From Streptomyces antimycoticus (GTDB lineage: Bacteria > Actinomycetota > Actinomycetes > Streptomycetales > Streptomycetaceae): DNA of 64,000 bases. Under the pieces are notes generated by a model that did no database searches, was not told the origin of the DNA, and worked only from the letters and a program-made list of their open reading frames with translations. The stretch is taken from NCBI RefSeq assembly GCF_005405925.1, contig NZ_BJHV01000001.1, positions 2,666,001-2,730,000 of the forward strand. The letters are read 5' to 3'. Shown here one piece after another: positions 1-64,000 of this stretch (the first letter of the stretch is position 1; the number at the start of each line of letters is the position of its first letter). The position numbers were made by a program, and so were the translations under genes.

Positions 1-2
1 CC

Positions 3-1691
3 CTGGTCGCGCTGGTGTTCATCTTCGGCAGCGTGGTGGCCGCGGCGCTGCCGCTGGCCGTCGCCCTGGTGGCGATGATGCTGACGATGGGGCTGACCTG
101 GATCCTGGCGAGCGTCACGACGGTCGGCTCGCTCGCGGCGAGCGTGGTGACCCTGCTGGGGCTGGGCCTGGCCATCGACTACAGCCTGCTGATGGTCAGC
201 CGCTACCGCGAGGAGCTGCGGTCGGGGCTCGCCCCGCCGGACGCCATCCGGGCGATGCTGACCTCCGCGGGGCGCACGGTGACCTTCTCGGCGCTGACCG
301 TCGCCGTCTCGTCCCTGGCCATGGCCTGGTTCCCGCTGCAGGCCGTCCGGTCCATGGGCTATGCGGGGGCGCTCACGGCGCTGTTGTCCGGCGCGGCCTC
401 GCTCATCGTGCTGCCGGCCCTGCTCGCCCTGCTCGGCGACCGGATCGAGAAGGGGCGGGTGTTCCGCCGGCGGCGGACCGCGGCCACCGGCGGGACGGGC
501 ACCGACGCCGCCGGCCGGAGCGTGGAGAGCGGCTTCTGGCACCGGCTGGCCACCACCGTGATGCGGCGCCCGGTGCCGATCGTCACCATCGTGACCGCGT
601 TCCTGCTGCTGCTCGGCGCGCCGTTCCTCGGCATCAACCTCGGCATGCCGGACGAGCGGGTGATGCCCTCGTCCTCGTCGGCCCGTCAGGTCGCCGACAC
701 CGTGCGCGCCGAGTTCGACAGCAGTGAGCAGAACGCGCTGCAGGTCGTGGCGCCCGAGGGGGGCGCCGACCGGGCGGCCGTCGGCGCGTATGCCAAGCGG
801 CTCTCCCAGTTGCCGCACGTGGCCGCGGTCCGCACCGCCACCGGCGCCTATGCCGAGGGCCGGCAGGCCGCTCCGCCCGATCAGCGCTATGCGCGCTTCG
901 CCTCGGGCGACGCCGTCTACTTCTCCGTGGTCCCGGAGACGGCCAGCGCGGACGACGCGGACCGGCTCGTCGGCGAGATCCGGTCGCAGAAGGCGCCGTT
1001 CGAGGCGCTGGTGGGCGGGGCCGCGGCCACCAACCACGACGCCGCCGCGGCATTGGAGAAGTGGCTTCCGTACGCGCTGGGCACGGTGCTGCTGACCATG
1101 CTGGTGCTGCTGTTCCTGGTGACCGGCAGCGTCATGCTGCCGTTCCTGGCGCTGGTGCTCAGCGCGCTGAGCCTGACGGCCACCTTCGGCGCGCTGGTGT
1201 GGGTCTTCCAGGACGGCCATCTCGCGGGGCTGTTCGGCGACTTCACCCCGACCGGCAATATCGCGGCGACGATCCCGGTGATGCTCTTCGGCCTCGCCTT
1301 CGGGCTCGCGATGGACTATCAGGTCTTCCTGCTGTCCCGGATGCGGGAGGAGTACGAGCTGACCGGTTCGCCGACGGCCGCGGTGGCCCGGGGGCTGGAG
1401 CGCACCGGGCGCATCGTGACGGCGGCGGCGGTGGCGATCTCGGTGGTCTTCCTGGCGTTCACCGTCTCCGGCATCTCGCTGGTGAAGGCGTACGGGATCG
1501 GGCTGCCGCTGGCCGTCCTGATGGACGCGACGCTCATCCGGGGGGCCGTGCTGCCCGCCGCGATGCGGCTGGGCGGGCGCGCCACCTGGTGGGCCCCGGC
1601 CCCGCTGCGCCGGCTGCACAGCCGGTACGGCCTGCGGGAGGAGCCCGCAGCGGCGCCGCGGCGCGACGGCGACCGGGCCCTGACCGGCTGA
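3..1691 (+). CDS. MMPL family exporter, C-terminal part (5' end outside window)
   Basis: The reading frame is open from the first bases of the window, so the start lies upstream; the GTG at 15 is internal. About 560 codons remain of a protein that usually has 700-750. Visible are two RND/MMPL transmembrane blocks. The first carries GLAIDYSLLMVSRYREE near the beginning; the second carries GLAMDYQVFLLSRMREEY about 440 codons in. A large extracytoplasmic loop separates them at roughly codons 200-350. The repeated D-Y...R-x-R-E-E signature is typical of proton-driven MMPL exporters of lipids or drugs. The substrate is unknown. The gene converges on the class IV aminotransferase across a strong hairpin. 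Confidence 0.9.
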   Translation: MVALVFIFGSVVAAALPLAVALVAMMLTMGLTWILASVTTVGSLAASVVTLLGLGLAIDYSLLMVSRYREELRSGLAPPDAIRAMLTSAGRTVTFSALTVAVSSLAMAWFPLQAVRSMGYAGALTALLSGAASLIVLPALLALLGDRIEKGRVFRRRRTAATGGTGTDAAGRSVESGFWHRLATTVMRRPVPIVTIVTAFLLLLGAPFLGINLGMPDERVMPSSSSARQVADTVRAEFDSSEQNALQVVAPEGGADRAAVGAYAKRLSQLPHVAAVRTATGAYAEGRQAAPPDQRYARFASGDAVYFSVVPETASADDADRLVGEIRSQKAPFEALVGGAAATNHDAAAALEKWLPYALGTVLLTMLVLLFLVTGSVMLPFLALVLSALSLTATFGALVWVFQDGHLAGLFGDFTPTGNIAATIPVMLFGLAFGLAMDYQVFLLSRMREEYELTGSPTAAVARGLERTGRIVTAAAVAISVVFLAFTVSGISLVKAYGIGLPLAVLMDATLIRGAVLPAAMRLGGRATWWAPAPLRRLHSRYGLREEPAAAPRRDGDRALTG

Positions 1692-1757
1692 CCGGCCCGC
1701 CGCCCCAGGCGGCTCACGACGGCCCAAGTCGGTTCACGACGCCTCACGACGGCTCAC

Positions 1758-1791
1758 GGGTCCGCCGCCCGGCACACCGGGCGGCGGACCC
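1758..1791. terminator. Bidirectional hairpin between convergent genes
   Basis: A perfect 15-bp inverted repeat with arms 1758-1772 and 1777-1791 and a 4-nt loop lies between the MMPL gene (+) and the aminotransferase gene (-). There is no U tract, as is common in Streptomyces terminators. Confidence 0.75.
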
Positions 1792-1810
1792 ACCTCATGT
1801 GCCGGCGGCT

Positions 1811-2593
1811 TTACAGCGGTTCGGCGTCCGTCGCGGCGTACTCCTCGCGCAGCACATCCAGGACGGGGTGGCCGGGGTCGAACTCCACCCCGTCGATCGA
1901 CCGAATCGCCCGCACCCCCACCCCCGCGTTGAGGGCGAAGGCCGCCTCCAGCTCGCCGAACCGGTCCCGGCCGATCGGCTCGGTGTGCTGCGGTCCGGCA
2001 TGGCCGCGGCGGAGCAGTTCCTGGGTGACGCCGGGCAGGCACCCGGCCTCCGGCCACAGCAGACGGTGGCCGTCGAAGAATCCCACGTTCCAGGTCGCGC
2101 CCTCGGACACCGCACCCCGGTCGTCCGTCAGCAGCACATCGTCATAGCCGTCGAGCTGGGCGAGGCGGCGCAGCCGCAACAGCCCGAACAGCCCGACGTG
2201 TTTGACCTCCGGAAGGTCCCGGTGGTGCGGTGCGGTGCGCACGCTCAGCGGCGGCAGCGAGGCGGCGGCGGCCGGCCGGGTGGTGACCAGGACCCCCGGC
2301 CGGGCCTCGGCCCCGGGCCGCTCCAGCCCGAGGTCGGGGTCGTACACGGTCACCCGGACGGTGAGCGGCCCCGTGGCGTCCGCGACGGCGCGCCGGGCCA
2401 GTTCGCGGATCCGGTCCCGGTCCGGTGCGGTGCCGAACAGCACCCCGCAGTCCCGTACCAGCCGGTCCAGATGGAGGGACAGCCCCCGTACCCGGCCGTC
2501 CTCCACGCGCATGGTGGTGAAGTGGCCGTAGTTGGTCATGGCCAGCGCCGTCAGCTCGCGGATTCCCGCCGGTTCCCCGTTCAGCTCTGTCAT
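1811..2593 (-). CDS. Class IV aminotransferase (4-amino-4-deoxychorismate lyase / BCAT fold)
   Basis: A 260-residue PLP enzyme of fold type IV. The likely Schiff-base lysine is K131 (EVKHVGLF). The conserved glutamate motif SEGATWNVG follows at about 163-171. The C-terminal LPGVTQELLRRG matches the family. Members act either as branched-chain aminotransferases or as aminodeoxychorismate lyases making p-aminobenzoate; the short length suits the lyase-like, single-domain branch, but I cannot separate the two. It ends 20 nt past the terminator hairpin and starts 13 nt from the stop of the upstream sigma factor gene on the same strand, so the two may be cotranscribed. Confidence 0.8.
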   Translation of the reverse strand: MTELNGEPAGIRELTALAMTNYGHFTTMRVEDGRVRGLSLHLDRLVRDCGVLFGTAPDRDRIRELARRAVADATGPLTVRVTVYDPDLGLERPGAEARPGVLVTTRPAAAASLPPLSVRTAPHHRDLPEVKHVGLFGLLRLRRLAQLDGYDDVLLTDDRGAVSEGATWNVGFFDGHRLLWPEAGCLPGVTQELLRRGHAGPQHTEPIGRDRFGELEAAFALNAGVGVRAIRSIDGVEFDPGHPVLDVLREEYAATDAEPL

Positions 2594-2605
2594 GGGGCCA
2601 GTCTT

Positions 2606-3541
2606 TCAGCCGGGCCGGACGGCCTCGGCGAGTTGGGCCAGCTTGTCCGGGTTGACCAGACCGTAGATGCCGCGCACCCGGTCGCCGCCCGGCGCGGGGT
2701 CGAGCGCGGCGGCCGCGTAGAGCGTCCCGCCGACGAACAGGACCACCCCCGGGCCGCCGTTGAGCTGCACCGGCCGCATGGCGAAGGTGCGCAGTTGCGC
2801 GCTGACGGCGGCCACCAGGCGGGCCACCTTCTCCCGGCCCTCGACCACGCGGAGGGCGGCACGGCGCTTGCCCCCGCCGTCGCTCCACATGACCACCTCC
2901 GGGGCCAGGACGTCCATCAGGGCGTCGAGGTCGCCGCCGAGCGCCGCGTCGAGGAACCGCTCGGTGACGATCCGCTGGGTCCCGCGGTCGAGGTCGTAGC
3001 GCGGCCGCCGGGCCTCGACGCGCTCCTTGGCGCGGTGGGCGAGCTGGCGGACGGCGGCGGAGCTGCGGCCCAGGATCGCGCCGATCTCCGCATGGTCGTA
3101 GGCGAACGCCTCGCGCAGCACGAACACCGCGCGCTGCAAGGGGGTCAGGGTCTCCAGGACCACCAGCATCGCCAGGGACACCGATTCGGTGCGGATCGCG
3201 GTGTCGGGGGTGTCCGGTTCGGTCAGCACGGGCTCGGGCAGCCAGGGGCCGATATAGCTCTCCCGGCTCCGGCGGGCGCGGCGCATCTGGGTGAGCGCGT
3301 GGTTGACGGCGATCCGCACCAGATAGGCCCGGGGGTGGGCGATCTCCCTGTCCTTTACCGCGGCCCAGGACAGCCAGGTCTCCTGGACCACGTCCTCGGT
3401 GTCGGTGACCGTGCCGAGCATGTTGTAGACGATGGAGAAGAGCAGTTCACGGTGGACGAGGAAGTCCTCGCTCCCCGCATCCGGCACCGGCCTGTGCTGC
3501 GGTCCCGCGCGGTCCTTCCACGGCGATACGGGGGTGTTCAT
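2606..3541 (-). CDS. sigJ: ECF41-type RNA polymerase sigma factor (SigJ-like)
   Basis: A 311-residue ECF sigma factor with a C-terminal SnoaL-like extension. Region 2 (about residues 18-85) contains YNMLGTVTDTEDVVQETWLSW-type sequence. Region 4 (about 110-165) contains the HTH of LTPLQRAVFVLREAF. The C-terminal domain carries DGGGK (WSDGGGKRRA), a signature of the ECF41 group, where the extension modulates sigma activity in place of an anti-sigma factor. The start is the ATG at 3541, because the longer frame adds 11 residues that run towards the divergent neighbour. ECF41 genes usually sit beside an oxidoreductase or CMD-family gene; here the neighbours are an aminotransferase and DUF402, so the target is unclear. 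Confidence 0.85.
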   Translation of the reverse strand: MNTPVSPWKDRAGPQHRPVPDAGSEDFLVHRELLFSIVYNMLGTVTDTEDVVQETWLSWAAVKDREIAHPRAYLVRIAVNHALTQMRRARRSRESYIGPWLPEPVLTEPDTPDTAIRTESVSLAMLVVLETLTPLQRAVFVLREAFAYDHAEIGAILGRSSAAVRQLAHRAKERVEARRPRYDLDRGTQRIVTERFLDAALGGDLDALMDVLAPEVVMWSDGGGKRRAALRVVEGREKVARLVAAVSAQLRTFAMRPVQLNGGPGVVLFVGGTLYAAAALDPAPGGDRVRGIYGLVNPDKLAQLAEAVRPG

Positions 3542-3590
3542 GCACCGATGGTAGGCGGCACGCCCCTCCGGCACCGCTTAGGATCGCCTC

Positions 3591-4106
3591 ATGGCCGATC
3601 TCGTATCCGTGAACTACACCAAGTACGACGGCACTTTGCACTGGAACCTGCGGATGCGCAGGCTGGGCGAGGACGACCACGGCGTCTGGCTGGGGCTGCC
3701 CGGCGGGACGTTCATGCGCAAGGGATACGGCCCGATGGTGCCGCTCGCCTGCGCGCATGTGGTCCTCTTCCCGCGCGAGGCGTGGTGGACCGCGGTGTTC
3801 AACGCCCCGCCCCGGGACACCGAGATCTACTGCGATATCGCCACGCCTCCGAAGTGGGTCTCCTCCCACGAGGTCACGATGGTGGACCTGGACCTCGATG
3901 TGATCCGCAAGCGGGACGGCAGGACGCTGCTGGACGACGAGGACGAGTTCGCCGAGCACCAGGTGCGGTACGGCTATCCGACGGACGTCATCGCGGAGGC
4001 CGAGGCGGCGGCGCGGTGGCTGATGGACGCGGTCGGCGGGCGCACCGAGCCGTTCGGGAAGGCCTGTGAGCCATGGCTGGGCATGGTCGACGGCGAGCGG
4101 CCCTGA
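3591..4106 (+). CDS. DUF402 (FomD-like) nucleotide phosphatase family protein
   Basis: A 171-residue single-domain DUF402 protein. The acidic metal-binding motifs of the family are present: CDIATPPKW, VDLDLDVI and LLDDEDEF, followed by a helical C-terminus. Characterised relatives (FomD, the Ntdp group) hydrolyse nucleotides or cytidylylated intermediates with divalent metals. Its own substrate is unknown; nothing nearby suggests fosfomycin biosynthesis. It is divergent from the sigJ-like gene with about 50 nt between the starts, which must hold both promoters. Confidence 0.8.
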   Translation: MADLVSVNYTKYDGTLHWNLRMRRLGEDDHGVWLGLPGGTFMRKGYGPMVPLACAHVVLFPREAWWTAVFNAPPRDTEIYCDIATPPKWVSSHEVTMVDLDLDVIRKRDGRTLLDDEDEFAEHQVRYGYPTDVIAEAEAAARWLMDAVGGRTEPFGKACEPWLGMVDGERP

Positions 4107-4133
4107 CGCGGCTCACCTCATCCCACCGCCGTC

Positions 4134-5417
4134 TCACCGGGGCGGGTGTTCCGCGCCCCGCGAGGCCGAAGTGCCCTCCGTACGTCGCTCCCTGGGCGCG
4201 GGCCGGGCCTCGCCGGGATCGGTGGCCGGGCGCCCGCGCAGCGGACGGACGGCTATGCCCGCCGATATCAGAAGCAGCCCGCCCAGCATGACGAAGGGGG
4301 CGGCCGTGCCCGCGAGCCCCGCGAGCACACCGGCGGAGGCGGGCGCGGCGACCTGGCCGAGCCGGTTGCCGGTCAGCCGCAGCGCGAGGGCCGTGCTGCG
4401 CGCCCCCTCCGGGGCGGCCTGGACGACGGTCGTCATCGACAGCGGCTGTCCGACGCCGAGGCAGAAGCCGAGCCCGGCCAGCAGCACCCCGAGCGCCCAG
4501 GCGGGCACCGGCAGGGCGATGCCCGCGCACAGCAGCGCGGCGCCCAGACAGCTCACGGCCATCAGCACGGTGCGGCCCATCAGCCGGATCATCGGGGTCA
4601 TGGCGAGCCGGCAGGCCACGGTGGCGGCGGCGCGCAGGCTGAGCAGCACCCCGACGACCGCGGGCGAGATACCGCGCTGTTCGCCGACGACCGGCAGATA
4701 GGCGGTGAGGATGTCGGTGGCGGAGAGCACGGCGAGGCTGATGAACATGCCGGAGGCGACCCCGCGGGTGGTCAGGATGGACCGTACGGAGGCCTTCCGG
4801 GCGGGGGCCTCCTTGGCGGGCGCGGCCGCCGTCCCGGCCGGGCGGCGCTCGATGCGCCACAGCGAGGTGCAGGAGAACGCGGCGAGGGCGGCGGAGACGA
4901 ACAGCGCGACGGCACTGGTGCGGGCCATCGCCCCGTCGTGTTCGGAGACCACCAGACCGGCCGCGATGGGCCCGATGAGCTGGCCGAGCGAGGCGCCGAT
5001 GGTGAAGTGGCCGAAGTTGCGGTCCTGTTCGTCGGGGGCACTCTGGCGGGCCACGATGGACTGGGCGCCGATGACGAACGACAGATGGCCGAGCCCCATC
5101 ACCCCGCTCCACGCGGCCATCGCGGGCAGCGATCCGGCCGTACCGCTGAACGCGCAGCCGGTGGCGATGAGGGCGACCCCGATGGGCAGCAGCGGGGCGC
5201 ATCGGCCGTGGTCGGTGCGCCGCCCCAGCGGTACGGCGGCGAACAGCGGCAGCAGGGCGTAGATACCGGCGATCACACCGACCGCGCGGGCGTCGGCACC
5301 GAGCGCGAGGGCCCGGTAGGAGACGGCGGGCCGTGCCATGCTCACCGCCCCCTGGGTGAACGAGAAGGCGATGACCAGGCGCAGCAACCAGCCCCTACCG
5401 GGCTCTGAACTCTTCAC
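4134..5417 (-). CDS. MFS transporter
   Basis: A 427-residue, 12-helix major facilitator. It has an MFS-A-like loop (PLGRRTDHGR) between helices 2 and 3 and a long cytoplasmic loop around residues 200-225 separating the halves. The start is a GTG only 3 nt downstream of the CitMHS stop, so it is translated from the same message. The C-terminal tail is Arg/Pro-rich and probably cytoplasmic. The substrate is unknown; drug or metabolite export is the default reading. Confidence 0.85.
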   Translation of the reverse strand: MKSSEPGRGWLLRLVIAFSFTQGAVSMARPAVSYRALALGADARAVGVIAGIYALLPLFAAVPLGRRTDHGRCAPLLPIGVALIATGCAFSGTAGSLPAMAAWSGVMGLGHLSFVIGAQSIVARQSAPDEQDRNFGHFTIGASLGQLIGPIAAGLVVSEHDGAMARTSAVALFVSAALAAFSCTSLWRIERRPAGTAAAPAKEAPARKASVRSILTTRGVASGMFISLAVLSATDILTAYLPVVGEQRGISPAVVGVLLSLRAAATVACRLAMTPMIRLMGRTVLMAVSCLGAALLCAGIALPVPAWALGVLLAGLGFCLGVGQPLSMTTVVQAAPEGARSTALALRLTGNRLGQVAAPASAGVLAGLAGTAAPFVMLGGLLLISAGIAVRPLRGRPATDPGEARPAPRERRTEGTSASRGAEHPPR

Positions 5418-5420
5418 GGG

Positions 5421-6866
5421 TCAGATGATGCCGAAGAGGAGACCGGCGCCGAGCACCACCAGGGAGGTGAGCACCGCCCATTTCACGGTGAACCGGGTGT
5501 GGTCGCCGAATTCGACCTTGGCCATGCCGACGAGCACGTAGACCGCGGGGACCAGCGGGCTCGACATGTGCAGGGCCTGTCCGACGAGCGAGGCGCGGGC
5601 GATCTCCAGCGTGGAGACCCCGTGGGCGGCTCCGGCCTCGGCGAGGATCGGCACGATGCCGAAGTAGAAGCCGTCGTTGGACATGAAGTAGGTGAGCGGG
5701 ATGGACAGCACGCCGGTGACGATGCCCATCTGCGGGCCCATGCCCTCGGGGACGCCGTCGACCAGCCAGCGGGCCATGTGCTCGACCATGCCGGTGCCGG
5801 TGAGGACGCCGGTGAAGACGGCGGCGGCGAAGACCATTCCGGAGACGTTGACGACGTTCTCGGCGTGTGCGGCGACACGGGCCTTCTGGTCGGTCATCTG
5901 CGGGAAGTTGACGGTGAGCGCGACGGCCGCGGCGAGCAGGAAGAGGACCGGGATCGGCATGGTCTCGGTCACCATCAGGGCGAGGAGAGCGATGGTGAGG
6001 GCCGCGTTGAACCAGTAGAGCTTGGGGCGCAGGGTGGCGCGGTTGGGGTCGAGGCCCTTGAACTCGTCGCCGTCCGAGGAGTCGGGGGCGTCCGAGGCGC
6101 CGGAGCCGTTCGGGGACGGGGCCTCCGCGTCGGCGCCGGAGCCCGCGCCGCCGGTCATGGCGGCCTTGCCGCCCTTGGCCCCCTTGCCGCCGGAGCCCGC
6201 GCCGACCAGCACCTGCTCGGGGTCGCCCGCGGTGACCTCGTCCAGCGTCAGCACGCCCAGCCGCTTGCGCTCCCGCAGACCGAGGCCGTAGGAGAGGGCG
6301 ATCACGAAGAGCAGACCGGCGGCGAGGGCCGGGATCATCGGCACGAAGATGTCGCTGGCGTCGACCTTGAGCGCGGCGGCGGCGCGGGCGGTGGGGCCGC
6401 CCCAGGGCAGCGTGTTCATCACGCCGTTGGCCATGGCCGCGACACCGGTCATCACCACCAGGCTCATCTTCAGCCGCCGGTAGAGCGGCACCATCGCCGA
6501 CACGGTGATCATGAAGGTGGTGGAGCCGTCGCCGTCGAGCGAGACGATCGCCGCGAGGATCGCGGTGCCGACCACCACCCGCATCGGGTCGGCCTTGCAG
6601 AACCGCAGGATGACCCGGACGATCGGGTCGAAGAGGCCGACGTCGATCATCACCCCGAAGTAGATGATGGCGAACATCAGCATGGCGGCCGTGGGTGCCA
6701 GTTCGCCGACGCCCTTGAGGACGTAGTCCCCGAGGTGCGCCCCCTTCCCGACAAGCACACAGAACAGCGCGGGGATGAGCACCAGGGCGCCCATCGGGGA
6801 CATCTTCTTCATCATGATCAGGACAAGGAATGTCCCGATCATGACGAAGCCGAGGATGGTCAGCAT
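5421..6866 (-). CDS. CitMHS family metal-citrate/proton symporter
   Basis: A 481-residue membrane protein of the citrate-Mg2+/Ca2+:H+ symporter family. It has about 12 helices in two halves joined by a glycine-rich, acidic cytoplasmic linker (about residues 220-270). Family sequences visible are DGDGSTTFMITVSAMVPLYR and the reentrant-like FMSNDGFYFGIVPILAEAG region near residue 400. It probably imports citrate complexed with divalent metal. The upstream 128 nt contain an AT-rich tract and a GAGG ribosome-binding site before the ATG. The MFS gene follows after 3 nt. Confidence 0.88.
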   Translation of the reverse strand: MLTILGFVMIGTFLVLIMMKKMSPMGALVLIPALFCVLVGKGAHLGDYVLKGVGELAPTAAMLMFAIIYFGVMIDVGLFDPIVRVILRFCKADPMRVVVGTAILAAIVSLDGDGSTTFMITVSAMVPLYRRLKMSLVVMTGVAAMANGVMNTLPWGGPTARAAAALKVDASDIFVPMIPALAAGLLFVIALSYGLGLRERKRLGVLTLDEVTAGDPEQVLVGAGSGGKGAKGGKAAMTGGAGSGADAEAPSPNGSGASDAPDSSDGDEFKGLDPNRATLRPKLYWFNAALTIALLALMVTETMPIPVLFLLAAAVALTVNFPQMTDQKARVAAHAENVVNVSGMVFAAAVFTGVLTGTGMVEHMARWLVDGVPEGMGPQMGIVTGVLSIPLTYFMSNDGFYFGIVPILAEAGAAHGVSTLEIARASLVGQALHMSSPLVPAVYVLVGMAKVEFGDHTRFTVKWAVLTSLVVLGAGLLFGII

Positions 6867-6994
6867 ATTTTGGCTACCTCACGTTCGCCTTTGAACTCCC
6901 CCAGATTTGGCGGTCGAGGTGACGTTAGGTGCCGCAACTTTCCGTTAACAAGGTCTTGACGCGTGAGCAATAAGCGCAAAACCCCAGGTCAGTG

Positions 6995-9220
6995 CTATAG
7001 CGAGGGCGAAACGTGCACGGGGTGGGCATTGAGCACCGCCGTACCCGAGAGCGGATCCAGCCGTGAGCCGTCGAAGAGCTGGTTGACATTGACCCCGGGG
7101 CTGGCCCCGGCCACGGACAGCCGGACACCCGCCCGGGCATGGCCCCAGCCGTGCGGCAGGCTCACCACTCCGGCCCGTACCGCGTCGGTCACCTCGACCG
7201 GCACCTCCAGCTCCCCGCCGTCGCCCTTGACCCGCGCCAGGCCGCCGTCGGCCAGGCCCAGCCGGGTGGCGTCCTCGGGGTGCACCTGGAGCGTGCAGCG
7301 GTTGGTGCCGCCCATCAGGGCCGGGACGTTGTGCATCCAGCTGTTGTTGGAGCGCAGATGGCGGCGGCCGACCAGCAGCAGCCCCGAGGGCCGGTCGATC
7401 AGCGACCGGCGCAACCGCTCCACATCGGCGGCCAGCGGCTCCGGGCACAGCTCCACCGTGCCGCTGCGGGTCTTGAGCAGCCCGGGGACGCGCGGGCGCA
7501 GCGGGCCGAGGTCGATGCCGTGCGGATGGGCGAGCAGCTTCTCCAGGCTCAGCCCGTCGGGGTCGGCGCCGAACCCGTCGCCGTACGGGCCCAGCCGCAG
7601 CATCATGTCCAGCCGCCGCTCGGGGCCGTCCACCCCGGTCAGCCGCGCGGCCAGCTCGGCGGGCTCGCGTCCGTACACCGGGGACGCCGGGTCGGCGACC
7701 TCCTTGCCGAGGGTCCCCTCGATCGCCATCGCGTCCACCGCCGCCGGATCGTCGCCGCCGTGCCCGCTCACGCACAGCACCAGCCGTGCCAGGATGGCGC
7801 TCTCGCTCAGCCGGTCCGCCTCCAGCGGGATCACCGGGCGGGTGTAGCGGACCTGGTTGCGTACGGACAGGCTGTTGAAGGCGTAGTCGAAGTGGGGGCT
7901 GCGGCTGGGCGGCGGCGGGGGCAGCACCACATGGGCGTGGCGCGAGGTCTCGTTGAGGTACGGATCGACGCTGACCATGAAGTCGAGCCCGGCCAGCGCC
8001 CGGTCGAGGCGGTCGCCGTCCGGTGCGGAGAGCACGGGGTTGGCCGCGAGCGCCAGCACCGCCCGTATCCGCCCCTCGCCCGGGGTCTCGATCTCCTCGG
8101 CGAGCGCGACGGTCGGCAGTTCGCCCTTGGCCTCGGGGTATCCGCTGACCCGGCTGTGCCAGCGGCCGAGCGCGAAGCCCCTACCGGGCCGCGCCGGGCG
8201 CTCCCGCCGGCCCGTGGCGGCGAGCGGAAACATCATGCCGCCGGGCCGGTCGAGCTGTCCGATGAGCGCGTTGACCACATCGACCAGCCAGCTGGTGAGG
8301 GTGCCGAACTCGACGGTGGTGGAGCCGACCCGCCCGTACACCACGCCCTTGGGCGCGGCGGCCAGCTCACGGGCGAGGGTGCGGATCTCCTCGGCGGGCA
8401 CATCGCACGCCTCGGCCACCGCCTCCGGCGGGAAGTCCGCGGCCAGCCGCCGCACCTCCGCCACCCCGCTGAGGTGCTCGGCGAGCGGGCCCGGTGTCAC
8501 CAGGTCCTCGGCGAACAGCACCTGCACCATGGCGAAGAGCAGCAGGGCATCGGTGCCGGGCCGGATCGCCACATGACGGTCGGCCAGCTTGGCGGTCCGG
8601 GTGCGCCGGGGGTCGATCACCACCAGCCGCCCGCCGCGCCGCCGCAGCGCCCGCAGCCGCCCGGGGAAGTCGGGGGCGGTGCACAGACTCCCGTTCGAGT
8701 CCAGCGGGTTGGCGCCGAGCATCAGCAGATGGTCCGTACGGTCCAGATCGGGCACCGGAATGGCGTTGGCGTCGCCGTACAGCAGCCCGCTGGAGACATG
8801 CTTGGGCATCTGGTCGAGGGTGCTGGCGCTGAAGACGTTACGGGTGCGCAGCGCGCCGAGCAGCAGCTGCGGATAGAGCCCGCCGGCCACGGTGTGGACG
8901 TTGGGGTTGCCGAGCACGACCCCCACGGACTGCGGTCCGTGCTCGGCCAGCAGCGGGGCCAGCCCCTCCCGCACGGCGGCGAACGCCTCGTCCCAACTGG
9001 CCTCCTCGAGGCGCCCGGCACGGCGCACCAGGGGGCGCCGCAGCCGGTCGGGGTCGGCGTCGAGCTCGCCGATCGCGGCGCCCTTGGGGCAGATGAAGCC
9101 ACGGCTGAAGATGTCCTCGTGATCGCCGCGCGCCCCGGTCACCCTCCCCTCGTCGATGGTGAGGGTCAGCCCGCAAGTGGCCTCGCAGAGCGGGCAGATA
9201 CGCAGGGCAGTGCTGCTCAT
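6995..9220 (-). CDS. Molybdopterin-dependent oxidoreductase (DMSO reductase family)
   Basis: A 741-residue enzyme. The N-terminus has a [4Fe-4S] site: CPLCEATC at about residues 9-16 and FICPKG about 40 residues on. Bis-MGD-binding domains follow, then a C-terminal molydopterin dinucleotide-binding domain (NSWMHNVPALMGG, VHPEDATRLGLADGG). No twin-arginine signal is visible, so it is cytoplasmic. Formate dehydrogenase-like or assimilatory nitrate reductase-like activity is possible; no electron-transfer subunit lies nearby. The start at 9220 (MSSTALRICPLC) is preferred because the 19 extra residues of the longer frame look non-coding. Confidence 0.88.
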   Translation of the reverse strand: MSSTALRICPLCEATCGLTLTIDEGRVTGARGDHEDIFSRGFICPKGAAIGELDADPDRLRRPLVRRAGRLEEASWDEAFAAVREGLAPLLAEHGPQSVGVVLGNPNVHTVAGGLYPQLLLGALRTRNVFSASTLDQMPKHVSSGLLYGDANAIPVPDLDRTDHLLMLGANPLDSNGSLCTAPDFPGRLRALRRRGGRLVVIDPRRTRTAKLADRHVAIRPGTDALLLFAMVQVLFAEDLVTPGPLAEHLSGVAEVRRLAADFPPEAVAEACDVPAEEIRTLARELAAAPKGVVYGRVGSTTVEFGTLTSWLVDVVNALIGQLDRPGGMMFPLAATGRRERPARPGRGFALGRWHSRVSGYPEAKGELPTVALAEEIETPGEGRIRAVLALAANPVLSAPDGDRLDRALAGLDFMVSVDPYLNETSRHAHVVLPPPPPSRSPHFDYAFNSLSVRNQVRYTRPVIPLEADRLSESAILARLVLCVSGHGGDDPAAVDAMAIEGTLGKEVADPASPVYGREPAELAARLTGVDGPERRLDMMLRLGPYGDGFGADPDGLSLEKLLAHPHGIDLGPLRPRVPGLLKTRSGTVELCPEPLAADVERLRRSLIDRPSGLLLVGRRHLRSNNSWMHNVPALMGGTNRCTLQVHPEDATRLGLADGGLARVKGDGGELEVPVEVTDAVRAGVVSLPHGWGHARAGVRLSVAGASPGVNVNQLFDGSRLDPLSGTAVLNAHPVHVSPSL

Positions 9221-9352
9221 CGGTCTCTCCCAGGGACGGCGGCGAGGCCGCGATGACGCGCCGGACCCGGCCACCATACCGACTGGTAGGCATGTCGGGG
9301 AGGTGTCGACGGGAAGTACCCAGGAGGGGCGGGAAGTGCCGAGGTCCCCGGA

Positions 9353-10057
9353 TCAGTCCAGAACCCGGGCCAGATAGGCGCGCAGCAGCTCCTTCGTCTC
9401 CGCCACGATCGCCGGATCGCCCTCCGGGTCCACCCGGAACGCCAGCCGCAGCAGCGCGTCCGCCGTCTCGACCGCGACCAGGAAGGCCACCCGCAGCCGC
9501 TCCTCGGCCGCCTCGTCCCCGGCGGCGTCCCCGGCCCCGGCGGGGGCGCCGCTCGCGAGCCGGTCGGCGAGCAGCATCCGCAGCCGGTCGGCGACCAGAT
9601 GGTTGGGCTGCTGCGGCTGTGCGGTGGCCGGGACCGGATTCCCGAACTCGATGAGCGCGAACCCGGGCGCCCCGCGCTTCATCGCCAGATACTCGTCGAC
9701 GACGACGTCCATCGCCTCCCGCCAGCCGCCGCCCCCGTTCGGCCCGGAGCCCGGCCCGTGGTCCGGCCCGGACTCCGAGGCGGCCAGCCGCCGGGTGATC
9801 CGCGCCGCGTACTCGTCCAGATTGCGGTGGGCCAGCGCCTCGGCCATCGCCCGCTTGTTGGAGAAGAAGCGGTAGACCGAGCCGATGGGGACATCGGCGC
9901 GCTCGGCGACGGCCCGGGTGCTCAGCTCTTCGTAGCTGATCTCGTCGAGCAGCTCGGCACAGGCGTCGAGGATCCGGCCGAGGCGCTCGGCGCTGCGGCG
10001 CTGGACCGGCTGGCGGCGGAGGGGCGGTATGGGCACGCCCCCATCCTGCCCGATCAT
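9353..10057 (-). CDS. TetR family regulator, divergent from hmgA
   Basis: A 234-residue TetR protein. The N-terminal HTH is at about residues 16-62, with [22 protein letters not shown] as its core. The C-terminal ligand domain is variable. The start is the ATG at 10057; the long upstream extension is the hmgA leader read in reverse. An inverted repeat lies in the 74 nt between this start and hmgA, so it probably controls itself and the homogentisate gene, though GntR downstream is an alternative controller. Confidence 0.85.
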
Positions 10058-10074
10058 TGACTCACCCGGGTTTC

Positions 10075-10100
10075 GATTCCTATCGTCTGACAGAGGAATC
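10075..10100. promoter_or_regulatory. Candidate TetR operator in the tetR-hmgA intergenic region
   Basis: Arms GATTCCT (10075-10081) and AGGAATC (10094-10100) form an inverted repeat with a 12-nt spacer midway between the two divergent starts. Size and place fit a TetR operator; binding is inferred. Confidence 0.5.
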
Positions 10101-10131
10101 CAGCGGTGCGGCGGAGCGGTGGGAGCGCGCG

Positions 10132-11486
10132 ATGGGCGATGGCACGGGCATGGAGCAGGGGATCGAGCAGGCGCGGAAGACGGCCGAAGGGCTGGCGTAC
10201 GCCTCCGGCTTCGGCAATGAGCACAGCAGCGAGGCTGTGCCCGGCGCGCTGCCCATCGGCCGCAACTCCCCCCAGCGCGCACCGCTCGGGCTCTACGCGG
10301 AGCAGCTGAGCGGCAGCGCCTTCACCGAGCCGCGCGCCACCAACCGGCGCTCCTGGCTGTACCGCATCCGGCCCTCCGCCGCGCATCCGCCGTTCACTCG
10401 CATCGCGGGCGGCGCGCTGCGCGGGGCGCCCTTCACCGAGGCCGCGCCCGACCCCAACCGGCTGCGCTGGGACCCGCTGCCGGAGCCGCCGGAGGGCACC
10501 GACTTCCTGTCCGGGCTGTGGACGCTGGGCGGCAACGGCGACGCCACCCAGCGCGCGGGGATGGCCATCCACCTCTACGCCGCCAACGCGCCCATGACCG
10601 ACCGGGTGTTCAGCGACGCGGACGGCGAGCTGCTGATCGTCCCCGAGCGGGGCGGGCTGCTGCTGCGCACCGAGTTCGGCCTGCTGCGCGCCGAGCCGGG
10701 GCATGTCGCGCTGATCCCGCGCGGGGTGCGGTTCCGGGTGGAGCCGCTGGAGCCGTCCGTGCGCGGCTATGTGTGCGAGAACTACGGCCGCCCCTTCACC
10801 CTGCCCGACCTCGGCCCGATCGGCGCCAACGGGCTGGCGAACCCCCGCGACTTCCTCGCCCCGGTCGCGGCGTACGAAGACGTGGAGGGGGCTCGCCCGG
10901 TGGAGGTGGTCAACAAGTTCTGCGGCAACCTGTGGGCCGCCACCTACGACCACTCGCCGCTGGATGTGGTCGCCTGGCACGGCAACCATGTGCCGTACGT
11001 GTACGACCTGCGCCGGTTCAATGTGCTCGGCACCATCAGCTACGACCACCCGGACCCGTCCATCTTCACGGTGCTCACCTCGCCCTCCGACACCCCCGGG
11101 CTCGCGGGCGTGGACTTCGTGGTCTTCGCCCCGCGCTGGCTGGTCGGGGAGGACACCTTCCGGCCGCCGTACTTCCACCGCAATGTGATGAGCGAGTACA
11201 TGGGGCTGATCGAGGGCGCCTACGACGCGAAGACCGGCGGCGCGGGGGCTTCGTACCGGGCGGTGGCTCGCTGCACAACATGATGTCCGCGCACGGCCCG
11301 GACCATGAGACCTTCGAACGGGCGAGCGCGGCCGAGCTGGCGCCGCACCGGCTGGACGACGGGCTGGCCTTCATGTTCGAGACCCGCTGGCCGGTCACGG
11401 CCACCCGGCAGGCGCTGGAGGCGGACCATCTCCAGGGGCGCTATGACGACGTATGGCAGGGTCTGGAACGCCATTTCCGCCCTTGA
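10132..11486 (+). CDS. hmgA: Homogentisate 1,2-dioxygenase, apparent -1 frameshift
   Basis: Homogentisate dioxygenase opens the aromatic ring in tyrosine/phenylalanine catabolism, giving maleylacetoacetate. The N-terminal cupin is clear ([36 protein letters not shown]). Iron-ligand regions appear as [31 protein letters not shown] and, in a second frame, [15 protein letters not shown]. The frame breaks at a run of five G at 11244-11248; a sixth G would continue KTGG into [18 protein letters not shown] and give a normal protein of about 450 residues. As written, the first frame ends at 11283 and lacks the last metal-site segment. ATG 10132 or 10150 may be the start. I favour a base-calling error over a pseudogene. 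Confidence 0.85.
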
Positions 11487-11560
11487 CCGCCGCCGTTGGA
11501 CGCGGTTGGACGGCGCCGCTGACGCGGTTGACCGCCACCGTGCGGCCGCTGCCGTGACTC

Positions 11561-12325
11561 GTGACCGGAGACCGCGTGACCACCTTCGCCCCCGACTCCC
11601 TCGCCCTCAACCGCAAGTTGCCGCTCTGGTACCAGGTCTCGCAGTCGCTGCGGGCCTCGATACTCGGGCGGGCCCCGCACGATCCGCTCCGGCTGCCGAC
11701 CGAGGACCGGCTCGCCGAGCACTACGGGGTCAGCGTGCTCACCATGCGGCAGGCGCTCAAGGAGCTGGAGACGGAGGGGCTCATCAGCCGCCACCGCCGC
11801 CGCGGCACCTTCATCGAGCCGAGCGCGCGGCGCGCCGCGCCGGTGCGGCTGCTGGGGTCGGTGGACGCCATCGTGGCCCAGCAGTCGGGTGAGCGGACGA
11901 CGGTGCTGGAGCACGGCCCGGCGCCGGTGCCGGCGGAGCTCGCGGAGTACTTCCCCGGCCTGGACGAGGCGACCGCCTACCGCCGGCTGCGCCGCGACGG
12001 CCACAGCGGTGAGCCCACCAACTGGGCGGAGAACCTGGTCCGCCCCGAACTGGCCGACCGCATCGACCTCGCGGACCTCGCCCGGTGGCCGATGACGAAG
12101 GTGCTGCGGGACGCGGTGGGGGTGCGGATCAGCCGGATCACGGACACGGTGGAGGCCCGCCTCGCCGACCCCGAGACCGCCCGCCTGCTGCAGGTCCCCC
12201 TGCTCAGCCCGATCCTGCACTACACGGGCGTGACCTACGACGAGAGCGGCCGCGTGGTCGACGTGGCCCGCATCCACTACCGGGGCGACCGCTTCTCCTT
12301 CTCGGTCACGGTCGAGGCGGACTAG
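11561..12325 (+). CDS. GntR/HutC family regulator with UTRA domain
   Basis: A 254-residue regulator with an N-terminal winged HTH (about residues 20-85: LPLWYQVSQSLRASILG ... YGVSVLTMRQALKELETEGLI) and a C-terminal UTRA ligand domain (about 100-250). It lies 74 nt downstream of hmgA on the same strand, so it may regulate aromatic amino-acid breakdown, which is inference from position. GTG at 11561 and GTG at 11576 are both plausible starts. Confidence 0.85.
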   Translation: MTGDRVTTFAPDSLALNRKLPLWYQVSQSLRASILGRAPHDPLRLPTEDRLAEHYGVSVLTMRQALKELETEGLISRHRRRGTFIEPSARRAAPVRLLGSVDAIVAQQSGERTTVLEHGPAPVPAELAEYFPGLDEATAYRRLRRDGHSGEPTNWAENLVRPELADRIDLADLARWPMTKVLRDAVGVRISRITDTVEARLADPETARLLQVPLLSPILHYTGVTYDESGRVVDVARIHYRGDRFSFSVTVEAD

Positions 12326-12331
12326 GGGTCT

Positions 12332-12450
12332 CGCCAGCCCCTCCGGCCTTCCAGCCCCTCCGGCGTTTGAGGAGCGAGGCCCAGGACGGAGCCCCGGCGG
12401 GGTCCGGGGCCGGGCCCCGGTTGTGGGAAGGGGCGGGGAGGGGAAAGACC
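12332..12450. repeat. Streptomyces-type GC-rich intergenic repeat
   Basis: This stretch has the phrase CCCCTCCGGCGTTTGAGGAG and a GGAAGGGGCGGGGAGGGG tail. The tail recurs at about 60738-60757 in another intergenic gap, also after a run rich in GGGGTC/GGAGCCCC. Such short GC-rich repeats are widespread between Streptomyces genes. Confidence 0.5.
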
Positions 12451-12557
12451 CGCCGGGCCGCACCCTCCCACGTGCCGCGGCCCCGCACACCCCGCCCGCC
12501 CACGGATGCGCCATCGCAGCAGGCGGCCCCCTGAAAGGCCAGGGCAGGATCGATAGC

Positions 12558-13766
12558 ATGCCGACCGTGGGAGAACGTGACGCGCCACCGCTGGGCGACC
12601 TGATGCCGTGGGCCGTCGGGCCCCTACGGCTCGGCCGGTCGTGGGTCATGGCGCCGGACCCCGCCTCGCTCCAGGCGCGCTGGGAGCGGCTGACGGGAGC
12701 CGGAGACGAGGCCGGGCGGGTCGCACTGTTCCGGCCAACCCGCGGCCGTACGCTGCACAGCTCCGTACCCCAGCTACCCGGCCAGCCCACCTCCACCGCC
12801 CGCCTGGCACGCGAGGACGGGCCGTGCCCCGAACCGGTACGGATCACACACGGCCCCTTCGACCAGCTCTGGCTGATACCGGATCACCGCCTGATCGACG
12901 CCGCCCGCCCCGAGCTGTGGCGGGTGGCGGACGACCGGCAGATCCATGTCATCGAGGCCGCCGGACCCGACCCGGACCCGGTGCTCGGCTTCTCCGCGCT
13001 GCTGCCGGACGGCCACTCCCCCGCGGGTCGCCCCGGCCGTATCCGTCCGCTCTACCGCCGCCCCGGCGGCCAGGAGCCCAATCTCGCGCCGGGGCTGCTG
13101 GACCACCTCGCCACACGGCTCGGCCGCCCGGTGGCCGCCGAGGACTTCCTGGCGTGGACCGCCGCCACGGCGCGCGGCGCACCGTGCGCCGTACCCCTGA
13201 CCGCCGACCCCGAGGTGTGGGAGTCGGGCGTGGAGCTGGGCCGCCGTGCGCTGTGGCTCCATACGCGCGGGGCGCACAGTGGTGAACGCCCGCGCATGCC
13301 GGGTGGCCAGCGCCCCTACGTTCGCGCCGCGCTTCCGTCGAACGGGCTGCCGGACTCCCTGGACTACGCCCCGGACGAGGAGGCCCTGCTGCTGGGCGAG
13401 GGCCGTATCTCGCCGGTGCCACGGGCGGCATGGGAGTTCCGGGCGGGCGGGGTGCGAGTGCTGGAGACGTGGTTCGAGCAGCGCACCGCCGCGCGGGAGC
13501 CGGGCACGCTGGAGGCGATCGGCCCGGCGGGCTGGCCGCCCGCGTGGACCTCGGAGCTGCTGGAGCTGATCACCGTGCTGGCGCTGCTCGCCGAGCTGCG
13601 CCCGGAGCTGCGGGCCCTCGCCGACCGGCTGGCGGACGGCGCGCTGATCGACGCGGCGGAGCTGCGGGAGGCGGGGGTGCTGCCGGTGCCCGGAGCGGCC
13701 CGGCGCCCGGCGTCCGTACTGGATCACCATGAGGAGGGCCCGGAGGGGCAGTTCGCCCTCCTCTGA
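12558..13766 (+). CDS. Type ISP restriction/modification-like protein (C-terminal family)
   Basis: A 402-residue cytoplasmic protein. Its sequence (PLRLGRSWVMAPDP, FDQLWLIPDHRLIDAARPELW, PLYRRPGGQEPNLAPG, ASVLDHHEEGPEGQFALL) matches, from memory, the actinobacterial proteins named type ISP restriction/modification enzyme, which resemble the C-terminal specificity portion only. No methyltransferase motif (NPPY) or helicase motif is present, so it cannot be a complete restriction enzyme and the family name may be only a relic of homology. The ATG at 12558 is chosen because the upstream frame runs through the intergenic repeat. A perfect hairpin follows 68 nt after the stop. Confidence 0.6.
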   Translation: MPTVGERDAPPLGDLMPWAVGPLRLGRSWVMAPDPASLQARWERLTGAGDEAGRVALFRPTRGRTLHSSVPQLPGQPTSTARLAREDGPCPEPVRITHGPFDQLWLIPDHRLIDAARPELWRVADDRQIHVIEAAGPDPDPVLGFSALLPDGHSPAGRPGRIRPLYRRPGGQEPNLAPGLLDHLATRLGRPVAAEDFLAWTAATARGAPCAVPLTADPEVWESGVELGRRALWLHTRGAHSGERPRMPGGQRPYVRAALPSNGLPDSLDYAPDEEALLLGEGRISPVPRAAWEFRAGGVRVLETWFEQRTAAREPGTLEAIGPAGWPPAWTSELLELITVLALLAELRPELRALADRLADGALIDAAELREAGVLPVPGAARRPASVLDHHEEGPEGQFALL

Positions 13767-13833
13767 GCCCGCCGACCAGACCTGGGTCCGGCTGCTCTGA
13801 GCACACCTGCTCTGGGGCTCTCCGGCTACATAC

Positions 13834-13865
13834 GGGAGGCGCGCCCGCCTCCGGGCGCGCCTCCC
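13834..13865. terminator. Hairpin downstream of the ISP-like gene
   Basis: Perfect 13-bp arms at 13834-13846 and 13853-13865 with a 6-nt loop. The rest of 13767-14037 shows no convincing gene. Confidence 0.65.
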
Positions 13866-14037
13866 ACTGTCCACGGCCTCACAACGACCGCACGGCCGAC
13901 CGGGCGGCCTCTTCGTCGGCATCCCACAGCGGCAGCCGCGTGGGGTGGATCACAGCACGGACTCACCGGCTGGAGCGAACCGGTTGACCCCGTGCCTGCC
14001 CGGGATGACGAACGAAGACGCCTGCGGGCCGGCCGGG

Positions 14038-14301
14038 TCAGCCGTGGTTGCCGAACAACGTGCGGCGCAGCCGGCGCAGCGGCGCGAACAGCGACACCCG
14101 CGCACCCCGGCTGTTCTTCGCACGCGTGTGATCGCGTGCGATCAGCTCCTGCATCAGCACCGTCGCGCCCTCCGCCTCCCGCTGGGGGACGGCAGGGCCG
14201 CCCATCACCGCGAGATGGCGCTCGAGCCGCGCGCTGGACGCACCGCTTCCGCAATTGATCGCAGGCACTCGTGGCCTGCTCCGTACCGTTATCTGCTCCA
14301 T
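14038..14301 (-). CDS. Small conserved-looking basic protein, unknown
   Basis: An 87-residue product starting MEQITVRSRPRVPAINCG and rich in Arg, with SSARLERHLAVMGGPAV in the middle and an Arg/Leu C-terminus. It has normal actinomycete codon bias and looks like a family of short Streptomyces proteins, which is a recollection rather than a search. No domain is recognised. It is divergent from the DUF4331 gene. The start at 14301 is preferred over the longer frame at 14367. Confidence 0.5.
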   Translation of the reverse strand: MEQITVRSRPRVPAINCGSGASSARLERHLAVMGGPAVPQREAEGATVLMQELIARDHTRAKNSRGARVSLFAPLRRLRRTLFGNHG

Positions 14302-14523
14302 GACACTCCCCACCCGTACGAGGGCACCCGCCCCGGGCAGAGTAACCCTACCTCCCCGAGCCGTCACCCACGCATCCCAGGTTCCGGATTCACCACCGCG
14401 TCAAGGGTGTTGACGATACCTATCACGCGCAAACAAATTCCCGAGCCGACCAATCCATCCGTTCGCCAGGCCCGAATAGCCGCTTGAAGGACTGCTCCGA
14501 CAAGCGTGCGAAGGACCTACAGG

Positions 14524-16038
14524 ATGACCGCAATCACCAAGAGCTTGGCCGCGCTGGTCAGCTGCGCACTGGCCGCCGGCGGGCTCACGGCCGCCGGTGT
14601 GGCCGTACTGCAGCCCGGGACGGCGCAGGCTTCGAGCCACCGCGAGGCGCCGCTGATCTCCGGTCAGCCGCAGTACGACGCCACGGACGTCTACGCGTTC
14701 GTCAGCCCGGACAAGCCGGACACGACCACCATGGTCGTCAATGTGCTGCCGTTCCAGGACCCGGCGGGCGGCCCCAATTTCTACAAGTTCGCCCATGACG
14801 CCCGCTACGACCTGCACGTCGACAACAACGGCGACGGCCAGGGCGATCTGCTGTTCCGGTGGACCTTCAAGGACCACCTCAAGAACGGCGACACGTTCCT
14901 CTACAACACCGGCCCGGTGAACTCGCTCGAGGACGCGACCCTCAACTTCACCCAGACATACGACCTCGAGGTCATCAAGCTGAAGCACCAGAAGGCCGTC
15001 GCCCGCGCCAAGCTCGGCAGCGATCTGCCGGTCGCCCCGTCGAACGTCGGCAAGGCGTCCATGCCCGACTACCAGAAGCTCCGCGACCAGGCGGTGCAGA
15101 AGATCGGCTACAGCGGGGGCTCGACGGCCTTCGCCGGTCAGTCCGACGACCCGTTCTTCCTCGATCTGCGCGTCTTCGACCTGCTGTACGGCGGGGACAT
15201 GTCCGAGGTCGGCAATGACACCCTCAAGGGCTACAACGTCCAGTCGATGTCCCTTCAGGTGCCGACGTCGGCGCTGACCGAGTCCAAGGACCAGCCGGTG
15301 ATCGGCGTATGGGCCACCACCCACCGCCAGACCTCCGACGGCGACTGGACGCAGGTCTCCCGGCTCGGCAGCCCCCTGGTCAACGAGGTGGTCATCCCGC
15401 GCAAGGACAAGGACAAGTTCAACGCCTCGGCGCCGTGGGACGACGGGCAGTTCCTGAAGTTCGTCCAGGAACCCGAACTCCCCAAGCTGGTCGAGCAGAT
15501 CTACAAGATCAAGGCGCCGGACACCCCGCGCGACGACCTGGTGCAGGCGTTCCTGACCGGTGTGCCCAAGCTCAACCAGCCGCCGAACGTCCGCCCCGCC
15601 GAGGAGCTCCGGCTCAACACCTCCATCCCGCCCACGGGCAGCCCCAAGCGGCTGGGTGTCCTGGACGGTGACAACGCGGGCTTCCCCAACGGCCGCAGGC
15701 TCTCCGACGACGTCCTGGACATCGCGCTGCAGGCCATGGAGGGCGAACTGCTCGGCAAGAAGAACGACCTGGGCGACGCGGTGGACGCGAACGACCAGAA
15801 GTTCGGCGGCTCCTTCCCGTATCTGGCGCTGCCCAGCTCCGGTTCGGACGCCAAGGCCGTCCAGAAGAGCGCCGGGCAGTCGCTGCTGAACGGCGGTTCG
15901 GGCATCGGTTCCTCCTCCGACGACAACATGGTGCTGGCCGGGTCCGCGGCGGCCGGTGGCGGGGCCGTGCTGCTGCTGGGCCTCGGATTCCTCTGGATGC
16001 GGTCGCGCCGTCGGGCTCCCCGCATGCGCCGGCACTGA
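14524..16038 (+). CDS. DUF4331 secreted, membrane-anchored protein
   Basis: A 504-residue protein. It has a signal peptide (residues 1 to about 36, ending GTAQA), then ASSHREAPLISGQPQYDATDVYAF, the hallmark of DUF4331. A single C-terminal helix followed by an Arg tail (MRSRRRAPRMRRH) suggests anchoring at the membrane with the domain outside. DUF4331 has no established activity; the SHREAP motif may bind metal. ATG 14524 is preceded by AAGGA at 14511, supporting it over the GTG at 14506. It begins a three-gene block with a TPR protein and a NicO-type metal transporter, so a metal-related envelope function is plausible. Confidence 0.85.
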   Translation: MTAITKSLAALVSCALAAGGLTAAGVAVLQPGTAQASSHREAPLISGQPQYDATDVYAFVSPDKPDTTTMVVNVLPFQDPAGGPNFYKFAHDARYDLHVDNNGDGQGDLLFRWTFKDHLKNGDTFLYNTGPVNSLEDATLNFTQTYDLEVIKLKHQKAVARAKLGSDLPVAPSNVGKASMPDYQKLRDQAVQKIGYSGGSTAFAGQSDDPFFLDLRVFDLLYGGDMSEVGNDTLKGYNVQSMSLQVPTSALTESKDQPVIGVWATTHRQTSDGDWTQVSRLGSPLVNEVVIPRKDKDKFNASAPWDDGQFLKFVQEPELPKLVEQIYKIKAPDTPRDDLVQAFLTGVPKLNQPPNVRPAEELRLNTSIPPTGSPKRLGVLDGDNAGFPNGRRLSDDVLDIALQAMEGELLGKKNDLGDAVDANDQKFGGSFPYLALPSSGSDAKAVQKSAGQSLLNGGSGIGSSSDDNMVLAGSAAAGGGAVLLLGLGFLWMRSRRRAPRMRRH

Positions 16039-16227
16039 ACCACGGGCGCGCACTGAACCACGGGCGCCCTCGGGCCCGTATCACCGGGCGCGGCCCCGCC
16101 GACACCCGCGCGGCGGCCGCGCCCACGCCCCGCCCCTCCGTTCCCCTCCCCTCCGTTCCCCTCCCCTTCCGTTCGCCCGTCCCGCCACACGGTCGTGCTC
16201 ATGCTCATGCGAAAGGCAGCTGTCACC

Positions 16228-17589
16228 ATGGCTCTTCGGCCATTCCTTCCCCATACGGCCCGGACCGCGGCCGTGGTGTTCGCGCTCGCGGCCGGGCTGA
16301 CCGCCACCTCGGTCGTGATCGGCGCCTCGGACGGGTCGGGCGGGTCCGGCGGCGGCCAGGACGCCGCCCGCGCGCTGCGCCCGGCCGCCGCGCGGTACGA
16401 GCAGCTCAGCGGCGACGGCCTCGCCCGGCAGATCGGCGCCATGCAGACCCATCTGCGTGGCGAGCCGAAGGACGCGGAGAGCTGGGCCGGTCTCGGCTCG
16501 GCCTATGTCGAACAGGCCAGGACCAGCGGCGATCCCACCCGCTACCCGCAGGCGGAGAAGGCGTTCGCCCGGTCCCTGTCCCTCCAGGCGCGCGACAACG
16601 ACGTGGCGCTCGCCGGGCGCGCCTCGCTCGCCGCCGCCCGCCATGACTTCCGGGGCGCGCTGCGCGACGCCGACCGGGCCCTGAAGGTGAACTCCTACAG
16701 CCAGGGGGCGCTGGCCGTGCGGGTGGACGCCCTCGTCGAGCTGGGCCGCTACCAGGACGCGTACACGGCCGCCAAGAAGGCCGACTCGCTGCGCCCCGGC
16801 ATCCCGGTTTTCACCCGCCTCGGCTACGTCCTCGAACTGCGCGGCGATCCGGCCGGGGCGCGCCGGGTGCTGCTGCGCGCGCAGGACTCCGCGACCTCGC
16901 CCAGCGATATCGCCTACGTCTCGACGGCGCTCGGCCAACTGGCGTGGAACCAGGGCGAGTACGACACCGCGCGGCGGGCGTACGCCACCGCGCTGCGCGC
17001 CGTGCCCGGCTATCTCCCGGCGCTGGAGGGCCGTGGCCGTACCTCGGTGGCGGACGGTCGGCAGATGGCGGGGATCCGCGATCTGGAGGCGGTCGTACGG
17101 CGCTATCCGCTGCCCGCCGAGCTCGCGGCGCTGGGCGAGGCGTACGAGGCGCGGGGCGACCGCTCCCTGGCGAGGCGGCAGTACGCGGTGGTCGACACCT
17201 GGATCACGCTCGCACGGGCCAACGGTGTGGCCACCGACCTGGACAGCGCGCTGGTCGCCGCCGACCACGGCGAGGGGAAGGAGGCGCTGAAGGCGGCCCG
17301 CGCCGAGTGGGACCGGCGGCGGACCGTGCACACGGCCGACGCGCTGGCCTGGGCCCTGCACCGCAACGGCGAGGACGAGAAGGCCCTGGAGTACGCCGAG
17401 CGCGCCGCCGGACCCGGCTACCGCAACGCGGCGTTCCTCTACCACCGCGGCGTCATCGAGAAGTCCCTCGGCGACGACAAGTCGGCGCGCCACCACCTGA
17501 AGGCCGCGCTCGACCTCAATCCGGGCTTCTCCCCGACCGGCGCGCGGGCGGCGAAGGCGGCGCTCACGGCGCTGGGGGGTGCTCGATGA
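16228..17589 (+). CDS. Membrane-tethered TPR repeat protein
   Basis: About 453 residues with one N-terminal transmembrane segment or signal (AAVVFALAAGLTATSVVIG) followed by tandem TPR-like helices throughout, for example RYPQAEKAFARSLSLQARD and KALEYAERAAGPGYRNAAF. It is probably extracytoplasmic and a protein-protein scaffold. Its stop overlaps the start of the downstream transporter gene in an ATGA junction (17586-17589), so translation is coupled. Starts at 16207 or 16195 are also possible. Confidence 0.8.
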   Translation: MALRPFLPHTARTAAVVFALAAGLTATSVVIGASDGSGGSGGGQDAARALRPAAARYEQLSGDGLARQIGAMQTHLRGEPKDAESWAGLGSAYVEQARTSGDPTRYPQAEKAFARSLSLQARDNDVALAGRASLAAARHDFRGALRDADRALKVNSYSQGALAVRVDALVELGRYQDAYTAAKKADSLRPGIPVFTRLGYVLELRGDPAGARRVLLRAQDSATSPSDIAYVSTALGQLAWNQGEYDTARRAYATALRAVPGYLPALEGRGRTSVADGRQMAGIRDLEAVVRRYPLPAELAALGEAYEARGDRSLARRQYAVVDTWITLARANGVATDLDSALVAADHGEGKEALKAARAEWDRRRTVHTADALAWALHRNGEDEKALEYAERAAGPGYRNAAFLYHRGVIEKSLGDDKSARHHLKAALDLNPGFSPTGARAAKAALTALGGAR

Positions 17590-19211
17590 CCTTTCCGCAC
17601 TCCGCCCCCTCCCGAGCGGCCTCCCGCCCCGGAATCCCCTTTGGCGAATCCCGGGGCACGCCCCCCGAGCGGCGCACCCGTTGGCGGCTGACGGCCGCCG
17701 GTGTGCTGCTGGCGGCCGTCGCGCTGGTGGCGCTCCCCACCGGCAGCGCCGAGGCGCATCCGCTCGGCAACTTCACCGTCAACCGGTACGACGGGCTGGT
17801 GGTCACCCCCGGGACGCTGCGGGTCGACCATGTCGAGGACCTCGCCGAGATCCCCTCCGCGCAGGCGAAGCCGGAGATCGACCGCGATGGCGACGACGCA
17901 CTGTCCGGGCGGGAGTTGAACGCGTGGGCGGCACGGCGGTGCGCGAGCGCGGCGAAGGGGGCGCGGCTGACCGTCGACGGACGCCGGGTGCCCGTACGCG
18001 ACGGGCGCGCCCGGGCGCGTCAGCGCCCCGGCCAGGCCGGGCTGCCGACGCTGCGGGTGGAGTGCCGGCTGACGGCCGCGCTGGGGCACGGCGAACGGGC
18101 GACGGTCGCGTATCGCCCAGGGGACATCGGTACGGGCCCCGGCTGGCGGGAGGTGACGGCGCAGGGTGACCGTATGACGCTCGCCGACGCCGACGTCCCC
18201 AAGACCTCGGCCTCCCACCGGCTGACCCGCTATCCGGCGGGGCAGCTCTCCTCGCCGCGCGATCAGCGGTCGGCCGCGCTGCGCGTCACAGCGGGCGGCC
18301 CCGCGCTCGCCGCCACGGCGGAGTCCGGCCGGGACGATGCGGTCGGCTCGTCGGTGCTGCCACGTGGTGTGGATCGCTGGACGCAGGCGCTCACCTCTAT
18401 GGTGGCGCGCCATGACATCACCCTCGGCTTCGCCCTTACGGCCTTCGCCACCGCCGTACTGCTGGGCGCGATGCACGCCCTGGCCCCCGGCCACGGCAAG
18501 ACGATGATGGCGGCGGCCGCCGCGGCGGGCGGGCGCGGCGCGCTGCGCGATGTGCTGGCGCTGGGCACGTCGGTGACGGTCACGCACACCTTGGGGGTCT
18601 TCGCGCTGGGGCTGCTGGTCACGGCGGGTTCGGCGGCCGCCCCGTCGGTGATCTCATGGCTGGGCATCGCGAGCGGCGTGCTGGTGGCGGTGGCCGGGGC
18701 GGGGCTGCTGCGCAAGGCACTGCGCCGCCACCGGCAGGCGCGCGCCCATCACCACGGCCACGATCACGGTCATGACCACACGCACGGCCACGACCACGGC
18801 CCTGCGCATACGCACACCCACGACCACGGCGACGGTCACACCCACACCCATGAGGTGCGGCCCACTCTGCGCGGCACGCTGCTGCTCGGCTTCGCCGGGG
18901 GCATGGTGCCCAGCCCCTCCGCCGTCATCGTGCTCGTCGGCGCGGCCGCGCTGGGCCAGGCGTGGTTCGGTTTCGTCCTGGTGGTGGCGTACGGGCTCGG
19001 GTTGGCGCTGACGCTCACGCTGGCCGGGTTCGCCGCGGTGCGCCTGGGCGTGCGGGCCGCGGAGCGGCTGGCGGCCCGCAAGGCGTCGGGGGGCCGGATC
19101 GACCGGATGCTGGCGGCGGTGCGCCGCGCCTCGCCCGTCGGAACCGCCGCGGTCGTACTCGCGCTGGGGTGTGGACTGGTGCTGAGGGGGGCGGCCACCA
19201 CGCTCGGCTGA
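17586..19211 (+). CDS. NicO/RcnA family nickel-cobalt transporter with His-rich loop
   Basis: A 541-residue protein. An N-terminal signal ends near PTGSAEAHPLGNF, then an extracytoplasmic domain of about 230 residues, then the NicO membrane domain. The membrane part has the HALAPGHGKTMMAA motif and, later, GFAGGMVPSPSAVIVLVGA, both typical of this transporter group. Between them is a loop of alternating His and Asp (for example HDHTHGHDHGPAHTHTHDH) that should bind transition metals. Probably an efflux or uptake system for Ni, Co or a related metal. The true start is the coupled ATG at 17586; the frame continues upstream only by chance inside the TPR gene. Confidence 0.88.
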   Translation: MTFPHSAPSRAASRPGIPFGESRGTPPERRTRWRLTAAGVLLAAVALVALPTGSAEAHPLGNFTVNRYDGLVVTPGTLRVDHVEDLAEIPSAQAKPEIDRDGDDALSGRELNAWAARRCASAAKGARLTVDGRRVPVRDGRARARQRPGQAGLPTLRVECRLTAALGHGERATVAYRPGDIGTGPGWREVTAQGDRMTLADADVPKTSASHRLTRYPAGQLSSPRDQRSAALRVTAGGPALAATAESGRDDAVGSSVLPRGVDRWTQALTSMVARHDITLGFALTAFATAVLLGAMHALAPGHGKTMMAAAAAAGGRGALRDVLALGTSVTVTHTLGVFALGLLVTAGSAAAPSVISWLGIASGVLVAVAGAGLLRKALRRHRQARAHHHGHDHGHDHTHGHDHGPAHTHTHDHGDGHTHTHEVRPTLRGTLLLGFAGGMVPSPSAVIVLVGAAALGQAWFGFVLVVAYGLGLALTLTLAGFAAVRLGVRAAERLAARKASGGRIDRMLAAVRRASPVGTAAVVLALGCGLVLRGAATTLG

Positions 19212-19250
19212 GGTGGCTCCGGCCCTGGTCGCCCGGTGACCACAGAGTGC

Positions 19251-19279
19251 GAGGAGGCCCCGACGGCCGGGGCCTCCTC
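19251..19279. terminator. Bidirectional hairpin between NicO and lipase genes
   Basis: Perfect 12-bp arms at 19251-19262 and 19268-19279 with a 5-nt loop, in the 93-nt gap between convergent genes. Confidence 0.75.
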
Positions 19280-19304
19280 CTGTGCGTGTGGTGGCGGGTG
19301 ACGG

Positions 19305-20111
19305 TCAGGCGGCGGAGCTGAAGACCGGGAGGTAGCCACCGGACTGGCCGGCGGGGGTGGGGTGGTAGGACTCGTCGATGGGGAAGGTGACGCTGTTCAG
19401 CCAGGCGTCGCCGGAGCAGATCTCATGTCCGGTGAAGGTCGTGGTGACGTCGCCGAAGCTGAAGCCGTGGTCGGCGGCGCGCTTGGCGGTGACGGAGTTG
19501 AGCAGATCGGCACCGCTGTTGATCGCGGCCCGCTCGGTCTCGCTGAGCCCCACGATGCAGGAGCCGCCCAGCTTGTAGAACCGCGGGTAGCCGAGGACGA
19601 CGACATGCGCGGAGGGGGCCTTGGCGCTGATGGCGTTATAGACCTGGTCCAGCTTGCCGGGCAGGATGTTCTGGACGAACGTCTTGGCGCTGTTGACCGC
19701 GTTGACGCAGGTGGACTCGGACTGCAGCACGCAGGTGGTCATGATGTCGGCGAAGCCGGCGTCGTTGCCGCCGATGGAGATGGAGACGAGACCGGTGCCG
19801 GAGCCCAGCGGACCGAGCTGGTTGTTGAGCACATCGCCGGTCTTGGCGCCCGAGCAGGCGGTGAAGTTGAAGCTCGAGGGGGCGTGCGCGGCGGCCCAGA
19901 GCGCGGGGTACGCCTTGCTGCTGCGCTTACAGCTGCCGCTGGCGCTGTCGTAGCTGCCCGAGCCGAGGCCGGATGAGTAGGAGTCGCCCAGCGCCACATA
20001 GGCGGGGCCCGCGCTGTTCTCGGTGGCATGGGCTGCGCCGGCCCCGGTGAGGGCGAGGACGGCACCGACGACGAACGCACCCATCGTCGCCGTGAGTCTG
20101 GACAGTTTCAT
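19305..20111 (-). CDS. Secreted SGNH/GDSL lipase-esterase
   Basis: A 268-residue hydrolase with a Sec signal ending near GAGAAHA. Block I is GDSYSSG (nucleophile Ser), block III GGNDAGF (Asn), and block V DESYHPTPAG (Asp and His). Six cysteines fit the three disulfides of Streptomyces extracellular lipases of this family. It should hydrolyse lipid or ester substrates outside the cell. The 400 nt upstream hold its promoter and no gene. Confidence 0.9.
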   Translation of the reverse strand: MKLSRLTATMGAFVVGAVLALTGAGAAHATENSAGPAYVALGDSYSSGLGSGSYDSASGSCKRSSKAYPALWAAAHAPSSFNFTACSGAKTGDVLNNQLGPLGSGTGLVSISIGGNDAGFADIMTTCVLQSESTCVNAVNSAKTFVQNILPGKLDQVYNAISAKAPSAHVVVLGYPRFYKLGGSCIVGLSETERAAINSGADLLNSVTAKRAADHGFSFGDVTTTFTGHEICSGDAWLNSVTFPIDESYHPTPAGQSGGYLPVFSSAA

Positions 20112-20515
20112 TCGATCTCCCTAGCAGGATCACTGCTGTGCCGATATGAGGCGCGATAGCCCGAGAAAAGGGCAATCGCGTTCGAAACCGTCAGTCACGC
20201 CGCCAGGGATCGGTTTCAGCGGTGTGACATGGATATGTCATCCCGCGCAAACGGCCGATCTATGCGGGTAGTTGGCAAAAATCTTTCGATACGCGGCCGA
20301 TACGTCCATGGGTCGGACGGAATAGGGATGAGTCACCACGCCCGCCCCGACTCCCCCGGCGCACGACCGGCGCACAGGGCGCGACCAGCCCTGATGAGCG
20401 CTCAACCCCCGCGCCCGCCAATGGACCGTTCGTACACTTTCTCCGTCTTGACGCCATCCGTCGACTGCGCGACATTGAAGCCCGGCATCCGGCGCTTCGG
20501 GGGGCAAAGACGCCA
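20112..20515. other. Intergenic region without a gene
   Basis: A divergent promoter space between the lipase gene and a small membrane protein gene. It is more A/T-rich than its surroundings at 20225-20330. Open frames here lack codon bias or are antisense. I cannot place a promoter confidently. Confidence 0.6.
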
Positions 20516-20911
20516 ATGCATACCATCACCGACAAGAGACCGGCGGGTGGCGATCCGCTGCCGGTGATCGCGGGCGCCGCGGTCGGCATCGCGGCCATCG
20601 GCGCGGCACTCGCGCTGGCCGACGTCCACTCGCCGCTGCGGGCGCCGTTCACGCTGTTCTTCCTGCTCGCCGCGCCCGCGCTGGCCATCGGCAGCGCCCT
20701 GCGCGGACTGGACGCGCTGATCCGCCCGGTGCTGGCAGTGGCGGGGGCGCTCGCGCTGGATCTGCTGGTGGCGCAGGCGATGCTCGCGCTGCGGCTGTGG
20801 TCGGCGCGCGGCGGGGTGGCGGCGGTCGGGTGCCTGAGCCTGCTGATCCTGGTGCCGGCGCTGCTCACCCGCCTCACGCGGCGACGACGTATGACCCACA
20901 GTCAGGAATAG
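20516..20911 (+). CDS. Small membrane protein of a surface-polysaccharide locus
   Basis: A 131-residue protein with four predicted helices (about residues 17-38, 44-60, 70-88 and 98-116) and a basic C-terminal tail (RRRRMTHSQE). No domain with known function. Streptomyces surface-polysaccharide loci often begin with such a protein. The adjoining downstream sequence is the front end of a truncated gene, so it may be a surviving member of a damaged locus. Confidence 0.7.
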   Translation: MHTITDKRPAGGDPLPVIAGAAVGIAAIGAALALADVHSPLRAPFTLFFLLAAPALAIGSALRGLDALIRPVLAVAGALALDLLVAQAMLALRLWSARGGVAAVGCLSLLILVPALLTRLTRRRRMTHSQE

Positions 20912-20914
20912 ATA

Positions 20915-21090
20915 CCGTGTCCGAGGGGTGGGTGACACGCCGCCATCCGGTGGCGCTCGGTCACCGGGCACGGCGCGCCCCGGTGCGCGCACTGCGCAAT
21001 ACCGTGGTTTCCCGGCCGGAGCTCTTCGGGCCGGCCGACCGGGTGCTCAAAAGCATGGGCAGCCTTCGGAAAAAGAACCCACAGGACTGA
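20915..21090 (+). pseudogene. N-terminal remnant, probably of a polysaccharide flippase
   Basis: GTG at 20915 opens a 57-codon frame (starting VSEGWVTRRHPVALGHRARR and ending GSLRKKNPQD) that stops at 21090. It resembles, from memory, the cytoplasmic N-terminus of Streptomyces Wzx-like lipopolysaccharide biosynthesis proteins, just before their first helix. The frame ends where an unrelated membrane-protein sequence begins in another frame. I read this as the front end of a gene cut by a deletion. Confidence 0.45.
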
Positions 21091-22205
21091 CGCTGCCGCT
21101 GCTGTGCGGGGTGATGGTGGCCGTGTGGGTGGGGTTCCTGGCGGAGCCGTACTGGTCGGGCCACTGGGACGAGCTGTTCGGCGGGGTCGGCGGGGTGGGC
21201 GGGGTCGGCGGGGTGGGCGGCAATGTGTCCTCGTCCGTCTCGGGCCGGATCGAGGGCGGCAGCAGCGTGCACCGGCTGGTGCTCTACGTCCGGGTGACGC
21301 TGGCGGGCGGGGTGCTGGCGCTGGCCTGCTGGGGGGTGCTGCGGCGGCGCGCCGCCGGGTTCACCGAGCGGTCGCTGCTGGTGCTGACCTTCGTGCCGTT
21401 CCTGGGTTTCGGCATGCAGAGTTACGGCGGTGAGATGGCGCTGCGCGTCTTCATGTTCGCGCTGCCGGGCGCCTGTGTGCTCGGTGCGCTGGCGGTCTTC
21501 CCCCGAGTGGGCGCGGACCGCGCGCGGCTGGGTCCGGTGGCCGCGCTGCTGGCCGGGCTGGCCCTGATGTCCGGGTTCCTGGTGGCGCGCTGGGGCAATG
21601 AGACGTTCGAGAGGGTGCGGCCGGGCGAGGTGGCGGCGATGGAGTACGTCTACGCCCATGACCAGCCGACCGTCCGGGTGCTGTGGATGAGCAACGACCC
21701 CATCGACAACGTCACCCCCGCGATGCCCTGGGGCGCCCGCGACATGGAGCGGGTCCGCTACGAGCCCACCCTGGCCCCGCGCGATCCGGTGCTGGTCGGC
21801 AGCCTGGTCACGGCGCTGCGCCAGGCCGGGCCGCACTCCTGTCTGATGGTGGGCCGCGGCCAGTCCGTGTATCTCACCCTCGACTCCGGCTATGACGAGC
21901 ACTGGCAGGAGCGGCTGCGGCGCTCCCTGGACCAGCGCGCGGAGCTGCGCCGGGTGTTCGGCAACGACGACGCGGCGCTGTACGAGCTGATGCGGCAGCC
22001 GAGCGGGCCGGTCGCGGAGCCCGCGCCGGGGCCGGCCGGTCCGCTGGTCACCTGGACGCCCTGGTCGGTGGTGGGGGCGGTGGCGCTGATGCTGCTGCTG
22101 GCTGTCGGGGTTCTGCTTCTTCAGCTCCCGGTAGACCAGGTTGTAGAGCCGGGGTGTAGCCCTCGTAGTTCCAGCGCTTCTTGCCGTCGTCGTAGAAGCC
22201 CTTGA
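21087..22205 (+). pseudogene. Internal fragment of a large membrane glycosyltransferase-like protein
   Basis: About 340 recognisable codons, from LTLPLLCGVMVAVWVGF to about 22100. It has several helices, then a soluble segment (RPGEVAAMEYVYAHDQPTVR, NNVTPAMPWGARDME-like, TWTPWSVVGAV). This corresponds to the C-terminal half of Streptomyces membrane proteins of about 700 residues found in surface-glycan loci. The N-terminal half is missing at 21087. The last helix is lost at about 22106, after which the frame runs antisense through a glycosidase fragment to a chance stop. An 18-bp unit is tandemly duplicated at 21183-21218 and encodes a Gly-Gly-Val repeat. Confidence 0.6.
21183..21218 (+). repeat. 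Two tandem 18-bp units encoding Gly-Gly-Val
   Basis: The units 21183-21200 and 21201-21218 are identical and in frame within the membrane-protein fragment, lengthening an extracellular Gly-rich loop. Confidence 0.8.
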
Positions 22206-22764
22206 ACTCGTTCCACACGATGAAGTGGCGCACCTGCGGATAGCGCCGGGCGATCTTCCCCGCGAGCGCGGCGAAGTCCTTGTAGTGCTCGGGGGTGGGC
22301 GCGGTCTCCAGGGACTCCTGCGACCAGTCCGTACGTCCCGGCTCGCCGCCCTTCATCCAGTCGGGCGCACAGCACAGGGTGAGCACGGGCGCGGTGCCGG
22401 TCTTGCGCATCAGGGCGATGCGGCGGTCGAGGTCGGCGAAGTCGTAGCGGCCCGGGGACGGCTCGGGATTGCCCGCGCCCCACCCCATGATGTGCTGGTT
22501 CTGCGGCATCGGGTGGCGCGACAGCAGCGCGCCCGCGGCCTTGCGGCCGCTCTCCGTGCCCTGGTCGGCGCTGTACTGGGTATGGGTGAATCCCCAGCCC
22601 AGGCCCCTGGCGCCGGCCTTCCCGCGCGCCGGCTCCGATCCGGGCCGCCCCTCCCCCGGGCCGGGCCCGCCGGAGCAGGTGGTCGCCACCAGTGCCATGG
22701 TGGCCATGCCGACACCGAGCAGTGCGCCGGTCCGCCGGCGCCTCTTTTGCCATAACCTGGCCAA
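22106..22764 (-). pseudogene. GH39-like glycoside hydrolase, 3'-truncated fragment
   Basis: The N-terminal part shows a basic/hydrophobic signal (RRRRTGALLGVGMATMALVATTC), then a TIM-barrel start: WGFTHTQYSADQG, GRYDFADLDRRIALMRKTG, VLTLCCAPDWMKGG and HFIVWNEFKGFYDD, where NE holds the likely acid/base Glu. After WNYEGYT the frame breaks at four C (one too many); shifted, it continues RLYNLVYRELKKQNPDS and then hits the junction with the membrane-protein fragment near 22106. The catalytic nucleophile half is absent. The start is uncertain; an in-frame TTG at 22764 is one option. Confidence 0.65.
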
Positions 22765-22942
22765 CCCGCCCCGTTCCCTTCCCCGACGCCCCACAACGGG
22801 TAAGAGTATCCGTGAACGCCCCCATTCCAGTGGGGTTCCGTGGAACAGCTCGGTAAACGGCCACAAACCTTGGTGCGCCCTCGCCCCCGGTCCTGGATCA
22901 TGGGGCCGGGTGCGCTGACCGACGCACCGGCCCCCCGTTCTC

Positions 22943-22948
22943 AGGAGG
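22943..22948 (+). promoter_or_regulatory. AGGAGG ribosome-binding site for a CTG start
   Basis: A consensus AGGAGG sits 6 nt before CTG 22955. No ATG, GTG or TTG lies at a suitable distance, and the frame from CTG to the known domain is open. This site therefore decides the start of the AAA gene. Confidence 0.75.
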
Positions 22949-22954
22949 CAGACC

Positions 22955-24067
<1,113 letters not shown>

Positions 24068-24075
24068 ACCGGGAC

Positions 24076-24100
24076 CCGGGGGCCTGCGCGATGCCCCCGG
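24076..24100. terminator. Hairpin between AAA and DDAH genes
   Basis: Arms CCGGGGGC (24076-24083) and GCCCCCGG (24093-24100) lie between convergent stops. Confidence 0.55.
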
Positions 24101-24125
24101 AGTCCGGGCCCCGGGGGCCCGGCGC

Positions 24126-24902
24126 TCAGGCGTACAGCTCCCGGAGCCGGACCGACAGGCAGGTCACACAGCCCTCCATCTTCTCGAACTCGCTGATGTC
24201 CACCGGCACCGGCTCATAGCCGAGATCGGCGAAGAGCTCGGCGCTGCGCGGCGCGCTCCGAGCCATCAGCAGCTTGCCGCCGCCGAGCAGCACCACATGG
24301 GCGCCGGACTCCTCGGGGACGGGGAGGAAACGGTCAAACGCGTCCGGGTCGTCGACCAGCGGCGGATAGCCGATGACGGTGCCGTCCGGCAGCGCGGTGA
24401 CCGCCGACTTGAGGTGGAGCACCTTGCTGATCGGTACGGCCACCACCCGCGCGCCCAGCGGCTCCAGCGCGGCGCGCAGCTGGCGGATGCCGTCGCCGTT
24501 GGTGCGTCCGCCGCGTCCCACATAGACGGTGTCGCCGATCTTCAGGACGTCGCCGCCCTCCAGCGTGCCCGGCTCGCGGATCCGGTTCAGCGAGCAGCCG
24601 AGCCCGGTCACGGCCTCCTCCGTCGTCACGGTCTCGGGCCTGCGGGACTCGGCTCCGGGGCGGGCGATCACCGCGACGTTCCGGTGGACGACCATGGTGT
24701 CCTCGACGAACACCCCGTCCGGGCAGTCGTCCAGCGGCGGCAGCTCCACCGTCTCCCAGCCGTGTGCGCGCAGCGCCACGACATAGACCTCCCACTGCCG
24801 CAGCGCCAGCGCGGCGTCGACCGGCGTGCGGTCGATATGGGTGACGAGCCCGTCGGCGAGGCGGGGGCTGGGGCGTCGGACGAGGGCTTTGCGGCTGGTC
24901 AT
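24126..24902 (-). CDS. ddaH: Dimethylarginine dimethylaminohydrolase (DDAH) family
   Basis: A 258-residue guanidine-modifying enzyme that converts methylated arginines to citrulline and methylamines. Family motifs are FVEDTMVV (Asp/Glu near residue 70), EGGDVLKIGDTVYVGRGGRTN, catalytic His in KVLHLKSAVTAL (about residue 162) and the catalytic Cys in EGCVTCLSVRL at the C-terminus. Length is typical. It is preceded on the same strand by a YtrA-type GntR regulator with a gap of about 50 nt to that gene's stop, so the two may share a transcript. Confidence 0.9.
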   Translation of the reverse strand: MTSRKALVRRPSPRLADGLVTHIDRTPVDAALALRQWEVYVVALRAHGWETVELPPLDDCPDGVFVEDTMVVHRNVAVIARPGAESRRPETVTTEEAVTGLGCSLNRIREPGTLEGGDVLKIGDTVYVGRGGRTNGDGIRQLRAALEPLGARVVAVPISKVLHLKSAVTALPDGTVIGYPPLVDDPDAFDRFLPVPEESGAHVVLLGGGKLLMARSAPRSAELFADLGYEPVPVDISEFEKMEGCVTCLSVRLRELYA

Positions 24903-24949
24903 GGGGACAGCATGGCAGGCGGGTCACCGGCGCTGTGAGCGGTGGAGGT

Positions 24950-25330
24950 TCAGGCGGAGTCTCCGTAGCCGGCCCGCAGGGCGTCCTCGACGGCGGCGAG
25001 GGCGGCCGCACGGTCCAGACCCAGGCGGCGTGCCCGCTGGACATAGGTCTGGGCGGCCTCGGCGGCCTGGCGCCGGGCCGCGTCACCCGCCGCCGCGATG
25101 AAGGTGCCGTGGCGGCCGCGGGTCTCGATCACACCGTCCGCCTCCAGGGCGCGGTACGCCTTGGCGACGGTGTTCGCCGCCAGCCCCAGCTCCTCGGCGA
25201 AGCCGCGCACGGTGGGCAGTTTGTAGCCCACGGGAAGCGCGCCGGAGCGGGCCAGGTCGGCGATCCGCGCGCGGATCTGCTCGAAGGGGGCGGTCGCCGC
25301 GTCCTGGTCGACGGTGATCTGCAAGGCCAC
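24950..25330 (-). CDS. YtrA-type GntR regulator
   Basis: A 126-residue protein with a winged HTH over residues 8-75 (FEQIRARIADLARSGALPVG, VRGFAEELGLAANTVAKAYRAL) and a short helical C-terminus instead of a ligand domain, the layout of the YtrA subfamily. Such regulators usually control an adjacent transporter operon; none is here, so the target may be ddaH or distant. Confidence 0.85.
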   Translation of the reverse strand: MALQITVDQDAATAPFEQIRARIADLARSGALPVGYKLPTVRGFAEELGLAANTVAKAYRALEADGVIETRGRHGTFIAAAGDAARRQAAEAAQTYVQRARRLGLDRAAALAAVEDALRAGYGDSA

Positions 25331-25419
25331 GTGGGGCTCCTGGGGCGTGGGTGGGGTGGTGTCCGGCCCCCATTGTGTGCCAGGGCGGCGTGCCAGGGCG
25401 GGCGCCGCCCGGCCGATGG

Positions 25420-26010
25420 TCAGTGCGCTCGGCGCAGCCCCGCGATGAGCAGCTCGACCAGGTGACGTGTGTCGTAGCGGGGGTCGGTGCCGGCGCCCGC
25501 GCAGAGGCTGCCGACGCCGCGCATGAGCTCGTAGGCGTCCTGGCCGGTGCGGATCTCGCCCGCGGCGGCCGCGGCGTCGAGGAGCTGGGTGCAGACGGGC
25601 AGGAGCCGGTCGAGGAAGTAGGAGTGCAGGGGGTCGAAGCAGGGGTCGTCGGACTGCAGCACGGCCGCGAGCCCGTGCTTGGTGACCAGGAAGTCGACAA
25701 AGAGATCGATCCAGCGCCCCAGGGCGGCGTGCGGAGTCTCGCTGGTCGCCCGCAGGGCCGGACCGGCCTCGGCGAGGGCCTCGACCTGGTGCCGGTAGAC
25801 GGCGACGATGAGATCCGCCCGCGTCGGGAAGTGGCGGTAGATCGTGGCCGTGCCGACCCCGGCCTTGGCCGCGATATCGCGTATCGGCGCTTCGACACCC
25901 GAGGTGACGAAGACCGCGGCGGCCGCTTCGAGCAGGGCCTTCTCGTTGCGCCGCGCGTCCGCCCGCTTGGGCCGGGCCGCGCGCCCCGCGTCTCGATCGT
26001 TGTCGTCCAC
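25420..26010 (-). CDS. TetR family regulator
   Basis: A 196-residue TetR protein. The HTH is at about residues 20-65 (IRDIAAKAGVGTATIYRHFPT). The C-terminal domain contains two cysteines and is of the common actinobacterial type with a DUF-like helical bundle. A short palindrome lies just upstream of its start, suggesting autoregulation. The target is unknown. Confidence 0.85.
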   Translation of the reverse strand: MDDNDRDAGRAARPKRADARRNEKALLEAAAAVFVTSGVEAPIRDIAAKAGVGTATIYRHFPTRADLIVAVYRHQVEALAEAGPALRATSETPHAALGRWIDLFVDFLVTKHGLAAVLQSDDPCFDPLHSYFLDRLLPVCTQLLDAAAAAGEIRTGQDAYELMRGVGSLCAGAGTDPRYDTRHLVELLIAGLRRAH

Positions 26011-26045
26011 CGCACCCTTCCCTTCGCCGCCGAGTCTAACGAAAC

Positions 26046-26058
26046 GGGACAGCGTCCC
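26046..26058. promoter_or_regulatory. Palindrome upstream of the TetR gene
   Basis: GGGACAGCGTCCC, a 5-bp inverted repeat with a 3-nt centre, lies 36 nt before the TetR start (26010), between that gene and the upstream methyltransferase-NUDIX gene. Candidate autoregulatory operator. Confidence 0.4.
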
Positions 26059-26072
26059 ATAACCTCCGATGG

Positions 26073-27179
26073 TCAGAGCCGGGTCAACCGGTCGGGCCCC
26101 TCCGGGGCATACCCGATCGGGTCGTCCGGCTCATGCCAGTGGAGGGCGAAGCGGTGGCCCGCGCGGTACGCCTCGAGGCCGGCGCGGCAGTACGCCACCA
26201 TGTCGTCCGGCAGCGCGTCCAGCGGGAACCAGCCGAGCTCGGAGCACTTCTCCGGCTCCCGATTGACGGGCTCGAGCCCGCTCTCCCGTCCTGCCTCCGC
26301 CTCGAAGAACCACCCCGTACGGGCCGCCCCCGTGGGCGCCTTGTGCTGCAGCACAAGGACGACCCGCACCTCGTTTGGGCCCAGGGTGAGGCCGATCTCC
26401 TCGGCCGTCTCGCGGAGCATCGCGGCGCGGACGTCCTCGCCGTCCTCGACATGTCCGGACGGGGCGTGCAGCAGCCCATCCGCATAGCCGGTGTTGGCAC
26501 GGCGGGCGAGCAGAACCTCATCGCCGCGGCGCAGGATCAGATGGACGTCCACGATCTCGGTATGGCGCCGGGCCGGCGCGAGGTCGGCCACCAGGGCATA
26601 CCGCTCGTCGCGCACGACCCGCCCCCACAGCGCCGCGTCCGGCGCGAGCTGCTCGACCGACAGCCGCTCCGTCACCGGCCCGACCAGCGCGGACAGCTCG
26701 GCGGCCGGCAGCCCGACGGGGTCGGACTCGCCCCACCGCCCCTCGATCAGCACCAGCCGCCCACCCGGCCGCAGCAGCCGGACCCACCGGCGCAGCACCG
26801 CCTGCCGGTCCGGCAGCATCCACAGCAGATGCCGGACCAGGACGACATCGAAGCTCCCCTCCCCCACGGGCGGCTCCGCCGCGTCCCCGACGAGCACGGT
26901 GGCCCCCGTCCCGCCCAGCTTCGCCCGCGCCAGCTCGACCATCCGGGGCGAGCGATCGACCCCCGTCACCCGGTGCCCCCACTCGGCCGCGAGCAGCGCG
27001 AGGCTCCCCGTGCCACAGCCCAGGTCCAGCACATCCCCGGCCCGCTCGGGCAGCCACCCCCGCAGCCGCGCGGCCCACGCCTCCCGCACGGCCGGATCGC
27101 GCAGCCCATGATCCGGCTCATTGTCGAAGTCCGCGGCGGCGGCGTCCCAGTAAGCGGTGGTCGAGGTATCGGCGCACAT
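26073..27179 (-). CDS. SAM methyltransferase-NUDIX hydrolase fusion
   Basis: A 368-residue two-domain protein. Residues 1 to about 200 form a class I methyltransferase: motif I is VLDLGCGTGSLALL (about 50), then GVDRSPRMVELA and LVRHLLWMLPDRQ. Residues from about 215 form a NUDIX domain, with the box recognisable around GHVEDGEDVRAAM and RETAEEIG. One chain therefore could both methylate a small molecule and hydrolyse a nucleoside diphosphate derivative; the substrates are unknown. No frameshift is needed to join them. Confidence 0.85.
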   Translation of the reverse strand: MCADTSTTAYWDAAAADFDNEPDHGLRDPAVREAWAARLRGWLPERAGDVLDLGCGTGSLALLAAEWGHRVTGVDRSPRMVELARAKLGGTGATVLVGDAAEPPVGEGSFDVVLVRHLLWMLPDRQAVLRRWVRLLRPGGRLVLIEGRWGESDPVGLPAAELSALVGPVTERLSVEQLAPDAALWGRVVRDERYALVADLAPARRHTEIVDVHLILRRGDEVLLARRANTGYADGLLHAPSGHVEDGEDVRAAMLRETAEEIGLTLGPNEVRVVLVLQHKAPTGAARTGWFFEAEAGRESGLEPVNREPEKCSELGWFPLDALPDDMVAYCRAGLEAYRAGHRFALHWHEPDDPIGYAPEGPDRLTRL

Positions 27180-27241
27180 GCCGCGATGGTCGCACCCACC
27201 GCTAACAACGCCCAGCCTTCGGACAGGTACCCCGCTTTACC

Positions 27242-27275
27242 CATGTCGTGCACGACATATATCGCGCACGACATG
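27242..27275. promoter_or_regulatory. Three-half-site operator at the HigB/HigA-like locus
   Basis: ATGTCGTG (27243-27250) and CACGACAT (27251-27258) make a perfect 16-bp palindrome. A second CACGACAT follows at 27267-27274, separated by an AT-rich 8-mer. CATGTCGTG (27242-27250) pairs also with CACGACATG (27267-27275). The layout suits cooperative autoregulation by the XRE partner. Confidence 0.6.
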
Positions 27276-27422
27276 AACGACGCGTTGTACCTGACCGTGT
27301 TTCACAAGACCAGGGCGCATGAGGAAGCCCAGATCAACAGGGCTGTATTGGCGAAGAAGGAGTGCGAGGCCGAACACGGCCCGGCGCATACTGATTTCAC
27401 TCGCGAAGAAGGGGACCAGTGA
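27243..27422 (+). pseudogene. C-terminal remnant of a HigB/RelE-family toxin
   Basis: The 59-codon frame ends with YLTVFHKTRAHEEAQINRAV and continues to EHGPAHTDFTREEG, matching the C-terminal strand and helix of phage Gp49-like/HigB toxins (usually 100-120 residues). The N-terminal half, including the central strands of the RNase fold, is absent. The first 10 codons read through the operator. The stop overlaps the ATG of the XRE gene (TGATG), as in an intact toxin-antitoxin operon. Confidence 0.6.
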
Positions 27423-27757
27423 TGGAGCACAGCCGCTGGAAGCGGGCGAGCGAACGCGAGCTCGCGGAGGGGTACCAGGAGTCCGCCGAGATCGAGCAGG
27501 AGCGCCAGGAGCACCGTCTGTCCATGGCGCTGGCCAAAGTCGTCTACGACCGCCGCACGCAGCTGGGCCTGTCCCAGACCGAACTGGCCGCCCGGTCCGG
27601 GCTGACCCAGGCCAAGGTCTCCCGGATCGAGGGGTCCGACTCCGTGCCCACACTGCCCCTTCTCGCAAAGCTGGCCAAGGGGCTGAACGCGTCGCTGAAC
27701 ATCGCCATCGACGAGGCCGACGCACACGTGACACTCACCGCCCACGAAGCCGCCTAG
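27422..27757 (+). CDS. XRE-family antitoxin (HigA-like)
   Basis: A 111-residue protein with a helical N-terminus (residues 1-38) and a C-terminal XRE HTH (about residues 43-100): RRTQLGLSQTELAARSGLTQ and AKVSRIEGSDSVPTL. This is the arrangement of antitoxins paired with Gp49-like toxins. It begins one base inside the toxin remnant stop, so translation is coupled. With the toxin truncated it may survive as an autoregulated DNA-binding protein. Confidence 0.85.
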   Translation: MEHSRWKRASERELAEGYQESAEIEQERQEHRLSMALAKVVYDRRTQLGLSQTELAARSGLTQAKVSRIEGSDSVPTLPLLAKLAKGLNASLNIAIDEADAHVTLTAHEAA

Positions 27758-27776
27758 GCCAACGTCACCGTGGCGC

Positions 27777-28523
27777 TCAGGGGCTCCGCCGCAGTACGAG
27801 GGTGACGAAGCCGAGGGTGCCGCGGTAGCCGTGCAGCCAGCCCGTGCGGTGTTCGGCGGCGGCCTTGTACGTGTCCAGGGCGTCGGGTTCGTCGCGGTGG
27901 TCCAGGGCCCAGCGGGACAGTGAGCCGGTCCAGGACCACTCGTAGTCGTCCCACTCCCCCGCCGTGCTGACGTGGCCGTAGACGGGTGTCCAGCCCTCGG
28001 CGGTGACGCGGTCCACCGTGGTGGCGAGATCGGCGTAGTCGTCCCAGGTGGCGCCCAGGGCCGAGAGGGCGGCGGCGTCGGGTTCGCGCTCCCAGAAGCC
28101 GTCGCCCACCAGGAGATGGCCGCCCGGGGCGAGGAGTTCACGCGCCGCCGCGAGGGTGGGCAGCAGCCCGCCGAAGGCGTGCGCGGCGCCGACGCTCAGC
28201 ACCACGTCGAAGCGGTGCGCCGAGGCGAAGACCGAGGCGTCCATCTCGTGGAGGACCAGCCGGTCCGCGACGCCGGCTTCCTCCGCGCCCTCGCGTGCCT
28301 GCTCCAGGGCCGCGGTGTGGATGTCGACCCCCTCGGCGTGCATCCACGGATAGCGGACCAGGAGCCGCCGCAGCCAGGCGCCGCCTCCGCAGCCGAGGTC
28401 GAGGGCGCGGTCGGCCTCGTCCGCCACCGCCCGGTCGAGCAGTCGGGCCACCGATTCGTCGGCGAGCGGGGCGGCGATCGGGTGGTCGGCGTGCGCGAGC
28501 TGGGATCTGCGTTGACGGTCCAT
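27777..28523 (-). CDS. Class I SAM-dependent methyltransferase
   Basis: A 248-residue protein. Motif I is ALDLGCGGGAWLRRLL (about 42-57), motif II EGVDIHTAALEQAR, motif post-I LHEMDASVF, then VVLSVGAAHAFGG. The C-terminus (WSWTGSLSRWALDH, YRGTLGFVTLVLRR) resembles small-molecule methyltransferases. The start at 28523 is preferred because the longer frame consists of the antisense of the duplicated leader. It is divergent from the MFS exporter of the biosynthetic cluster, so it may mark the cluster's left edge or be a tailoring enzyme. Confidence 0.85.
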   Translation of the reverse strand: MDRQRRSQLAHADHPIAAPLADESVARLLDRAVADEADRALDLGCGGGAWLRRLLVRYPWMHAEGVDIHTAALEQAREGAEEAGVADRLVLHEMDASVFASAHRFDVVLSVGAAHAFGGLLPTLAAARELLAPGGHLLVGDGFWEREPDAAALSALGATWDDYADLATTVDRVTAEGWTPVYGHVSTAGEWDDYEWSWTGSLSRWALDHRDEPDALDTYKAAAEHRTGWLHGYRGTLGFVTLVLRRSP

Positions 28524-28594
28524 CCGCTCAGCGTGCCAAGGTCCGTCCTCCACCGCAGCCGCTTTATCGCTGAACGGCTCGGTTGGTCGGTCTG

Positions 28595-28610
28595 TGGTGC
28601 GTAGGCACCA
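28595..28610 (+). promoter_or_regulatory. Operator-like near-palindrome, copy 1
   Basis: TGGTGCGTAGGCACCA: the same 16-mer as copy 2 with one changed base, which breaks the perfect symmetry. It sits at the upstream end of the leader. Confidence 0.5.
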
Positions 28611-28693
28611 GGACAGGTGCGTGGCTGGTCCGGGTGCACCAGGGGAAGACGGCGGCGGGAGACGATGCCCGGCGGGGCGCCGGAAGGAAGGGT

Positions 28694-28722
28694 GGGAATG
28701 CGCGTGAATCCCGCGCATTCCC
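28694..28722 (+). promoter_or_regulatory. Leader hairpin, copy 1
   Basis: GGGAATGCGCG (28694-28704) pairs perfectly with CGCGCATTCCC (28712-28722) across a 7-nt loop. It lies 29 nt before the MFS start, where it could affect mRNA stability or translation. The identical hairpin is in copy 2. Confidence 0.6.
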
Positions 28723-28751
28723 CCTGCCTGACGGTGTCTGGAAGGACGTCC

Positions 28752-30176
28752 ATGTCCCTAGCTGTAGCTTCCCCGGTCCGCATCGGGAGGCTGTCGATCG
28801 GTGCCCTCGGCATCTTGGCGCTCGCCCTCGGCACTCTGCAGTCGGTGGTGGAGCCAGCGCTCCCGCAGCTCCAACGTGAGCTGGGGGTCAGCCCTTCCGA
28901 AGGGGCATTGATCGGCAACACCCTGCTCATCACCGGCGCGGTCATCACACCCGTCGCGGGCAAACTCGGCGACCGCTACGGCGGAAAGCGGGTGCTGATA
29001 TGGCTGATGGCCGTGGTCTCGGCCGGTGGTGTGCTGGCGAGCCTCGCGCCGGACCTGCCGGTGCTGTTGCTCGGTCAGATATTGCAGGGCGTCATGGTGG
29101 GCGCGCTGCCCCTCTCCTTCATCCTGGTGCGCAAAAACCTCCCCGCACGCGAGTCACAGGTGGCGATCGGGGTGGTCATGGCGCTGTTCACGGGTGGCGG
29201 CATGGTGGGAACGCTGATCGCCGGACCGCTCTCGGAAGAGCTGTCCTGGCATTGGATGTTCGCGCTGCCGACCATCGCGATCATCGCGACGACGTTGGTC
29301 CTGATGCGGCTGATGCCGCATGATCCGCCGATCGCATCGGACGAGAGGATCGACTGGCCGGGCGTGGCTCTGCTGAGCGGCGCGTTGCTCGCGTTCATGA
29401 TCGGGCTCGTGCGGGTGACGGGCGACGGTCTGCCGCCCCTCGCGGTCGTCGCCCTCACCCTTCTCGTGGCCGCCCTCGCGACCGCATGGGTCGTCGTCGA
29501 GCGCCGGGCGGCCTCGCCGATGGTCGATCTGCGCATGCTGGCCAAGCCCGCGATGTGGCATTCGTGCGTGCTCACCTTGGTCGTCACCACCAGCTTCGGG
29601 ATGGTGGCCTTTCTGCTGCCGCAGATGTTCGCGATATCGGCCCACGGGTACGGCTTTGGACTCAGCACCACCGACATCGGACTGTTCCTGCTGCCGGGTG
29701 CCATCGCCGGGGCGGTCAGCGATTCGGTCGGCGGGGTCGTGGCGCGGCGTTTTGGTCTGCGTGCCGTGCTCGTCGGGGGTGCCGTCGTCACTGCGGCCAC
29801 CACGATCACCCTGGCGTCGCTGCACACCGCGGCCTGGCAGCTCGTCCTCGCGAAGGCGCTGACCGCGATCGCCGCGGGCGTGGCCGGCACGGCGTTGCTC
29901 ACCCGCGCCGCCGCCGCCGTCGACACCGGGGACACCGGCATCGCCACCAGCCTGCTCGTGGTGACGCGCGTGATCGGTGTCGCCCTGGGCTCTCAGGTCG
30001 GCGGCGCGATTCTCGACTCCGGGGCCGACTCGAAGACGGGCCTGCCGACCGAATCGGCCTTCGTCACGGGTTTCGTCACCGCCGGTCTCGTCGCCGCGGT
30101 GTCACTGCTCATTGTCCGCATCACGAAGATCCGCAGCACGCAGATCCGCAGCACGCAGAATGGAGCCCAGGCATGA
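28752..30176 (+). CDS. MFS drug exporter, 14-helix DHA2 type
   Basis: A 474-residue transporter with 14 predicted helices. The DHA2 signature is visible as GKLGDRYGGKRVL in the loop after helix 2 and in GQILQGVMVGALPLSF. It should export a drug or natural product in exchange for protons. ATG 28752 follows GAAGGA; an in-frame ATG at 28698 inside the duplicated leader would add 18 residues. The stop overlaps the monooxygenase start (ATGA), so the two are coupled. The C-terminus contains a 15-bp direct repeat (IRSTQIRSTQ). Confidence 0.9.
   Translation: MSLAVASPVRIGRLSIGALGILALALGTLQSVVEPALPQLQRELGVSPSEGALIGNTLLITGAVITPVAGKLGDRYGGKRVLIWLMAVVSAGGVLASLAPDLPVLLLGQILQGVMVGALPLSFILVRKNLPARESQVAIGVVMALFTGGGMVGTLIAGPLSEELSWHWMFALPTIAIIATTLVLMRLMPHDPPIASDERIDWPGVALLSGALLAFMIGLVRVTGDGLPPLAVVALTLLVAALATAWVVVERRAASPMVDLRMLAKPAMWHSCVLTLVVTTSFGMVAFLLPQMFAISAHGYGFGLSTTDIGLFLLPGAIAGAVSDSVGGVVARRFGLRAVLVGGAVVTAATTITLASLHTAAWQLVLAKALTAIAAGVAGTALLTRAAAAVDTGDTGIATSLLVVTRVIGVALGSQVGGAILDSGADSKTGLPTESAFVTGFVTAGLVAAVSLLIVRITKIRSTQIRSTQNGAQA
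30133..30162 (+). repeat. Tandem 15-bp repeat at the MFS gene 3' end
   Basis: Two copies of ATCCGCAGCACGCAG encode IRSTQ twice at the C-terminal tail. Confidence 0.75.
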
Positions 30177-31396
30177 CATCTACCGGTCTGTCGAAGGACG
30201 CGCGTACCCCCGCCAAGCGCACGGTCCTGATCTCCGGGGCCAGTATCGCCGGGCCCGCGCTGGCGTACTGGCTGCACCGGTCCGGATGCGCGGTCACCGT
30301 GGTGGAGAAGGCGGACGCGTTGCGCGCCGGTGGTTACCCGATCGACATCCGCGGTACCGCGATCGAGGTGGTCCGGCGGATGGGGATACTGCCGCGACTG
30401 CGGGACGCGCACATCGACTCGCGCCGCTGCACCTTTCTCGACGCCGATGGCGGCGAAGTGGCCTCGCTCAGCCCGAGCGCCGTTGCCGGCGGTGTCGAGG
30501 GACAGGACCTCGAAGTGCGGCGCGGGGATCTGGCGGCGAGCCTGTACGCGCTGGTCCGCGACGATGTGGAATTCCTGTTCGGCGACTCCATCGACACCCT
30601 CGACCAGTACGGGCAAGGGTTCGACGTGACGTTCCGCAGTGGGCAACGGCGCACGTTCGACTTGGTGGTCGGCGCCGACGGGATGCACTCCCAGACCCGG
30701 GAGACCCTGTTCGGCCCCGAGGAACGGTTCCACCGCTACCTCGGCTACTGCTTCGCCATCTTCACCATGCCGAACACCTTCGGGCTCTCCCGCGAGGTCA
30801 TGATGTGGAACACCCCGGGGAAGGCCGCGGCCCTCTACGCCGTCGGGGAAAACGACGAGCTGCACGCCTTCCTGAACTTTCACCAATCGGAGCCGCCGCT
30901 CGACGCCCTCCGGAACCCCGACGCCCAGCGGGACCTGGTGGCCACGGTCTTCGCGGACGCGGGATGGGAGGTCCCTCGCGTGGTCGACGCCCTGCGCGAC
31001 GCGGATGACCTGTTCTTCGACACGGCCGGTCAGATCCGCATGCCCCACTGGTCCAGCGGCCGCGTCGCGCTCGTCGGCGACGCCGCGTACGCACCCTCGT
31101 TCCTGACCGGACAGGGCTCGAGCCTCGCGCTGGTCGGTGCGTACATGCTGGCCGACGCCGTGGCCTCGCACCGGGATCACACCGCGGCCTTCGCCGCCTA
31201 CGAGCACGGCGTTCGCGAGTTCGTCGCCATGAATCAGGCACTGGTCGACAAGGGTGGGGCCACGCTCTTCCCCACCACCGCGGAGGCGCTGGAGCAGCGC
31301 AACACCCGGCTGCGTGGCCTCGTCACCCTGCCCTCCGCGCCGGCCCGGCCGGCCCACTCGGCCCTTACGCTGCCCGCATTCGCCCCGGTGCCGTGA
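30173..31396 (+). CDS. FAD-dependent monooxygenase (PF01494 type)
   Basis: A 407-residue flavoprotein hydroxylase. The N-terminal FAD fold is LISGASIAGPALAYWLHRSG, then VVEKADALRAGGYPIDIRG. The DG motif appears as VVGADGMHSQTR (about residue 165) and the second FAD motif as VALVGDAAYAPSFLTGQG (about 295). This group includes polyketide tailoring hydroxylases and antibiotic-inactivating enzymes (TetX-like). Coupling to the exporter suggests either tailoring of the PKS product or resistance. It converges on the response regulator gene with only 7 nt between stops if the latter's frame is repaired. Confidence 0.88.
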   Translation: MTSTGLSKDARTPAKRTVLISGASIAGPALAYWLHRSGCAVTVVEKADALRAGGYPIDIRGTAIEVVRRMGILPRLRDAHIDSRRCTFLDADGGEVASLSPSAVAGGVEGQDLEVRRGDLAASLYALVRDDVEFLFGDSIDTLDQYGQGFDVTFRSGQRRTFDLVVGADGMHSQTRETLFGPEERFHRYLGYCFAIFTMPNTFGLSREVMMWNTPGKAAALYAVGENDELHAFLNFHQSEPPLDALRNPDAQRDLVATVFADAGWEVPRVVDALRDADDLFFDTAGQIRMPHWSSGRVALVGDAAYAPSFLTGQGSSLALVGAYMLADAVASHRDHTAAFAAYEHGVREFVAMNQALVDKGGATLFPTTAEALEQRNTRLRGLVTLPSAPARPAHSALTLPAFAPVP

Positions 31397-31403
31397 CCTC
31401 GGA

Positions 31404-32095
31404 CTACGACAGGGGGTCGGCCCCGCCGTCGGGGCGGCGTGGGCCAGGCCCGTCCGGTAGGCGATGACGACGAGTTGGGCCCGGTCACGGGCCTCCAGCT
31501 TCGTCATGGCGCGCTGCACATGGGCGCGGACGGTGAAGGGGCTGAGGAACATCTGCTCGGCGATCTCCTGGTTGGACAGACCGGTCGCGACCAGTGCCAC
31601 CATCTCGCGTTCGCGCGGGGTGAGCACGGCGAGCTGTTCGGCGTGGCGGGGCGGGGCGCCGGCCGGTGTGGCCAGGAAGCGGGCGACCAAGGAGCGGGTC
31701 GCGGCGGGGGACAGCAGCGTGTCGCCGTCGGCGATCGTCCGCACGGCGTCCAGCAGGTCCGCGGCCCCGATGCCCTTGCCGATGAAGCCACCGGCCCCCG
31801 CGCGCAGCGCCTGAGCGACGTATTCGTCGGTCTCGTACGTGGTGAGGATCAGGATGCGGCTGGCACGCAGTTCCGGGTCCGCGCAGATCTCCGACGTGGC
31901 GGCGAGACCATCCACTTCCGGCATGCGGATGTCCATGAGCACCACGTCCGGGCGCAGTTGCCGGGTGAGTCTCACCGCCTCCCTGCCGTCGGCGGCCTCG
32001 CCGACCACGGTGATGTCGTCGGCGGAGTCGAGGAGCAGCCGGAAGGCCCCGCGCAGCAGGGCCTGATCGTCGGCGAGCAGCACTCGGAGCGTCAC
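31404..32095 (-). CDS. NarL/LuxR-type response regulator, apparent frameshift near 3' end
   Basis: The receiver domain (residues 1-120) has LLADDQALLRGAFRLLL, phosphoacceptor Asp in DVVLMDIRMPEVDG and a Lys in FIGKGIGAADLL. The LuxR HTH is at about 150-210 (LTPREREMVALVATGLSNQE and IAEQMFLSPFTVRAHV). As written the frame has no stop and runs on antisense through the monooxygenase gene to 29993. A sixth base in the run at 31412-31416 (five G on the + strand) gives an immediate TAG at 31404-31406 and a 230-residue protein. It starts at a GTG overlapping the repaired kinase stop (GTGA) and probably controls the exporter genes. Confidence 0.85.
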
Positions 32096-33431
32096 GGCGC
32101 ATCCCCGGCCTCTCCGTCGCCCGTCCGTACGTCGCCCGTCCGTCCGTCGCCTGTCGCCGCGTCGGCCATCTGCCCCTCGGGGTGGTCGCTCCGTCGGTGC
32201 TCCGCGTCGTGTCCTTGGCGGGCGGGAGGGGCAGGTCGGTGGAGACGAGGAAGCCGCCCTCCGGGCGCTTGCCCGCGGAGAGCTGTCCCCCGACCGCGGT
32301 GGCGCGTTCCCGCATCCCGATCAGACCGTAACCGGGCGGACGTTCCGGCATCGTGGGCGCACTCCGTCCCGTGGTCGCATTCGGTCCCGTACGGCCGCCC
32401 CTTCCGTCGTCGGCGACGGTGATGGTCACGCGATCGCGGTTCCAGGCGAGGCCCACCCGGGCGCTACCGGTACCGGCGTGCTTGGTCACGTTGGTCAGGG
32501 CCTCCTGGACGATGCGGTAGGCGGTGAGGTCCACTCCCGGCGACAGCGGCCTGGCCGTGCCCTCGTGGTGTACCGACACCTCCAGACCCGCGCGGCGGAA
32601 GGACTCGAGGAGCGTGGGAAGCCGGGACAGCCCGGGCGCCGGATCGCCGGGCGTGGGCGCGTCCCCGGACTGACGCAACAGACCGACCGTGGCCCGCAGT
32701 TCGTCGAGTGCGTGGCCGGTGGTCTCGACAAGCTCCGTCAGGCTCTTGCGGGTCTGCTCCGGGCGGGCGTCGAAGAGGTGGGCGGCGACCGAGGCCTGCG
32801 CGTTGGCCAGGGTGATCTGATGGGCCACGAGGTCGTGCAGTTCCCGGGCGATGCGCACCCGTTCCTCGGCCACTCTCCGGCGCGCCTCGCTCTCCCGGCT
32901 CTTCTCGGCCCGCTGGGCCCGCTCCTCCACGGCCGCCAGATAGGCCCGCCGGTTGTGCACCGCGTGCCCGAGTACGGCGGCCACCAGCGGGAACGCCGCC
33001 ACCGCCGCCACCCTGCTCGCGTCCTTCCACGAGAGGGCCCCGAACAAGGGGGTGGAGGCGACCAGCAGCGCCACGGAGGTGAGCGACACCGCGCTCGTCG
33101 CGTGCCGTTCGGTGCGCGCGGTGAGCGAGTAGGCGGTGATCACGGCGGGGGCCACGATGAGCGGGCTCAGCAGGAGGTCCGAGAACGGCACCAGCACACC
33201 GCTCGTGGTGGTGACCGCCATGGCCGCCAGGGGCGCCCGGTGCCGCACCGGCAGCACGGCACAGGACGTCACGGCGATGAGGTAGGCGGCGGCGGGCGGC
33301 AGTGACAGCGTGCTGCCGTCCTCCTTCAGCGCGCCGCCGAGCAGACAGAGCGCGAACGCCGTCGCGGTGATCGCTGCCTCCCGCCACCACGTGCCGCGTG
33401 ATCGCGGGCCACCGCCACCTGTGTTCGTCAT
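32092..33431 (-). CDS. NarL-type sensor histidine kinase, apparent frameshift near 3' end
   Basis: It has four or five N-terminal helices (to about residue 150) without a sizeable extracellular domain, so it senses at or in the membrane. HisKA_3 carries the phosphoacceptor in ARELHDLVAHQ. The HATPase domain shows EALTNVTKHAG, VADDGRGG and GYGLIGMRERA. The catalytic core is complete. After RSTDGAT the frame shifts; one extra base at the run 32179-32182 restores a C-terminal tail ending GDGEAGDAP with a TGA at 32092-32094 overlapping the regulator's GTG. Without it the frame runs uselessly into the regulator gene. Confidence 0.85.
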
Positions 33432-33438
33432 GGCCGGC

Positions 33439-35727
33439 TCAGCCCCGGTGCCGGCCGGCGGGGAGCGGCGCGACCGCCGCGTCCGGCACGGTCGCGGCGG
33501 CCGGGACATGCCTGGTCAGTGCCTCACCCTCGATATCCACATTCGGCAGCACACGGTCGAGGATACGGGGCAGCCACCAGGCCCGGTGGCCGAGCAGCGC
33601 CAGGACCGCGGGCACGATCGCCATCCGGACCACGAAGGCGTCGAAGAGGACGGCGGCGGCCAGGCCGACGCCCATCGTCTGGATGGTCGGGCTGCTCATC
33701 CCGACGAATCCGGCGAACACGCTGATCATGATGATCGCCGCCGCGGCCACCACCCGTCCGCTGTGCCGGAAGCCGCTCACGATCGCCTCGCCGGGGGACG
33801 CCCCATGGACGTGGGCCTCCCGCATCCGGGTGAGGAGGAAGACCTCGTAGTCCATGGCGAGGCCGAAGACGATGCCGATGATGAGAATCGGCATCAGCGA
33901 CATGACCGGTCCGGTCTGCTCGATGCCGAGCAGATCCGCCGCCCAGCCCCACTGGAAGACGGCGACGAGGACACCGAAGGCGGCACCCACCGACAGCAGG
34001 AAGCCGAGCGCGGCCTTGACCGGGACCAGGACCGAGCGGAAGACCACCAGCAGCAGGAGCAGCGCCAGGCCGATGACCACGGTGAGATAGGGGATGAGGG
34101 CGTCGGACATGGCTTCGGAGATGTCGATGTTCATCGCGGTGGTGCCGGTCACCAGGATCGCGGCGCCCGTGTCGGCCTCGACGCCGGAGACCGCGCCCCG
34201 GATCGCGTGCACCAGGTCCTTGGTCTCGCCGCTGTTCGGCGCGGTCTTGGGGACAGCGGTGAGGATGGCCGTGTCCTTGGTCCGGCTGAGCGCCGGATCA
34301 CCGACCGAGGCGATCCCGTCCACTCCCCGTAGGGTCGTGACGACCTGGTTTGTGGCGGCCCGGGTGTCCGCGGACTTCGAGGCGTCCACAACCACGGTCA
34401 ACGGGCCGTTGAAGCCGGGGCCGAAGCCTTCGGACAGCAGGTCGTAGGCGCGGCGCTGGGTGGTCTCCACCGACTTGGACTCGTCTCCGGGCAGCCCGAG
34501 TTCGAGGCTCAGCGCCGGCACGGCGACGGCGCCGAGGCCGAGTCCGGCGATCATCAGCACGGCCACCGGCCGGCGCAGCACGAACCGCGCCCAGCGGGTG
34601 CCTATGCGCTTCGCCGGCTTTGTCGCGATGGGTTGCCGGTCGCCTGCGGGTTCGTCGTGGCTGGTCGCGTAGTTCTCCGCGCCCCTTCGGGGCGCTCCGG
34701 CAGCCTTGCGGACGGCACGGGGCAGGACCCGGCGGCCGAAGAGGCCGAACAGCGCGGGGACCAGGGTCAGTGCGACGAGCACGGCGAGGGCCACGGCGCC
34801 CGCGCCGCCCATGCCCATCTTGGTGAGTTCGGGGATTCCGACGACCCCCAGCCCGACCAGGGCGATGAAGACGGTGGCGCCGGCGAAGACGACGGCGGAT
34901 CCGGCCGTGCCCACCGCCCGTCCGGCGGCCTCCTCCGGCTCGCTGCCCTGGGCGCACTCGTCACGGAAGCGGGAGGTGATGAAGAGGGCGTAGTCGATGC
35001 CAACCGCCAGCCCCAGCATCAGCGCCAGGATGGCGACGGTGGATGTCAGGCCCAGCGGCACGGCCAGCGCGGAGACCAGCCCGAAGGCGATGGCCACGCC
35101 CAACAGGGCGGTCAGCAGCGACAGTCCGGCCGCGACCAGCGACCCGAGGGCGAGGACCAGCACCACGGCCGCCACCGCCACGCCGATGAGCTCCGTCGTA
35201 CCGCCCGGTTCCTCTTCCGAATCCAGGGCCGAGCCGCCGACCTCCACGGTCAGCCCCGCGTCCCGGGCCTGGTTCGCGGCGTCCTCGAGGGCGCTCTTCG
35301 TCGACTCGGTCAGGTCGACGGCGCCCTCGGTGTAGGTGATCGTGGAGTAGGCGATGGTGCCGTCCTCGCTGACCGCGCCGCTCTCATAGGGGTCGGTGGT
35401 CGACGCGACCTGATCGCCCCCGTCCAGCGAGCCGAGCGCGTCCTGGACGGCCGCCTTGTTCTCCCTGGCCGTCACCCGCTGCCCGTCCGGTGCCTGGAAC
35501 ACCAAACGGGCCTCGGCGCCCTGGGAGTTGCTCTCGGGGAAGCGCTCGTCCAGCAGGTCGAACGCCTTCTGCGATTCGGTGCCGGGCATGGAGAGGTCCT
35601 CTTCCTCCCCGGCCGGTGCCATGGCGGCGGCGGCCAGGGCCAGCACCAGGGCGCCCAGCCACAGACCACCCACGAGCCGGCGCCGCCGGAAGGCCCACCG
35701 TCCGATCCGGTAAAGAAATGTCGCCAC
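33439..35727 (-). CDS. MMPL family exporter of the biosynthetic cluster
   Basis: A 762-residue RND/MMPL protein with 12 helices in two blocks. Block 1 has GLAVGIDYALFITSRFRDE; block 2 has GLAMDYEVFLLTRMREAH. Two extracytoplasmic domains follow helices 1 and 7. Such proteins export lipids, polyketides or drugs by proton motive force. The start is a GTG at 35727 placed 11 nt downstream of the duplicated leader (copy 2). The longer open frame upstream reads through that leader. The kinase starts 7 nt past its stop, giving the operon order exporter, kinase, regulator. Confidence 0.9.
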   Translation of the reverse strand: MATFLYRIGRWAFRRRRLVGGLWLGALVLALAAAAMAPAGEEEDLSMPGTESQKAFDLLDERFPESNSQGAEARLVFQAPDGQRVTARENKAAVQDALGSLDGGDQVASTTDPYESGAVSEDGTIAYSTITYTEGAVDLTESTKSALEDAANQARDAGLTVEVGGSALDSEEEPGGTTELIGVAVAAVVLVLALGSLVAAGLSLLTALLGVAIAFGLVSALAVPLGLTSTVAILALMLGLAVGIDYALFITSRFRDECAQGSEPEEAAGRAVGTAGSAVVFAGATVFIALVGLGVVGIPELTKMGMGGAGAVALAVLVALTLVPALFGLFGRRVLPRAVRKAAGAPRRGAENYATSHDEPAGDRQPIATKPAKRIGTRWARFVLRRPVAVLMIAGLGLGAVAVPALSLELGLPGDESKSVETTQRRAYDLLSEGFGPGFNGPLTVVVDASKSADTRAATNQVVTTLRGVDGIASVGDPALSRTKDTAILTAVPKTAPNSGETKDLVHAIRGAVSGVEADTGAAILVTGTTAMNIDISEAMSDALIPYLTVVIGLALLLLLVVFRSVLVPVKAALGFLLSVGAAFGVLVAVFQWGWAADLLGIEQTGPVMSLMPILIIGIVFGLAMDYEVFLLTRMREAHVHGASPGEAIVSGFRHSGRVVAAAAIIMISVFAGFVGMSSPTIQTMGVGLAAAVLFDAFVVRMAIVPAVLALLGHRAWWLPRILDRVLPNVDIEGEALTRHVPAAATVPDAAVAPLPAGRHRG

Positions 35728-35765
35728 CTGTAGATCACTCCAGACGCCGTCAGGCAAGGGGAATG

Positions 35766-35794
35766 CGCGGGATTCACGCGCATTCCCACCCTTC
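35766..35794 (-). promoter_or_regulatory. Leader hairpin, copy 2
   Basis: Identical in stem and loop to the copy 1 hairpin; approximate span. It lies about 35-65 nt before the MMPL start codon. Confidence 0.55.
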
Positions 35795-35870
35795 CTTCCG
35801 GCGCCCCGCCGGGCATCGTCTCCCGCCGCCGTCTTCCCCTGGTGCACCCGGACCAGCCACCCACCTGTCC

Positions 35871-35886
35871 TGGTGCGTACGCACCA
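35871..35886 (-). promoter_or_regulatory. Perfect 16-bp palindrome, operator candidate
   Basis: TGGTGCGTACGCACCA is fully self-complementary. Its place at the upstream end of both leaders suits a binding site for a dimeric regulator such as the cluster's LuxR-type response regulator, which is inference. Confidence 0.55.
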
Positions 35887-35931
35887 CAGGCGGGGACGGG
35901 GCCATCCCCCGTCCCCGCCCGGAGGAGCTGT

Positions 35932-36690
35932 TCACCCCAGCTCGGTGAGCCAGTCGGTGATGTGGCCGGCGGCGGCGGGGGCGTGCTGGTTGACGAGGGT
36001 GAAGTGGTTGCCCGCAGTGGTGCGGGTGGTGGTGATGTGGGGAAGGTCCGTCTGCCAGTCGTGCGGCACCGGGTCCGCCCCGTGTGCTGCGGGGAGCGGG
36101 TCCGAGGCGCGCAGGAGCAGGGTCGGGAAGGGCGTGGGTGCGGGGGTCCAGGTGTGGATGAGCCGTTCCATCCAGGCGTAGGCGGACAGGTCGGTGGCGG
36201 TGAAGCCGTCGGTGTGGTGCTCGCGCTCGTACAGGCCGTGCCACAGGTGGGGTTGGAGGGCGCGGGCGGCGCGGGATTCCAGGATGTAGGTGTCCAGGAG
36301 GACGACGGCCCGTACGGGCACCCCGTGGTCGGCGAGATGGCGGGCGGTCTCATGGGCGAGGATGCCGCCGGACGAGGTGCCCAGCAGGATCACCGGGTCG
36401 GTGGTCTCACCGCCGGTGCTCGCGGCCACGGCGTGGGCCAGCCCTTCGACGAGGGCTTCGCGGGTGGCGGGCAGTGGCTCGTCGGCGCCGAAGCCGGGGG
36501 CGTCAGGCAGGAGACGTCCCAGGTGTCGGGGAGCGCCCGGCCAGGGCGAAGTAGGTGTCGGGTCCGGTCAGGGGCACGATGGGGGCCACGCAGACCAGCC
36601 GGGTGCCTGTGATGCCGGTAGTGAGCCGGTCCAGGGTGGACGGCACCGGCCCGGTGCTCTTCGGCCGCAGGGCGGCGAGGTCGAGAAGCA
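35932..36690 (-). other. PKS thioesterase domain, two frame breaks
   Basis: The alpha/beta-hydrolase TE has its nucleophile in [13 protein letters not shown] (36367-36387) and the C-terminal His in [12 protein letters not shown]. The N-terminal part ([22 protein letters not shown]) is in the PKS frame. Between 36545 and 36500 the coding signal passes through two other frames ([11 protein letters not shown], then GFGADEPLP). Single-base additions at about 36533 and 36507 restore one frame. Confidence 0.8.
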
Positions 36691-39600
36691 GGGTTTCGGC
36701 CTCGTTCCTGCGGCCCGTCCGCACGGCGTCGCGGTGGAGGCGGGCGACCAGGTCTCTCGTCGGGTTCGCGACGGGGCCATGGTCCTCGGCCCGCGGCGTG
36801 GCGAGGTGGTCGAGGAGATGACCGGCCAGGTCGGCGGGGGTGGGGTGGGTGAGGACGACGGTGCTGGGCAGTGTCGTGCCCATCGCGGCGGCGAGCCGGT
36901 TGCGCAGGTCGATGGCGGCGAGCGAGTCCATGCCGTGGTCGCGGAAGGCGGAGTGTTCCTCGATGGCCTCGCCGGATGAGTGGCCGAGGGCGACCGCGGC
37001 CTCGCTCCGCACCAGGTCGATGAGGAGTCGCCGCGCCTCCGCGGGTGGCAGGCTCCGCAGCCGTGCCGTGAAGTCGCCGTGTCCGCTTGTGGATTCGGGC
37101 TCGGCGAGCCCCGCTGCCTCCGGCAGCTCGCTGAAGAACGGGCGGGGCGCGGCCTCGGTGATGACGGGGAGATGGCGGTCCCAGTCGATGTCGGCGACCG
37201 TCAGCGCGGTCTCCTGTTCATGCAGCGCCTGGGCGAGCGCGGCCAGGGCCAGGTCGGCGTCGAGGAAGGACATTCCGCTGCGCAGGAGTTGCTCGCGGTC
37301 GTGCTCGCTCATCCGCCCGCGCGCCTCCTCCCAGGGGCTGTAGGCGATCGCCGTCGCACGGGCGCCGCGGGCGCGGCGCTGGGAGGCCAGCGCTTCCAGA
37401 TACGCGTTGGCCGCCGCCTGGGCGGCGTGGTGGCCGATGCCCCAGACGCCGGAGATCGAGGAGAACAGCACGAAGGCGTCCAGGCCGGTGTCATCGAGCA
37501 GTTGGTCGAGGTGCGCGGCGCCGGCCACCTTGGTGTGCAGCGCCTCGGCGAAGTGGTCGGGGCCGGCCGTGGAGAGCGGGCCCAGCGGGCTCGTCCCGGC
37601 CGTGTGCACCACGGCGCGCACCGGATGGCCGTCCGCCGAGAGCCGGTCGAGCACTTCGGCCACGGCCTCCCTGTCGGTCAGCTCGCACGGCACCACCTCG
37701 GCGGTCGTCCCCTGGGCGGTCAGCTCCGCCACCAGCTCCGCCGCGCCCGGTGCCTCCGGGCCACGCCGGTTCATCAACACCAGGTGCTCCGCGCCCTGGT
37801 GGGCCAGCCATCGGGCGACCCGGCCGCCCAGCGCCCCGGTGCCGCCGGTGACCAGGGTCGTGCCGCGGGGCGTCCAGGTGCCGGGCGAGTCGGCTCGTGC
37901 CGGTGCCCGCACCAGTCGCCGGACGAGGACGCCCGAGGGACGCACCGCCGCCTGGTCCTCCCCCAGGTCCGCCGAGAGCAGCGCGGCGAACCGCCCGGCC
38001 GCCTCGGGGTCGAGGCGCTCCGGGAGGTCGGCGGGACCGCCGCGCAGCGAGGGTGCCTCCAGGGCCGCGGTCCTGGCGAGTCCGAGGACCATCGCCTGCC
38101 GCGGGTCGCGGACCGGGTCGGCCGGGCCGGTGGAGACCGCGCCGCGGGTCACCGTCCACAGCGGCACCTCGGCCCCGGCCGCCATCAGCGCCTGGACCAG
38201 AGACACGCTGAGGGCCAGACCGGCGGGCAGCGCGGGTTCGCCGCTGTCCGTGTCCTCGGCGGCCGCGAGCAGCGACACCACTCCGGCCACCCGGTCGAGG
38301 CCGACGTCGGCGAGCTGTGCGGCCAGCGCCTCCGGGCCGGTGCGGGTCCCGTCGAGGACCACACGGCGCGCCTGGGCGCCGTGTGCGGTCAGCGCGGCCA
38401 CCACGTCCGTGTCGTCGATGGAGCCGGTGGTGAGGACCAGCCAGGTTCCGGTCAGTGCGGGACCGGCGGGGACGCGCAGGGGTGTCCACACCGTCCGGTA
38501 GCGCCGTCGGCCGGCCAGCGTGTGCTCGTCCTGCCGCCGGCGCCACGCCGACAGCGCGGGGAGCACCGAGTCGAGCGCGCCCTTGCTCTCGGGTTCGAGA
38601 CCGATCAGCGTGGCGACCGCGGCGCTGTCTCCCTGGTCCACGGCGGTCCACAGCGGCTCGTCGGCGCCTTCGGCGGTGCCGGTCGGCGAGGTGGGCGGGG
38701 CGGGCGGGGCGATCCAGTACGACTCGTGCTGGAAGGCGTAGGTGGGCAGGTCGACCGTGCGGCCGCCGGGGAGCGCCCTGGTCCAGTCGACGGGCACGCC
38801 GTGGGCGTACGCCTCCCCGAGCGAGCGCAGGACCCGGTCCCATCCGCCGTCGTCCCGGCGCAGGGTGCCCAGCGTGACCGCCGGGCTGCCCGCGTCCTCG
38901 ATGAGCTCGCTGGTGCCGACCGCGAGCACCGGATGCGGGCCGACCTCGATCATGACCCCGTAGCCCTCGCGCAGGAGACCGGTCATCGTCTCGGCGTAGG
39001 ACACGGTCTGCCGCAGGTTCCGGCACCAGTACCGGGCGTCCAGCTCCTCGGTGTCGAGACGGCCCCCGGTCACCGTGGAGTGGAACGGCACCTCCGACGG
39101 CCGGGGCCGCACCGGAGCCAGCAGTTCCAGCAACTCGGCCTCGATCTCGTCGATATGCGCCGAGTGGGCGGCGAAGTCCACTCCGGCCAGCCGCCAGCGC
39201 ATGATCCTGGCGGTGGACAGACCGCGCTCGACCTGGTCGAGGGCGGCCGAATCGCCGGAGAGGGTCACCGTCTTCGGTCCGTTGACCGCCGCGATGGACA
39301 CCGCGCCGGACACCTCGTCCAGCAGCTCCCGGATCCGCTCCGGCGATGCCATCGCCGACATCATCGCGCCGCGTCCGGACAGGCGCTCGTGGATGAGCCG
39401 GCTGCGCAGCGCCACCACGCGGGCGCCGTCGTCCAGCGACAGGCCGCCGCTGACGCAGGCGGCGGCCACTTCGCCCTGGGAGTGGCCGACGACGGCGGCG
39501 GGCTCGACGCCGAACGAGCGCCACAGCGCGGCGAGCGAGACCATGACCGTCCACAGCACGGGCTGCAGCACATCGGGGCGCTTCTCGATCGGCGGCGCGC

Positions 39601-42600
39601 CGGGCTCACCGCGGAGCACATCGGTGGGCGACCAGTCGAGGTACGGGGCCAGGGCCGCCTCGCAGTCGGCGACGCGCGCGGCGAAGACGGGCGAGACATC
39701 GAGCAGTTCGGCCGCCATCCCGGCCCACGCCGCGTCCTGACCGGGGAAGACGAAGACCACCGGGCCGCGCTCGGACGCCGTGCCGCGCACCGCCGCGGGA
39801 TCCGAGGTGCCCTCGGCCAGGGCTGCCAGGCTTCCGCGCAGCGCCACGGAGTCCTCGCCGACCAGCACCGCCCGATGTTCGAAGGCGGCACGGGTCGTGG
39901 CCAGGGAATGCCCGATGTCCACCGGATGCGCCCCCGGATGGGCATCCAGATGTGCGAACAGTTTCGCGGCCTGGGCGCGCAGCGCTCCGGCCGACTTGCC
40001 CGCCAGCGGCCATGCCACCGGCCCGTCCCATACCGGATCCGGGACCGGGCCGGTGGGCGCCGGGGCCTGCTCCAGTACGGCGTGGGCGTTGGTCCCGCTC
40101 ATGCCGAACGCGGAGACCGCGGCCCGCCGCGGACGGCCGAGGTCGGGCCACGGTGCCGCCTCGGTCAGCAGCTCGACCGCGCCCGAGTCCCAGGCGATAC
40201 GGGAGGACGGCTCGGCGGCGTGCAGCGTCTTGGGCAGGACGCCGTGCCGCATGGCCATCACCATCTTGATGACCCCCGCGACACCGGCGGCCACCTGGGT
40301 GTGTCCGATGTTGGACTTGACCGAGCCGACCAGCAGCGGCGGGTTGTCGCCCCGGTCCTGGCCGTAGGTGGCCAGCAGCGCGTGTGCTTCGATCGGATCG
40401 CCCAGTGCGGTGCCGGTGCCGTGTGCCTCGACCACATCGACGTCGGACGGCGCGAGACCGCTGTTGGCGAGGGCCTGGCGGATGACCCGCTGCTGCGCGG
40501 GCCCGCTCGGCGCGGTCAGCCCGTTGGAGGCGCCGTCGGAGTTCACCGCCGACCCGCGCACGACCGCCAGCACCTGGTGGCCGTTGCGGACCGCGTCCGA
40601 GAGCCGCTCCAGCACCAGGAGACCGGCGCCTTCGGCGATGCCCATGCCGTCCGCCGACTCGGCGAACGCCTTACTCCGTCCGTCGGGCGCCATGACCCGG
40701 TGCCTGCTCAGCGAGACCAGCAGGTCCGGTCCGGTCAGCACGGTGGCACCGCCCGCGAGGGCCAGGGTGCTCTCCCCCGAGCGCAGCGACTGGCACGCCA
40801 TGTGCAGCGCGACCAGGGACGCCGAGCAGGCGGTGTCCACCGTCACGGTCGGCCCGTGGAGGTCGAACAGATAGGCCAGGCGGCCCGAGAGCACGCTGGG
40901 GAGCGTGCCGGTGAGCTGGTAGCCGTCGGAGTCCGCCGACACCCCCGTGCCGTAACTCTGGGCGGTCGCCGAGACGAAGGTGCCGGTCAGGCTGGACCGC
41001 AGGGACGCGGGGTCGATCCCGGCGCGTTCGAACGCCTCCCAGGTGAGCTCCAGCAGCATCCGCTGCTGCGGGTCCATCGAGACCGCCTCCCGCGGGGAGA
41101 TGCCGAAGAACGCCGCGTCGAACTCGCCCGCGCCGTCGACGAAGCCACCCGCCGCCGAGTAGGTCGTGCCCGTCCGCTCCGGGTCGGGGTGGTACGCGCT
41201 CGCGTCCCAGCCGCGGTCGGCGGGCAGCGGGGAGATGGCGTCCGTGCCCTCGGTCAGCAACTCCCACAGGTGCTCGGGCGAGCGCACCCCGCCGGGGAAA
41301 CGGCAGCTCATTCCGATGATCGCGATCGGCTCCGCGTCGGCCGCCCCGGCTCCCGTACCACCGGCCGTGATCGCGGCCGGTACGGCGCTCCCCCGCCGCT
41401 CGTCGGCCTCGCCGCCGAGCTCGGTCCACAGATGACCGGCCAGGGCTTCCGGTGTCGGATGGTCGTAGATCAGGGTCGAGGGCAGGCTCAGGCCCGTCCG
41501 TTTGCGAAGGCCATTGCGCAACTGACCGGCGGTCAGGGAGTCGAAGCCCATGTCCTTGAACGTCCGCCCGCCCCCGGCCGCCGCCGGACCGGCGAGCCCG
41601 AGCACCGAACCCACCTGCTCACGGACGAGCTGGAGCAGGGTGTCCCGGGCCCGGTCGGCCGTCAGCCCGGTCAGCAGGCCGGAGCCGCCACCGGTGGCGG
41701 CGGCCCGGCGGACGGAGCCGACCGGGACCAGGCCGCGGAGGACGGCGGGCACGGTGCCACGCGCCCGCAGGGCGGCCTGGTCGACGCGGGTGGCGAGGAC
41801 GGACGCCTCGCCCACCGCGCCCGCGGCGTCGAAGCAGGCCAGTCCCTGGTCGACGGTGAGCGTCGGCAGCCCGGCCGCGGCGATCCTGCGGAGCTGAGCG
41901 GCGCTCAGCCCGGCGGACATACCGCCGCTCTGCGGCCAGAGCCCCCAGCCGATGGACAGGCCCGCGAGCCCCGCGGCGGTCCGCCGCTGCGCCAGCGCGT
42001 CCAGGAACGCGTTGGCCGCGGTGTAACCGGCCTGCCCCGCGTTGCCGAGGACACCGAACACCGACGAGAACATCACGAACGCGGTCAGACCGTGGTCGCG
42101 GGTCAGTTCATGCAGATGCCAGGCGCCGTCCAGCTTCGGACGGAACACCGTGTCCAGCCGATCGGGGGTCAGCGCCCCGACCAACCCGTCGTCGAGCACA
42201 CCGGCGGCGTGCACCACACCGGTCAGCGGATGCTCGGCCGGGATCGCCGCCAGCAGGGCGGCCACGGCCGCGCGGTCGGAGACGTCGCAGGCGGCGGCGG
42301 TCACCCGCGCGCCCTGCCCGGTCAGTTCGGCCACCAGTGCGTCGGCGCCCTCGGTGTCGGCGCCGCGACGGCCGGCCAGCACCAGGTGGCGCACCCCGTG
42401 CGCGGTGACCAGGTGCCGGGCCACCAGCGCGCCGAGACCGCCCAGCCCGCCGGTGACCAGCACGGTGCCGTCACCACCCCATACGGTGCCCGGCGCCGAC
42501 GGGTCCGGGGCGTCGACGGAAGCCAGACGGGGTATCAGCAACGCACCGGCGCGCAAGGCCAGTTCGGGCTCGTCGCAGTCCAGCGCCGCACGCAGTGTCC

Positions 42601-45600
42601 CGGTGGCGGCCGCCACCGGATCCCCGGTCTCGGCGGGGTCGAGGTCGAGCAGGACGAACCGGTCGGGGCTCTCCTGCCGGGCCGACCGCACCAGCCCCCA
42701 CACCGCGGCCGCCACCACGTCCGGGGCCGTACCGGGGGTGGTGGCCACCGCGCCACGGGTCACGAACACCACGCGAGCGGGCCGACTCCCGCCGGTCTCG
42801 TCCATGTCGTCGGCGTCGCCTGAGTCGTCGGCGTCGTCGGCGTTCAGGTGGTGCCGCAGCGTGTCGAGCACGGACGCGGTGACCGCACGGACCGCCTCCG
42901 GCACCGGCACACCGGCCGGTGCGGCGACCGGGACCAGCACCGCCTCCCCGGCGCTCACCGGGTCGTGCCCACCGGCCTCCGGTACCGGGGCGGGCAGCCA
43001 GTCCAGGCGCAGCAGCGGCCGCGCCGCCATGGTCTGTGTGGTGTGGACGTCCGGCGTACGCAGCGTCAGCGTGCGCGCCGACACCACCGGATGGCCCTCG
43101 GTGTCCACCGCGCTCAGCGTGACCGTGTCCTCGCCCGTCGCGCGCAGCCGCACCCGCAGCACCGACGCGCCCACGGCGTGCAGGGACACCCCGGACCAGG
43201 TCGACACCTCGGAGCGAGCCGAGGCCCGCGCCCCGCCGTCGGGCCCGGCCGACGACGCGAGGTGCAGCGCCGCGTCCAGCAACGCCGGATGGAGGCGGAA
43301 GGCATCGGCATCCTCGGCGATGTGCTCGGGGAGGACGACCTCGGCCAGCACCTCGTCTCCGGACCGCCAGACCGCCCGGACGGCCCGGAACGCCGGTCCG
43401 TAGGCGAGCCCGGCCTCGCGCCGCCGCTCGTAGAAGTCATCGAGGTCGACGGGTACGGCATCCGCGGGCGGCCACGCGGACCCGGCAGCGGCACCTTCGC
43501 CGGCGCCGGGCGTGCCCGGCGCGAGCGTGCCGGTGGCGTGCCGCGTCCAGGGCGCGTCCGGCGTGTCGGCGGGCCGTGCGTAGATGGCCAGGGTGCGTCG
43601 GCCGCCGTCGCCGGGGCCGCCGAGCGCGACCTGGATCCGCACACCGTCGTCGTCCCGCCCGGGCAGCACCAGCGGGGCGGCCAGGGTGAGTTCCTCGATA
43701 AGACCACAGCCGACCTCGTCGCCCGCGCGCACCGCCAGCTCGATGAATCCGGCGCCGGGGAAGGTCTTGTGACCGGCCACCACATGGTCGGCCAGCCACG
43801 GCCGCGCCGCCACCGACAGCAGTCCGGTGCACAGCACACCGCCGGTCTCGGGCAGCTCCACGACCGCGCCGAGCAGCGGATGTTCCACACCGCCGAGCCC
43901 GGCCGGGACCGCGCCCGCCGAGGCGCTGCCGACGGGCGCGGTCCAGTACCGCTCCCGCTGGAACGCGTAGGTGGGCAGCGCGACCCGGCGCGCTCCGGTC
44001 CCGGTGAACAGCTCGGCCCACCGCACCTGTACGCCCCGCACATACAGCCGGGCGGCCGCCGCCAGCGCGGTGGACTCCTCGTCGCGGTCCTTGCCCAGCA
44101 GCGGCACGGCCTCCACGCGCGCCACATCGGGCAGGGCGTCCTGCGCCAGCACCGACAGCGTGGCGTCCGGGCCCAGTTCGAGGAAGGTGTGCGCACCGGC
44201 CCGCGCCGCGGCGCCGACCGCGTCGGCGAACCGCACCGTCATCCTGACGTGGCGCACCCAGTAGTCGGGGGTACGGATCCGCTCCGCGGCGATCCGCTCA
44301 CCGGTGACGGTCGAGACGATCGGGATGCGCGGCTCGCCGAAGGCCAGGCCCTCGACGACCGCGCGGAAGCCGTCCAGCATCGGCGTCATCAGCGGGGAGT
44401 GGAACGCGTGGCTGACCCGCAGCCGGGTGGCCTTGCGACCGTCGGCCGCGAACCGGTCCGCGATGGCCCAGGCCGCGTCGGCCTCCCCGGACACCACCAC
44501 CGCCTCGGGGCCGTTGACCGCGGCGAGTCCCACACGGTCCTCGGAGCCGGTGAGCAGCGCGGCCACCTCGTCCTCGGTGGCCCGCAGCGCGACCATGGCG
44601 CCGCCTTCGGGCAGCGCCTGCATCAGCCGTCCGCGGGCGGCGACGAGGGTGCACGCGTCGGGCAGGGACAGCACCCCGGCCACATGGGCCGCCGCGATCT
44701 CGCCGACCGAGTGCCCGACCAGCAGATCCGGCGCCGTCCCCCATGATTCCACCAGCCGGTAGAGGGCCACTTCGAGGGCGAACAGCGCGGGCTGGGCGTA
44801 TTCGGTGCGGTTCAACAGCTCCGCGTCGTCGCCGAACACCGCCTCCCGCAGCGGCCGTTCCAGCTCGCCGTCCAGCAACGCGCAGACCTCGTCCCACGCC
44901 GCCGCGAACACGGGGAACCGACCGTGCAGTTCGCGCCCCATGCCCAGCCGCTGGGCGCCCTGACCGGCGAACAGCAGCACCAGCGGGCCGGGGTCCCCCG
45001 CCATGCCCTCGGCCACCTTCATGGGCACCGGCCGCGCGTCGCCGTCTCCCGTACGGTCCGTCGCGGCCAGGAGGACCGCTCGATGCTCCAGCTCGGAACG
45101 GGTCGTCGCGAGCGAGTAGCCGATGTCGGCCGCCGCCGCGCCGGTGTCGGCCACGAACGCGGCCAGCCGGTCCAGTTGCGCCTCCAGTGCCGCCTCGCTA
45201 CGAGCCGACACCGGCCACGGCACCACGTCCGGCCCGGTCTGCGACCGCGGCGCGCCCGAGGGCCGCTCGGCGGTCTCATCGGTACGGTCCCGTGGCGGCT
45301 GCTCGATGATCACATGCGCGTTGGTGCCGCTGATCCCGAACGACGACACGCCCGCGCGGCGCGGCCGCTCGGCCGGTGGCCACAGGGTGGCCCCGGTGAG
45401 CAGCTCCACCGCCCCCGCCTCCCAGTCCACCTGCGACGACGGCGCGTCCACATGCAACGTGCGCGGCAGTACGCCGTGCCGCATCGCCAGGATCATCTTG
45501 ATGACGCCCGCGACACCGGCGGCGGCCTGCGTATGCCCGATGTTGGACTTGAGCGACCCCAGCAGCAGCGGGCGGTCCGGGTCCCGGTCCTGCCCGTAGG

Positions 45601-48600
45601 CGGCGAGCAGCGCCTGGGCCTCGATCGGGTCGCCCAGCCGGGTGCCGGTGCCGTGCCCCTCCACCGCGTCCACATCCGACGGGAGCAGTCCGGCACCGGC
45701 CAGGGCCTGGCCGATCACCTGCCGCTGCGAGACTCCGTTGGGCGCGGTCAGGCCGTTCGACGCGCCGTCGGAGTTGACCGCGGAGCCGCGCAGGACGGCC
45801 AGCACCCGGTGGCCGGCCCGGGTCGCGTCGGAGAGCCGTTCCAGCACCAGGACGCCCACGCCCTCGGACCAGCCGGTGCCGTCCGCGGCCTCCGCGTACG
45901 CCTTGCAGCGGCCATCGGGCGACAGGCCGCCCTGCCGGGCGAACTCCACGAAGATGCCGGGCTCCGACATGATGGTGACACCGCCGGCCAGCGCCAGGGA
46001 GCACTCGCCATTGCGCAGCGCCTGCGCCGCCAGATGCAGCGCCACCAGCGACGATGAGCAGGCCGTGTCGACGGTCAGCGCGGGCCCGCGCAGCCCCAGG
46101 GCGTAGGCGATCCGGCCGGACAGCACGCTCGGCGAGGTGCCGGTGAGCAGATATCCCTCCGCGGCGCCGGAGCTGTCCTTGAGGCGCGGACCGTAGTCCT
46201 GGGCCATCGCGCCCATGAACACGCCGGTCCGGCTGCTGTGCAGGGACGACGGGGCGATCTCGGCCCGTTCGACCGCCTCCCAGCTCATCTCCAGCGCCAG
46301 CCGCTGCTGGGGGTCCATGGCTTCCGCCTCACGCGGCGAGATCCCGAACAGCGTCGCGTCGAAACGGTCCGCGTCGTAGAGGAATCCGCCCGCCCTGCCG
46401 GTCGCCGTCGGCTCCGGCGCCCATCCCCGGTTGGCGGGCAGGTCGGAGATGGCGTCAACTTCGCCCGACACCAGGTCCCACAGCCCCTCGGGCGAGTTCA
46501 CCCCGCCCGGGTAGCGGCAGGCCATGCCCACGATGACCACCGGGTCGTCCGCCGGGACGGCGCGGGGTGCCGGGGACGCGTCGCCGGTCGGCGGGGCGGT
46601 GAGCTCCGTGGCCAGATGGTCCGCGCAGGCGTCGGGCGTGGGATGGTCGAACAGCACGGTGTTGGGCACCCGCAGCCCGGTCGCGGCCTTCAGCCGGGTC
46701 GCCAGCTCCACCGTCATCGCCGAGTCGAAGCCCAGCTCCTTGAAGGACCGCGCGGGTTCACCCGCTCCGCGGAGGCGAACCCCAGCACCACGGCGGTCTC
46801 CGTGCGCACCAGCCGCGCCAGGTCGGGGCGGGTCCACGAAGTGCCGGGTTCCGCACGCTCCGGCTCCGGTTCCGGTTCCAGGTCGGCGGCGTGTCCTGTT
46901 ACGGCTGCAACGGCGTCCGGCACCCCGGCGGGCTCCGGGAGCCAGTACCGCTCCCGCTGGAATCCGTACGTCGGCAGGGCCACCCGCCGGGCGTCGGTCC
47001 CGGCGAACGGCCGCGCCCAGTCGACCGGCACCCCTCGGACGTACATCTCGGCCAGAGCGCTCAGGAACCGGTCCATCCCGCCCAGTTCGCGCCGCAGTGT
47101 GCCGACGGCGAGCGCCCGGACGTCGGCCGCGTCGATGGCGTCGTGCACCGCGGGGGTCAGCACCGGGTGGGAGCTGACCTCGACGAAGACCCGGTGGCCC
47201 TGGCCGAGCAGTGCCCGGACGGCCGGTTCGAAGGCGACGGTCTGCCGCAGATTGCGGTACCAGTACCCGGCGTCCATACCGGTGGTGTCCAGCCACTCGC
47301 CGGTCACCGTGGAGAAGAACGGCACCTCGGCCCGGCGCGGGGCGATGCCCTCCAGCGCGGCCGACAGCTCCTCGCGCACCCGCTCCACCTGCGCCGAATG
47401 CGAGGCGTAGTCCACCGCGATCCGCCGCACCCGCACATCCGCGCCCGCGAGTTCCTCGAACAGCTCGTCCAGCGCCTCCAGTTCACCGGAGACCACCACC
47501 GAGCCGGGCCCGTTCACGGCCGCGATCGACACCCGGCCGTCCCAGCGGCCCAGCCGTGACTCGGCCTCGGCGCGCGGCAGTGCCACCGACAGCATGCCGC
47601 CCGCTCCCGAGAGGCGGCGGGCGATGGCCTGGCTGCGCAGCGCCACCACGCGGGCCGCGTCCTCCAGCGAGAGCGCACCGGCCACGCAGGCCGCCGCGAT
47701 CTCGCCCTGGGAATGGCCGAGCACCGCGTCCGGGACCACCCCGTGCGCCTGCCACACCGCCGCGAGGGAGACCATCACCGCCCAGGAGGCGGGCTGGACC
47801 ACATCCACCCGTTCCAGCGACGGGGCGCCCTCGGCCTGGCGCAGCACCTCCGGCAGCGACCAGTCCACATGGGGCGCGAGCGCGGCGGCGCAGTCGGCCA
47901 GCCGCTCGGCGAAGACCGGGGACTCCGCCATCAACTGGACGCCCATGCCCGCCCATTGGGAACCCTGGCCGGGGAAGACGAACACCGTCCGGCCCTCGAT
48001 GTCGGCCACCCCCCGCACCACGCCCGGCGCGGGCTCGCCCTCGGCCAGCGCCGCCAGCGCGTCCAGGGCCTCCGGCCGGTCCGGCGCGAGGACGACGGCA
48101 CGGTGGTCGAACGCGGTGCGCGTGGTGGCCAGCGAGAAGCCCACGTCCACCGGATCGAGCCGGTCGTTCTCCGCCAGCTGGGAGGCGAGGCGGGCGGCCT
48201 GCGCGCGCAGCGCGTCCCGGGTCCGGCCCGACAGCGGCCACGGCACGGTGCCACCCGCCACACGGGCACCGTCCGCCGGGCCCGGGCCCATGTCAGTCGG
48301 CTCGGTGGCGGACACCACCAGATGGCAGTTGGTGCCGCCCATGCCGAACGACGAGACTCCGGCCAGGGCGCGGCCGTCGCGGTAGGGCCACGGGCGGGTC
48401 GCCGACACCACGTCCAGGTGCCACTCGTCGAAGCGGATCCGCGGATTGGGCCGCTGGAAGTTGAGGCTGGCCGGCAGCTCACCGTTCCGCAGCGACAGCA
48501 CGACCTTCAGGAGGCCCACGATGCCCGCGGCGCCCTCCAGGTGCCCCACGTTCGTCTTCGCCGAGCCGACCAGCAGCGGGCTGTCCGCGGCACGGTCGGC

Positions 48601-49608
48601 TCCGTACACCGCGCCGAGCGCCGCCGCCTCCACCGGATCGCCCACCCGGGTGCCGGTGCCGTGCAGCTCCACATACTGGACCGCCGCCGGGTCGACCCCC
48701 GCACGCCGGCACGCCGCCGCCAGCACCGCCCCCTGCCCCTCGGGGTCGGGGGTGGTCAGGCCCGCGCCGGGGCCGTCGTTGCCGACCGCGCTGCCCTCGA
48801 TGACGCAAGTGATCTCGTCCCCGTCGGCCAGCGCCCTCGCCAGTGGCTTGAGCAGCACCATCCCCGCGCCCTCGCCGCGGACGTATCCGTTGGCGCGCTC
48901 GTCGAAGGTGAAGCAGCGGCCGTCCGGGGACAGCGCGCCGAGCCGGGCCGCCGCCAGCGCGCTGTCGCGCACCAGGTTGAGGTGCACCCCGCCGGCCAGT
49001 GCCGTGGCCGACTCCCCGCGCCGCAGGCTCTCGCAGGCCAGATGCACCGCGACCAGCGACGACGACTGCCCGGTGTCCACCACCAGGCTCGGTCCCCGCA
49101 GACCCAGGAAGTGGGAGACCCGGTTCGCGATCACGCTGCGGTTCAGTCCGGTCAGGGTGTGATGGGCGATGGCCGCGGGTCCCCTGCGCCGGTCCAGTAC
49201 GCCGTAGTCGTCCGCGGTCACACCGATGAAGACGCCGGTGTCCTCGCCCCGGACCTCGGCCGGCAGGATGCCCGCGTCCTCCAGGACCTCCCAGCCCAGC
49301 TCCAGCGCGAGCCGCTGCTGTGGGTCCATCGCCCGCGCCTCACGCGGCGAGATTCCGAAGAACTCGGAGTCGAAACGGTCGACTTCGTCCAGGAAGGCGC
49401 CCCACCCGGTCTCGCCGGAGTCCGCCGCCTCGTCGTCGTTCCAGCGGCCCGGCGGCACCTGTGACACCGCGCTCATCCCGCCGGTCAGCAACTGCCAGAA
49501 CCGCGCGGGATCCTGCGCGGACGGCAGTCGGCAGGACACCCCCACCACCGCGATGGCGGTGTCCTGCTGCTGGATTCGGCCAGCGGATATGGACTCAGGT
49601 CGGCTCAT
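35932..49608 (-). CDS. Type I modular polyketide synthase: KSQ loading, two extension modules, thioesterase; three apparent frameshifts
   Basis: One gene of 13.7 kb, about 4,560 codons after repair of three -1 breaks (about 46759, 36533 and 36507). Order: KSQ-AT-ACP / KS-AT-DH-KR-ACP / KS-AT-KR-ACP-TE. The loading KS has Gln in place of the active Cys, so it decarboxylates its extender to make the starter. Both extension KS domains keep Cys and both His. The start ATG 49608 ([15 protein letters not shown]) is preceded by GGGGAG; an in-frame upstream start at 49623 is weaker. A TE of the release type ends the chain. The whole cluster holds no other PKS gene in this window, so this enzyme may be the complete assembly line. 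The frame breaks are discussed in the findings. The divergent neighbour is a CMD/nuclease-like fusion gene. Confidence 0.9.
36800..41345 (-). other. PKS module 2: KS - AT(unusual) - KR(Tyr lost) - ACP
   Basis: KS about 41345-40070 (VDTACSASL). AT about 39765-38720 has GHSQGE of branched-extender ATs but FAAH (about 39163-39180) where methylmalonyl ATs have YASH and malonyl ATs HAFH. KR about 37860-37200 keeps TGGTGALGG for NADPH but has Gln for the catalytic Tyr ([12 protein letters not shown]; codon 37418-37420), so it should not reduce the ketone. ACP about 37010-36800 ([12 protein letters not shown]). Confidence 0.85.
41420..46556 (-). other. PKS module 1: KS - AT(malonyl) - DH - KR - ACP
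   Basis: KS about 46556-45290 ([31 protein letters not shown]). AT about 44990-44000 with GHSVGE and HAFH (44398-44415), malonyl type. DH about 43890-43080 with [11 protein letters not shown] and [11 protein letters not shown], both active-site motifs present. KR about 42480-41880 with TGGLGGLG, the LDD motif of B-type ketoreductases ([11 protein letters not shown]) and catalytic Tyr in [12 protein letters not shown] about 41640-41420 ([12 protein letters not shown]). Output: an alpha,beta-unsaturated unit. Confidence 0.85.
46600..49560 (-). other. PKS loading module: KSQ - AT(methylmalonyl) - ACP
   Basis: KSQ spans about 49560-48300; VDTGQSSSL carries Gln181 instead of Cys. AT spans about 47995-46985, with GHSQGE and the YASH motif (47398-47409) plus RVDVVQP, all predicting methylmalonyl-CoA; decarboxylation would give propionyl. 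The ACP (GFDSAM, Ser at the phosphopantetheine site) is split by the frame break at about 46759. Confidence 0.85.
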
Positions 49609-50038
49609 GGTGCCGCTCCCCACTCGTCGTCCTCACAGGCTCGGCAGGAGAGGCAAGTGCTGGCACACGCCGGGGCCCCCAGAATCCGGCGACACCGGAC
49701 TGCCGTTCAGGTCGTGATCAACAATGTGCGAAATAGTACATCTATGGTCGGCAGAAATCCCTGAGCCGCCAACGGAGTGGCGTGGCCCTCCCTTTGGGTC
49801 TATTCGTCGCCTCTTTCCCCTGTCATGGATGCATTCCGTATCATTGCCGTCACCTTAGGCACGCGAAGGTTGCTGAGAATTCACCTAGACCTTCGGTGTT
49901 TGAAAGACCGGGCGATCGCCTATCGTTGGGCGGGGTCGGCCGAAAAGAGCTGCCGAACGTCAAGCTGCCCGCTGCCCGACAGCCGACAGCGCGTCCGTCG
50001 AGACGCCGACGTGACAACACAAGCGCGAGGGTGAGGAA
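49609..50038. other. Divergent promoter region between PKS and fusion gene
   Basis: 430 nt without a gene, clearly more A/T-rich than its flanks (for example 49710-49770 and 49840-49920). It must hold the promoter of the PKS (-) and of the CMD/nuclease-like gene (+). I cannot assign -35/-10 boxes with confidence. Confidence 0.6.
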
Positions 50039-51331
50039 ATGCGGCCCAGGATCGATCCGCAGGACGCGGACGACTTCGCCGTCACACCGGCCGGCCAGGT
50101 CTACCTCCAGGAGGTCAGCCAGTCCTTGAACGGGATCCTCGCGGACCGGCCGCCGCCGAACGTCCACCGGACCATCGCCAACCACCCGACGCTGCTGCCC
50201 GCGATGCAGCCGCTGATGTCTCATGTGGCGGGCGATATCCTCCCGCCGCGCGAGCGCGAGCTCGTCATCCTGCGGACGGCGTGGCGTTCACAGGCGTCGT
50301 ACGTCTGGGCGCATCACCATGCGGCGGGGCTCTTCGTCGGGCTGACCGAGACGGAGATCGCCCGAGCCGCCTCGGAGGACGCCACCGGCTGGACGCCGTT
50401 CGAAGCCGCCCTGCTCACAGCGGTCGACGAACTCCACACCAAGTCGGCGATCTCGGACGGCACGTGGAAGCAGCTCGCCGAGCGCTACAGCGAGGAGCAG
50501 ATCCTCGAACTGCTGGCCCTCGCCGGCACGTACAAGACCCTGGCGTTCATCCTGAATTCCTGCCTGGTCCCGGTCGACAGCTGGATGGAGCGTCCGGCGC
50601 TGCTGCCGGTGGACCCGGGGCAGCTCACCTCCGGCAGACATGCCCGCCCGCGCGAGTCGCTTCCCGGATCGGGCGCCGAGACATGGAACCGACGCATCGT
50701 GTTGCAGAACGACACCGGGCTCTCGCAGCTCACACCCTCGGCGGCCCAACCCGAGCCGCCACTTCATGAGATTCTCGTCCGCTATCCGGACCTGATGTCC
50801 ACGGCCACGCAGGCCCGCGAGACCGGCTCGCCGCTCCTGCTGATCCGCAGGAACTCCTCGGACATCATGCCGGACACGGACGGCTACTCCTTCAGCGCCA
50901 CCCATCTGTTCGCCGATTCCACGGGTGTCCCGATTCTCGCCGAAGTGGTGGAACCGCACGACACCTGGAACGCGCACAGCGCGCTGTCCAAAATTCTCGA
51001 CTACGCGGGCAGCGGGGCCCGGCACTGGCCGCTCCACATACTCCAGCGCTCGCTCGAGTACACCGCGCAATTGCAGGACACCACCGCGGACGGTTTGCTG
51101 GCGGAGATGGGCTATCCGATCGACCAGGGCTCGTTCCTGCGCACGATCGAGGGGAATCTGGCCCTGGGCAGGCTCCGTATGGTCATTGTGGCCAGCCAAT
51201 TCCCGCCCGAATTCAACCGGGTCATCTCGTTCCTCGGCCAGCAGCTCCGCCCTGCCGAGGTGTACGGCGTCGAACTGCGCCGCTTCTCCGACGGGTCGCA
51301 CGCGGCATACATACCGCGGGTGGTCACCTGA
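50039..51331 (+). CDS. CMD/AhpD-like domain fused to a PD-(D/E)XK-like domain, unknown function
   Basis: A 430-residue chimera. Residues 20-185 form a carboxymuconolactone decarboxylase-type helical domain (LPPRERELVILRTAWRSQAS, YVWAHHHAAGLFVGL, ILELLALAGTYKTLAFILN). The Cys usually found after the R-T-A motif is Ser-Gln here. Residues 225-425 resemble predicted restriction-endonuclease-like proteins (ATHLFADSTGVPILAEVVEP, ALSKILDYAGSGARHW, RVISFLGQQLRPAEVYGVEL). The core ExK of that fold reads EVVE, so the catalytic Lys is missing. It is divergent from the PKS and inside the cluster. No frameshift joins the halves. A GTGAGGAA site precedes ATG 50039. Function is unknown. Confidence 0.8.
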   Translation: MRPRIDPQDADDFAVTPAGQVYLQEVSQSLNGILADRPPPNVHRTIANHPTLLPAMQPLMSHVAGDILPPRERELVILRTAWRSQASYVWAHHHAAGLFVGLTETEIARAASEDATGWTPFEAALLTAVDELHTKSAISDGTWKQLAERYSEEQILELLALAGTYKTLAFILNSCLVPVDSWMERPALLPVDPGQLTSGRHARPRESLPGSGAETWNRRIVLQNDTGLSQLTPSAAQPEPPLHEILVRYPDLMSTATQARETGSPLLLIRRNSSDIMPDTDGYSFSATHLFADSTGVPILAEVVEPHDTWNAHSALSKILDYAGSGARHWPLHILQRSLEYTAQLQDTTADGLLAEMGYPIDQGSFLRTIEGNLALGRLRMVIVASQFPPEFNRVISFLGQQLRPAEVYGVELRRFSDGSHAAYIPRVVT

Positions 51332-51361
51332 GCGGGGAAGCAGCCTCCGCGGACGGCCGAG

Positions 51362-51390
51362 GCGGGCCGGGGCCGAGCCCCGGCCCGCCG
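51362..51390. terminator. Bidirectional hairpin after the fusion gene
   Basis: Perfect 13-bp arms at 51362-51374 and 51378-51390 with a 3-nt loop between the convergent fusion gene and O-methyltransferase gene. Confidence 0.75.
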
Positions 51391-51430
51391 TCAGTCATCC
51401 GTCGGCCGATTCACTCACTCACCAGCCCGT

Positions 51431-52108
51431 TCACTCACCCGCGGGCGATTTCTTGCGGATCAGCGTGATGCCGTCCGCCATGGGGACCAGCGACATCTCG
51501 ACCCGCGGATCGTCGTGGACCAGCTTGTTGAACGCGCGGATCCCGGCGGTGTCGACGTCCTGCGCCTCGGGGTCCACGACCTTGCCGAAGAACAGCGTGT
51601 TGTCGACCACGATCAGGCCGCGGTCGCCGAGGAGCGTCAGCGCCATCTCGTAGTAGTGCGGGTAGCCCTGCTTGTCGGCGTCGATGAACACGAAGTCGAA
51701 TGTGCCGGGGCCCTCCTCCGCGAGGATCGCCTCGAGGGTGTCGGCCGCGTCGCCGACGCGCAGGTCGATCCGCCCCTCGACACCGGCCTTGGCCCAGTAG
51801 TCGGCGCCGATGCTCGCCCAGCGGTCGGTGATGTCACACGTGACGAGCTGTCCGCCGGGCGCGAGCGCCCGGGCCAGGCACAGGGTGCTGTACCCGGTGA
51901 ACGTGCCGATCTCCAGGATCCTTCTCGCCGGGGTGAGACCGGCCAGCAGCGTCAGGAGCTGGCCCTCCTCGGGCATGACCTGCATCGCGGTGCCCGCGGG
52001 AAGCTCCGCCGTCGTCTCGCGCAGCTGCCGCAGGACCTCGTCCTCGCGCAGGGAGAACTCCCGGATGTACTCCGAGAGCGCGGCCGGGAGACCTACCTGG
52101 TTCGCCAT
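51431..52108 (-). CDS. fkbG: O-methyltransferase, FkbG-like (methoxymalonyl-ACP pathway)
   Basis: A 225-residue class I, metal-dependent O-methyltransferase of the caffeoyl-CoA/catechol type. Motif I is RILEIGTFTGYSTLCLA (about 64-80); metal and active-site motifs are VFIDADKQGYPHYYE and GLIVVDNTLFFGKV. In methoxymalonyl-ACP pathways it methylates the 2-hydroxyl of hydroxymalonyl-ACP. It is last in a leftward five-gene cassette. A 9-nt tandem repeat sits immediately upstream of its ribosome-binding site. Confidence 0.88.
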   Translation of the reverse strand: MANQVGLPAALSEYIREFSLREDEVLRQLRETTAELPAGTAMQVMPEEGQLLTLLAGLTPARRILEIGTFTGYSTLCLARALAPGGQLVTCDITDRWASIGADYWAKAGVEGRIDLRVGDAADTLEAILAEEGPGTFDFVFIDADKQGYPHYYEMALTLLGDRGLIVVDNTLFFGKVVDPEAQDVDTAGIRAFNKLVHDDPRVEMSLVPMADGITLIRKKSPAGE

Positions 52109-52120
52109 GCGTCATCCATC

Positions 52121-52165
52121 TTCTCTGGCTTCTCTGGCTTCTCTGGCTTCTGGCTTTTCTGGCTT
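52121..52165 (-). repeat. Tandem 9-nt repeat upstream of the O-methyltransferase start
   Basis: On the + strand TTCTCTGGC occurs three times in a row (52121-52147), followed by two imperfect units to about 52165. On the coding strand it reads GCCAGAGAA and ends 12 nt before the ATG, in the ribosome-binding zone. Confidence 0.85.
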
Positions 52166-52213
52166 TCTCACATCGGAACCGGCCGGGAGGTGGGCCTCCC
52201 GGCCGGCGCGGGC

Positions 52214-53290
52214 TCAGACGCCCTGGAGGCTGACGGCGTGCAGCTCCATCGTGGGCGGCGGGTCGGACGGCGCCGGGGACAGATGCAGCCGTTGGATCTC
52301 CTCCTGTGCGGGCGCGGGCAGTTCGGCCCGGCAGGCGCACGGCTCGTCGGTGAAACCGGCGAAGCGGTAGGCGATCTCCATCATCCGGTTGCGCTCGGTC
52401 TGCCGGAAGTCGGCGGCCAGATGGACCCCCGCCTGGGCGGCCTGGTCGCCGAGCCAGCGCAGGATCGCCGAACCGGCGCCGAACGACACCACACGACACG
52501 ACGTGGCCAGCAGCTTCAGGTGCCAGACGCCTTCGTGCTTCTCCAGCAGTTGGAGACCGACCGCGCCATGCGGCCCGAACCGGTCGGTGAGCGTGGTCAC
52601 CAGCACCTCATGGCGTGGATCGGCCAGCAGCGCCCGCAGATCGGTGATGGAGTAGTGCACACCGGTGGCGTTCATCTGGCTGGTGCGCAGCGTCAGCTCC
52701 TCCACCCGGGAGAGCTCCTCCTCGGTGGCGCGTCCGATGCTCATCACCAGTTCCAGCGAGCGCAGGAAGTCCTCGCTCGGCCCCTGGAACTGGGCCTCGG
52801 CCGCCTTCCGCTCGAATCCGGCCTGGTACATCTGGCGACGGCGGCGCGCGTCCACGGTCACCGTCGCCGGGTTGAACTCCGGCAGGGCGGAGAGCTCGGA
52901 GAGCCGCTCGGCGTCATAGCAGCGGACCTCCGGCAGATGGAACTGGACCTCGGCCCGCTCCGTCGGCTGGTCGTCGATGAAGGCGATCGTGCCGAGTGCG
53001 AAGTTGAGCTCGGTGGCGATCTCCCGCACCGAATCGGACTTCGGACCCCAGCCGATGCGCGGCAGCACGAAGTACTCGGCGACGCCCAGCGCCTCGAGCT
53101 GCTTCCACGCCAGGTCGTGATCGTTCTTGCTGGCCACCGACTGCAGGATGCCGCGGCTGTCCAGTTCGGCGATGAGTTCTCTGACCGGGGCGGGGAGCGT
53201 CACTGTCCCGTCCTCCAGCAACGTGCCCTGCCACAGGGTGTTGTCGAGGTCCCACACCAGACACTTCACGATCGAGCTCTGTTCAGCCAC
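52214..53290 (-). CDS. fkbH: FkbH-like glyceryl transferase-phosphatase
   Basis: A 358-residue HAD-superfamily protein. Motif I is CLVWDLDNTLWQGTLLEDG at the N-terminus, motif II SVASKND, motif III/IV IAFIDDQPTERAEV. The C-terminal acyltransferase-like part includes LTDRFGPHGAVGLQLL. FkbH enzymes load a glyceryl unit from 1,3-bisphosphoglycerate onto an ACP with loss of phosphate, the first step to methoxymalonyl-ACP. It follows fkbI by 27 nt. Confidence 0.9.
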   Translation of the reverse strand: MAEQSSIVKCLVWDLDNTLWQGTLLEDGTVTLPAPVRELIAELDSRGILQSVASKNDHDLAWKQLEALGVAEYFVLPRIGWGPKSDSVREIATELNFALGTIAFIDDQPTERAEVQFHLPEVRCYDAERLSELSALPEFNPATVTVDARRRRQMYQAGFERKAAEAQFQGPSEDFLRSLELVMSIGRATEEELSRVEELTLRTSQMNATGVHYSITDLRALLADPRHEVLVTTLTDRFGPHGAVGLQLLEKHEGVWHLKLLATSCRVVSFGAGSAILRWLGDQAAQAGVHLAADFRQTERNRMMEIAYRFAGFTDEPCACRAELPAPAQEEIQRLHLSPAPSDPPPTMELHAVSLQGV

Positions 53291-53317
53291 GGCTCTTCCT
53301 TGTCTCGGGACGCCGAC

Positions 53318-54427
53318 TCATGTCGCGGGCATCGACACGGCGTGGTCGGCGAGGATCAGCTGACAGATCTCCGTACTGCCCTCGATGAGTTCCATGAGCT
53401 TCGCGTCGCGGTACGCACGCTCGACCACATGGCCCTCGTGTGCCGCCGCCGAACCCAGCACCTGCACCGCCGTGGCGGCGCCCTGCGCGGCCTGGACGGC
53501 GCTCACCTGCTTGGCGAGGACGGTGGCGACGACCATCTCGGGAGAGCCGTCGTCCCAGCACCGGCTGGCGTGTTCGCACACCCGGGTGGCGATCTGCTCG
53601 GAGGTCAGCAGAGTCGCCAGGTGGCGGGCGACGAGCTGGTGGTCCGCGAGCCGCTTTCCGAACTGCGTCCGGGTGCGGGCATGGCCGCGGGCGGCGTCGA
53701 GACAGGCCCGGAGGATGCCGACACAGCCCCAGGCGACCGAGATCCGCCCGTACGCCAGCGCGGTGGTCACCAGCAGCATCAGGGGCTGTCCGCCGCCGAG
53801 CACGGCGGTGGCGGGCAGCCGCACCGCGTCGAGCGTCACGTTCGCATGGCCCGCGGCCCGGCAGCCGGACGGCTGCGCCACCCTGGTCACGGTGACGCCC
53901 GGAGCCGAGGCGGGCACCACGACGGCGGCCGCGCCGGAGCCATAGCGGCCGACGACAACGATCATGTCGGCGTAGTGGGCCGCGGTCGTCCACACCTTCT
54001 GGCCGCGGACGATGACGGTGTTGTCGTCCCGCTCGATGGTCGTGGTCATCGCCGACAGATCGCTGCCCGCCTCCGGCTCGCTGAACGCGACGGCGGCGAG
54101 CTGACCCCCGGCCAGCTTCGGCAGGTACTCGGCGTGCTGTTGCGCGCTGCCCAGGCGCTGAATGGTCCACGCGGCCATGCCCTGCGAGGTCATCACGCTC
54201 CGCAGGGAGCTGCACCGGCTGCCCACGAACGCGGTGAACTCGCCGTTCGCCGCGCTGCTCGCGCCGAGTCCGCCGGACGCCTCCGGCACCCCGGCGCACA
54301 GCAGGCCGCGAGCGGACAGCGTGCGCAGGACGTCGTCGGGGATCAGACCGATCCGGTCCCACTCAGCGGCCCGGTCGCCGACGAGGTCGTCGACGAGGTC
54401 CCGGGCGCCGGCGAGCGGCTCAGTCAT
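53318..54427 (-). CDS. fkbI: FkbI-like acyl-ACP dehydrogenase
   Basis: A 369-residue flavoprotein of the acyl-CoA dehydrogenase family: AFSEPEAGSDLSAMTTTIE for FAD/substrate contact near residue 135 and RDAKLMELIEGSTEICQLIL near the C-terminus. In this pathway it oxidises the aldehyde/hydroxy intermediate on the ACP to hydroxymalonyl-ACP. Its start overlaps the ACP stop by 8 nt. Confidence 0.9.
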   Translation of the reverse strand: MTEPLAGARDLVDDLVGDRAAEWDRIGLIPDDVLRTLSARGLLCAGVPEASGGLGASSAANGEFTAFVGSRCSSLRSVMTSQGMAAWTIQRLGSAQQHAEYLPKLAGGQLAAVAFSEPEAGSDLSAMTTTIERDDNTVIVRGQKVWTTAAHYADMIVVVGRYGSGAAAVVVPASAPGVTVTRVAQPSGCRAAGHANVTLDAVRLPATAVLGGGQPLMLLVTTALAYGRISVAWGCVGILRACLDAARGHARTRTQFGKRLADHQLVARHLATLLTSEQIATRVCEHASRCWDDGSPEMVVATVLAKQVSAVQAAQGAATAVQVLGSAAAHEGHVVERAYRDAKLMELIEGSTEICQLILADHAVSMPAT

Positions 54428-54698
54428 CGGCGGGCTTCTCGCCGCCGCGCAACCGCACCACCAGAGCGGTCATGGCCGCGATGGTCCGGAAGTTGTCCCG
54501 CTTGAGGTCGTCCCCCAGGATCTGCACGGAGAAGGCCTGTTCCAGATGGACGACGAGCTCCATCGCGAACATCGACGACACCAGCCCGGACCCGAAGAGG
54601 TCCTGGTCGGCAGGGACCTCCGCCTTCACCCGCTCCGAGACGAACGCTGTGATCGCCTGCTCGGTCGCCTCGGCGGTGACTGCCTGGTCCATACTCAC
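54420..54698 (-). CDS. fkbJ: FkbJ-like acyl carrier protein
   Basis: A 92-residue acidic ACP. The phosphopantetheine Ser is in DLFGSGLVSSMFAMELVV. It carries glyceryl to methoxymalonyl intermediates and delivers the extender to the PKS AT. The start overlaps the fkbK stop by 4 nt. Confidence 0.88.
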   Translation of the reverse strand: MSMDQAVTAEATEQAITAFVSERVKAEVPADQDLFGSGLVSSMFAMELVVHLEQAFSVQILGDDLKRDNFRTIAAMTALVVRLRGGEKPADD

Positions 54699-55558
54699 GA
54701 AAGCACCTCTCCATAGTTGTAGAACCCGCGCCCTGTCTTACGCCCCAGGTCACCGGCGCGCACCTTCTCCATCAGAAGTTCACAGGGCTCGAAGGTGGAA
54801 TTTCCGGTCCGCTCGGCAAGTAGCCGAAGAGCGTCCGCGAGATTGTCGAGTCCGATCAGGTCGGCGGTGCGCAGCGGGCCGGTCGGATGACCGAGGCAGC
54901 CGTGCATGAGCTGGTCCACGTCCTCGACGCTCGCGGTGCCCTCGGCCACGATGCGCGCCGCTTCATTGATCATGGGGTGCAGCAGCCTGCTGGTGACGAA
55001 GCCCGGCGCGTCCCGCACGACGACCGTCTTCCGCCCCAGCCGCTCCAGCAGGGACAGGACCGCGGCCATGGCGTCCTCGCCGGTCTGCGGGCCGCGCACC
55101 ACTTCCACCATCTCGATGAGATAGGACGGATTCATGAAGTGCACGCCGGCCAGTTCCGCGGGCCGCTGCACCGACTTCGCCAGTTCGGCGATGGGTATTC
55201 CCGAGGTGTTGGTGATCAGCGGGATCCCGGCGGGGACCGTGCCGGAGAGCTCCGCCATGACCCGCGCCTTGAGCGCGGCGTCCTCGGTGATCGCCTCGAT
55301 CACCACATCGGCGTCCGCGACATCGCCGCTGGAGAGCGTCGTGGCGAGTGTCCCGGTGGCCTGGGAGGCGGGGAAGGCGCCCATGAACTGCCCGTGCCGC
55401 AACAGCTGGGCGATTTCCGCTCGGGCGCTCTCCAGCACCTCGCCCGAGACATCGACCAGCACGACATCGACCCCATGGCCCAGCGCGAGTGCGGTGATGT
55501 TGCGTCCCATTACCCCGGCGCCGACGACAGCGATCGTGTCCGATGCGGAACTCGCCAT
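54695..55558 (-). CDS. fkbK: FkbK-like 3-hydroxyacyl dehydrogenase
   Basis: A 287-residue NAD-dependent dehydrogenase of the 3-hydroxyacyl-CoA dehydrogenase family. The Rossmann motif is IAVVGAGVMGRNITALAL at the N-terminus; later GVHFMNPSYLIEMVEVV and RLLHPMINEAARI. It oxidises glyceryl-ACP in the methoxymalonyl pathway. It is the first gene of the cassette, so the promoter lies in 55559-55985. The ATG at 55558 (MASSASDT) is chosen; the longer frame has an odd Cys-rich lead. Confidence 0.88.
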   Translation of the reverse strand: MASSASDTIAVVGAGVMGRNITALALGHGVDVVLVDVSGEVLESARAEIAQLLRHGQFMGAFPASQATGTLATTLSSGDVADADVVIEAITEDAALKARVMAELSGTVPAGIPLITNTSGIPIAELAKSVQRPAELAGVHFMNPSYLIEMVEVVRGPQTGEDAMAAVLSLLERLGRKTVVVRDAPGFVTSRLLHPMINEAARIVAEGTASVEDVDQLMHGCLGHPTGPLRTADLIGLDNLADALRLLAERTGNSTFEPCELLMEKVRAGDLGRKTGRGFYNYGEVLS

Positions 55559-55985
55559 CCCCTGCCTCCAATCGTCACTCAGATGAGCGCGCCCCCGGTA
55601 GGGCACACAACAAGTGAATGCCAACAGGAACGGCAGGCCCCTGTCTCTATGGCACTTTCAGGTGAAAATACTAGGAGAGCGCGGCCGGTGTCGATGGTGC
55701 GCAACCACCGCCGCCATCTCGGCATCTTCGCCTGATCCAGGGCGATTTGGACCATCCGCCGACCGTCGAGGACGGCGATCACCAGCCTACGGGACCGTTC
55801 ACGCCGAAGAGGCCGCCACTGGGACCGTGCGCCGGGAGCGTGGCCGCGCGCACGACGACCTTCGCGACCGGCTACACATCCGAGAGCGCGTTCAGCACCG
55901 CATTCCGCCGCGTGGTCGGCTCCTCACCGAAACAATGCGCGACACCGCACCTACCGCGGTGAACAGCGGGCCGAGACAGGAGGGT
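55559..55985. other. Gap at the right edge of the biosynthetic cluster
   Basis: It holds the fkbK promoter, an AraC-type remnant (55840-55962) and no intact gene. Codon bias of the longer + frames is poor. Confidence 0.6.
55840..55962 (+). pseudogene. C-terminal remnant of an AraC-family regulator
   Basis: A short frame reads VAARTTTFATGYTSESAFST, then AFRRVVGSSPKQ: the second HTH of AraC proteins (GYTSESAFSTAFRR-VVG-SP). The expected WRD follows only if one G is added after CAATG. Everything N-terminal is absent or unrecognisable. Confidence 0.55.
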
Positions 55986-56651
55986 TCAGGCGCGCGGCAG
56001 CACGCCCAGGAGTGCCGAGGTGAAGGAGATCCGCAGAGCGTCACGCAGCTCCAGGTGGAGCACGCCGAGGGCAGGCTCGTCCGCGTAGGCGGCAAGGACG
56101 CTGGGCGGCGGCGGGACGTACGCCGACAGGGCACCCGCCGAGACCAGGCTCATCAGGCAGAACAGCTGCGCGCTGTCGCCGAGTTCGGGCACATGGCGGC
56201 GCACGAGCTCGGTCATGGCCGCGAGCCGCGCGAGGGAGGACCGCTTGTGCCGCTTGACCACCTCGACCGAGACGTTGTGCTCAAGGACGCCGCCCTGCGC
56301 GCCGAAGAGGTCGCACAGCACCGCCCGGCCCGCCAGCGACCGACTGAGGATCTCGGCCAACTGGCCCGCCCGCACTTCCGGCGCCGCATGCGCCTCGATG
56401 CCCGCGGCCAGCTCGTCCGCCAGCTCGGCGAGCCAGCTCTCCAGAAAAACGTCCAGCAGTTCGAGCAGCACCGCCTCGCGTGACTCGAAATACCGCAGGA
56501 CGTTCGACTTGGCCAGGCCCACCCGTCGGCTGAGCTCGTTGAGGCTCACCTCGGCCACGGGCATCTCGTCGAGCATCGCCGCCGCCGTGTCCAGGATCGC
56601 CCGGCGGCGGATCTCCCGCTGCTCCTCGCTTCGCGCTCGCTGAAATGTCAC
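55986..56651 (-). CDS. TetR family regulator, divergent from SDR gene
   Basis: A 221-residue TetR protein. HTH at about residues 28-70 (VSLNELSRRVGLAKSNVLRY, then FESREAVLLELLDVF) and a C-terminal domain with LARLAAMTELVRRHVPEL. Two palindromic sites flank the SDR promoter in the 100 nt between the starts, so it should repress the SDR gene and itself. Its inducer is unknown. Confidence 0.88.
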   Translation of the reverse strand: MTFQRARSEEQREIRRRAILDTAAAMLDEMPVAEVSLNELSRRVGLAKSNVLRYFESREAVLLELLDVFLESWLAELADELAAGIEAHAAPEVRAGQLAEILSRSLAGRAVLCDLFGAQGGVLEHNVSVEVVKRHKRSSLARLAAMTELVRRHVPELGDSAQLFCLMSLVSAGALSAYVPPPPSVLAAYADEPALGVLHLELRDALRISFTSALLGVLPRA

Positions 56652-56667
56652 GCCCTCAGCCTAACTT

Positions 56668-56706
56668 AAAGACCGCCGGTCTCTTGACAGAAGACCGGCG
56701 GTCTTT
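56668..56706. promoter_or_regulatory. Dual TetR operator flanking the SDR promoter
   Basis: AGACCGCCGGTCT and AGACCGGCGGTCT are both 13-bp palindromes, and the larger 15-bp blocks 56668-56682 and 56692-56706 are perfect inverted repeats of each other around a 9-nt centre. A weaker related site follows at about 56726-56740. Confidence 0.8.
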
Positions 56707-56712
56707 TATGTT
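56684..56712 (+). promoter_or_regulatory. Promoter of the SDR gene
   Basis: TTGACA (56684-56689), a 17-nt spacer and TATGTT (56707-56712). The -35 sits between the two operators and the spacer is the right operator, so bound repressor would block polymerase. AGGAG (56741-56745) precedes ATG 56752. Confidence 0.75.
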
Positions 56713-56751
56713 CCTCCTCATAACAGACCGATGGTTCTTTAGGAGTGCGTC

Positions 56752-57674
56752 ATGAGCGGCAACTGGACAGAGCAGCACATCCCTGATCAGCACGGCCGGG
56801 TGGCGATCGTGACCGGCGCCAACACCGGGCTGGGCTTCGAGACCGCCCGGATGCTCGCGGAGCGCGGGGCGGCGGTGGTCCTGGCGGTCCGCGACGTGGA
56901 GAAGGGCAAGCAGGCAGCCGCCCGCATCACCGGCGACGTCACGGTCCAGGCCCTCGACCTGGCCTCCTTGGACTCGATCCGGTCCGCGGCGGCCGACCTG
57001 CGCGCGGCCCACCCGCGCATCGACCTTCTGATCAACAACGCGGGCGTGATGTACACCCCGCGGCAGACCACCGCCGACGGCTTCGAGCTGCAGTTCGGCA
57101 CCAACCACCTCGGCCACTTCGCCCTGACCGGCCTGCTGCTGGACCGGCTCCTGCCCGTCCCCGGCTCCCGCGTCGTGACGGTCAGCAGCACCGGTCACCG
57201 CATCCGGGCCGCCATCCACTTCGACGACCTGCAGTGGGAGCGCTCGTACAGCCGCGTCGCCGCCTACGGCCAGGCCAAGCTCGCCAACCTGATGTTCACG
57301 TACGAACTGCAGCGCCGGCTCGCACCGCACGGCACCACGGTCGCGGTGGCCGCCCATCCCGGCGTGTCCAACACCGAGCTCGCCCGCAACACGCCCGCCG
57401 CGCTTCGCGCGCCCATCACCTGGCTCGCACCGCTGCTCACCCAGAAGGCCGAGATGGGCGCCCTGCCCACCCTGCGCGCCGCCACCGATCCGGCCGTCAC
57501 CGGCGGCCAGTACTACGGTCCCGGCAACCGGGGGAGATCCGCGGCTACCCGAAGCTGGTCGCCTCCAGCCCCGACTCCCACGACCAGACCGCCCAGCAGC
57601 GCCTGTGGACCGTCTCCGAGGAGCTCACCGGCGTGACATTCTCGGCGGTGACTCCCCAGCGGAGGGATTCCTGA
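56752..57674 (+). CDS. Short-chain dehydrogenase/reductase, apparent frameshift
   Basis: An SDR of about 307 residues after repair. The cofactor motif is VTGANTGLGFETARML, then INNAGVMYTPRQTT, catalytic Ser in VSSTGH and YGQAKLANLMF (Tyr/Lys) near residue 180. It resembles retinol dehydrogenase/WW-domain oxidoreductase-like proteins. At the run 57530-57534 (five G) the frame is lost after GPGNRG; a sixth G continues EIRGYPKLVASSPDSHDQTA to the stop at 57674. The catalytic part is upstream of the break. Controlled by the divergent TetR. Confidence 0.88.
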
Positions 57675-57745
57675 GGCCGCGACCGGATTCGAACCGGTGT
57701 GGACCGGCCCCGGCAGACCTCGCCGGGACCACCAAGCCGACTGTT
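57672..57745 (-). other. tRNA T-arm-like sequence, no complete tRNA
   Basis: On the minus strand ACCGG-TTCGAAT-CCGGT is a perfect T-arm followed by CGCGGCC, as in a tRNA 3' end, and a 5-bp hairpin lies in the anticodon-arm position. But loop position 33 is not T, and no GGCCGCG acceptor strand is found upstream. It may be an attachment-site scar or chance. Confidence 0.3.
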
Positions 57746-57753
57746 CACCGAGG

Positions 57754-57912
57754 TCATAGGTCCGCACGGTCGCGGTGGCGCGGGCAGCGGCAGGGCGGGA
57801 ACTGGCTGGACCGCAGGGGTTCGAGCTTGTCCTTGACGACGACGACCACCCTGCCGAGCTCCTGCGTCACGACCGCTCCGTCCGGCGAGACGCGGTAGAC
57901 GCGCATCGTCAT
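57754..57912 (-). CDS. Small Cys-containing protein, unknown
   Basis: A 52-residue frame starting MTMRVYRVSPDGAVVTQELG and ending FPPCRCPRHRDRADL. The PPCRCP C-terminus recalls short actinobacterial proteins encoded near XRE/DUF397 pairs. It is divergent from the XRE gene here. Existence is inferred from that resemblance and good codon bias. Confidence 0.45.
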   Translation of the reverse strand: MTMRVYRVSPDGAVVTQELGRVVVVVKDKLEPLRSSQFPPCRCPRHRDRADL

Positions 57913-58066
57913 CCGCGGAGCGGTGGATTCGGTGTGTGAGAACACGTTGACCCGTCTTTCCGGTTCGGCCAATTACGTTGTGTGCACATACCGTTGCGCT
58001 CCGGCGCGTAGGCTGGAAAGAGGCGACACGTCCCAGCCAAGATCGCGGGACAAGAGGGGATACACG
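57913..58066 (+). other. XRE promoter region
   Basis: Relatively A/T-rich (TTGACC near 57948, CAATTA about 17 nt on). A sigma-70-like promoter is plausible but not strong. Confidence 0.35.
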
Positions 58067-58915
58067 ATGCCGTTCCAGCCACGCGAACTCTTTCCCGACC
58101 GCTCCGCACGCGACCTCTTCGGCGCGGAGATCCGCCGCCACCGCGAGAAGGCGGACATGTCCTTACGGCGGCTGTCCGAGGTGCTGAACTACAGCAAATC
58201 GCACCTGGCACGGATCGAGGCGGCGGAATCCCTGCCGTACGACGACCTTCCGGCGAAGTTGGACGCGTGTTTCGGGACGGACGGGATGTTCGCGCGTATC
58301 TATGCGCTGGCGAAGAACGAGCCGTTCCCGGGGAAGTACCGGCGGGCCGTTGAGGTCGAGAACCGGGCGATGTTGATCGAGGACTACTCGTGCGCCACCA
58401 TCCCTGGGCTGTTACAGACCTCCGAACTCGCGAGGGAGTCACTGCGGATCGGCCACCGCCATGCTCCGGAAGCCGAAATCGAGGCACTGGTCAAGGCTCG
58501 CCTCGACCGGCAAGCACGGCTTGACCAACCTCATCCGCCAGAATGCTGGTTCATCGTGGATGAAGCGGCGTTGCGCCGCCCGGCGGGAGGGCCGGAGGTG
58601 ATGCAGCGCCAGATGGAGTTCCTGCTTGAGCGCGGGACACATCCGTACGTAACCCTTCAGGTGCTGCCGTTCAGTGCGGGCCACCATGTGGAAGCGGGCA
58701 ACTCCCTTATGCTCTTCACTCTGCCGGACAAGCCGATGCTGGCCTACAGGGAAGGCAGTCGTTTCGGGACGGTCATCGAAGACAAGGACGTAGTTGCGAA
58801 GCTCCGGAAGAACTACGATCTGTTGCGGGCCATGGCCCTCTCGCCCCGTGACTCCGAGGCGATGATCCGAGCCGTGATGAAGGAGTGGACCTTATGGGGA
58901 TCACCCCGGACTTGA
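58067..58915 (+). CDS. XRE-DUF5753 regulator
   Basis: A 282-residue protein typical of the many Streptomyces regulators paired with DUF397 proteins. HTH at about residues 13-70 (ADMSLRRLSEVLNYSKSHLA). The DUF5753 domain runs from about 90 to 275 (PGLLQTSELARESLR and TLQVLPFSAGHH). ATG 58067 follows GAGGGGA. The 3' end overlaps the DUF397 gene, and the amidotransferase overlaps that, giving a three-gene coupled unit. Confidence 0.9.
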   Translation: MPFQPRELFPDRSARDLFGAEIRRHREKADMSLRRLSEVLNYSKSHLARIEAAESLPYDDLPAKLDACFGTDGMFARIYALAKNEPFPGKYRRAVEVENRAMLIEDYSCATIPGLLQTSELARESLRIGHRHAPEAEIEALVKARLDRQARLDQPHPPECWFIVDEAALRRPAGGPEVMQRQMEFLLERGTHPYVTLQVLPFSAGHHVEAGNSLMLFTLPDKPMLAYREGSRFGTVIEDKDVVAKLRKNYDLLRAMALSPRDSEAMIRAVMKEWTLWGSPRT

Positions 58916-59103
58916 GCACCGTTACCTGGCGTAAGAGCAGCTACAGCAACAACGATGGAGGGCTGTGCGTCGAGGTCGCCGACAACCTCCCCGGCATCGT
59001 TCCCGTACGCGACTCCAAGAACCCCGACGGCCCCACCCTCATATTCCCGAACAGCTCGTGGAGCGCCTTCATAGCCAGCCTCAAGAAGAAGGCAGGGATG
59101 TGA
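58894..59103 (+). CDS. DUF397 protein
   Basis: A 69-residue DUF397 protein: WRKSSYSNNDGGLCVEVAD, then VRDSKNPDGPTLIF and the C-terminal WSAFIASLKK. Always a partner of XRE-DUF5753 proteins in these genomes. AAGGAG at 58880 precedes ATG 58894 by 8 nt. A GTG at 58885 is possible. It overlaps both neighbours. Confidence 0.9.
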   Translation: MGITPDLSTVTWRKSSYSNNDGGLCVEVADNLPGIVPVRDSKNPDGPTLIFPNSSWSAFIASLKKKAGM

Positions 59104-59822
59104 GCCGCCTCCTCGTCGTCCGCAACGCGGAGCGCAGTGGTCCGGGGCGGTTCCGGCCGTGGTGGGAGGAGATGGGGCTGACGGTCGTCGAAACCGATGG
59201 CGCGTCGGCCCCCGCGTCCCCGCAGGGTTTCGACGCGGTGGTCCTGCTCGGTGGTGGTTTCCTGCCGGATGCCGACGCATACGCGCCCTGGCTACCGGCC
59301 GAACGGGAACTCGCCAGGCGTGCCATCGCCGAGGACGTCCCGTTGCTGGGGATCTGTCTGGGAGCCCAGGTGCTCGCCGTCGCGGCGGGTGGGACAGTGC
59401 GCGGCGATCACGGTCGGCCCGAACGGGGCTCATGTGCCGTCCGGTTGAGGCCCGAAGCCGACACCGATTCCCTGTTCGCCGGGATACCGCGTGAGTTCCG
59501 CGCCATTCAGAACCATCGTGACCAGATCACCGCGCTTCCCCCCACCGCCGTCTGGCTCGCATCGAGCGACGCCTGTCCGGTGCAGGCGTTCCGGATGGGC
59601 GAGCGGGCCTGGGGCGTGCAGTTTCATCCGGAGGTGGGGGCGGACCGCCTCGACGGCTGGGACGAAGCCGCCCTGGCCGACGCGGGCCTGGACCTGCGCG
59701 CGCTCCGGGCCGAGGCCGAGCGGGTCGAGCCGGGGTCCGTGCGTACGGCACGGCGGCTGGCGGCGAACTTCGCCGATGTGGTCCGCCAGGCCGCCGACGC
59801 ACCGCCGACCCGGGCCTCGTAG
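59100..59822 (+). CDS. Class I glutamine amidotransferase
   Basis: A 240-residue protein: nucleophile Cys in GICLGAQVLAVAAGG and His/Glu in GVQFHPEVGADR, giving the full triad. The gene begins at a GTG overlapping the DUF397 stop (GTGA, 59100-59103). No synthetase partner is near. The role is unknown; it may be a free-standing gamma-glutamyl hydrolase or a GMP-synthase-like protein. Confidence 0.85.
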   Translation: MSRLLVVRNAERSGPGRFRPWWEEMGLTVVETDGASAPASPQGFDAVVLLGGGFLPDADAYAPWLPAERELARRAIAEDVPLLGICLGAQVLAVAAGGTVRGDHGRPERGSCAVRLRPEADTDSLFAGIPREFRAIQNHRDQITALPPTAVWLASSDACPVQAFRMGERAWGVQFHPEVGADRLDGWDEAALADAGLDLRALRAEAERVEPGSVRTARRLAANFADVVRQAADAPPTRAS

Positions 59823-59833
59823 GTCCGTAGGGC

Positions 59834-60601
59834 TCAGCGCAGCAGCAACTGAAGTCCGCCCAGCACCGTAGCCCCGATCACCAGCCGCTCGAAGAGCCGC
59901 TGATTGATCCGGTCCACGCACGCCTTACCGATGTACGCACCGGGCAGCACGAAGAGCGCCAGTAGCGCGTCCAGAAGCAGGGAGCGGGCGTCGATCAAGC
60001 CGAGGCCGACGCTGAAGGGCACCTTGGCGACGTTCACGATCAGGAAGAACCAGGCCGAGGTGCCCAGGAAGCCCAGCTTCCGGAAACCGGCGGAGAGTAG
60101 GTAGAGCGACATCACGGGGCCGCCCGCGTTGGCCACCATCGTGGTGAAGCCGCCGAGCACACCGTACGAACCGGCCTTGAGCCGGGCGCCCGCCCCGTCC
60201 GCGTCGGGCGTCGTCGCGGGGGTCTCCGCACGGGCCGCCGCACGCCGCCGCCACACCGTGACCCCGGCCATCAGCAGCAGGATCGCCCCGATGGACGTGC
60301 GCACCTCCGCGTCCCCGGCCCAGAGCAAGAACACCGTGCCCACCACGACCCCGGCCGCGACCGCCGGAAACAGCCGCACCAGGGTCCCCCAGTGGGCGTG
60401 CCGCCGATAGGTGCGCACGGCGAGCAGATCGCCGACGATCAGCAGGGGCAGCAGCACACCGGTCGACTCCCGGGCCGGAAGCACCGCCGCGAAGATCGCG
60501 AGGCTGACGGTATTGGCGCCGCTGACGGCGGTCTTCGAGAAGCCGACGAGTATGGATGCCGCCGCGAGCGCGGCGAACTCCCAGAGGGTAACGGTGTACA
60601 T
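59834..60601 (-). CDS. TauE/SafE family permease
   Basis: A 255-residue protein with about eight helices, typical of sulfite/organosulfonate exporters: AASILVGFSKTAVSGANTVS at the N-terminus, GVLGGFTTMVANAGGPVMSL in the middle. ATG 60601. Converges on the amidotransferase gene across 11 nt. The ion is unknown. Confidence 0.85.
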   Translation of the reverse strand: MYTVTLWEFAALAAASILVGFSKTAVSGANTVSLAIFAAVLPARESTGVLLPLLIVGDLLAVRTYRRHAHWGTLVRLFPAVAAGVVVGTVFLLWAGDAEVRTSIGAILLLMAGVTVWRRRAAARAETPATTPDADGAGARLKAGSYGVLGGFTTMVANAGGPVMSLYLLSAGFRKLGFLGTSAWFFLIVNVAKVPFSVGLGLIDARSLLLDALLALFVLPGAYIGKACVDRINQRLFERLVIGATVLGGLQLLLR

Positions 60602-60679
60602 GCCACCGGATGATTCCAGGCCACCGCGCGCCTGCCGGAGGCAGGGACCTATGGGGTGTCCGGCGGACCACGCGGCGGA

Positions 60680-60775
60680 GCCGCATGGCAAGGGCTCCGC
60701 CCCTGGACCCCGGGGTCTGGGGCGGAGCCCCAGTTGAGGGAAGGGGCGGGGAGGGGAACAGCCCGCCGCAGGCGT
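60680..60775. repeat. Streptomyces-type GC-rich intergenic repeat
   Basis: Shares GGGAAGGGGCGGGGAGGGGA with 12425-12444 and has similar flanks (CTGGACCCCGGGGTC, GGAGCCCC). It lies between two leftward genes. Confidence 0.5.
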
Positions 60776-60794
60776 CAAGACCCGCCGGACCCCC

Positions 60795-61376
60795 TCAGCG
60801 CACCCAACCCTGGAGCGGTTCGGTGTCCAGCGTGACGCTGACCGGCGCGGGCAGCGTGAGCGGCTTGCCGAACGGCACGGTCTTGGTGCTCTCGTACCGG
60901 ACCCCGTCGGGCTCGCTGAACACGGTGACCTCACCGGCCTCCCGGTCGACCAGCAGATACACCGGGATACCCGTCTCGGCGTAGGCGCGTGGCTTCTCCA
61001 CCCGGTCCCTGCGGTCGGTGTCGGAGTCGTAGGAGGTGACCTCCACGACCATCAGGACGGGATCGGCATCGGCCCACTCCCCCTGGCCAACAAACGCGTC
61101 ACCGTGGGCAAGGGTCCCGTCCGGGCGGGCATGGCCATTGCGGTAGGTCTCGACCTTGAGTCCCTGGTCATGCAGCCACAACTCGGGATGGGCCTGGATG
61201 CAGATCCGCGCCAGCCACTGGATGATCCGCCCGTGATCGCCGTCCGGCACCGGCGTGACCCCGATCTTTCCGTTGATGAACTCCCACCGCACTCCCTCCG
61301 CCACGCGGGCCGCCAGCCGCGCGTACTCCTCGAACTCCTCCGGCAGCATCTGCGGACGATCGTGGGTCGCGGTCAT
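60795..61376 (-). CDS. Uma2 family (PD-(D/E)XK-like) protein
   Basis: A 193-residue member of the Uma2 family of predicted endonucleases: RWEFINGKIGVTPVPDGDHG, then RPDGTLAHGDAF, the core LMVVEVTSYDSDTDRRDRVE and KPRAYAETGIPVYLLVD. Acidic and basic core residues are intact. Very abundant in Streptomyces; function unproven. ATG 61376 (MTATHDRPQML). Confidence 0.85.
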   Translation of the reverse strand: MTATHDRPQMLPEEFEEYARLAARVAEGVRWEFINGKIGVTPVPDGDHGRIIQWLARICIQAHPELWLHDQGLKVETYRNGHARPDGTLAHGDAFVGQGEWADADPVLMVVEVTSYDSDTDRRDRVEKPRAYAETGIPVYLLVDREAGEVTVFSEPDGVRYESTKTVPFGKPLTLPAPVSVTLDTEPLQGWVR

Positions 61377-61458
61377 GACCGGGAGCCTCCTTCGGGTGCG
61401 GTGCGCTCTCAGCGTAGTCGTTCTCAGGGGCCACCATCGGTGAGATAAAGGTGCACGC

Positions 61459-61623
61459 ATGGTGACTAAGCAAACTCGGGACGGGCTGTTGGAGCTGGTG
61501 GACTGGCTCCAAGAGGAGTATGAGCCGGTTACCGAGGAGGAGCGCGCCGCCGCTTGAGCAGAGCTGTGCGAGATCGACGCGGAACATAGCCGCCGTCTGC
61601 GGACGAGCCCATCCGCAGGGTGA
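61459..61623 (+). pseudogene. Small protein with in-frame TGA, divergent from Uma2
   Basis: ATG 61459 begins MVTKQTRDGLLELVDWLQEE, then EYEPVTEEERAAA and TGA at 61555-61557. In the same frame AELCEIDAEHSRRLR follows to a second stop at 61623. Before and after the TGA both parts look like one short acidic, helical protein, with Arg (CGA) the likely original codon. A nonsense mutation or base error is suspected. Confidence 0.45.
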
Positions 61624-61633
61624 TACTGGCCGC

Positions 61634-62505
61634 ATGAGCAGCCACGAGTTCGTGCGGGCCCGGGCCGGGCTCGAGAACGGACTCGGGGGATGGTGGTGAC
61701 CGCCGTCGGCTACCGGTCCGAGGGGATACCGCCGACGCTGCACCGGGGGCTGCCCTCCCCCTACCTGACGCTGATCTTCTCCCTGGAGGGCCCCGTCGTC
61801 GGCGGCGTCACGCCCGAGCAGGCGCGGGGGCCCGGTGCCTCGCGGACCGAGATCGTCGTCGGCGGTCTGCACCAGCGGCCCGCGTATATCGCCCAGGCCG
61901 GAAGCGAGGCCGGGGTGCAGCTCGCGGTGCATCCGCTGGCGGCGCGCACGCTGCTGGGGCTTCCGGCCGGGGCGCTCACCTCCGAGCTGGTCACCTCCGG
62001 GGCGGAGGTGCTGGGCAAGCGGGCCGCCGAGGTGCGGGAGCGGCTGTGCGAGCAGCGGTCGTGGGCGGACCGGTTCGCCACGCTGGGCACGTATCTGCGG
62101 GAGCGCGCGGCCGAGGGCGGGGACCGAACCCCGGTGCGCAGCGAGGTCACCGAGGCGTGGACGTGGCTGGCCCGGCATCGCGGGGCCGGGACGCTGACGG
62201 GTCTGGCCGAGCATGTGGCGCTCAGTCCACGCCGTCTGACCAGCGTGTTCCGGGCCGAGACGGGGCTGAGCCCCAAGCAGGCGGCGCGGCTGATGCGCTT
62301 CCAGCACGCCAGAAACACGGTGGTGCGGTCCGTGGCGGTGGGCCGGGCGCCGGACCTGGCCCGGGTCGCCGCCGAGTGCGGCTATTTCGACCACTCCCAC
62401 CTGGTGCGCGACTTCCGCCAGTACACCGGGGTGAGCCCGACCGCCTGGTTGGCCGAAGAGTGCCGGAATATCCAAGCCGGCGGGCAGCTCTACGGCGAAG
62501 AGTAG
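61634..62505 (+). CDS. AraC family regulator, apparent frameshift near N-terminus
   Basis: About 290 residues after repair. The first frame from ATG 61634 (MSSHEFVRARAGLENGLGG) ends in a stop after WW. A sixth G at the run 61685-61689 joins it to MVVTAVGYRSEGIPPTLHRG and the rest. The C-terminal AraC domain has two HTHs: LTGLAEHVALSPRRLTSVF and VAAECGYFDHSHLVRDFRQY-type. N-terminal sensor domain of unknown ligand. Adjacent VOC gene begins 5 nt after its stop and may be the target. Confidence 0.88.
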
Positions 62506-62510
62506 GTGCC

Positions 62511-62950
62511 ATGAACACCGCACCGAATCAGCAGCAGGAGCATCGGAAACAGCCGCGTGATCCGGCCGTCTGGCCCACGCTCCAGGCCCATGACGCCGTC
62601 GCCCTGATCGACTTCCTGGTCGAGACGGTCGGCTTTCTGCGCACGGCCGTCTACCAGGACGAAGACCGCGTCGCCCATGCCCAGCTCGACTGGCCGGAGG
62701 GCGGCGGCATCATGCTCGGCTCGTACGACCCGACCACCAAGAGCTGGTGCCTGGAGCCGGGCACCTTCGGGGGTACGTCGTCACCGACCACGTCGACGCG
62801 CTGTACGAACGGCTCACGGCGGCCGGAGTGCGGGTGCTCCGGCCGATCGAGGACCAGCCGTACGGCAGCCGTGAGTTCGCCATCGCCGACCCGGAGGGCA
62901 ACAAGTGGTCCTTCGGCACCTACCGGGGCGAGCCCCGGCCCGCCGAGTGA
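62511..62950 (+). CDS. VOC/glyoxalase family protein, apparent frameshift
   Basis: About 146 residues after repair. The first half (LQAHDAVALIDFLVETVGF, AHAQLDWPEGGGIMLGSYD) and second half (YVVTDHVDALYERLTAAGV, FAIADPEGNKWSFGTYRGE) are the two beta-alpha-beta modules of a VOC protein. The frame breaks at a five-G run near 62774-62778 (PGTFGG/YVVTD); a sixth G restores it. A metal-dependent or antibiotic-binding role is possible. Cotranscribed with the AraC gene. Confidence 0.85.
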
Positions 62951-62963
62951 TCGTTTTCCACCC

Positions 62964-64000
62964 TCATTCCTCCAGGTAGTGAAAGCCCGGCCGGGGGTGC
63001 ATCAGGAAGTCGTGGTGCGAGATGTTCCACGCGTACGCACCCGCCATCGCGAAGGCGACGCGGTCCCCCACCCGTAGCTCCGGGACCGGGATCCGGCGGG
63101 CCAGCACGTCCTTGGGGGTGCAGAGCTGGCCGACCAGCGTGACCGGCTCCGCCCGTACGGCCGGGCGCGCCCACGGCCGGGTCCAGGTGTCCCCGGTGTC
63201 CCCGGTGTCCATGGAGAGCACCTGGAACGGCTGGTCGTGCTGTTTGGTGGCGGGGGTGCGGAGGTGGTGGGTGCCGCCGCGCACCACCGCGAATGCCTCG
63301 CCCCCGCTGTGCTTGATGTCCAGCACCTCGGTGACGTACCAGCCGCAGTAGACGGTCAGCGCCCGGCCGGGCTCGATCCGCAGGGTCAGGCCAGGGTGGC
63401 GGAGGGCGAGGTCCGCCATGCCCTGGCCGTAGGCGGCCCAGTCGAAGCGGCGGTCGGGATGGGCGTAGTCCACGCCCATCCCGCCGCCGACGTTCACCTC
63501 GGTGAGGCCCAGGCCGTGGCGTTCGGACAGCTTCGCCGCCCAGTCGGCGATCGCGGCGGCCACGGCGACCTGCGCGGGGGCGTCGAGGCCGCTGGCGAGA
63601 TGGGCATGGATGCCGCGCAGCCGGAGCGGGCCGCCGTCCGACAGCCCGGGCGGGTCGTCGCCCGGGCTCGCTTCGGCGAACAGCGGAAGGCAGCGCTCCA
63701 CGGCCTCGGGGTCGAGGCCGAAGGGGCTCGGGCGGCCGCCCATGGCGAGGGCCGCGCCGCCCAGCTCGTCACCGGCCACCGGGAGATTGACGCGCAGGAG
63801 GACGTCCACGTCAGGGATCGCCGCGTCCTGCGCCGCCCCGGCCAGCAGCCGCAGCTCCTGCTCGCTCTCCACATGGAACCGCTCCACGCCCAGCGTCAGC
63901 GCCCGCCGTAGCTCCCCCTCGGTCTTGCCCGGCCCGCCGAAGGCCAGCGGCGCCCCGGGCACGGCCGCGCGGACATGCTCCACCTCACCGCCGGAGGCGA
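62964..64000 (-). CDS. Type III PLP-dependent decarboxylase, 5' end outside window
   Basis: About 345 codons of a DAP/ornithine/arginine decarboxylase-family enzyme. N-terminal barrel is partial (LAFGGPGKTEGELRRAL ... HVESEQELRLLA); the PLP-phosphate motif is VGGGMGVDYAHP. C-terminal beta domain has QLCTPKDVLARR with the substrate-contact Cys and MAGAYAWNISHHDF. The PLP Lys lies upstream of the window edge. The frame continues beyond the GTG at 63983 to the last base. Substrate unknown; siderophore or natural-product roles are common. Confidence 0.88.
   Translation of the reverse strand, partial: ASGGEVEHVRAAVPGAPLAFGGPGKTEGELRRALTLGVERFHVESEQELRLLAGAAQDAAIPDVDVLLRVNLPVAGDELGGAALAMGGRPSPFGLDPEAVERCLPLFAEASPGDDPPGLSDGGPLRLRGIHAHLASGLDAPAQVAVAAAIADWAAKLSERHGLGLTEVNVGGGMGVDYAHPDRRFDWAAYGQGMADLALRHPGLTLRIEPGRALTVYCGWYVTEVLDIKHSGGEAFAVVRGGTHHLRTPATKQHDQPFQVLSMDTGDTGDTWTRPWARPAVRAEPVTLVGQLCTPKDVLARRIPVPELRVGDRVAFAMAGAYAWNISHHDFLMHPRPGFHYLEE

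Follow-up and report, generated by a model that had tools for sequence, protein, structure and literature searches.

A duplicated putative promoter and 5′ UTR preceding two unrelated exporter operons in Streptomyces antimycoticus, and its association with a two-component system across Actinomycetota

Genes and Inverted Repeat of the Locus

The window, a stretch of 64,000 nucleotides from Streptomyces antimycoticus, contained two convergent gene units, each preceded by one copy of a long inverted repeat. The left copy (28592..28742, + strand) was located 5′ of an MFS-FMO unit, which encodes a DHA2-like MFS exporter of 474 aa (28752..30176, +; assigned by Pfam, with NCBIfam scores below the cut-off) and an FAD monooxygenase (FMO) of 407 aa (30173..31396, +; assigned by Pfam, PDB, and NCBIfam) whose best solved relative is the tetracycline destructase Tet(55). 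The right copy (35739..35889, − strand) was located 5′ of an MMPL-HK-RR unit. This unit consisted of genes encoding an MMPL exporter of 762 aa with a GTG start (33439..35727, −; Pfam), a histidine kinase (HK) with HisKA_3 and HATPase domains over a conserved 400 aa (32232..33431, −; Pfam and frame comparison), and a response regulator (RR) with REC and LuxR-type HTH domains over a conserved 225 aa (31421..32095, −; Pfam and ortholog comparison). The domain matches covered both the RR (PF00072, 9.1e-25; PF00196, 6.1e-19) and the adjacent kinase (PF07730, 9.3e-18; HATPase, 3.2e-9). A sequence-only reading of this DNA had described exporter, monooxygenase, two-component, and exporter genes bracketed by the copies and had called the two exporters unrelated, and the Pfam assignments (MFS_1 and MMPL, respectively) agreed on both points. 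Two further frames were observed upstream of the left copy, namely a dimethylargininase above its NCBIfam cut-off (NF045660; 24126-24902, −), roughly 12 kb away from the PKS frame, and a single frame with methyltransferase and NUDIX domains by Pfam (26073-27179, −).

The RR frame of the window (29993-32095, −) remained open for 700 codons and ran antisense over the FMO gene; 119 other RR frames, in which some genomes are counted twice and one frame is clipped by a contig end, measured 212-285 codons, mostly about 220-235. The RR of the nearest relatives stops after 231 codons, at a stop that is missing in the window and is preceded by a short length difference in a run of G+C. The HK frame (31485-33509, −) was also long, with 648 codons, whereas the median was 441 and the second-longest frame had 486, and overlapped the RR in another frame. 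Both overruns begin only after the conserved domains; sequencing errors or genuine decay could account for them. Regulation in this strain is uncertain because both frames overrun the stops of their relatives.

The repeat finder and alignment defined a clean repeat of 151 bp, which starts 2 nt before the 149-bp arms called earlier and has the same four mismatches; the inverted-repeat tool drew longer arms (28592-28755 and 35726-35889; 164 nt, 94%). The gap to the start codon was 9 nt on the left (ATG of the MFS gene, 28752) and 11 nt on the right (GTG of the MMPL gene, 35727), as had been read from the sequence, and homology between the copies ended immediately 5′ of the ribosome-binding site of the MFS gene. 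The next longest inverted repeat among those listed for a 13-kb region was 38 nt at 74%, and a chance origin of the repeat is therefore excluded. A genome-wide search, which had been proposed as a check for a multi-copy MITE, returned just these two copies in 11.17 Mb at E ≤ 0.001, with 40 of the 53 first-look candidates scored.

The sequence-only reading had regarded the repeat as a shared leader that was copied onto a second, unrelated transporter. The copying of a regulatory region is retained here; a merely transcribed leader is not, as the repeat also carries a putative operator pair and promoter, and it looks like a promoter plus 5′ UTR rather than a leader. Co-regulation of both exporter operons by the shared region is very likely.

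Putative Operator Pair and Core Promoter

Each copy contained, in order, two palindromes of 16 bp whose starts are 31 bp apart, a spacer of 20 bp, the hexamer ACGATG, a 66-nt hairpin, and a ribosome-binding site. Pattern searches placed the putative operator sites of the left copy at 28595..28610 (site 1, TGGTGCGTAGGCACCA, +) and 28626..28641 (site 2, TGGTCCGGGTGCACCA, +, 31 bp from site 1), and those of the right copy at 35871..35886 (site 1, TGGTGCGTACGCACCA, a perfect palindrome, −) and 35840..35855 (site 2, −). The pattern TGGT-N8-ACCA, N10-20, TGGT-N8-ACCA was found genome-wide only at the two repeat copies, and a more specific tandem pattern with up to three mismatches again matched only these copies in 11.17 Mb; the reversed controls gave no match in either search. 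Single operator sites were not enriched in the genome (184 matches vs. 218 in the reversed control, with one mismatch allowed). A genome-wide regulon of single sites was rejected because such sites are no commoner than the reversed control.

The same architecture was found in 140 distinct copies, to which 161 copies were reduced by merging identical sequences; some named loci and genus loci stem from the same genome. The two sites were spaced by 31 bp in 126 of these, by 30 bp in 7, by 32 bp in 6, and by 35 bp in 1, and ACGATG followed site 2 at 20 bp in 128 copies, at 19 or 21 bp in 6, and at 37 bp in 2, with none found in 4. Nineteen of the 24 half-site columns were conserved at 97% or more and the rest at 54-96%, including one G/A and one C/T position. 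Conservation across the 15 inter-site columns, in contrast, ranged from 46% to 98%, with 13 at 88% or less. The copies were gathered by similarity, which inflates overall conservation but not this contrast between half-site and inter-site columns. Across the 66 aligned MMPL leaders (of 73 MMPL-type copies), ACGATG was invariant.

By position, and on the left also by conservation, GACGAT within this conserved ACGATG motif (28661..28666, +, and 35815..35820, −) is a putative −10 element, although the assignment is weak and no convincing −35 element was recognized at the repeat promoter. If GACGAT is the −10 element, spacing alone would put the first transcribed nucleotide near 28673 (+) and 35808 (−), at the hairpin base, with the palindromes centered near −40 and −71 relative to it.

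Hairpin of the 5′ UTR

The hairpin was located by folding and covariation at 28674..28739 (+) in the left copy and at 35742..35807 (−) in the right copy. Pairing was retained in 88.6% of the cells vs. 26.8-64.9% in slid controls, and the covariation score was 0.190 vs. 0.007-0.083; the hairpin was drawn from folds of the same sequences, and these comparisons with slid controls are thus biased in its favor. None of 500 shuffles matched the real pairing or covariation, and two further measures were equalled by 21 and 34 of the 500 shuffles. A slide of −1 exceeded the drawn hairpin in two-sided changes (28 vs. 16 cells), and columns 53 and 75, which form one proposed pair, were unpaired in 42 of 64 cells. 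The mean folding z was −2.35 in the MMPL copies and −2.05 in the MFS copies that passed the motif and length filter (61 of 73 and 50 of 57, respectively). The putative 5′ UTR is structured and conserved, its base-pairing being kept with covariation.

Given this folding, the entire repeat might instead be transcribed as a leader, an RNA switch or attenuator that would respond to a drug or to stalled ribosomes and thereby control both exporters. Such a leader would account for the z of about −2.8 with which both window copies fold on the sense strand better than shuffles, for the mean folding z of the MMPL copies, and for the moderate covariation support of the hairpin portion. However, the antisense strands folded almost equally well (z of −2.1 and −2.6), and the most conserved columns of the repeat include the palindromic half-sites with their near-constant spacing. 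Loci with an ABC exporter, described below, retain the operator and CGATG, while their 5′ UTR, in those inspected, differs by eye from the MMPL/MFS type. Furthermore, possible leader peptides were not conserved among relatives, no U-run terminator was visible by eye, and Rfam at the gathering threshold had no match in the repeat. An RNA switch or attenuator is therefore considered unlikely, and a promoter with operators and a structured 5′ UTR remains the preferred description.

Several specific candidates were rejected. The leader peptide MRVNPAHSPCLT has an ATG that only the window and its nearest relatives possess; a peptide started at the ATG within ACGATG would have its frame broken by single-base indels in many relatives; exporter proteins extended N-terminally into the repeat are contradicted by the different frames that the MFS and MMPL genes use relative to it; and membership of an Rfam RNA or riboswitch family lacks a gathering-threshold match within the repeat. 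The only two Rfam matches at that threshold, both to ASpks (40316-40390 and 45548-45622), ran antisense to the large − strand PKS frame within which they lie, and they probably reflect conserved PKS coding sequence and no sRNA.

Distribution within Streptomyces

The arrangement had been thought unusual, but it is widespread in the genus. At least 72 of 392 genus genomes contained a repeat match at E ≤ 0.001, and at least 46 of 392 contained a strong copy (E < 1e-9). Two candidates were scored per genome, so that these counts are lower bounds, from which the cassette copy of genome G184 is absent. An RR ortholog with at least 83% identity was present in 45 of 392 genomes, a number complete down to these matches in order of E-value and separated by a clear gap from the next match at 69%. 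Both the RR ortholog and a strong repeat copy occurred in 43 genomes. The two genomes with the RR only (G184 and G061) had a weaker repeat copy at the cassette, and the 3 of 46 strong-repeat genomes without an RR ortholog were G177, where an MMPL start follows the repeat (L059), and G306 and G334, with remnants of 84 and 65 nt. The repeat of G334 had a more distant HK-RR (35% and 50% identity) nearby; together with locus L063, the repeat thus occurred beside more distant HK-RR pairs of about 35-44% and 50-54% identity.

Among 40 fetched genus loci, 24 contained two convergent copies within the fetched stretch (20 before MMPL and MFS, 4 before HK and MFS), 13 contained one copy before an MMPL gene, 1 contained one copy before an MFS gene, and 2 were not assigned. 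Four loci without an MMPL gene behind the repeat had the HK as the nearest recognized gene, 103-412 nt away. Flanking PKS, TE, and methyltransferase genes were found in only 4 of the 40 loci within about 6 kb per side, and a fifth (L072) had only a 50%-identical KS in its flank. Co-induction by the cluster product, as earlier suggested, was therefore not supported, and induction by a PKS product was rejected since the flanks (about 6 kb on each side only) are not conserved.

Two plasmid loci were also observed. A linear plasmid of Streptomyces sp. SAT1 (L003) carried the repeat, an MFS gene, and an FMO gene beside a MarR gene, with an RR neither annotated nor matched within the 12 kb examined. 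A plasmid of Streptomyces sp. NBC_01324 (L004) carried an isolated operator and promoter copy (6001-6111) before a gene for a small hypothetical protein, with no annotated exporter within the 12 kb examined.

Distribution across Actinomycetota and Exporter Families

Actinobacterial loci were also fetched by RR protein similarity alone, and the best 80 of at least 490 confirmed stretches reached Actinomadura, Nocardia, Micromonospora, Microbispora, Williamsia, Nocardioides, and other genera. An operator pair that matched at 22 or more of the 26 defined positions was present in 75 of these 80 loci (reversed controls reached 19-21). The exporter-HK-RR cassette with the same operator therefore recurs across Actinomycetota. 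The five loci without a pair included two with truncated records (L138, which starts 76 nt before the MMPL gene, and L166, which starts at the HK), two with scores below the threshold (L163 and L167, 19 and 20, respectively), and L151, which had no pair despite 6.7 kb upstream of the HK and whose record ends at the RR end.

The 75 loci held 101 distinct pairs, of which 52 preceded MMPL genes, in the putative promoter of the system's own operon, 39 preceded MFS genes, and 7 preceded ABC ATPase genes, while 2 faced the HK (L169 and L175; in the opposite reading, the pair of L169 faces an MFS-family protein) and 1 was unassigned (L127, where the MMPL gene is fragmented). Site 2 was located 105-118 nt from the start in MMPL genes, 103-108 nt in ABC genes, and 92-317 nt in MFS genes. 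In L158, L161, L165, L168, L171, L172, and L173, the pair stood before an ABC ATPase gene divergent from HK-RR. Pfam, applied to three of the divergent ABC loci, identified an ABC ATPase in L158, L161, and L163 and an FtsX permease in L161 and L163. A search of the accessible literature, largely other than subscription papers, found no description of this operator or cassette, and the operator sequence words returned nothing as a query.

A regulator other than the neighboring RR, such as a TetR- or MarR-type repressor encoded elsewhere, is quite unlikely to bind the palindromes. The half-sites are generic dyads that such a repressor could read, and the SAT1 plasmid has a MarR gene and no RR nearby. 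On the other hand, loci found by the RR alone almost always contain the operator pair, and the RR-operator association persists when the exporter family changes; gene adjacency alone would nevertheless yield this co-occurrence. It is extremely improbable that the repeat is a mobile element such as a MITE, or the border of an invertible segment, and stands before the two genes by chance: its inverted and near-identical copies would fit, but there are two rather than multiple dispersed copies in the whole genome, the distance to the MMPL start is almost constant (7-14 nt in 34 copies), the repeat is conserved between genera, a phage collection had no match to it (a phage origin was rejected on this ground), and the inner segment had the same orientation, with no case of inversion, in 5 genomes with common outer flanks.

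Direction of Copying and Similarity of Paired Copies

The MMPL ribosome-binding motif was kept in 26 of 57 MFS copies. Decayed or in-frame MMPL N-terminal codons were found between the repeat and the MFS gene in 9 of 57, after exclusion of L003, L052, L101, L114, and L117 from 14 flagged copies because their match was in the MFS N-terminus or covered a few codons only. As some MFS copies carry the ribosome-binding motif or first codons of the MMPL gene, the MMPL side is the most likely source and the MFS copy the acquired one. In the window, the right copy is accordingly the probable original.

Identity between paired copies of the same genome ranged from 51% to 100% over 25 genomes, for example 100% in L049, 98% in L044, and 96.7% in the window. 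A tree was built with 37 MMPL/MFS pairs once identical sequences had been removed, a step that left out L049 with its identical copies; its sequences are short and its deep branches poorly supported. Same-genome copies were exclusive sisters in 10 of the 37 pairs, with support of at least 90 in 8 of these, while the remaining pairs did not group in this way. The window and its four closest relatives formed one group of 10 sequences with a support of 79. These results suggest that same-genome copies are homogenized. Since the arrangement is common to the genomes, gene conversion or repeated recopying would best explain the sister pairs.

Regulatory Model and Relation to Known Systems

The architecture and its conservation point to a model that is considered probable, in which an autoregulated HK-RR system drives the MMPL-HK-RR operon and a copy of its promoter was captured, in inverted orientation, by the MFS-monooxygenase operon. 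Two dimers of the LuxR/NarL-type RR, the product of the third gene in the MMPL operon, would occupy the palindromes, which are separated by about three helical turns and lie adjoining and upstream of the −35 region, and would activate rather than repress transcription from the ACGATG promoter. The transcript would start at or near the foot of the stable hairpin, which takes up the 5′ UTR and would probably protect or standardize the message. The original target would be the autoregulated MMPL-HK-RR operon. Duplication would then have put the promoter before the convergent MFS-monooxygenase operon, and in several lineages the ribosome-binding site and first codons of the MMPL gene would have been carried along. 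Through this capture the regulon would have gained a second exporter and an enzyme that possibly modifies drugs. Some copy pairs may be kept alike by recurrent homogenization, presumably by conversion.

The best PDB match of the FMO was the tetracycline destructase Tet(55) (E of 9.9e-72), with a 6-hydroxynicotinate 3-monooxygenase nearly as close. Its match to the NCBIfam tet_destruct model (NF033476; 4.9e-75) reached 252.9 bits vs. a cut-off of 550, and two general FAD-binding NCBIfam families scored higher, also below their cut-offs. Because the FMO falls below the destructase cut-off, detoxification of a drug as an output of the regulon is offered only as a suggestion.

LiaRS and VraSR are autoregulated two-component systems with a membrane or cell-wall stress output. 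As in LiaRS, VraSR, and NarL-type systems, the RR of the locus combines REC with a GerE HTH, the kinase is of the HisKA_3 type, and the best solved relatives of the RR are VraR and NarL. The proteins nevertheless scored below the NCBIfam cut-offs of the named equivalogs (NarL, 139.6 of 250 bits; MadR, 139.5 of 300; MadS, 93.1 of 500; LiaS, 42 of 450). Unlike LiaRS, VraSR, and NarL, the system described here has a putative TGGTGC-N4-GCACCA operator in a 31-bp tandem, controls MMPL, MFS, or ABC exporters if the model is correct, and has had its complete putative promoter and UTR copied to a second operon. The 5′-terminal hairpins of bacterial mRNAs of the ompA type are stabilizing, and the hairpin of the repeat is likened to these by position, as it begins within a few nt of the predicted transcript start.

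A paralogous MMPL-HK-RR cassette was observed in the same genome (L181, G000:C1:5551500-5557500; identities of 60-62% for MMPL, 46% for HK, and 66-67% for RR), and the genome-wide pattern searches found no tandem operator there. Upstream of it was a different palindrome, CTACTG-N6-CAGTAG, of which about 0.3 are estimated to occur by chance in that length. This palindrome therefore gives no more than a hint of a separate operator for each RR.

A broader reading can be put forward tentatively, that of a transferable promoter module, made up of phased RR operators, a core promoter, and a 5′-terminal hairpin, with which one two-component system may recruit unrelated exporters by capture, its inverted copies being kept alike by recurrent gene conversion. 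If this holds, the regulon would be wired by copied, concertedly evolving promoters and not by independently evolved binding sites. For a two-component system that is associated with drug export across Actinomycetota, the locus provides a sequence-defined putative operator and a putative regulon of two promoters; both the inducer and the joint induction of an exporter and a destructase-like monooxygenase become directly testable. The leftover ribosome-binding sites and first codons would constitute an unusually clear record of a regulator that gained a target by whole-promoter copying.
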